This document shows positions 1 to 25,402 of a DNA stretch of 25,402 bases, piece after piece. Each line of letters begins with the position of its first letter. The stretch's first letter is position 1. The stretch spans positions 1-25,402 of IMG/VR virus record IMGVR_UViG_3300031673_000437, one strand, 5' to 3'. A model generated the notes under the pieces. It did not search any database and was not told the origin of the DNA. It saw only the letters and a list, made by a program, of their open reading frames with translations. The stretch is from a virus. A program made the position numbers and the translations under genes.

Positions 1-120
1 GAAGGCTGTCCATACGAGATAGACGAGATGTTGCCATATATACAGGGTTTGGATGCACTTACGATGTCTGAGCCTAACCAAGATGGATTTATAGATTTAT
101 TTTTAATAAGCTTAAATTAG
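1..120 (+). CDS. 3' end of an unknown upstream gene (partial)
   Basis: Frame 1 is open from the first base to a TAG at 118-120 and gives 39 C-terminal residues, with EGCPYEIDEMLPYIQ near the left edge and FIDLFLISLN at the end. The stop lies five bases before the next ATG, the same tight packing as the rest of the window, so this is probably a true gene end. No domain can be recognised in so short a piece. Confidence 0.55.
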   Translation, partial: EGCPYEIDEMLPYIQGLDALTMSEPNQDGFIDLFLISLN

Positions 121-125
121 CACGT

Positions 126-506
126 ATGGAACTATTAGCAGCCAAGGGGCAGGCAATTATCGAGCAGTTGTTCGAAAAGCCCTCAATTTTACTAACGAAG
201 AAAGAAGATGCACAGCAATTGGAATACTATTGGAGGATAGTTTCCGTAAAAGATCCTGACAAGTTTTTCAAGGAAGGTGATGCTGTAGCGATAAGTCGTT
301 CTTTCTTACTTCACGCACAACCTGTAATGTGTCCGATATCGGGGAACTTATATCTATTGATTCCTGTAGGGGGATTACTTGCCAAGTTTTCTGATTCAGC
401 GAAATTGCAGTTAGCAAAGAATTGTCCGCTTACCAACAAAGAAATCACCAACCAGATTAATTCTCCAGGCATTATTATGCCAAATGCAAAGTTAGCAGAA
501 GCATGA
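126..506 (+). CDS. GroES-like co-chaperonin candidate
   Basis: This 126-residue protein has the element order of a GroES/T4 gp31-type co-chaperonin. A first strand and mobile-loop entry (IIEQLFEKPSILLT, residues 11-24) compare with the GroES IVLT segment. A second strand follows (WRIVSV, 36-41), then the KVGD-type turn (FKEGDAVAI, 48-56) and the closing strands (GNLYLLIPVGGLLAKF, 73-88). The stretch from about 90 to 126 is an extra tail not found in GroES (about 97 residues). Phage co-chaperonins cap the host GroEL chamber so that a capsid protein can fold, and a site just upstream of the head genes fits that role. The call rests on motif order only. The gene overlaps the next one by ATGA. 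An unrelated small beta-barrel protein is the main alternative. Confidence 0.5.
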   Translation: MELLAAKGQAIIEQLFEKPSILLTKKEDAQQLEYYWRIVSVKDPDKFFKEGDAVAISRSFLLHAQPVMCPISGNLYLLIPVGGLLAKFSDSAKLQLAKNCPLTNKEITNQINSPGIIMPNAKLAEA

Positions 507-811
507 AGCTGAGTGTCGCAGAGAAGCGTGGCAAGCTGGTTGATAAGATTGAAGTTTATAAACGCTTTCAGATGATATGTATAACCGACAATAAAAAAAG
601 CAATAGGAAGAATATTTACCATTTGCTAACGTTGAAGGAAATAGAAGATATCATGGTTTGGTATTTCAAGCAGTTATGTGAACATATCCGCACACACAAT
701 AAGAGATTATGGCCACTTCGAGGTATCGGAAGTATTTATCATGACGAGGCTTATATGAAATACCTGAAAGCGAAATGGAAGGAAGAAAAAAAGGAAAAGC
801 ATGAAGTTTGA
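503..811 (+). CDS. Small basic protein of unknown function
   Basis: This 102-residue protein is not recognised. Its start overlaps the preceding stop as ATGA, which supports translation and fixes the start. It is rich in lysine and arginine, with a predicted helical middle (LLTLKEIEDIMVWYFKQL) and a very basic end (KAKWKEEKKEKHEV). No membrane segment or signal peptide is visible. Its place directly before the terminase-associated gene suggests a packaging or late-expression accessory, perhaps DNA- or RNA-binding because of the charge, but that is inference only. Confidence 0.6.
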   Translation: MKLSVAEKRGKLVDKIEVYKRFQMICITDNKKSNRKNIYHLLTLKEIEDIMVWYFKQLCEHIRTHNKRLWPLRGIGSIYHDEAYMKYLKAKWKEEKKEKHEV

Positions 812-1463
812 CTTTACACTACCTATTCTGGAGACTGACGAGGAAGATAATTTGGTAATATCTATATGGGCGTTAACTATTGCAGAATTCCGTAGTATCG
901 TAGAATCTGACAAAAGAAAGGATAAAAAGATAGCAGTTGCTACATTATTATATATTGGTATCTGTGAAGATTATTCATCATGGGGATTAAAACTTCCGGA
1001 GCATAAATTACTGGAATATGCGCGAAGACATTCCGGCATCACTAAACTAAAAAAGGATTGGGTTCCAAACAACAGTATCAGGCTTGCAAGAGAAAGATAC
1101 AAGGATCTGCAATCCTTTTGTGCTGTAGAGGTACAGATGTTATTTGCTGCCGAGAAATCGATTCAGGCGCTAACAAGGCTTATTGTCAGGATAACTGGCG
1201 AAGCAGAACGTATCACTGAGAAGTCAGAACTTAACGAACATAATGTAGAAAACGTAATGGATCTTATCAATGAGATATTGCGCAAAACTGACAAGCTGAG
1301 TGATCGACTCGATACGCTTAAAAAGCTACAGGACAAGGTTAGTACATTAAGACGTCAAGAAAGGATAGAAAAGATTCGGGGTGGAGGTGCAGCAGGACCA
1401 AAAGAACGGCCTGAAAACTCTGTAATCATAAAGGATATGAAACATAATGGCCAAGAAAGTTAA
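801..1463 (+). CDS. Coiled-coil protein next to the terminase; possible small terminase subunit
   Basis: This 220-residue protein is mostly helical. Residues about 25-120 contain a segment with DKRKDKKIAVATLLYIGI followed by a WVPNNSIRLARERYKDLQSF helix. A long charged helix runs from about 125 to 190, with heptad-like spacing around ILRKTDKLSDRLDTLKKLQ. A basic, glycine-containing tail follows (EKIRGGGAAGPKERP). Proteins of this build often sit directly before the large terminase in Bacteroidota phages. Position, size and the oligomer-forming coiled coil make it the best small-terminase candidate in the window, but no DNA-binding helix-turn-helix is clear. It overlaps the previous gene by 11 bases and the large terminase by 17 bases, which suggests coupled translation. 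Confidence 0.6.
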   Translation: MKFDFTLPILETDEEDNLVISIWALTIAEFRSIVESDKRKDKKIAVATLLYIGICEDYSSWGLKLPEHKLLEYARRHSGITKLKKDWVPNNSIRLARERYKDLQSFCAVEVQMLFAAEKSIQALTRLIVRITGEAERITEKSELNEHNVENVMDLINEILRKTDKLSDRLDTLKKLQDKVSTLRRQERIEKIRGGGAAGPKERPENSVIIKDMKHNGQES

Positions 1464-3591
1464 TGTAACGTGGGATGATTTATACAATATAAAGTTCCGC
1501 AATACCAGGGAACTTCGGAAGGCAGCTGAGACCTTTGAGGAAAAAGGTAAATATTGTATTTATTCCGAAGGTGATCCCCTGAGAGAAGATTGGTGGGAAG
1601 AAGAAGAACGCAAATGTATCTATGGTGATTGGTTTCCTATTGGACCTGCAGGAGAACTTATCTATATTCCGGGTTATTATTATTTCTATATCAACTATTG
1701 TCCAATCCTTCATCTTGGTAAAAACCAAGATATTGATAACGAAGAATACCAAAAGCAAATTAATGTAGATGAAGAATCTGGTGATATCAATTTTGTAAAC
1801 TATGATCTGATTCGCGCTGACAGAATTGAAGGTTTCCCTAACTTTTGGGATGGTGACTATTGGCACTTTAAATATATTGATGATGCTGAGCGACTTGCCA
1901 AATTTGGTATCGAGTTAAAAAGACGTGGTGTTGGTGCTTCGTTCAAAGCTGGTGGAATGGCCAATAGAAACTATTTCCTTATTCCACAATCCAGAAGTTT
2001 CCTTATTGCTAACGAAAAAGATTTCCTGCTTGGTGGTGATGGTGTATTACAGAAAGCATGGGATATGATGTATTTCATTGACAGAAATACTGACTGGAGT
2101 AAACGTAGGCAGTACATTAGTACACAGATGGAACGTAGAGCATCCTTCAGGGAGAGCTTTCAGGGTGTTGAGATTGAACAAGGATATATGTCTACTATTA
2201 TCGGGAGAACAACAAAGAATGATCCCGGGAAAGTACGTGGTATTCGTGGCAAACTAATTTACCTGGAAGAAGCTGGAAAGGATCCATACTTTCTGGAGAA
2301 GTTCCGAATACTTGTTAACTCTGTAAAACAACAGAGAAAGGTCTTTGGGTTTATTCTTGGCTCAGGTACCGGTGGTCAAGAGGGTAGTGATTTTAAAGGA
2401 CTAACAGAAATCTTCTATCATACCGATGGATATAACTGTTTTGGTATTCCGAATAAATGGGATAGGGCGTCCGAGCACAAACTATGTGGCTATTTCTGGC
2501 CTGTTCATTTGAATTCTGAAGGATTTATGGATCCTGATGGCAACTCAGACCTTGTTACAGCTGCAGCATTTGAAAGAGAGGAACGTGAACGTATTTCAAA
2601 CAATGTTACAGAGAGGCATACGCTAGTTCGCCATAAAGCTGAGAATCCATTTAATCCAAAAGAGGCTACACTAAATATGGAAAAGAGTGTATTGCCAACT
2701 GCAGAACTGGAAGATCATCTGAACGATCTGGAGACAAGTCCACTCCGATTACATTATGGTAGAAATGGCAGGGTATCCAAAGATATGACTGGCTCAATCA
2801 AGTTTAAGGAAGATGAGAAGGCTGTTCCAATTGATTCGTTTCCATGGGATAAGAAGCATAATGAAAGCGGGTGTACAGTAATTTATGATAGCCCTATAAT
2901 TATGAACGGAAAGGTTCCGGATAATCTTTATCTTCTTGTCAATGACCCATACTATCACGATCAAAGTACTGGCCCATCCCTTGGAGCATCATACATCTAT
3001 AAGAAAATTAACAACATATCCACATTTCGGATGGACACCATTGTTGCGGCTTATGTTGGTAGACCAAAAACACTGAATGATTATCTTCGTAATATGTTTC
3101 TATTGGCAGAATATTACAATGCTAAGATATCATTTGAAATTGATCGTGGTAGATCTATTTTAGATCATGCCAGGCAAAGCAAGAAATTGAATATGTTACA
3201 ACAGGAATTTGAGTTTAAGTATAATACGCAGATTCCAAAGAGTAAAATCAAGCGTGGATATGGATTTAAGATGAGTTCTGGAATGAACGATCCTGTAAGA
3301 ACTATTGGCGAACAGTATCTTGCAGATTGGTTACTTCGTGAACGTTCTATAGACGAAGATGGAAATCTTTTACTTAATTTGCACTTAATATATGACAGAG
3401 CATTAATACAGGAATTATTAGCATATGGTGATGGTGGCAACTATGACAGGGTTGATGCCATGATTCAACTGATGTATTTTATTAAAGAAGTAGCACATGT
3501 TCCGGCAATGGAAGATTATGCAGTAGAAAAGGGTAGTTTCTTCGATCCACAACGAATAGCAAAGTTCTATCAACACGAAAAATGGTATTAA
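1447..3591 (+). CDS. terL: Phage terminase large subunit (ATPase and nuclease)
   Basis: This 714-residue protein drives DNA into the empty head at the portal and cuts the concatemer. The N-terminal ATPase carries a Walker A-type segment RRGVGASFKAG (159-169) and a Walker B segment KLIYLEEAG (269-277) with adjacent glutamates E274 and E275. A SGTGG stretch at 306-310 may be the coupling motif. The C-terminal RNase H-like nuclease shows VNDPYY with D500, ISFEIDRG with E564, and NYDRVDAM with D667 or D670 as the third acidic position. The length is larger than classical terminases but usual for crAss-like and related Bacteroidota phages. It overlaps the upstream gene and lies one base before the portal gene. 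All the expected catalytic acids are present, so it is probably functional. Confidence 0.93.
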   Translation: MAKKVNVTWDDLYNIKFRNTRELRKAAETFEEKGKYCIYSEGDPLREDWWEEEERKCIYGDWFPIGPAGELIYIPGYYYFYINYCPILHLGKNQDIDNEEYQKQINVDEESGDINFVNYDLIRADRIEGFPNFWDGDYWHFKYIDDAERLAKFGIELKRRGVGASFKAGGMANRNYFLIPQSRSFLIANEKDFLLGGDGVLQKAWDMMYFIDRNTDWSKRRQYISTQMERRASFRESFQGVEIEQGYMSTIIGRTTKNDPGKVRGIRGKLIYLEEAGKDPYFLEKFRILVNSVKQQRKVFGFILGSGTGGQEGSDFKGLTEIFYHTDGYNCFGIPNKWDRASEHKLCGYFWPVHLNSEGFMDPDGNSDLVTAAAFEREERERISNNVTERHTLVRHKAENPFNPKEATLNMEKSVLPTAELEDHLNDLETSPLRLHYGRNGRVSKDMTGSIKFKEDEKAVPIDSFPWDKKHNESGCTVIYDSPIIMNGKVPDNLYLLVNDPYYHDQSTGPSLGASYIYKKINNISTFRMDTIVAAYVGRPKTLNDYLRNMFLLAEYYNAKISFEIDRGRSILDHARQSKKLNMLQQEFEFKYNTQIPKSKIKRGYGFKMSSGMNDPVRTIGEQYLADWLLRERSIDEDGNLLLNLHLIYDRALIQELLAYGDGGNYDRVDAMIQLMYFIKEVAHVPAMEDYAVEKGSFFDPQRIAKFYQHEKWY

Positions 3592-3592
3592 A

Positions 3593-5956
3593 ATGAACGA
3601 TTACACAGTTACAAATGTTCCTGATCAGTTAAAAAAATCAACAGAAAAGAAAGCCGAGGACTTTCAGCATTATAAAGACACCATTGATGCGTATATCTCG
3701 ATGTCAAAGTTTGCTGAATACGAGGACGACAAAGAAGATCTGGAAACATGGTATAAGGTTTATAATGGAGAAAAGATTGAAGGCCACTATGCTGCCTTTG
3801 AAGATCCATTTGGAACGAAAGACACTACAAATCCACTACCACTTAATGATGTAAAACCTTGGAATGTGATCCGTTCTAATGTTGATATCATTATAAATGA
3901 AAAGAACAAGCGTCCATGGAATTATACTTCGGTAATAAGAAGCGATGATGCTATATCAAGGCGTACCGAAGAAATGGAAACTGCTATCAAGGATGCTATG
4001 CGCAAGTCTATTGTCAATATGGCTAATAAGGATGGGCGTAATACTGGCGTACCAATGCAGGATGTTCCTTCAATGGAGAGTATTCAACTGCAGTACGAAA
4101 CTTCATACCAGGACAAAAGAGCTATCAGGGCACAAAAGATAATGAAGGTTGCTATATCAGAAGCAAATGTTCGGGAGAAATTAAATCGCGAAGGTATGCA
4201 GCACTGGGTTATTGGTGGGATGATTAAGACCTTTAAGGGTATTCGCCAAAATGGATTTGTATACAATGTTGTCAATCCACTCCATCTTGACTTTATAGGA
4301 TCCAAAGATTATAAATATGGCCGGGATAAGGAAGCTGCTATCTATAGAGTGATGATGCCTTTTTCCAAAATAGTTGATAATTTCCGAGATATGCTTGATG
4401 AGGATCAGATCGAGAGATTATCACAAGGGCCTTCATGGGCTGACCAGCCAATTGATTATACAAAATTCGGTCTTCACAAAATGAACCAGAATAATAATAC
4501 TGGTGCCTTGGTAGAAGTTGTTCATTCTACTTGGCGTTCATTTCAATATATAGGGATTATTGACTATCTGGATGAGTTTGATGAACCACAAAAGATGGAA
4601 GTTGATGATACTTTCGATAAAAAGATATTTCCATATGCTATTATTGATGAAAAATGGGAATGGCGTACATGTGTTGATGAAACATACCGGATCGATGGTG
4701 ATATATATATAGGGATGAATAGTGTTCCCTGGACCTCTCATAACAAATACAATCCATCCTTGGTTAATCTTCCATATAATGAGGTTAAGTTTTCAGACCT
4801 AAACGCTAAAAACACATCCCTTGTTAAAGAGGCATACATTTATCAGTTCTTCCATAACATCTGGAAGGCGAAAATGGAACGACTTATCTCTGTAGACAAA
4901 GGAGAGGTATCTATTATTGACAGAGCGTTGCTTGCTGAGCAGGGATTGGGCCAAGCTGATATCGACAAGGCTATGTATTTTATAGAAACACAGCATATTT
5001 TGTGGGTAGATTCTCGTAGAGATGATATGGGCAAGTTTGCTCATTGGGGATCTAAGATGAATTTCTCACAACATCAGGCAGTAGCTTCATTGATACAGGT
5101 GATAAATGCTTTACGTGAAGAACTTGATATGTCTATGGGAATTACTCCACAACGAAAAGGAGAGGTATCGAATTCCGCAGGCAAAGCTGCTACCGAGTAT
5201 GCACTTGAAAGAAGCTATAATATATCTGAAGGTGTTTTTGTAGACTTTGAGAACTTCGAGGAAGAAGAATTAAATGATATTATTGATATTGCCAAGCGAG
5301 TATATTCTTCTGTTTCCGGAATGTTTATCGTTGATGGACTTCCCATCTTCCTGGATCCCGAAGAAGAAGATATCAGCGAAGAATCACTTGGAGTTTATAT
5401 GTCAAAAGCATCTAAAGACAAAGCTAAGGTGGATAGTCTTCGTGCATTGGCACAACCATTTGCACAAAATGTTGGTAAACAAGGAATTACTCCTGACATG
5501 ATTAAGTCAATTCTTGAAAGCGATAATATGTCCGAAATAACAATGGCCATGAAGAAAGCAGATATGGCTATTAAGGCATACGAAACACAACAGCAAGAGG
5601 CTGCACGTCAAATGCAACAAGATAAAATCGAGGCTGAGGCAGCAGACAAGCAAGCCGAAAGAGATTGGAAGACAAGTGAAAATGCTCTTGATAGAGAAAG
5701 GGATATCCGGGAGGCAGAAATTAAGTCAGCAGGGTTTGAACCAGAGACTCTTATTTCTGATATTGACACAACAGGAATTATTCGTGATGCAGATAAGATT
5801 CGTCAAGCATCTAGCAAGGCCCAAGCTGATCGGGAAAAATTAGGATTTGAAAAACAAAAGCATGCAGATGAACTTAAAGAAGCTGAAAAGAATCGAAAGC
5901 ATGAGCAGAAATTAAAAGACAAAGATTTAAAGAATAAAGTAGTTGGAGAGAAATAA
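3593..5956 (+). CDS. Portal protein with long C-terminal coiled coil
   Basis: This 787-residue protein should form the ring at one capsid vertex through which DNA enters and leaves and to which the tail attaches. The N-terminal region has WYKVYNGEKI and, near residues 95-110, DIIINEKNKRPWNY, matching the '(G)E..KRP' signature of Bacteroidota-phage portals. Around residues 515-545, GITPQRKGEVSNSAG followed by ALERSYNISEG is the conserved segment near the wing-to-crown region of such portals. From about 650 the chain is a highly charged helix rich in K, E, Q and A, ending DKDLKNKVVGEK; it may contact the scaffold or extend into the capsid. Position after terL and before scaffold and capsid genes is canonical. 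Confidence 0.9.
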   Translation: MNDYTVTNVPDQLKKSTEKKAEDFQHYKDTIDAYISMSKFAEYEDDKEDLETWYKVYNGEKIEGHYAAFEDPFGTKDTTNPLPLNDVKPWNVIRSNVDIIINEKNKRPWNYTSVIRSDDAISRRTEEMETAIKDAMRKSIVNMANKDGRNTGVPMQDVPSMESIQLQYETSYQDKRAIRAQKIMKVAISEANVREKLNREGMQHWVIGGMIKTFKGIRQNGFVYNVVNPLHLDFIGSKDYKYGRDKEAAIYRVMMPFSKIVDNFRDMLDEDQIERLSQGPSWADQPIDYTKFGLHKMNQNNNTGALVEVVHSTWRSFQYIGIIDYLDEFDEPQKMEVDDTFDKKIFPYAIIDEKWEWRTCVDETYRIDGDIYIGMNSVPWTSHNKYNPSLVNLPYNEVKFSDLNAKNTSLVKEAYIYQFFHNIWKAKMERLISVDKGEVSIIDRALLAEQGLGQADIDKAMYFIETQHILWVDSRRDDMGKFAHWGSKMNFSQHQAVASLIQVINALREELDMSMGITPQRKGEVSNSAGKAATEYALERSYNISEGVFVDFENFEEEELNDIIDIAKRVYSSVSGMFIVDGLPIFLDPEEEDISEESLGVYMSKASKDKAKVDSLRALAQPFAQNVGKQGITPDMIKSILESDNMSEITMAMKKADMAIKAYETQQQEAARQMQQDKIEAEAADKQAERDWKTSENALDRERDIREAEIKSAGFEPETLISDIDTTGIIRDADKIRQASSKAQADREKLGFEKQKHADELKEAEKNRKHEQKLKDKDLKNKVVGEK

Positions 5957-5959
5957 TAC

Positions 5960-5998
5960 CTAGCAATATATAATATGAATATGCTAGAACTTTTTTTT
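5960..5998 (+). terminator. Weak intrinsic terminator-like hairpin after the portal gene
   Basis: CTAGCA (5960-5965) pairs with TGCTAG (5982-5987) around a 16-base loop, followed three bases later by eight T residues (5991-5998). The six-pair stem is short and the loop is large, so any termination would be partial. It lies in an 85-base gap, one of the longest in the window, and could set the ratio of portal to the abundant scaffold and capsid transcripts. Confidence 0.35.
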
Positions 5999-6041
5999 AA
6001 GAATGGATTATATTAGTGTTTAACCATAATAAATTTGAAGC

Positions 6042-7250
6042 ATGGAAAATGATAGAATGGTAGATTACATTTTACCTGAAACATCAGATGAAGATGTAAG
6101 CGGAGCATCTGCAGAAGCAGAAGCAGAAGCACAAAGAGCTGCAGCCGCAGCCGCAGAAGCAGGAACAGGAGGTCAATCAGCAGAAGAAGAATCGGAACCC
6201 GATCCAGGTGGTGAAGAAGAAAGTTCTTTGTCTGAAGAAGAAATTTCCGAACAGCTAGAAGCAATACAGCAGAAACCAGAAACAGAACGAACTGAAGAAG
6301 AAAATAAGTTTGTTACTGATAATACTCCAAAAACTATTATTGATATTGCAAAAAATATTGCAGTTAGTCAGTATGGTGTTGAGTTTGGTGAAGAAGCTAT
6401 TGACAATAGTGAGGACGGATTATCTGATTTACTTCGGAAGGTTTATGATACTGCCGGAGATACCTCTGTTAAGAGGACAATGGAAAAGTATCCTGAACTT
6501 GCCAGCATGTATGAGTATTTAGAAAATGGTGGTAGTGTCGAAAACTATCAATCAACCATGAATCCTGAATACGATTTTAGTGAGATTAGGTTTAATGCAG
6601 AAGCTCCTACAGAGCAAGATGAGCAGGTCATGAATTTCGTTATTGCCTATGATTTACATCACCAAGGGCATACACCAGAAGAAATTGACGAAATGATTGA
6701 AAGCTATGGCACTTCAGGAGTAAAGGCTTTTATTGCAAGTAAAACGTTAAGTAAACTTTCAACATCACAGACAGTAGCAAAACAGAACCTATTTAAAGAT
6801 CAGGCTGCTCAGAAACTCGAAAATGAAAGAAAATTTAACGAGTACAAGGAGAATTACAAAACATTTTTAAAGAAAACGAAGGCAATTGGGCCATTACCTA
6901 TTGCTGAGAAGGATAAGGATGAATATCATAATTTCCTTTTCAACCCACGTAGAGATTCAAAATTTCGTGATATTCCAATTGCACAAGAAATTACATATCA
7001 TGCTCTCAACCCAGAGAGTCAATTGTATAACGAGAAAAAGTATCGTGATCTTCGAGAGTTCATAAACTATTCAATGTTTATGTATGACCGTGATCCAGCC
7101 TTTATAGAAAAGGTAGTAGCAAACAGAGCAAAAACGTTAAAAGCCGGTAAACCATTACCAGGCTTCACAGCCACAGATAGAATGAAAAATGCTGGTCAGC
7201 AAGGTAGCGGAAAGCAAGGAGAATTCGAAGGTACTCCAGCATGGACATAA
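6042..7250 (+). CDS. Capsid scaffolding protein candidate
   Basis: This 402-residue protein sits between portal and major capsid genes, the usual place of a scaffold. The first 90 residues are low-complexity, very acidic and alanine-rich (AEAEAEAQRAAAAAAEAG, then runs of EE), as in many scaffolds. The middle is helical, with YELENGG-like turns and HHQGHTPEEIDEMIESYG (about 205-222). A helix follows at about 245-285 (AQKLENERKFNEYKENYKTF). The C-terminus is basic and glycine-rich (QQGSGKQGEFEGTPAW) and may bind the capsid shell. No serine-protease triad is evident, so maturation cleavage, if any, would need another gene. The family is inferred from context and composition. Confidence 0.75.
   Translation: MENDRMVDYILPETSDEDVSGASAEAEAEAQRAAAAAAEAGTGGQSAEEESEPDPGGEEESSLSEEEISEQLEAIQQKPETERTEEENKFVTDNTPKTIIDIAKNIAVSQYGVEFGEEAIDNSEDGLSDLLRKVYDTAGDTSVKRTMEKYPELASMYEYLENGGSVENYQSTMNPEYDFSEIRFNAEAPTEQDEQVMNFVIAYDLHHQGHTPEEIDEMIESYGTSGVKAFIASKTLSKLSTSQTVAKQNLFKDQAAQKLENERKFNEYKENYKTFLKKTKAIGPLPIAEKDKDEYHNFLFNPRRDSKFRDIPIAQEITYHALNPESQLYNEKKYRDLREFINYSMFMYDRDPAFIEKVVANRAKTLKAGKPLPGFTATDRMKNAGQQGSGKQGEFEGTPAWT
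6111..6163 (+). repeat. GCAGAA/GCAGCC hexamer-like low-complexity repeat within the scaffold gene
   Basis: Three tandem GCAGAA units begin at 6111, and a related GCAGCC-rich run lies at 6141-6163. They encode the Ala/Glu run near the scaffold N-terminus. This kind of simple repeat can change length by slippage while keeping the frame, because the unit is six bases. Confidence 0.7.
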
Positions 7251-7271
7251 TAATTGTAAAATTTTAATAAA

Positions 7272-8759
7272 ATGACAACTGCCGTAAAACCGTCATTACA
7301 GGTACATCCAATGTATCAGAATGACAAAGGAATTTTTGGATATGAGGCCATAAGTAACGCATTCCAAACGAAAGCAAGTGAACTGTCAACGCCTCTTATT
7401 TGGGCAGCTAATAGCTACTTCCTCCCAGAAGATTTTGCTATTACCAAGCTGACTGAATTGGCAGGTAATGTTGAATATATTGATTCACTGGATTATGAGT
7501 ACCCGATTATGTCTGGTGACATTGATCCAATGGACACTGTTGTATCTGCTTCAACAACAACGAACGCAGGTCTTAATACGACAAAATTCATCGTTACCTT
7601 CAAACACAGACGTTTCAAGTTCCAAAATCTTGTTACCTCTGCATCTAAAGTACAATGCCAGGTAAAAGCTCAGCCGGAACCGAATGGTAAGTATTGGGAT
7701 TATGTTCTCGAGATCATGGGAAATAATAACCTTGCAACTGTTCCTGCATCTGATTTAGCTGCTGGTGCATTGTGGGAAAGAGGTGCTACACCTGTTGAGT
7801 TCGAAGAATCAGTCGGAACCGAGAGTGAAGAGCAATATCCATCTCGTGCCAAGAATCAGATTAATACTCTGAGGGCTTCTATGAAGTGGGCCGGACATAT
7901 TGCCGTTCATCCTATTGCCGGAAAATCTTCTGCTCAATTTGACAAAGTAGCATTTGATGTTCCTATGAAATTGAAGTCTGGTGGAGCCAAAACATTTAAG
8001 TATTGGATGCACTGGAAAGAGTGGCAATTCTTACTGAAGAAACTGAGATATAAAGAGGTTGATTATTGGACTTCTGAGTATAACAGATATCCTGATGGAA
8101 CTATTGCAAACAGAGGTCCGAGTGGGAAAGCAATTCTTCGTGGAGATGGTATTTTGAATCAGATCTCAAATCGTGATTACTATTCCGGAAAACTGACTGC
8201 ACAAAGGTTTGAAGAAATCGCTACCGAATTGTTTTATGGAATGAGTGGTGCTGAAAAGAAACACTTACAATTGCATACAGGTACACTGGGGATGAGGATT
8301 TTTAATGATGCTATGCAACATCAACTGAAGTCTTATTTCACTACTGAGCAAACACAAAACGTTTTTGTTACAAAAAGCGGTGATATGCTCACACTTGGTG
8401 CTTATTTCAATACCTATAAAACACGTGACGGACATACCATTACAGTTCATAGGAATCCAGTATTTGATTGGATTTACAGGAATAGTCCTAAGTATATGGG
8501 CCTTCCTTCATTCTCAGGTGAATTTGTTTTCTTGGATATGAGTACATATAATGGAGTTGCTAACTTCAGGAAAGTAACCAGGAAAGGACGTGAGATGAAC
8601 TATGGTATTGTAGCAGGTATGGCAACACTTCCAGCCGAGTATGGCAATACTCTGTACAAAGCAAGTGATAAGGACATAGCAAGTATCGAATATATTTGGG
8701 AACAAGGTATCCAGATTTATGATACATCATATTGCTATCGCCTTGGATTAAATATTTAA
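7272..8759 (+). CDS. Major capsid protein, crAss-like family
   Basis: This 495-residue protein should be the HK97-fold shell subunit. Segments that recur in capsid proteins of crAss-like and related Bacteroidota phages are visible: NVEYIDSLDYEYPIMSGDI near residues 65-85, a YWTSEYNRYPDGTI segment at about 265-278, RGDGILNQIS at about 290-300, LHTGTLGMRIFNDAM at about 335-350, and VFLDMSTYNGVANFRKV at about 418-434. It follows the scaffold gene after a 21-base A/T-rich gap with no Shine-Dalgarno sequence. The length matches the family (close to 500 residues). No cleaved N-terminal delta domain is obvious. Confidence 0.9.
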   Translation: MTTAVKPSLQVHPMYQNDKGIFGYEAISNAFQTKASELSTPLIWAANSYFLPEDFAITKLTELAGNVEYIDSLDYEYPIMSGDIDPMDTVVSASTTTNAGLNTTKFIVTFKHRRFKFQNLVTSASKVQCQVKAQPEPNGKYWDYVLEIMGNNNLATVPASDLAAGALWERGATPVEFEESVGTESEEQYPSRAKNQINTLRASMKWAGHIAVHPIAGKSSAQFDKVAFDVPMKLKSGGAKTFKYWMHWKEWQFLLKKLRYKEVDYWTSEYNRYPDGTIANRGPSGKAILRGDGILNQISNRDYYSGKLTAQRFEEIATELFYGMSGAEKKHLQLHTGTLGMRIFNDAMQHQLKSYFTTEQTQNVFVTKSGDMLTLGAYFNTYKTRDGHTITVHRNPVFDWIYRNSPKYMGLPSFSGEFVFLDMSTYNGVANFRKVTRKGREMNYGIVAGMATLPAEYGNTLYKASDKDIASIEYIWEQGIQIYDTSYCYRLGLNI

Positions 8760-8780
8760 TAACAACTTAAAGTAATAGCA

Positions 8781-9722
8781 ATGTTAGCAGATGTAAAAGT
8801 GAAAGAAAAGATCGTCATTGTAAAAAGAGTTTACAAGGACACTCGCCTTCCGGAAGATATTTTGGAAGCAAGTAAAATGCGTTTTGGCCCAGCTGTAAAG
8901 AATGATGTTCTGGTAATGCCAATTTCCGCAGAAGATGCGACTGGTATTCGTATTTATGCAGAATTGTGTAATTCAACACCAGGGCAACATGGTTTCCGGG
9001 AAGCTATTAATGAATATCTTAATAGTGTAAGGGTAAACGTTCCGCATGAAGGGTTGTTTCTTAATATAGCAACTCATGATGATGGCATGCCTATCGAACC
9101 TAGAGATTATCTCTATCACCAGATTGCTTTGACAAACATCAAAACAAATACTGGTATTGTTCATAATACTGAATTTGAGGCAATGACACATCCATTAGGA
9201 CAGTTCTATCTTGAAGATGTCAATAAGAAAAAGCGGGAACAGGTACAATCCGTTGATGATAAAGCTGATGCACTTATAGCTATGAAAGTAATGGTAAATG
9301 AAAGTCCTGAAAAGGTTGACTGGATCCTCAGTTACTTTGGAAGGAATCCATTTCCAATGACTGCAGCTGATAAGAAAATTGCACTCAACGATATTATTGA
9401 AGGGAAGTCTACCGGTGATTTTACTACCAAAACAAAGGGATTTGGCGAGTTAAGGTACAAGGACAGGCCAGCAAAGTTTTTCGAAATAATCTGTGCTGAT
9501 AAAAATCTGGAATATCGTTCCATGATTGAATTACTTGAATTCCATAAAGTCGTTACCACTTCTGGAGGTAAATATTTCTTTGATGAAATTGAACTCGGAA
9601 TGGGTATTGATGATGTTGTAAAACGTCTAAGTGGAACAAGTGCAGATTCAAAGAAAATTTTACTGCAACTGAAAGCAAGGTATGATGAAGTAAAGCGCGA
9701 GCTTGCAGGTAAATCAGAATAA
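8781..9722 (+). CDS. Conserved-looking virion-module protein of unknown function
   Basis: This 313-residue protein is not recognised. It directly follows the capsid gene, where head-completion, cement or auxiliary capsid proteins are common. The N-terminal half is a mixed fold with ISAEDATGIRIYAEL and HEGLFLNIATHDDG. The C-terminal half is helical, with a possible winged-helix-sized stretch around RSMIELLEFHKVVTTSGGKYFF and a basic-acidic terminal helix (LKARYDEVKRELAGKSE). No membrane segment or signal peptide is present. Its last base is the first base of the next ATG (TAATG), so it is probably co-translated with the next virion gene. A head-completion or auxiliary capsid role is inference. 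Confidence 0.65.
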   Translation: MLADVKVKEKIVIVKRVYKDTRLPEDILEASKMRFGPAVKNDVLVMPISAEDATGIRIYAELCNSTPGQHGFREAINEYLNSVRVNVPHEGLFLNIATHDDGMPIEPRDYLYHQIALTNIKTNTGIVHNTEFEAMTHPLGQFYLEDVNKKKREQVQSVDDKADALIAMKVMVNESPEKVDWILSYFGRNPFPMTAADKKIALNDIIEGKSTGDFTTKTKGFGELRYKDRPAKFFEIICADKNLEYRSMIELLEFHKVVTTSGGKYFFDEIELGMGIDDVVKRLSGTSADSKKILLQLKARYDEVKRELAGKSE

Positions 9723-10864
9723 TGTTTATACTCGACCATCATAATTATGTCCGGCAAGGGTTACAGAATGTCAACTCTAACTTATATCGTGGCTTGAAGC
9801 CTGAGCAGATTGATATAGCACTTAACCGGTCTATGAATGTCGAATTTGATGATAGATATCTACTAAAGGGAATTGGAGGTTCGTTTGAAAGCACCACGAA
9901 GCGTTTAGGCGAACTTTCAGCCTTGGTAGTAGAAAATCATTTACTAGATATTATTGTTGCCTGTACACCTTCAGGAGATATAGAAAGAGCATACAGCGGT
10001 ATACCCGTAAAATTCAGGGCAAACCTTCCAAGGGATTTTGCCATATTTGATAATATTCAAGCGAGAGTATATTACAATGACTGTGGTGTTATTTCTTATT
10101 CTATTGGAGACATTACTAATTATTCATACAGTCCTATACACATGATCTCTAATCCCAAGTTTCTTGGGAACAATACTTTTACAGCTGTCCAATTGAAATT
10201 ACCATCACTTACTGCGATTGATATTACTGCAGGTGTCGGTTTTCCGGCATGGAGTGATTACGAATTTCCTCAGGATGCAGAAGAGTTTGTAAAACATTTT
10301 ATTACCAGGGCCAATGTTATCCTTGCCGCTGCTAGTGGCGATTACAATAAATACAGATTACATTGGGAATCATATAATGGTGTTTTCTATTCGGAACATT
10401 TTATAATTTCATCCACATTAAGTCTTGGATCAACAAGCGAGGCGGAAATTATATTGACCGGAATGGGAAGTTATCTTAAGAGTGGTTTTTCAATTCTTAA
10501 GTATAAGTATATCCATACTCCATCTAATGGAGATTATAAAATACCAGATTATGTTTTGAGAGAACACTATGGGCTTGAAAGGACATTGAAAAATGCTTTT
10601 CATCGCCCAAATAGCGACAAGGTAATTATTACCCAACATGAAAAGAGTTTTAATTTTTATACAGACGAAACCTATTTTGTTGCTGATGCTCTACTTAGTT
10701 ATATCAGAAGGCCAAAGCGTATGAGCCTATCCATGAACCAAGGTTGTGAGTTACTTCCAATGTTACACACAAAGGTTGGAGATGGAGCTATTACTTATTT
10801 GAAGGGAGCAGAGAACCACCCAGGTTATCAGCAAATGATGGTTGAAAGCACAAAAGGAGATTAG
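9722..10864 (+). CDS. Virion structural protein, connector-type (Bacteroidota phage family)
   Basis: This 380-residue protein has an N-terminal segment (QGLQNVNSNLYRGLKPEQID, then IALNRSMNVEFDDRYLLKGI, residues about 12-52). It also has a C-terminal segment (YIRRPKRMSLSMNQGCELLP, then LHTKVGDGAITYLKGAENHP, about 325-370). Together these recall proteins I associate with head-tail structural genes of Bacteroidota phages. The middle is beta-rich with many Tyr and Ser residues. There is no signal peptide or membrane helix. The TAATG overlap with the upstream gene and a two-base gap to the next place it in the post-capsid block. A connector or neck role is a guess from memory of the signature; an internal virion protein is possible. 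Confidence 0.6.
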   Translation: MFILDHHNYVRQGLQNVNSNLYRGLKPEQIDIALNRSMNVEFDDRYLLKGIGGSFESTTKRLGELSALVVENHLLDIIVACTPSGDIERAYSGIPVKFRANLPRDFAIFDNIQARVYYNDCGVISYSIGDITNYSYSPIHMISNPKFLGNNTFTAVQLKLPSLTAIDITAGVGFPAWSDYEFPQDAEEFVKHFITRANVILAAASGDYNKYRLHWESYNGVFYSEHFIISSTLSLGSTSEAEIILTGMGSYLKSGFSILKYKYIHTPSNGDYKIPDYVLREHYGLERTLKNAFHRPNSDKVIITQHEKSFNFYTDETYFVADALLSYIRRPKRMSLSMNQGCELLPMLHTKVGDGAITYLKGAENHPGYQQMMVESTKGD

Positions 10865-10866
10865 CA

Positions 10867-11193
10867 ATGAGTAGTTCATTAAAAATTAACGAAAGAATAG
10901 AATCCGTAATTCCTGGAATAGAGTACAAGGTTACTACTACATCTGGAAAAGAATTCTACATGTGTTTCCTTCATAAAACCACCAATGGTGAATTACATGA
11001 TGGAGTCACAAACGAAGACCTAGCTGCGATCTTGATTGATCGCCTCGAAAAGCAGAATAACAAAAAGAGCGATAGATTTAATAACAAAGCTATATTCCAC
11101 CTAAGAGAAGCACAACGACATCTGGAGGATAGAGGATTTTTCTTCAGAAACTATAAGCGCAAAAGAGATATTATAAAAAATAAAGAACAATGA
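10867..11193 (+). CDS. Acb2/Tad1-like small protein, possible cyclic-nucleotide sponge
   Basis: This 108-residue protein has HDGVTNEDLAAILIDRLEKQ (44-63) followed by NNKAIFHLREAQRHLEDR (72-89). This matches the pattern I know from small phage proteins now named Acb2/Tad1-domain: a 'GVTNEdLlaIvIDRL' helix, then a second 'ENAlAitkLEEAl.wL..R' helix forming a hairpin. Proven members sequester cyclic di-/trinucleotides or cADPR-type signals and block CBASS or Thoeris defence. Residues 1-43 form a short beta-rich lead (EYKVTTTSGKEFYMCF), also common in this family. The usual Cys-Arg-Glu-Asn is replaced by DRFNNKA, and the tail is basic (NYKRKRDIIKNK), so ligand binding is uncertain. It overlaps the next structural gene by ATGA, an unusual place for a counter-defence gene. 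Confidence 0.6.
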   Translation: MSSSLKINERIESVIPGIEYKVTTTSGKEFYMCFLHKTTNGELHDGVTNEDLAAILIDRLEKQNNKKSDRFNNKAIFHLREAQRHLEDRGFFFRNYKRKRDIIKNKEQ

Positions 11194-12602
11194 GTAGAGA
11201 ACGTAAAGTCATGGTTGCTAGCACATTTGCTATGGCAGCCACACCCGCAACCACAAAAGGTCAATTAACTGTTATGCTAAGGACACCAGCTGGAGCTCTC
11301 GAAGCCCTTGCTGCTGCAAAGACAATTGCCACTCACCCGAGTATAATTTTCGCCCTTGGCAAAGGAGTAGGTTTGGCACCTGATATGGTTGAGATTAAAG
11401 GTAAATTTTTAACACGAGCATTTAGTGCAAATTATGTCATGGGATCTGCAAAAAATGCCGTTGCAGGATATAATGGAGTTGATTTAAACCTATTGCCGGT
11501 AAATCTTTACAGTGATTACGAATATGCAATTCGTATTATGCCTGTAGATACAGAAAATGAGAATGCAAAGTGGGAACCAACTGGAAAGTATTTCACAAAG
11601 CTATCAGCTTATAATACTCCTTCGGCCGCTCATGGAAGGTATAATCTCATTAAAGATCTTGTTGCTAACATCAATGCAGCTACCGGTATTCCTGTAAATG
11701 CTTATATCCGCCAAAGTGAAACAATGGAGCAACTGCTTGCAGATTGTGATGTTGTCACTGGATCTACTACTGTAACATGTGCCGACACATCTACACTTGT
11801 AGCTGGTGATTTTGTTACACTTGGATATAGCACGTACAAGGTTGTATCTGTTGTTCCTGACACAACTTTTGAAATTGATCGTCCATGGGAAGGTGCTGCT
11901 GAAACTATTCAGTATACACAAGCCCTTGGTGGAACTGCTGCTGTTACCAATGGAAGTACTGCCGTAGCTTCTACTACACATGGAGCTATTGCTGGTGACT
12001 ATGTAAGTCTTGGCAATGTTGTTTATAAGGTTGTTTCTGCAACTACAAATGCCTTTGTTATTGACAGGCCATATGAAGGAGCAACTAACGCCTCACTTAC
12101 TGCACTTGCAGTACCAGCTGTAGGCGCTGCTTGTCTTGGTTCAGCTTGTTTTGTATTATCAGCCACAGTGGATGATGAGACAGGCATTGGAATCCATTTC
12201 GAAGCATCTGAAATCGATGAAGACTTCACTGTTTCCTTCGAAGGTGGTTTTGATGGTGGTGAACAAGCAACTGTTGCATATAGTGCCCTGACATATTCTG
12301 TTGGTTCCGGTACTGAGGCTGTTGCAGAAGATCTGTTATCTGGTCCTTCATTTGGATTACTGAGTAAGGTTGGTGTTAAACCTGATGTAAGGTCAACATC
12401 TGCACTTGAGACATCTGATTATAACAAGTGGGGATTTGTTTACGATGATCCTGAGCCAAGTAATATGAGTATGACTCATAACAATTTGAAGGATTTAGAA
12501 ATCTATATGTTGGATGGCGCAACGGTTACCAATTTCTATACATATCTGAATAACTGGGTAGCATCCACACAGGCCGCTAATCAGTTAGCCAATGTTTCAT
12601 AA
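11190..12602 (+). CDS. Virion structural protein with two tandem beta domains
   Basis: This 470-residue protein is not assigned to a named family. The N-terminal part (about 1-185) contains DYEYAIRIMPVDTEN and a helix LIKDLVANINAATGIPVNAY, a pattern seen in abundant tail or capsid-surface proteins. Residues about 189-240 and 252-303 are two copies of a small beta unit, each with AGD(F/Y)V(T/S)LG, YKVVS and IDRP(W/Y)EGA. Residues 320-375 form another beta segment (FTVSFEGGFDGGE). The C-terminal part ends in a helix with FYTYLNNWVASTQAA. The low-charge, Ala/Thr/Val/Gly-rich composition suits an assembled virion protein. A strong terminator lies 13 bases downstream, so it ends a transcription block. 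Tail, head fibre or decoration are all possible. Confidence 0.75.
   Translation: MSRERKVMVASTFAMAATPATTKGQLTVMLRTPAGALEALAAAKTIATHPSIIFALGKGVGLAPDMVEIKGKFLTRAFSANYVMGSAKNAVAGYNGVDLNLLPVNLYSDYEYAIRIMPVDTENENAKWEPTGKYFTKLSAYNTPSAAHGRYNLIKDLVANINAATGIPVNAYIRQSETMEQLLADCDVVTGSTTVTCADTSTLVAGDFVTLGYSTYKVVSVVPDTTFEIDRPWEGAAETIQYTQALGGTAAVTNGSTAVASTTHGAIAGDYVSLGNVVYKVVSATTNAFVIDRPYEGATNASLTALAVPAVGAACLGSACFVLSATVDDETGIGIHFEASEIDEDFTVSFEGGFDGGEQATVAYSALTYSVGSGTEAVAEDLLSGPSFGLLSKVGVKPDVRSTSALETSDYNKWGFVYDDPEPSNMSMTHNNLKDLEIYMLDGATVTNFYTYLNNWVASTQAANQLANVS
11754..12098 (+). repeat. Tandem intragenic domain repeat (two copies, about 52 codons each)
   Basis: Copy 1 (11754-11909) and copy 2 (11943-12098) encode the same small beta unit. 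Conserved elements are a VTxGST start, AGDxVxLG, YKVVS, and IDRPxEGA. The DNA has diverged well beyond exact repeat status, so the duplication is old. A related unit (VGDLITLDHTTY, SDTEFTVSEAMW) occurs in the fibre gene at 19104. Confidence 0.75.
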
Positions 12603-12615
12603 TTGTGTATAATTT

Positions 12616-12643
12616 AGAAGGTGGCGAAAGTCACCTTCTTTTT
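12616..12643 (+). terminator. Strong intrinsic terminator with GAAA tetraloop
   Basis: AGAAGGTGGC (12616-12625) pairs with GTCACCTTCT (12630-12639) across a GAAA loop, giving ten pairs with one G-T wobble. T residues follow at 12639-12643 and again after AC. GNRA-capped stems of this kind are efficient Rho-independent terminators. It separates the capsid-side block from the tail block, although no clear promoter is visible before the next gene, so partial read-through is likely. Confidence 0.9.
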
Positions 12644-12663
12644 ACTTTTAAAATCTTATCGCC

Positions 12664-13203
12664 ATGACAACAGCAGCGTTTACAACGTCAATCAATTCTT
12701 CTGCAAAAACAATAACATTGGCAGTAACAGATTGGGGAACTACCGATGGATATATCTTTTTTGCACCTCTTGATAGTGATACTTATAGTCATATTGGGCA
12801 GTATACTATAGGCGCTCCACCTGAATCAGTAGAAATTTATTATGATGGTGGCTTTAAACTTACCGGAGGGGAAGTAGACGTTATTCCTGATGGTGTTTAT
12901 AAATTCAAAATAAGTGACAATGCAGATGCACCAAATGCTGAGGACACTATTGTTTACTTATATACAGATGCTCAGGCAAGATGTTGTATATCATCAAAGA
13001 TTGCCGAAATTGTAGACTACGCATGCAAACAGTGCGAGTTTATCAAAAAACTTGATAGCCTTATCACAATGAAATTATTACTTGAAGGTGCAGGATATAG
13101 TGGTAGTTCATCATGTGGTGACTGGACTGAAGCCCAGGCTAAATTAAATTTTGTTACAGATTTTTGTGGAAACACTGGAGATTGTTATAAATCCGGATGC
13201 TAA
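12664..13203 (+). CDS. Cysteine-rich small virion-module protein
   Basis: This 179-residue protein has two parts. Residues 1-105 are beta-rich with acidic turns (VTDWGTTDGYIFFAPLD, EDTIVYLYTD), like a small Ig-like or fibre-base sandwich. Residues 106-179 are helical and carry eight cysteines (RCC, ACKQC, SSSC, DFC, GDC and a terminal GC). Two-part proteins with such Cys patterns occur before tail-fibre genes in Bacteroidota phages. The cysteines may bind metal or form disulfides in the virion. The gene ends in TAATG, coupling it to the next gene, which is also cysteine-rich. It is the first gene after a strong terminator. The function is unknown. Confidence 0.7.
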   Translation: MTTAAFTTSINSSAKTITLAVTDWGTTDGYIFFAPLDSDTYSHIGQYTIGAPPESVEIYYDGGFKLTGGEVDVIPDGVYKFKISDNADAPNAEDTIVYLYTDAQARCCISSKIAEIVDYACKQCEFIKKLDSLITMKLLLEGAGYSGSSSCGDWTEAQAKLNFVTDFCGNTGDCYKSGC

Positions 13204-13535
13204 TGGGATACACAGTAACACAAATATTGAATGCTATAGCAGTAGCCAAGTGCTGCATAGCAGACTATACCTGCAAATTACTTGGTAAGGCCACTAATGG
13301 TCAAGAATACGCATATACAAAATTGATAAATATCGAATTATCACTTATTGTATTTGCACTAGAAACAAATAGCAATTTAAGTACAGGTGAATGCCTGACT
13401 GAACTTCAGATTGAAAAGCTGATACACAGAATAAACAAGTTATGTCAATGTAATTGTGTTGCGACAACTACAACCGAGACTGAACTTGGAGTACATACAA
13501 GCGTAGATCACACTGAACTAGATCATACAGAATAA
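13203..13535 (+). CDS. Cysteine-rich small partner protein
   Basis: I choose the ATG at 13203 (MGYTVTQIL, 110 residues) because it overlaps the preceding stop as TAATG; an ATG six bases upstream is in frame. The protein is helical, with seven cysteines: CC and C near residues 17-24, one at ECLTE (about 63), and a CQCNC cluster (about 81-85). The pattern 'ECLTELQIEKLIHRINKLCQ' resembles a short family found next to the preceding gene type in Bacteroidota phages. The tail is Thr/His/Glu-rich (TTTETELGVHTSVDHTELD). A joint role with the upstream Cys-rich protein in tail assembly is inferred from adjacency and shared composition. Confidence 0.65.
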   Translation: MGYTVTQILNAIAVAKCCIADYTCKLLGKATNGQEYAYTKLINIELSLIVFALETNSNLSTGECLTELQIEKLIHRINKLCQCNCVATTTTETELGVHTSVDHTELDHTE

Positions 13536-14905
13536 TGACTGATTATACTTTTTATGTAAGGACAAACTACACTCCGGATTCTGGAGATAGTAGTTTAATA
13601 CTGGCAAGTTACACTGCAGCTGCCGCACGTTTAACAAAAGAGCAACATGACAGTACCCATATGTGGCTGTACAATAAAATTGTATACCAGGGTATTGAGA
13701 ATCATAGCAATTTTGATTTACAGGGTGGTGCTCTTACTGATGAAAACATATTAATTTATGATGCCACAGATAGCATGTTTAAGAATTTCTCTGTAACTGG
13801 TGATGGTAGTCTTTCAAAAGCTGGCGCTTTAGCAATTTCTAAGATAGGTGGTAAGGCTGTTTCTTTTGCAAACTCATTTACTGTTTCTGGGAATTATGCT
13901 GTAACGCTTAATGTAGGAGCTGCAACAAATGTCAACATACCGGCTTCAGGTACACTTCTAAGCGATGCACTTACCACAGGGTATATACTTATGGGTGTTG
14001 GCGGTGCTGCAACGGCAGTAGCTATTACTGGCCCTGATATTACCATTGATGAAACAGGGGCGTCAATTAATACCGGATCCGTAGATGATGACCATTTGGC
14101 TGGATCAATTGCCTGGTCAAAATTAGCAACTGGAACTGCCAGTAAGGTTGCCGTAACCTCTGGTGGTGGAGTGTTAACAGTAGCAGCCACAACTACAACT
14201 GAACTTGCTTATCTAGCTGGAGTTACTGCAGGCACCCTAACAGCATCAAAAGCATTAGTTGTTTCTGCAGGTGGGGCCCTAAATACTTTAACACTTGGAT
14301 CAATTAATATTGCAACGACTATAATTTCATCTACCGGTGCTATTGAATTAACACCAAATGCTGGAAGTGAGGTAAAAATAAATACCGGACTTGCCATAAC
14401 AGCCTTTGACCTTGATGGATTTAATCTGATACTTGATTCCGATGCTGATACATATATCAAAAGTAGCGTAGATGATGTTGTTGAATTTTTTGTAGGTGGT
14501 ACGTCTCAGGTTTTGCTTGCTGATACTACATTTAAGCCATATGATAATAATGTTATAACTCTTGGTATATCTGGGAAAGAATTTAAAGAAATATGGGTAG
14601 GAGATCTTAAATCTGCCACCGCAATGGAGATTACAAATGCTGGTATGATAATAACCTCATCCGGAGATATCTCTTTTAATCTTGGTGGATCCGGAAATGG
14701 ACTTTCGGTTTGTGGACTTGGAGACTATTTGTCTTTCTTTGGTGCAACGCCAGCCGCACAGCCTTCTGCTTATACAGTAACGAATTATGTAGAAACAAGA
14801 TCATTGTCTTGTGATGAACCTCAGGCTGCTGCAGTAGCAAAGACATTGGCAACATTAATCAGTGATTTGGTATCTAATGGTTACTTAACTGCAACAATTA
14901 CATAA
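13535..14905 (+). CDS. Tail-fibre-like protein
   Basis: This 456-residue protein has fibre composition: rich in Gly, Ala, Thr, Ser and Val, with few charges. It contains short repeats such as TELAYLAGVTAGTLTASKALVV (residues about 225-246; the end of a classical fibre shaft) and NNVITLGISGKEFKEIWVG (about 337-355), close to the 'LGS..kRWk.ly' motif before many fibre tips. The C-terminal 80 residues (LSFFGATPAAQPSAYTVTNY, then a helix AAAVAKTLATLISDLVSNG) recall the trimeric end of Bacteroidota-phage fibre proteins. Residues 1-60 probably anchor it to the virion. Start and upstream stop overlap as TAATG. Receptor binding is inferred, not shown. Confidence 0.8.
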   Translation: MTDYTFYVRTNYTPDSGDSSLILASYTAAAARLTKEQHDSTHMWLYNKIVYQGIENHSNFDLQGGALTDENILIYDATDSMFKNFSVTGDGSLSKAGALAISKIGGKAVSFANSFTVSGNYAVTLNVGAATNVNIPASGTLLSDALTTGYILMGVGGAATAVAITGPDITIDETGASINTGSVDDDHLAGSIAWSKLATGTASKVAVTSGGGVLTVAATTTTELAYLAGVTAGTLTASKALVVSAGGALNTLTLGSINIATTIISSTGAIELTPNAGSEVKINTGLAITAFDLDGFNLILDSDADTYIKSSVDDVVEFFVGGTSQVLLADTTFKPYDNNVITLGISGKEFKEIWVGDLKSATAMEITNAGMIITSSGDISFNLGGSGNGLSVCGLGDYLSFFGATPAAQPSAYTVTNYVETRSLSCDEPQAAAVAKTLATLISDLVSNGYLTATIT

Positions 14906-14907
14906 TT

Positions 14908-15591
14908 ATGAAATATGGTATAACGCTAAATAAAATTGTTGATGATATCCTAAATGACAAGGGTGGTGGAATATCAGATGATAACTATGCCAGGGAGCAA
15001 ATAATTTTCAAAGTTTTGCGATGGAGAGATTTGTTTATCAGAAGGGATATCGATAGAAATGGCGTTAATAATATCTATCAACAAACAATACCATGCCTTC
15101 CATTAGAATACACAAATCAAACGCTTTGTTGTGGTGGTGAATCACAATGCAAGATATTGCGATCCATTAGCCCAATACCTCAGTTTGTAAGATTAAAAAA
15201 AGGATTCGGATATATCGTTACATCTACAACTGACGACAGTGTTTTCCCTGCAATGAGGCATACTGAAGCGCGTAGGTTAAAGTATTCCAGATTTACAGCT
15301 AATTTTAAAAGAGCATATATTAAACCTGACAATCACTTATATATCCTAGAAGAAGATCTTACCAGGTTTGTAAATTTTACAGGAATATTTTTTGATCCAA
15401 GAGAGGCAGCAAGATTTATAAATTGCTCTGGTGGGCCATGTTATACCGATGATGATCCATTTCCATTAAGTGGTGATCTTATTGATGCCATTTATGCTGA
15501 AATAATGAAAGAATTAAATCCAGTGAATCAATATGATGCGATTAAGGAGAAAACGGAAAAGCTTGAAACTGATGAAGTCGAAAGCAATTAG
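14908..15591 (+). CDS. Head-tail ring/adaptor-type structural protein
   Basis: This 227-residue protein shows IPCLPLEYTNQTLCC followed by CKILRSISPIPQFVRL (residues about 64-98), then DNHLYILEEDLTRFVNFTG and IFFDPREAARFI (about 136-170), and PFPLSGDLIDAIYAEIMKEL near the end. This order recalls ring or adaptor proteins in crAss-like and other Bacteroidota podoviruses, which sit between portal and tail. The cysteines at CCGGESQC might be structural. It overlaps the next gene by 20 bases. Assignment rests on remembered signatures. Confidence 0.65.
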   Translation: MKYGITLNKIVDDILNDKGGGISDDNYAREQIIFKVLRWRDLFIRRDIDRNGVNNIYQQTIPCLPLEYTNQTLCCGGESQCKILRSISPIPQFVRLKKGFGYIVTSTTDDSVFPAMRHTEARRLKYSRFTANFKRAYIKPDNHLYILEEDLTRFVNFTGIFFDPREAARFINCSGGPCYTDDDPFPLSGDLIDAIYAEIMKELNPVNQYDAIKEKTEKLETDEVESN

Positions 15592-16132
15592 TACGAAAGA
15601 ACTTTATCTTAAATACAAGGAAGAGCATCCAGAGAGTAATATCCAATATGTTCAGTTCCGGAAGTTGATAAATTTCTCACTTGATGGCTTCTTGTCTCAG
15701 ATTATTGAAGGTCGGGTTTTAAACATGGGCCACAGAATAGGATTATTATTTGTAAGAAAGAACAGACGCAGATTTGAAGTCTATACTGTTGACAAGATTT
15801 CTAGTTCAAAAAACAAAGAAGGGATTTATGGATGTGAGGAATGTGAATTTCGCTTTAATGAAGATAAGAAAATTCCCTCATGTAAAATATCTGGTAGAAA
15901 TATATTTTCTACAGTTTGTGTTAAAAGCCCTACACTTGCAAAAGGGAAAAATAGCAACAATGGAATTCCCTGGGTAGTTCCATATACAAGTGATCATTAT
16001 TATGCATTTGTATGGCAACAATCAAATAGTAAGCTAGCGAATAAATATTTTTATAGATTCAAAACAGATCCAGCAGTAAGTAAAGCAATATCAGAAAAAG
16101 AGCTTAAGGAAGTCAAATACAATAATAAATAA
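15572..16132 (+). CDS. Conserved phage protein of unknown function
   Basis: I place the start at 15572 (MKSKAISTKELYLKY, 186 residues). An in-frame ATG at 15533 would add 13 basic residues lying wholly inside the upstream gene. The N-terminal part has EEHPESNIQYVQFRKLINF and DGFLSQIIEGRVLNMGHRIG, then LLFVRKNRRRF. This 'YkeFk.ii..fn..i...ileG..f.lg.rlG.i.i.r..r' pattern is frequent in small proteins of Bacteroidota phages near virion genes. The C-terminal part has SDHYYAFVWQQSNSK and ends in a basic helix. It contains CEECEF (two close cysteines) near residue 77. No role can be assigned. Confidence 0.65.
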   Translation: MKSKAISTKELYLKYKEEHPESNIQYVQFRKLINFSLDGFLSQIIEGRVLNMGHRIGLLFVRKNRRRFEVYTVDKISSSKNKEGIYGCEECEFRFNEDKKIPSCKISGRNIFSTVCVKSPTLAKGKNSNNGIPWVVPYTSDHYYAFVWQQSNSKLANKYFYRFKTDPAVSKAISEKELKEVKYNNK

Positions 16133-16136
16133 CCCA

Positions 16137-16472
16137 ATGAGTATTGAAAGAAAGATTGATGATTTACGCAGAATTATAGAAGGAAATCTTCGCCCAAGAA
16201 ATTCTGTAGCTGGTCAGGTGGCATTAACTGTCATAAGTACAGCATATCAGATTAGCACTCTGGAAAAGCAAGGAAGAATTACAGTAAAAAATCCTACATC
16301 TAATACCGGTAATGTTTATATCGGTACTATAGGAGTATCAGCCTCAACAGGACACTTATTGGAGCCAGGAGAGCAAGTCGTAATTGATACCATTAATTTA
16401 TCAAAATGGTGGGCATTGTCGGCAGCTGGTTCAGAAAGCATAACTTATCTAGGTGAATATCTATCAAAATAA
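16137..16472 (+). CDS. Small beta-rich virion-type protein
   Basis: This 111-residue protein has a short N-terminal helix (KIDDLRRIIEGNLRP) followed by a single beta domain: GRITVKNPTSNTGNVYIGTI, GHLLEPGEQVVID, and NLSKWWALSAAGSESITYLG. This 'kN....vyiG...v....G..L.pge.. ....ls.wwa.s..' pattern is common in small phage domains found as separate proteins or at fibre ends. It may decorate the virion or bind a receptor. It is free of cysteine and membrane segments, and sits just before the lysis cassette. Confidence 0.6.
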   Translation: MSIERKIDDLRRIIEGNLRPRNSVAGQVALTVISTAYQISTLEKQGRITVKNPTSNTGNVYIGTIGVSASTGHLLEPGEQVVIDTINLSKWWALSAAGSESITYLGEYLSK

Positions 16473-16477
16473 AGATT

Positions 16478-16732
16478 ATGAATCAAGTTAAACATGGATG
16501 GGCCAGATTTTGGTCACAAACACCAAAATTCTTACGGAAGTTAAGAAACATTTGCATTGGAATATTAGCAGTAACAGGTGCTATGCTATTGGCAGAAGAA
16601 ACAAAAGGTTTGGATATTAACCCAACCATCATGTGGATTGTAGAACATTTATTCTTCTTTGCTACCGGTGGAGCCGCTTTAATCCAATTTGCTACAACCA
16701 ACAAACAACTACAAGAAGATGGAAACAAATGA
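16478..16732 (+). CDS. Holin candidate with two transmembrane segments
   Basis: This 84-residue protein has a basic N-terminus (about 1-23, with WARFWSQTPKFLRKLR), a first hydrophobic segment at 24-40 (CIGILAVTGAMLLA) and a second at 51-72 (IMWIVEHLFFFATGGAALIQFA), then a short charged tail. Size, two membrane spans and position at the head of a cassette with a peptidoglycan peptidase fit a class II-type holin. A holin accumulates in the inner membrane and opens it at a set time. The next gene starts 14 bases before this one ends. Holins are diverse, so the call rests on topology and context. Confidence 0.65.
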   Translation: MNQVKHGWARFWSQTPKFLRKLRNICIGILAVTGAMLLAEETKGLDINPTIMWIVEHLFFFATGGAALIQFATTNKQLQEDGNK

Positions 16733-17042
16733 AAATAAAACTAAAGAACCAGGTGGGTGGCTGAATATGATTCTTCCAGTTGCGGTATCCGTAACAATAT
16801 CATTATTATGTCTGGCGTTTATTATGGGCACAAAGGACAAGCAAACGGATGTTAATACTGAAGAAATAAAACTTGTAAAAGAAAAGGATCGTGAACAGGA
16901 TCAAGTTCTTCTGGAGCAGACTACAATACAAAAACAAACAGTTGTTATTCTGAAGTCTATAAGCAAAGAGGTTGATGAAAACACTGGAGATATAAAAACT
17001 CTTGAAGTTGAACAAAAAGAACATTTGAGAAATCATCCATAA
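16719..17042 (+). CDS. Single-TM coiled-coil protein; possible inner-membrane spanin or second holin
   Basis: I take the start at 16719 (METNENKTK, 107 residues). An upstream in-frame ATG at 16689 would put ten more residues inside the holin gene. A membrane segment covers residues 15-36 (LNMILPVAVSVTISLLCLAF). The rest is a charged helix, about 38-100, with EKDREQDQVLLEQTTIQKQ. This N-in, C-out anchor plus periplasmic coiled coil resembles an inner-membrane spanin (Rz-type), but no Rz1-type lipoprotein overlaps it. A holin-associated protein is the alternative. It ends four bases before the GTG of the mini-gene. Confidence 0.55.
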   Translation: METNENKTKEPGGWLNMILPVAVSVTISLLCLAFIMGTKDKQTDVNTEEIKLVKEKDREQDQVLLEQTTIQKQTVVILKSISKEVDENTGDIKTLEVEQKEHLRNHP

Positions 17043-17046
17043 TAAA

Positions 17047-17130
17047 GTGGGAGAATGGCTCTACATTGGTTTTATATTGATTATTTCGGTAATTATGATT
17101 TACTACAACAACAAAAAGGGAATAAGATGA
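17047..17130 (+). CDS. Unannotated 27-residue membrane peptide in the lysis cassette
   Basis: A GTG at 17047 opens a 27-codon frame ending in TGA at 17128-17130. It encodes WLYIGFILIISVIMIYY flanked by a short GE-type start and a basic end (NNKKGIR), so one membrane span with the positive side after it. The gene starts four bases after the previous stop and ends in an ATGA overlap with the peptidase ATG at 17127. Both spacings match the packing of the rest of the cassette, which argues for real translation. It is too short for most gene finders. A holin partner, antiholin or regulator is possible; I infer this from position only. Confidence 0.5.
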   Translation: MGEWLYIGFILIISVIMIYYNNKKGIR

Positions 17131-17591
17131 TTACAGCAACACAATGTCAAAAGAAATATGGTGATCCAAAACTTTTAAAAACACAGCAAAAGCATTTTCT
17201 CTTATGGGTAGTTCCACAAGATATCAGAGATGCATTTTCTCATGTAAGGTTTTCCGCAATAGATCGTAAAGGATTTCCTCATAAGATTTTCTGTAATAAG
17301 GATCTTCAGCCAAAACTTGAACAAGCATTAAAAAATGTTATTGAGAGAGGTCTTACAAAAGAAATTTACTCCTGGGATGGATGTTTTATGATTAGAAAAA
17401 AAACTGGAGGAAAAACACTTTCGGTACATTCATGGGCAATTGCTATTGACATAAACAGATCTGGCAATGATTATGGCCATAAGCCAACAATGTCTTCTAT
17501 GCTTGTAGCGTGTTTTGTGGATGCAGGACTTGATTGGGGGGGTTACTGGAAAACTCCTGATGGAATGCATTTTCAACTAAATAGTATATGA
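17127..17591 (+). CDS. Endolysin: peptidase M15 family (L-Ala-D-Glu/D-Ala-D-Ala-type peptidase)
   Basis: I start this gene at 17127 (MITATQCQKKYGDP, 154 residues), because this N-terminus is usual for M15 endolysins and the ATG overlaps the mini-gene stop as ATGA. The frame extends upstream to 17055, but those 24 residues look like an out-of-frame reading of the membrane peptide. The zinc site is visible: H101 and D108 in SVHSWAIAIDIN (SxHxxxxAxD type) and H148 in DGMHFQ. WDGCFMIR at 83-90 and DAGLDWGGYWK at 132-142 are family segments. The enzyme cuts peptide cross-links or stems of peptidoglycan and needs a holin for release, as no signal peptide is present. It overlaps the next gene by ATGA. 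Confidence 0.92.
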   Translation: MITATQCQKKYGDPKLLKTQQKHFLLWVVPQDIRDAFSHVRFSAIDRKGFPHKIFCNKDLQPKLEQALKNVIERGLTKEIYSWDGCFMIRKKTGGKTLSVHSWAIAIDINRSGNDYGHKPTMSSMLVACFVDAGLDWGGYWKTPDGMHFQLNSI

Positions 17592-18193
17592 GAAATAATA
17601 TCCTTAGCACAATCATAATATTAATTCTTATCATCATTTTATGTGGTGGTGGGTATTTTGTGAAAAGGGCATTACCTTGGCTTATAGGACCTCATAGTGG
17701 TTCAGATACAACTATTGTAATTAACAACTATTATGATACTACAATTTATAAAGTTGAGGTTAAGAATGTCACTCAAAAGCATTCCTACTACTACAAGGAA
17801 TATGATACTTCTTTGGTGGTTTATCAAGGCATGTGTGATACTGTCCATACTTATGATGTAACGGCCGGAAATGATACTATTCAGATAGTAGGTGGCATTA
17901 CAACACTTGGGATATTACTTGACCAGGAGTTTAGTTATAGATGGTTATTGCCATACAAAACAGAAGAAATTAAAACAATTCATTCATGGAGATCTGGCCC
18001 AATAATAGGAGCTGATTTAAAGGTTCCTTTTGCAGTTGGGATCCATGCTGGATGGCAAAATAAAAATGGATTGGAATATTCTGCAGGATACTTTACAGAT
18101 AAAAGCATCTTGTTTTCAGTAGAAAAAGTATTTAACTTTGACTTAACAAAAGCAAAAGGCAGAAAGCGAAACAGAACAATAAATGGTATGTAG
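17588..18193 (+). CDS. Membrane-anchored protein with beta-rich C-terminus; possible spanin-like protein
   Basis: This 201-residue protein has an N-terminal membrane anchor (residues about 5-24, NILSTIIILILIIILCGGGY). It has no lipobox, because the C follows L without the +2/-3 context. Residues 35-130 are Tyr-, Thr- and Asp-rich strands (TTIVINNYYDTTIYKVEVKN). The end has alternating strands (GADLKVPFAVGIHAGWQ, then GLEYSAGYFTDKSILFSVEKVF), recalling outer-membrane-type hairpins, then a basic tail KGRKRNRT. The anchor, the likely periplasmic domain and the place after the endolysin suggest a role in outer-membrane disruption. No such family is recognised, so this is inference from topology. 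Confidence 0.6.
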   Translation: MRNNILSTIIILILIIILCGGGYFVKRALPWLIGPHSGSDTTIVINNYYDTTIYKVEVKNVTQKHSYYYKEYDTSLVVYQGMCDTVHTYDVTAGNDTIQIVGGITTLGILLDQEFSYRWLLPYKTEEIKTIHSWRSGPIIGADLKVPFAVGIHAGWQNKNGLEYSAGYFTDKSILFSVEKVFNFDLTKAKGRKRNRTINGM

Positions 18194-18270
18194 GACGTTG
18201 GGCAAAAGCCAGGTAGCAATTAGCAAGGTAGCATGAATGAGCGATTTTTTAAATTATTAAAGACAATGAA
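18194..18270 (+). other. 77-base intergenic gap before the fibre genes
   Basis: The gap holds two GGTAGCA direct repeats 15 bases apart and a TTTTTT run at 18245-18250. A 13-codon frame beginning at 18233 (MNERFFKLLKTMK) has a stop that overlaps the next ATG as ATGA. No confident promoter or terminator is seen. Confidence 0.4.
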
Positions 18271-19092
18271 ATGACTAATGCTATTAAAACGAGCTTAAAA
18301 AATAAGTTCTTATTTGGTGATACATTAAATCAACGTAGGTGGAATGACCTTATCGATGCCATATTTGATCCACGAAATTTTTCTTCTGAGATTACTGATG
18401 GTATGACTAAGGCTACACTTGCCTTATCCGCAACAATTGACAAGGTTTCTATAGTTGAAGATCAGATTGTTTCTGCATTGCTTACTACTGCAGTTGGGCT
18501 GGCTACTGATTCTGACACTGCATTTATAGTAGGAAGCCGGCATGATCTTGATCTTCTAAGTGGTGCCCAGAAAGTGGGTTTTATGGTAAAAACATCAGGT
18601 ACTTTTGGCACAGCAAATAGTTTGGCTATAGGAGCATATATAAATGCCGATGGTATGGTAATGGACGAAGACGGCCATAACTTCTATGGAATTTATCTTG
18701 ATGCTGCATACACACACACAAAAGGTATATGGTACGGAGCATATATTAACTGCTCTGCAGATCTCGTTGCTGGTGAGCAATATGGACTTTATGTTGACAT
18801 GAGTGGAGATATTACTTCTGGTGTACAAGCTGCCGGCTTTTTTACAGGATATAGTGGGGAAGTTACTATTGTTGATGGAAACTATGCACTTACGGTAGCC
18901 GGTGAAGTGTCTATTGATGGCACAGGCATGGCAAATGTATTAACTGTTCCGATTGCACCTTCTGCATACTTTCTTGAAGCTGAAGATGATGGTACCGTAT
19001 TCGCAGATACAGGTACATTATCAGTACAGGCCGGATTTATTAAAGTAAAAATCGGTTCAGCCGATGCTTACATAGCACTATATTCCTCATAA
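18271..19092 (+). CDS. Fibre protein 1
   Basis: This 273-residue protein starts with an anchor-like segment, LKNKFLFGDTLNQRRWNDLI followed by DAIFDP (residues 8-33), shared with the next gene. After that it is Gly, Ala, Thr and Ser rich, with strand-turn elements (GIYLDAAYTHTKGIWYGAYI, AGEQYGLYVDMSGDITSGVQ). The C-terminus (VFADTGTLSVQAGFIKVKIG, then ADAYIALYSS) is typical of a fibre or appendage tip. A putative coil (VSIVEDQIVSALLTTAVGLA) lies near 63-82. I read it as a trimeric appendage subunit. Which virion part it joins is unknown. Confidence 0.7.
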   Translation: MTNAIKTSLKNKFLFGDTLNQRRWNDLIDAIFDPRNFSSEITDGMTKATLALSATIDKVSIVEDQIVSALLTTAVGLATDSDTAFIVGSRHDLDLLSGAQKVGFMVKTSGTFGTANSLAIGAYINADGMVMDEDGHNFYGIYLDAAYTHTKGIWYGAYINCSADLVAGEQYGLYVDMSGDITSGVQAAGFFTGYSGEVTIVDGNYALTVAGEVSIDGTGMANVLTVPIAPSAYFLEAEDDGTVFADTGTLSVQAGFIKVKIGSADAYIALYSS

Positions 19093-19103
19093 AAATTAAA
19101 ACA

Positions 19104-20219
19104 ATGAGCATGAGTAATCAACAAAAACAATTATTAGCTGAGCTTGTAAAGGGTAAACCTGAAAATCAGCGCAAATGGACATTATTGATAGATACTATCT
19201 TTAACCCTGCAAGTGGAGTTGTCCAATCTTTTCTTGATACTGTTGACATAAGTTGGGATAGGGATTTCAGAACAATGTTAATAGGACCTTCGGTAGAATC
19301 TTTCATTGGAACAGGATCAATTACAACCACTGCAAGTACTACTATAACTGGAACTGGCACTAAATTCTTAAAAGAATTAAAAGTTGGTGACCTTATCACT
19401 CTTGACCATACAACATATCTTGAAATTCACGTTATAGCCACAATTGTTAGTGATACAGAATTTACAGTTAGCGAGGCTATGTGGTTCTCTGATACATATG
19501 CTGATTGGGAAGTTCATACTCCTACCTGTTTATATGTAGGTTCTGAAAATACCGTTACGAATTCAGCACTATTTGTTATTGGTCGAGAAAACACTGTTTC
19601 CGGATATCCTTCTATTGCTATTGGGCAATACAATACGGTTGTTAAGGGTAGCATTGCAATAGGATCTGAAAACTTAATTGAAGATGAAAACAGAGGTATT
19701 GCTATTGGTGGATGGAATAAAGTGACTAGTAGAGATGCCTGCGTTATTGGTATTTATAATGAAGTACTCGGATCACAAGCACAAGGTTCTTATATTTTTG
19801 GTAATTATAGTACCGTTACTGGTGGAGTATCTCAGCTAATATTAGGATTTCAAAGTGAAAGCACAACTAGTGGTGGAATTGTTGTAGGAAATTCTTGTAA
19901 ATCGAATGCACAGAATGCTGTAGTTATTGGATCAGGAGTTAATACAACTACTTTATTAACAAACTCAACCGCATCTACTATTTTATTTGGTGTAGCTTCA
20001 ATAACTCCTTCTATGATTATATTTGGAGCAGGAGTAGCTACTTATGGTGGTAATGTAGGTATTGGAACAATTTTACCTGCATCAAGAATGACAGTTGAGG
20101 GTGGAGATATTGAGGTAACTACTGATCTTAAAGGTGTAATATTAAGATCACCTGATGGTACTAGATACAGAGTTACTGTACCTGATGGCGGGGCAACATT
20201 AACAATTACCAGTTTATAA
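19104..20219 (+). CDS. Fibre protein 2 with YadA-head-like repeats
   Basis: This 371-residue protein begins with the anchor motif seen in the preceding gene (LAELVKGKPENQRKWTLLID, then TIFNP, residues 11-35). Residues about 73-130 are a small beta unit (GTGTKFLKELKVGDLITL, SDTEFTVSEAMW), related to the tandem units of the 470-residue protein. Residues 143-279 hold about ten turns of a 13-16 residue repeat with V/AIGxxNxV, like the left-handed beta roll of YadA-type adhesin heads. The C-terminus has GGNVGIGTILPASRMTVEGG and RSPDGTRYRVTVPDGG, usual at the end of Bacteroidota-phage fibre proteins. It is probably a trimeric receptor-binding appendage. Confidence 0.8.
   Translation: MSMSNQQKQLLAELVKGKPENQRKWTLLIDTIFNPASGVVQSFLDTVDISWDRDFRTMLIGPSVESFIGTGSITTTASTTITGTGTKFLKELKVGDLITLDHTTYLEIHVIATIVSDTEFTVSEAMWFSDTYADWEVHTPTCLYVGSENTVTNSALFVIGRENTVSGYPSIAIGQYNTVVKGSIAIGSENLIEDENRGIAIGGWNKVTSRDACVIGIYNEVLGSQAQGSYIFGNYSTVTGGVSQLILGFQSESTTSGGIVVGNSCKSNAQNAVVIGSGVNTTTLLTNSTASTILFGVASITPSMIIFGAGVATYGGNVGIGTILPASRMTVEGGDIEVTTDLKGVILRSPDGTRYRVTVPDGGATLTITSL
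19530..19940 (+). repeat. YadA-head-like repeat region in fibre protein 2
   Basis: About ten units of 13-16 codons carry the core V/I-A/V-I-G followed by a polar pair and N-x-V, for example ALFVIGRENTVSGYPS and SIAIGQYNTVV. The DNA is diverged between units; only the protein periodicity is clear. Such units form one turn each of a trimeric beta roll in YadA-type heads. Confidence 0.75.
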
Positions 20220-20253
20220 CGAATAATAAGTAATCAATTAAATTTAATATAGC

Positions 20254-20634
20254 ATGAAAGTAAAATTAGGAGAAGTGATTGCCGGAAACCAAGGGTTGAA
20301 AGCAATTTCCAGAGCAAAAGTAAATTCAATTACTGCATTTAAGATTGCTCGGATTTTAAAAACCTTAGAGCCAATAGCAGCTTCATATGAAGAAGTGCGA
20401 ATGAGCAAGGTAAAAGAGTATTCTATTCCAATAGGCAAGGATAACAGAAACTACCAGGTAACTCCTGAAAATATGGAGCCTTATTTGGAAGAAATGAATG
20501 TAATATTGGAAGAAGAAATTGAGATAGAAAATCTACATACATTTAGCCTGAAAATCTTGACAACAGGTGACGACAAAATAATTGATGTCGCACCGGAACA
20601 TCTGGCTAACTTAATGTGGTTAATTACTGAGTAA
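20254..20634 (+). CDS. DUF1617-like small phage protein
   Basis: This 126-residue protein has MKVKLGEVIAGNQGLKAISR, AFKIARILKTLEPIAASYEE and a VRMSKVKEYSIPI segment, then NYQVTPENMEPYLEEMNVIL. The order (a short N-terminal strand, a helix with 'A.K.ar.lk.le....syEe.r', then a second charged helix) resembles DUF1617-type phage proteins. Their function is not established to my knowledge. It may act in tail assembly, since it lies between fibre and tail genes. It overlaps the next gene as TAATG. Confidence 0.55.
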   Translation: MKVKLGEVIAGNQGLKAISRAKVNSITAFKIARILKTLEPIAASYEEVRMSKVKEYSIPIGKDNRNYQVTPENMEPYLEEMNVILEEEIEIENLHTFSLKILTTGDDKIIDVAPEHLANLMWLITE

Positions 20635-21590
20635 TGATTTATACGACTATTTCCGTTCAGCATGTGTATCGTACGATAGAGCTTGTTTGTAATTTAGATG
20701 ATGATAACGAACTTGCCAATATTTACGAATTCATTGGGCTAGCCATAAGAGATATTGGTGCTTTTATGACAATGGAAAGAGTCACAGAAAAGGCAACAGT
20801 GGAAGATCACAGGGTACCATTACCTTGTGACTTCTTTGCCTTGAACCAAGTTTGTTATAATGGATGGCCTTTGACATGGACTGGACAGACGTTTAAATAC
20901 CAATATTTGTTATGCGATGATTGCTTTAACCAAAACAGCACAGTATTCGATACAGATAACGTGGTACGCCAAGCCTCTCGGTTAAGCACAGTGCTTGCCG
21001 ACTATACTACCGATAATGGAGTCCAGATTGTGAATGTGAATCAGATAGTGAAGGTACTTCCTTCGCATACTGCAGGTGGAGAAATAGGTCATTACTATAA
21101 GCGTGTAAACACTGAATTGGGTTCTACAGATTTATCTTCGGTTGATTATACCGGAGTCAACTGGGAAGATGTTTCTACAGATACCAATGAGCTTAATACT
21201 GGAGCAGTGCTTTCCAGTGTTGGCAGGCCAGATGATTACAGCTATCATATTAATCCCGGCTATATAATAACAAGTTTTCAAGAAGGCACAGTCGAGATAT
21301 CTTACGATAGGATACCTACCGATGATGATGGTTTTTACAAAATACCTGACGATCCTGAATATTTAAAGGCTGTCATTTATTATGTAAAGATGATGCTAGC
21401 CCATAGAGGCTTTAAGTTTCCAGAGGAACCATTGGCTGTATTGAAAAATGAATGGAAATATTACAGAGGGATGGCAAGATCAAATGCACAATGGATGAAT
21501 ATTGATCAGATGGTAGCATTTACTAAAAGGTGGACGAGACCTCTTGCTGTTCTTGACAGAGCGCAAAACTTCTTTAAACCTGAATTTTAA
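20634..21590 (+). CDS. Tail ring/adaptor-type protein, crAss-like
   Basis: This 318-residue protein has YTTISVQHVYRTIELVCN near the start, DIGAFMTMERVTEKATVED and RVPLPCDFFALNQVCY (residues about 40-80), then YHINPGYIITSFQEG (about 200-215), and VEISYDRIPTDDDGFYKIPD (about 219-238). The end has YYRGMARSNAQWMNIDQMVA. Proteins with 'lPCDF..l' and 'gyi.tsf..G.v.i.Y.a.p.D..G.p.iPD' patterns are ring or tubular-A-like adaptors placed next to the large stabilisation/muzzle gene in crAss-like phages. Downstream it overlaps that gene as TAATG, which fits the pairing. Confidence 0.7.
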   Translation: MIYTTISVQHVYRTIELVCNLDDDNELANIYEFIGLAIRDIGAFMTMERVTEKATVEDHRVPLPCDFFALNQVCYNGWPLTWTGQTFKYQYLLCDDCFNQNSTVFDTDNVVRQASRLSTVLADYTTDNGVQIVNVNQIVKVLPSHTAGGEIGHYYKRVNTELGSTDLSSVDYTGVNWEDVSTDTNELNTGAVLSSVGRPDDYSYHINPGYIITSFQEGTVEISYDRIPTDDDGFYKIPDDPEYLKAVIYYVKMMLAHRGFKFPEEPLAVLKNEWKYYRGMARSNAQWMNIDQMVAFTKRWTRPLAVLDRAQNFFKPEF

Positions 21591-24500
21591 TGAAAGAGAT
21601 TGGAAGAGGATTATTTACAAACTCAGAACTCCTTAATCAGCCCGATGGTCTTCCTTGTGATGGATTAAATGCTAATTATGACAAGAAAGATGGATCAGTC
21701 AGCAACGAAGAAGGTTTTGATGTTCATCTTACAGCTGTCAGGTATAAGGATTCTGCAACTGTCGCTACACAAACAACAATTTTCCCGGATGGCGGTATTG
21801 TCATAGGACAGGCCCACGTTGACGAAACTAGAAATATTATTTTTGTATATGCATCTACCAATAACTATCACACTATTGGCATTCTACATAATAGTGGTTT
21901 GTATGAAATATACTTTCGGGAAAATCTTTTAAATTTTGATTATAGATTTCCAATAACAGCTGAAGCTAGAATAAAAAATGGCGAGATTATAGTCTCCTGG
22001 CAAGACAATAATGAGAAAGACAGGATTCTGAATCTTGATGATCTACCATTTCCATCTGGTGTTTATGCTGATCGCACATTAAAGGTGCATTCAGAGATAC
22101 ATCTTTTGAATGTAGTTCCGAATAGTTTACAAGGAACTATGGAGATAACAGATTTGTTTGATGCTGGTGGTAGTCTTATTTCTGGAGCATATCAGGGATT
22201 TTTCTGGTATGAAACAAAAGATGGAACGAAACTTCCATATTCTGAGCCTACTCCGCCTATTATTGTAAATGATGCTTCGACATCAGGGGGATGGGAAAAG
22301 TATGGTGGTTGTCGTGTAGAAACACAAACGTCAAAGGCTATTGGTTTTGAATTTAATCTAGTCAATGGGTATGATTTTATTGGTATTGGTGTTTTACATA
22401 CAATAAATGGGATTACATCTGTATACGAAATAAAACGGATGGAAGTCCTTTCAACAAATTTCAATTATACATATACTGGATTTGAAGACAGAATAACAAT
22501 AGAACTTCGTGATTATATTTCAGCAAAGGCTCCATATAAAAGATCGAAAGTTGTATTCCAGACTAATGATAATCGTCTTGGCTTTGCAAACTTAACTGGC
22601 CTTGATAAAGTCGACTATCAGAAATACGCAAATAATATTGTCGTAAGGTCTAAAAAACAAAAAACATATCATCATAATAAATCACTAGGTACAGCTGGAA
22701 ATAAAAACAGCGTATTTATTGCCAACAATAGAAGCCTAATGCCCGGTGATGTTGTTGCACTATATATTGGCCTTGAATTATCAGATAATCGCGGTGTTTA
22801 TGTTTTTCACGTTCCTGGTAGGGAGATGGAAGAAATTCACTCCAATGACATTTACTATACAGGATTCATGGAAGATATGTTGGTAAACGAATCATATATT
22901 GCTGCAGCTAATCCGTGGCTAAAATCAGACGATGCAATTAGTCCTGGTAATGTCAGATATTTCCAAACTAGAAATACTGGATGGTATTCTGAAACAGGAA
23001 TGGGATTCTGGCAAAACGAAGATGAATTTTATCCAAGTGAAGAACTTGACACGAATGGTGATTGGGAAGTATGGGATAGCACAGGAAAAATAGGTGACTT
23101 ATGGGAAAAAAATATAAGGCACCATAAACTTCCGACTATGAGGGGAGTAGTTTTACCTGGTAGCGATCAAAATAAAAATACATTTTCTTGGTGGAATGCA
23201 AGTGATAAGAGCTCCTATATTTATGGGCTTGAACTTAGTAATATTTACATTCCTCCGGAACTTGAAAATGATGTAGTAAAGATTCATGTGTTTATGGCAA
23301 AAAGAACTACACAGAATCAATTAGTTCTTGGACAGGGGATCTTATTTCACAATCAGACAGAATCTTCTCCACGTGATGATGGATTTTCTACACATGGATT
23401 TGACCTTATGGTTGAGGGTAACGGAAACCTGGCTACGCATATTACAAATGAATTCATGTATAAATTTTGGCGAGATGTTGATACTGTTACCGGTATTAAT
23501 AAAAAATTTGTCATGTATGATCATTATCCCAGTTCATATGCTGGAGTCGTTGAACATAAATACCATCTCCGGATGATCTATGATACAAAATACAATGAAG
23601 ATATTTTAGAATCAGATCCAAACCCACCATCTGATATAGGAGAAAAAGCTGCAGCTAGGTTTCAGGGAGTATTAAAATATATTGATAATTTAGCAACACC
23701 AACATTACAACAAGATCCTGTTCCAGATAATTATCCGGAAGTTGAGAGAAGATATCTAACAACGTTTTGGGCATGGAAGCAAAATGTTTATCAGAATTTT
23801 AGTGAGCAAGAGCTTGTATTGATTGGTTCCACTGAAACATTGCCTATCGCTCCATATTATTCTATTGGATCGATGTATGGTGGAGATTGTTGTCCAACGG
23901 ATTATGCTTTTAGATTGATCAACAAAGAGAGTTACATTCCTACTGATCAAGGGTTACCTGAATATTCAAAACGCTTTCTTTATTTCTTCCCATCAATTTG
24001 TAAAAACTTTGCAGCATTTCGCAATAGGGAAGACGCTGATGATGGAGATAGTGATAATCATTATTATCCTTATGATACTGGAAGTGATTGGGGATGGCCA
24101 TTTTTGAGAGAAGATATTGATGCCGAAGTCAATAAGTATAACTATGACTCATCATATAGTAGAGTTCGGGAACCTGTTCACTTTACTCCTTTTAATTATC
24201 GAAGAAAATTAATTACTAAGTTTCCTTTGCGTATAATTCTTAGTGAGAAGTCAAACGAGGAAGAGTCTACAGATTCATGGAGAACGTTCCTACCGAATAA
24301 TTATTATGACTTGCCTGGTAACAAAGGAGAGATCGTAAATATTGCTACGTATGGAGATGAGATAATAATAAATACTACTCGGTCACTGTTTAAGACTATA
24401 GGATCCAAGCAATTAAAATTACAAGAGGTTACTACTTATATTGGAAGTGGAGAAATATTCTCAATGGCACCACAAGAACAGGTTTTGCCTGGTAATGGTT

Positions 24501-25402
24501 ATGCCGGTTGTTCGAGCAAGTATTCTTGTCAGAAAACAAAACAGGGATATATATACTGCAATCAGGATCGTGGATTAATTTTTCAATATGATGGTAAGTT
24601 AAAAGAGATATCTGCACTAGGAAATAAAAAATGGTTTGAAGACAATCTTCCATCTAAGTTAAAAAAGATAATGCTTGATAAGGCTAGTGAAGATGGTACG
24701 CCTACTGTTGATTTTGACTTTGATAATCCAATTGCTACTGTTGGCCTGGTAACCGGATTAGATATAAAATATGACCGATTGGTAGTAACAAAGATTGATT
24801 ATAGCATTGCAGATGGAATAACATATGGTGGTGTTGTTACTGATTCATTCCCGGGTGCAGTTCCTCAGGGGTTGTATTATCTCGCAAGTAGTGATGAGGC
24901 TATAGCTGGAAGATTTGTTTATTGGAATGGCTTTACAATTACAAAAGACAATATTCGATTAACAAATACTGATTACTTTGTTGATGAATCATGGACAATG
25001 ACATTTTCACTTGGAAAGAATATGTGGAGAACCTGGCATAGTTATGTTCCTAAATTTATGTTTAATAACGACAACAAATCTTTCTATGCTACTGTTGATA
25101 TTGATACATATATGACCCAGGGCATTTTCTCTGGTAATGCAAAAGACAAGTATGGTATATATTTCGATCAGGCTACGAAGAATGAATTCTATGTAGAATT
25201 TGTAATTAACATAGAACATGATTATACTACTGGACAGCCATTACCAATTGAAGTGAATAAGTTATATGATGCGTTTGAATGGATAACCGAAGTGTATAAT
25301 TCAGACAGACATAATGAGTATGAAAAATCATTTACATCATTGCTTATTTATAATGAGAATCAGAGCACTGATATTATTACACTGTCTGCGGATAATCTTA
25401 AG
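21590..25402 (+). CDS. Large muzzle/stabilisation-type tail protein, crAss-like (3' end outside window)
   Basis: The frame starts at the ATG that overlaps the previous TAA (TAATG) and is still open at the last base, giving 1271 residues so far. Spot checks at both ends and near 24,500 agree with one continuous frame. Two family segments are clear: GNGYAGCSSKYSCQ followed by QGYIYCNQDRGLIFQYDG (about 968-1000), a beta-propeller-like pattern, and MWRTWHSYVPKFMFNND (about 1145-1161), the 'W.S.HSY.P' signature. The last residues (LYDAFEWITEVYNSD, then FTSLLIYNENQST) match the following 'kvydn.e..te...... f..l.vyN.yQst' part. In crAss-like phages this protein forms much of the short tail end. Confidence 0.85.
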   Translation, partial: MKEIGRGLFTNSELLNQPDGLPCDGLNANYDKKDGSVSNEEGFDVHLTAVRYKDSATVATQTTIFPDGGIVIGQAHVDETRNIIFVYASTNNYHTIGILHNSGLYEIYFRENLLNFDYRFPITAEARIKNGEIIVSWQDNNEKDRILNLDDLPFPSGVYADRTLKVHSEIHLLNVVPNSLQGTMEITDLFDAGGSLISGAYQGFFWYETKDGTKLPYSEPTPPIIVNDASTSGGWEKYGGCRVETQTSKAIGFEFNLVNGYDFIGIGVLHTINGITSVYEIKRMEVLSTNFNYTYTGFEDRITIELRDYISAKAPYKRSKVVFQTNDNRLGFANLTGLDKVDYQKYANNIVVRSKKQKTYHHNKSLGTAGNKNSVFIANNRSLMPGDVVALYIGLELSDNRGVYVFHVPGREMEEIHSNDIYYTGFMEDMLVNESYIAAANPWLKSDDAISPGNVRYFQTRNTGWYSETGMGFWQNEDEFYPSEELDTNGDWEVWDSTGKIGDLWEKNIRHHKLPTMRGVVLPGSDQNKNTFSWWNASDKSSYIYGLELSNIYIPPELENDVVKIHVFMAKRTTQNQLVLGQGILFHNQTESSPRDDGFSTHGFDLMVEGNGNLATHITNEFMYKFWRDVDTVTGINKKFVMYDHYPSSYAGVVEHKYHLRMIYDTKYNEDILESDPNPPSDIGEKAAARFQGVLKYIDNLATPTLQQDPVPDNYPEVERRYLTTFWAWKQNVYQNFSEQELVLIGSTETLPIAPYYSIGSMYGGDCCPTDYAFRLINKESYIPTDQGLPEYSKRFLYFFPSICKNFAAFRNREDADDGDSDNHYYPYDTGSDWGWPFLREDIDAEVNKYNYDSSYSRVREPVHFTPFNYRRKLITKFPLRIILSEKSNEEESTDSWRTFLPNNYYDLPGNKGEIVNIATYGDEIIINTTRSLFKTIGSKQLKLQEVTTYIGSGEIFSMAPQEQVLPGNGYAGCSSKYSCQKTKQGYIYCNQDRGLIFQYDGKLKEISALGNKKWFEDNLPSKLKKIMLDKASEDGTPTVDFDFDNPIATVGLVTGLDIKYDRLVVTKIDYSIADGITYGGVVTDSFPGAVPQGLYYLASSDEAIAGRFVYWNGFTITKDNIRLTNTDYFVDESWTMTFSLGKNMWRTWHSYVPKFMFNNDNKSFYATVDIDTYMTQGIFSGNAKDKYGIYFDQATKNEFYVEFVINIEHDYTTGQPLPIEVNKLYDAFEWITEVYNSDRHNEYEKSFTSLLIYNENQSTDIITLSADNLK

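What the first reader, a model, noticed from the sequence alone, without database searches (positions are those of the whole stretch)
10867..11193. Acb2/Tad1-like sponge candidate embedded in the virion operon
The 108-residue protein carries HDGVTNEDLAAILIDRLEKQ and NNKAIFHLREAQRHLEDR, matching the two-helix hairpin signature of Acb2/Tad1-type proteins that trap CBASS or Thoeris signals. It is coupled by ATGA to an abundant structural gene and lies two bases after another virion gene, so it would be made late with virion parts, which is unusual for counter-defence. It may have been recruited for a structural role or be packaged to act early in the next cell. The usual CREN stretch is changed to RFNN, so the ligand may differ.
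Basis: partly seen in the sequence, partly recalled or inferred. Interest (0 to 1): 0.7.

Follow-up and report, generated by a model that had tools for sequence, protein, structure and literature searches.

The report
Divergent Tad1-fold protein in crAss-like phage
A small protein encoded among the head and tail genes of a crAss-like phage is a distant relative of Tad1, a phage protein that soaks up bacterial alarm signals, but most of Tad1's signature residues are missing, so it probably binds something else or does a different job.

Summary
ORF 10867-11193 (108 aa) is a real, translationally coupled gene inside the head/tail module of a Crassvirales phage. It is Tad1-type, not Acb2-type. It matches phrog_2428 (E=1.8e-10), a family that also matches all 37 Tad1-set proteins aligned here. 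A small profile with two jumbo-phage relatives finds solved Tad1 chains (1.2e-11). A model made without any Tad1 sequence already has Clostridium botulinum Tad1 as its best PDB match; a deeper model (pLDDT 89) gives Z 8.6. With six proteins from other Crassvirales contigs it forms a separate branch (support 99/97) that lacks much of the Tad1 signature (FQxGP, the C of CxEN, the RGVEGT tail); the window protein keeps 13 of 32 well-conserved positions. In those relatives the gene lies just before an HTH-HU-TerL cassette. In the window it lies between a tail-barrel ring gene and the gene in the auxiliary-capsid position, a slot empty in readable relatives. phiKZ gp184 is a published Tad1 that is virion-associated and injected, so packaging would not be unprecedented, but here it is untested. 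Most likely: a Tad1-fold binder with a remodelled or lost ligand site. New variant of a known kind.

The parts
10867..11193 (+). Tad1-fold protein, 108 aa: N-terminal beta-strands (residues 5-34), helix 1 (49-62), helix 2 (69-107), basic C-terminal tail in place of the Tad1 RGVEGT tail
   Evidence: phrog_2428 1.8e-10; AlphaFold pLDDT 89.4 with E5-8, E11-15, E19-23, E29-34, H49-62, H69-107; Tad1 is the best PDB match; net charge +5 in residues 90-108
10849..10866 (+). AAAGGAG Shine-Dalgarno-like site upstream of the 108-aa gene, the clearest among the 25 starts inspected
   Evidence: upstream sequences of the 25 main ORFs; function inferred
11190..11193 (+). ATGA stop/start overlap coupling the 108-aa gene to the 470-aa gene
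   Evidence: sequence
9722..10864 (+). tail-barrel ring protein, 380 aa, related to crAss001 gp34 (ring 4/5)
   Evidence: family profile vs PDB: Ring protein 4/5 gp34 E=6.3e-10, ring protein 3 gp35 3.4e-4
11190..12602 (+). probable auxiliary capsid protein (crAss001 gp36 position), 470 aa
   Evidence: same place in relatives; weak profile match to gp36, 24% probability but full-length; no PDB match by sequence
8781..9722 (+). 313-aa protein conserved between MCP and ring protein in relatives
   Evidence: phmmer hits down to 2.4e-12 in many Crassvirales contigs, same order
7272..8759 (+). major capsid protein
   Evidence: PF23898 Crass_capsid E=2.4e-57
1447..3591 (+). terminase large subunit
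   Evidence: phrog_6681 E=1.5e-90
3593..5956 (+). portal protein
   Evidence: phrog_6547 E=1.4e-81
12616..12639 (+). terminator-like stem-loop (10 pairs) with T-rich tail after the 470-aa gene, probable end of the unit holding the 108-aa gene
   Evidence: pattern scan; the number of such sites is not above shuffles, but this is the strongest stem and lies 14 nt after a stop codon

Best explanation
The protein is a full-length homologue of Tad1 (N-terminal beta-sheet plus two-helix hairpin) belonging to a Crassvirales-specific branch of that family. By homology it should form dimers that assemble into a hexamer. In this branch much of the conserved Tad1 signature, including the FQxGP stretch, the alpha1-alpha2 loop and the C-terminal tail, has been replaced, while residues that look fold-determining (G46, TNE 48-50, R59, N72, L86, R89) are kept. 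I think it most likely still binds a small nucleotide-like ligand, but not the same one in the same way as Tad1, and that in this phage it is made late because it has been placed in the ring/auxiliary-capsid transcription unit. Shown: gene, coupling, homology, predicted fold, branch, loss of signature residues, position. Inferred: oligomer, ligand binding, retargeting, late timing.
For: phrog_2428 hit, a family that matches all 44 aligned members including the 37 Tad1-set proteins; two GenBank members are annotated Tad1 (SPG24, SBSphiJ7). PDB profile hits to CmTad1/CbTad1. Model from a Crassvirales-only alignment: top Foldseek hit 7uav, probability 1.00; deeper model pLDDT 89.4 with Tad1 entries at ranks 1-15 of Foldseek and 1-8 of VIA-align, Z 8.6 over 96 residues, rmsd 2.8. 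Window plus six Crassvirales proteins form one side of a branch, 99/97. Signature comparison: of 32 positions conserved in at least 80% of 37 Tad1-set proteins, 13 kept, 19 lost; of 10 invariant ones, 7 kept, while G to K37, G to L43 and N to D45 are lost, and the six relatives change the same three. Homologues persist in several contigs with open frames, which argues for a conserved function.
Against: No ligand data. With so many conserved residues gone, a non-binding structural or regulatory role is almost equally likely. The exact ligand-contact residues of Tad1 were not read from a primary paper (the Nature 2024 paper is not held); the pocket is known here from a review that names conserved loops, the C-terminal tail and both helices (PMC12043709). 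Late expression rests on operon position alone. The alignment of the C-terminal helix is uncertain because of a 4-5 residue insertion in the window protein.
Confidence: 0.42

Rival explanations
1. The Tad1 fold has been repurposed in Crassvirales for a job that does not involve sequestering signals, such as a minor virion or assembly factor, or a nucleic-acid or regulator partner.
For: 19 of 32 Tad1-conserved positions lost, the RGVEGT tail replaced by a basic tail (net +3 to +7) in all seven branch members. In six relatives the gene is fixed beside an HTH regulator gene and, where readable, an HU/IHF-like gene and TerL, which looks like a core gene rather than a mobile counter-defence gene. 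In the window it sits between ring and auxiliary capsid genes.
Against: No virion or DNA-binding evidence; the fold and residues such as N72, TNE, R59 and R89 are kept; tested Tad1 homologues bind nucleotides (PMC12043709).
Confidence: 0.34
2. It is a nucleotide sponge that is packaged as virion cargo (tail barrel or capsid interior) and ejected with the DNA to act at once in the next cell, as phiKZ gp184 is.
For: phiKZ gp184 is Tad1 (orf184, PMC12043709; identical to PDB chain 8y6v_I), annotated structural, an inner-body interactor validated as injected (PMC10449902; one western blot). Crassviruses store cargo in tail barrel and capsid (PMC10172136). The gene is made with a ring protein.
Against: gp184 has an N-terminal extension of about 110 residues and keeps FACEEN and GTEGT motifs; the window protein has neither. 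Nothing here tests packaging, and the known crassvirus cargo proteins are large.
Confidence: 0.14
3. It is an ordinary Tad1 that binds gcADPR and cyclic trinucleotides as characterised Tad1 proteins do; its place in the operon is chance.
For: Fold and family.
Against: Loss of the FQxGP stretch, C and E of CxEN, and the RGVEGT tail that are near-invariant in 37 Tad1-set proteins.
Confidence: 0.07
4. It is an Acb2-type sponge.
For: Acb2 and Tad1 share the hairpin domain (Pfam PF24729 names both).
Against: It has the N-terminal beta-sheet of Tad1 instead of the short Acb2 helix; no Acb2 chain seen among PDB sequence or fold matches; PF24729 does not hit it.
Confidence: 0.03

Closest known systems
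Tad1 (Thoeris anti-defence 1): CbTad1 7UAV/8SMD, CmTad1 8KBB-8KBD
   Same: Same fold order (beta-sheet then long two-helix hairpin), full-length sequence homology, conserved F34, G46, N49, E50, R59, N72, L86, R89
   Different: Shorter N-terminus; FQxGP, GxNGV, aromatic-Q, CxEN and RGVEGT elements changed; sits on another branch; function untested
phiKZ gp184 (virion-associated, injected Tad1)
   Same: Tad1 domain; encoded by a tailed phage in whose virion it is carried (PMC10449902)
   Different: gp184 has a long N-terminal extension and keeps FACEEN and GTEGT; it branches with the Tad1 set, not with the window protein; packaging of the window protein unknown
Tad1-fold genes before the HTH-HU-TerL cassette in other Crassvirales contigs (L007/L095, L096, L097, L102, L104, L105)
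   Same: Same branch (99/97), same lost Tad1 residues, shared K37 and basic tail
   Different: 22-33% identical; different genome position; keep E before the conserved N, which the window protein has lost
Acb2 (anti-CBASS 2)
   Same: Two-helix hairpin, nucleotide sponge in phages
   Different: Acb2 has a short N-terminal helix and no N-terminal sheet (PMC12043709); no sequence or fold match found here

Membership tests
Tad1 | Sequence homology to characterised Tad1 | tested here: met
   phrog_2428 1.8e-10; PDB Tad1 chains 1.2e-11 with a 3-sequence profile, 3.9e-5 with the Crassvirales-only profile
Tad1 | N-terminal antiparallel beta-sheet followed by two long helices | tested here: met
   Model mb5b8fb23aea5, pLDDT 89.4; 7uaw Z 8.6, rmsd 2.8 over 96 residues; also top match with a model from an alignment without Tad1
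Tad1 | Conserved Tad1 signature (FQxGP, GxNGVxNE, CxEN, RGVEGT) | tested here: not met
   13 of 32 conserved positions kept; FQxGP, C/E of CxEN and RGVEGT lost
Tad1 | Clusters with other Tad1 proteins in a tree | tested here: not met
   Falls with six Crassvirales proteins opposite all 40 Tad1-set proteins, 99/97
Tad1 | Hexamer that binds gcADPR and cyclic trinucleotides | not testable with these tools
   No multimer prediction or assay available
Acb2 | Short N-terminal helix plus two antiparallel helices, no sheet | tested here: not met
   Four N-terminal strands predicted
Acb2 | Sequence match to Acb2 or Pfam PF24729 | tested here: inconclusive
   No hit for this protein although PF24729 hits 24 of 44 aligned members; no Acb2 chain in the PDB profile search
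Virion-packaged sponge (phiKZ gp184-like) | Present in virion and injected | not testable with these tools
   Needs virion proteomics or an injection assay
Crassvirales virion module | Gene lies within the conserved head/tail gene order | tested here: met
   TerL, portal, MCP, ring and probable auxiliary capsid neighbours

The most novel reading that the evidence does not exclude
Crassvirales carry their own branch of Tad1-fold proteins that has been retargeted to a different, possibly unknown, immune nucleotide of their Bacteroidota hosts (or to a virion or DNA partner), and in this phage the gene was moved into the ring/auxiliary-capsid unit so that the protein is made with, and perhaps loaded into, the particle.
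Probability: 0.3. Interest if true: 0.72.

Novelty: new variant of a known kind. Interest (0 to 1): 0.47.

Why it matters
Crassvirales are very abundant gut phages, and in the one paper search made with these terms no listed paper reported a Tad1-like sponge in them. A branch that keeps the Tad1 fold but has lost much of its signature is a natural test of how a sponge fold changes ligand or is taken over for another role. If it binds a signal, the ligand would point to an immune messenger used by the hosts. If it is packaged, it would be another case, after phiKZ, of counter-defence carried in the virion.

Tried and rejected
Direct Pfam, NCBIfam, PADLOC and phmmer-PDB searches with the single protein gave nothing useful. 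Exact-peptide scans of viral contigs with the protein, the MCP or a two-sequence alignment found no relatives; a TerL scan found only a 5.4-kb piece that is identical over the aligned TerL and, by its length, should stop short of the gene. Genome contigs gave no relative. phages tblastn found no homologue of the 380-aa or 470-aa neighbours, and none of the L097 relative. A TerL tree could not place the window relative to the contigs that carry the gene before TerL, because of long branches. Considered and rejected: Acb2 membership; an unusual genetic code at the right end, which I first suspected and noted (the 1271-aa frame from 21590 is open in the standard code and runs off the window); a chance match. 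The AAAGGAG site may be only the coding end of the ring gene. Whether a second copy of the gene lies left of the window edge could not be seen.

Full report
The window is a 25.4-kb piece of a Crassvirales phage: the MCP matches the Pfam crassvirus capsid model (2.4e-57), and TerL and portal match PHROG families (1.5e-90, 1.4e-81). It has no tRNA and no Rfam match. The record held is this fragment only.

Observation. The ORF 10867-11193 encodes 108 aa with the quoted motifs. It begins 2 nt after the 380-aa gene and overlaps the 470-aa gene by ATGA. A 10-pair terminator-like stem lies 14 nt after the 470-aa gene, so the unit MCP-313-380-108-470 probably ends there (inference).

Neighbours. The 380-aa protein and its relatives, as a profile, hit crAss001 ring protein 4/5 gp34 (6.3e-10) and ring 3 gp35 (3.4e-4) in the PDB. 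Downstream, the 227-aa and 318-aa proteins match rings R2 and R1 (hhalign 80% and 95%). The 470-aa protein is in the place of the auxiliary capsid protein gp36 and aligns to it over its length, but weakly (24%). The roles of gp34, gp35, gp36, gp40 and gp43 are from the crAss001 atlas (PMC10172136).

Family. The protein matches phrog_2428 (1.8e-10). That family matches all 44 members of a later alignment, including the 37 proteins gathered as Tad1 relatives, and two GenBank members are annotated Tad1. A profile of this protein with two jumbo-phage relatives finds CmTad1 and CbTad1 in the PDB (1.2e-11, 4e-8) and phiKZ gp184 (0.0086). The Pfam Acb2/Tad1 hairpin model hits 24 of the 44 but not this one. 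It is therefore Tad1-type. Acb2, which has an N-terminal helix and no sheet (PMC12043709), is not supported.

Fold. With an alignment of only Crassvirales homologues (7 rows) AlphaFold gave pLDDT 63.5, and Foldseek already ranked CbTad1 first with probability 1.00. With 44 rows, pLDDT is 89.4, with four strands and two helices; the first 15 Foldseek and first 8 VIA-align matches are Tad1, Z 8.6 over 96 residues. The second model includes Tad1 rows and is not independent of them; the first is.

Relatives. Scans with TerL and then with the hit found six Crassvirales contigs (L007/L095, L096, L097, L102, L104, L105) with a full-length homologue, 22-33% identical. A profile of three of them, without the window protein, finds the window protein at 5.1e-7 and a GenBank-annotated Tad1 at 6e-5. 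In these contigs the gene lies just before an HTH gene, followed, where the contig reaches that far, by an HU/IHF-like gene, a gene of about 190 aa and TerL. Behind the MCP of three such contigs no Tad1-fold gene was seen: in one (L110) the ring gene is followed directly by the gene in the auxiliary-capsid position, in a second (L109) likewise after extra genes between MCP and ring, and in the third (L111) the order is different. In three further relatives (L070, L074, L086) the ring gene is directly followed by a gene of about 310-400 aa in the auxiliary-capsid position. The window's 220-aa gene before TerL matches the 190-aa gene (98%), but the two ORFs further left do not match HU or HTH, and the place where a second copy would lie may be beyond the window edge.

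Branch and signature. In a tree of 47 proteins the window protein and the six relatives lie on one side of a branch (99/97), opposite all 40 Tad1-set proteins, phiKZ gp184 included. Across 37 Tad1-set rows, 32 positions (start methionine left out) are conserved in at least 80%; the window keeps 13. Of 10 invariant positions it keeps 7 (F34, G46, N49, N72, L86, R89, R98, the last uncertain in alignment) and changes three (K37, L43, D45), which the six relatives also change. FQxGP, C and E of CxEN and the RGVEGT tail are lost; the tail is replaced by a basic segment in all seven. A review describes the Tad1 ligand pocket as four conserved loops plus the C-terminal tail of one protomer and the helices of the other (PMC12043709), so the changes plausibly fall in the pocket; I could not read contact residues from a primary paper.

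Precedent. phiKZ orf184 is Tad1 and counters CBASS and Thoeris signals (PMC12043709; PMC13282480). Its product is identical to PDB chain 8y6v_I, is annotated structural, and was reported injected with inner-body proteins, by one western blot (PMC10449902). Another Tad1-set homologue, Lactococcus phage 1706 orf71, is annotated a structural protein. So a Tad1 made with virion parts is not unprecedented. gp184, however, keeps the CxEN and GTEGT motifs and has a long N-terminal extension, unlike the window protein.

Mechanism. Shown: homology, predicted fold, branch, signature loss, position, coupling. Inferred: a hexamer, a ligand site that is either changed or lost, and late timing. I put a changed-ligand binder slightly ahead (0.42) of a repurposed non-sponge role (0.34), with packaging as cargo at 0.14. 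Which of these is right needs the binding and virion assays listed.

Noticed in passing
window 21590-25402: Open frame of 1271 aa running off the window end, in the position of the crassvirus muzzle/tail protein; open in the standard code, so no recoding is needed. Not searched by profile.
   Followed up: partly
window 10849-10866: The 108-aa gene has a clear AAAGGAG upstream of its ATG, whereas most other genes in the window lack one; it lies within the end of the ring gene and may be coincidence or a hint of foreign origin.
   Followed up: partly
L104:5370-7795: Two adjacent ORFs that read like tyrosine recombinases (by eye, not searched) lie immediately upstream of the Tad1-fold gene on a 94-kb crass-like contig.
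   Followed up: no
L105:2829-3254: A small gene that reads like an N-acetylmuramoyl-L-alanine amidase (by eye, not searched) sits between the 190-aa gene and TerL in this relative.
   Followed up: no
L091:332-1109: Aeromonas phage AerS_266: the Tad1 homologue is followed directly by a gene annotated as an anti-CBASS nuclease, a counter-defence pair.
   Followed up: no
L090:2905-3258: Lactococcus phage 1706 orf71, a Tad1-set homologue, is deposited as a structural protein, a possible further virion-associated Tad1.
   Followed up: no
L194:43470-44162 (phiKZ gp184) and the aligned Tad1 set: PHROG families 2428, 23843 and 22140, all labelled unknown function, match the Tad1-set proteins and could be relabelled; phrog_22140 matches phiKZ gp184 over its full length.
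   Followed up: yes
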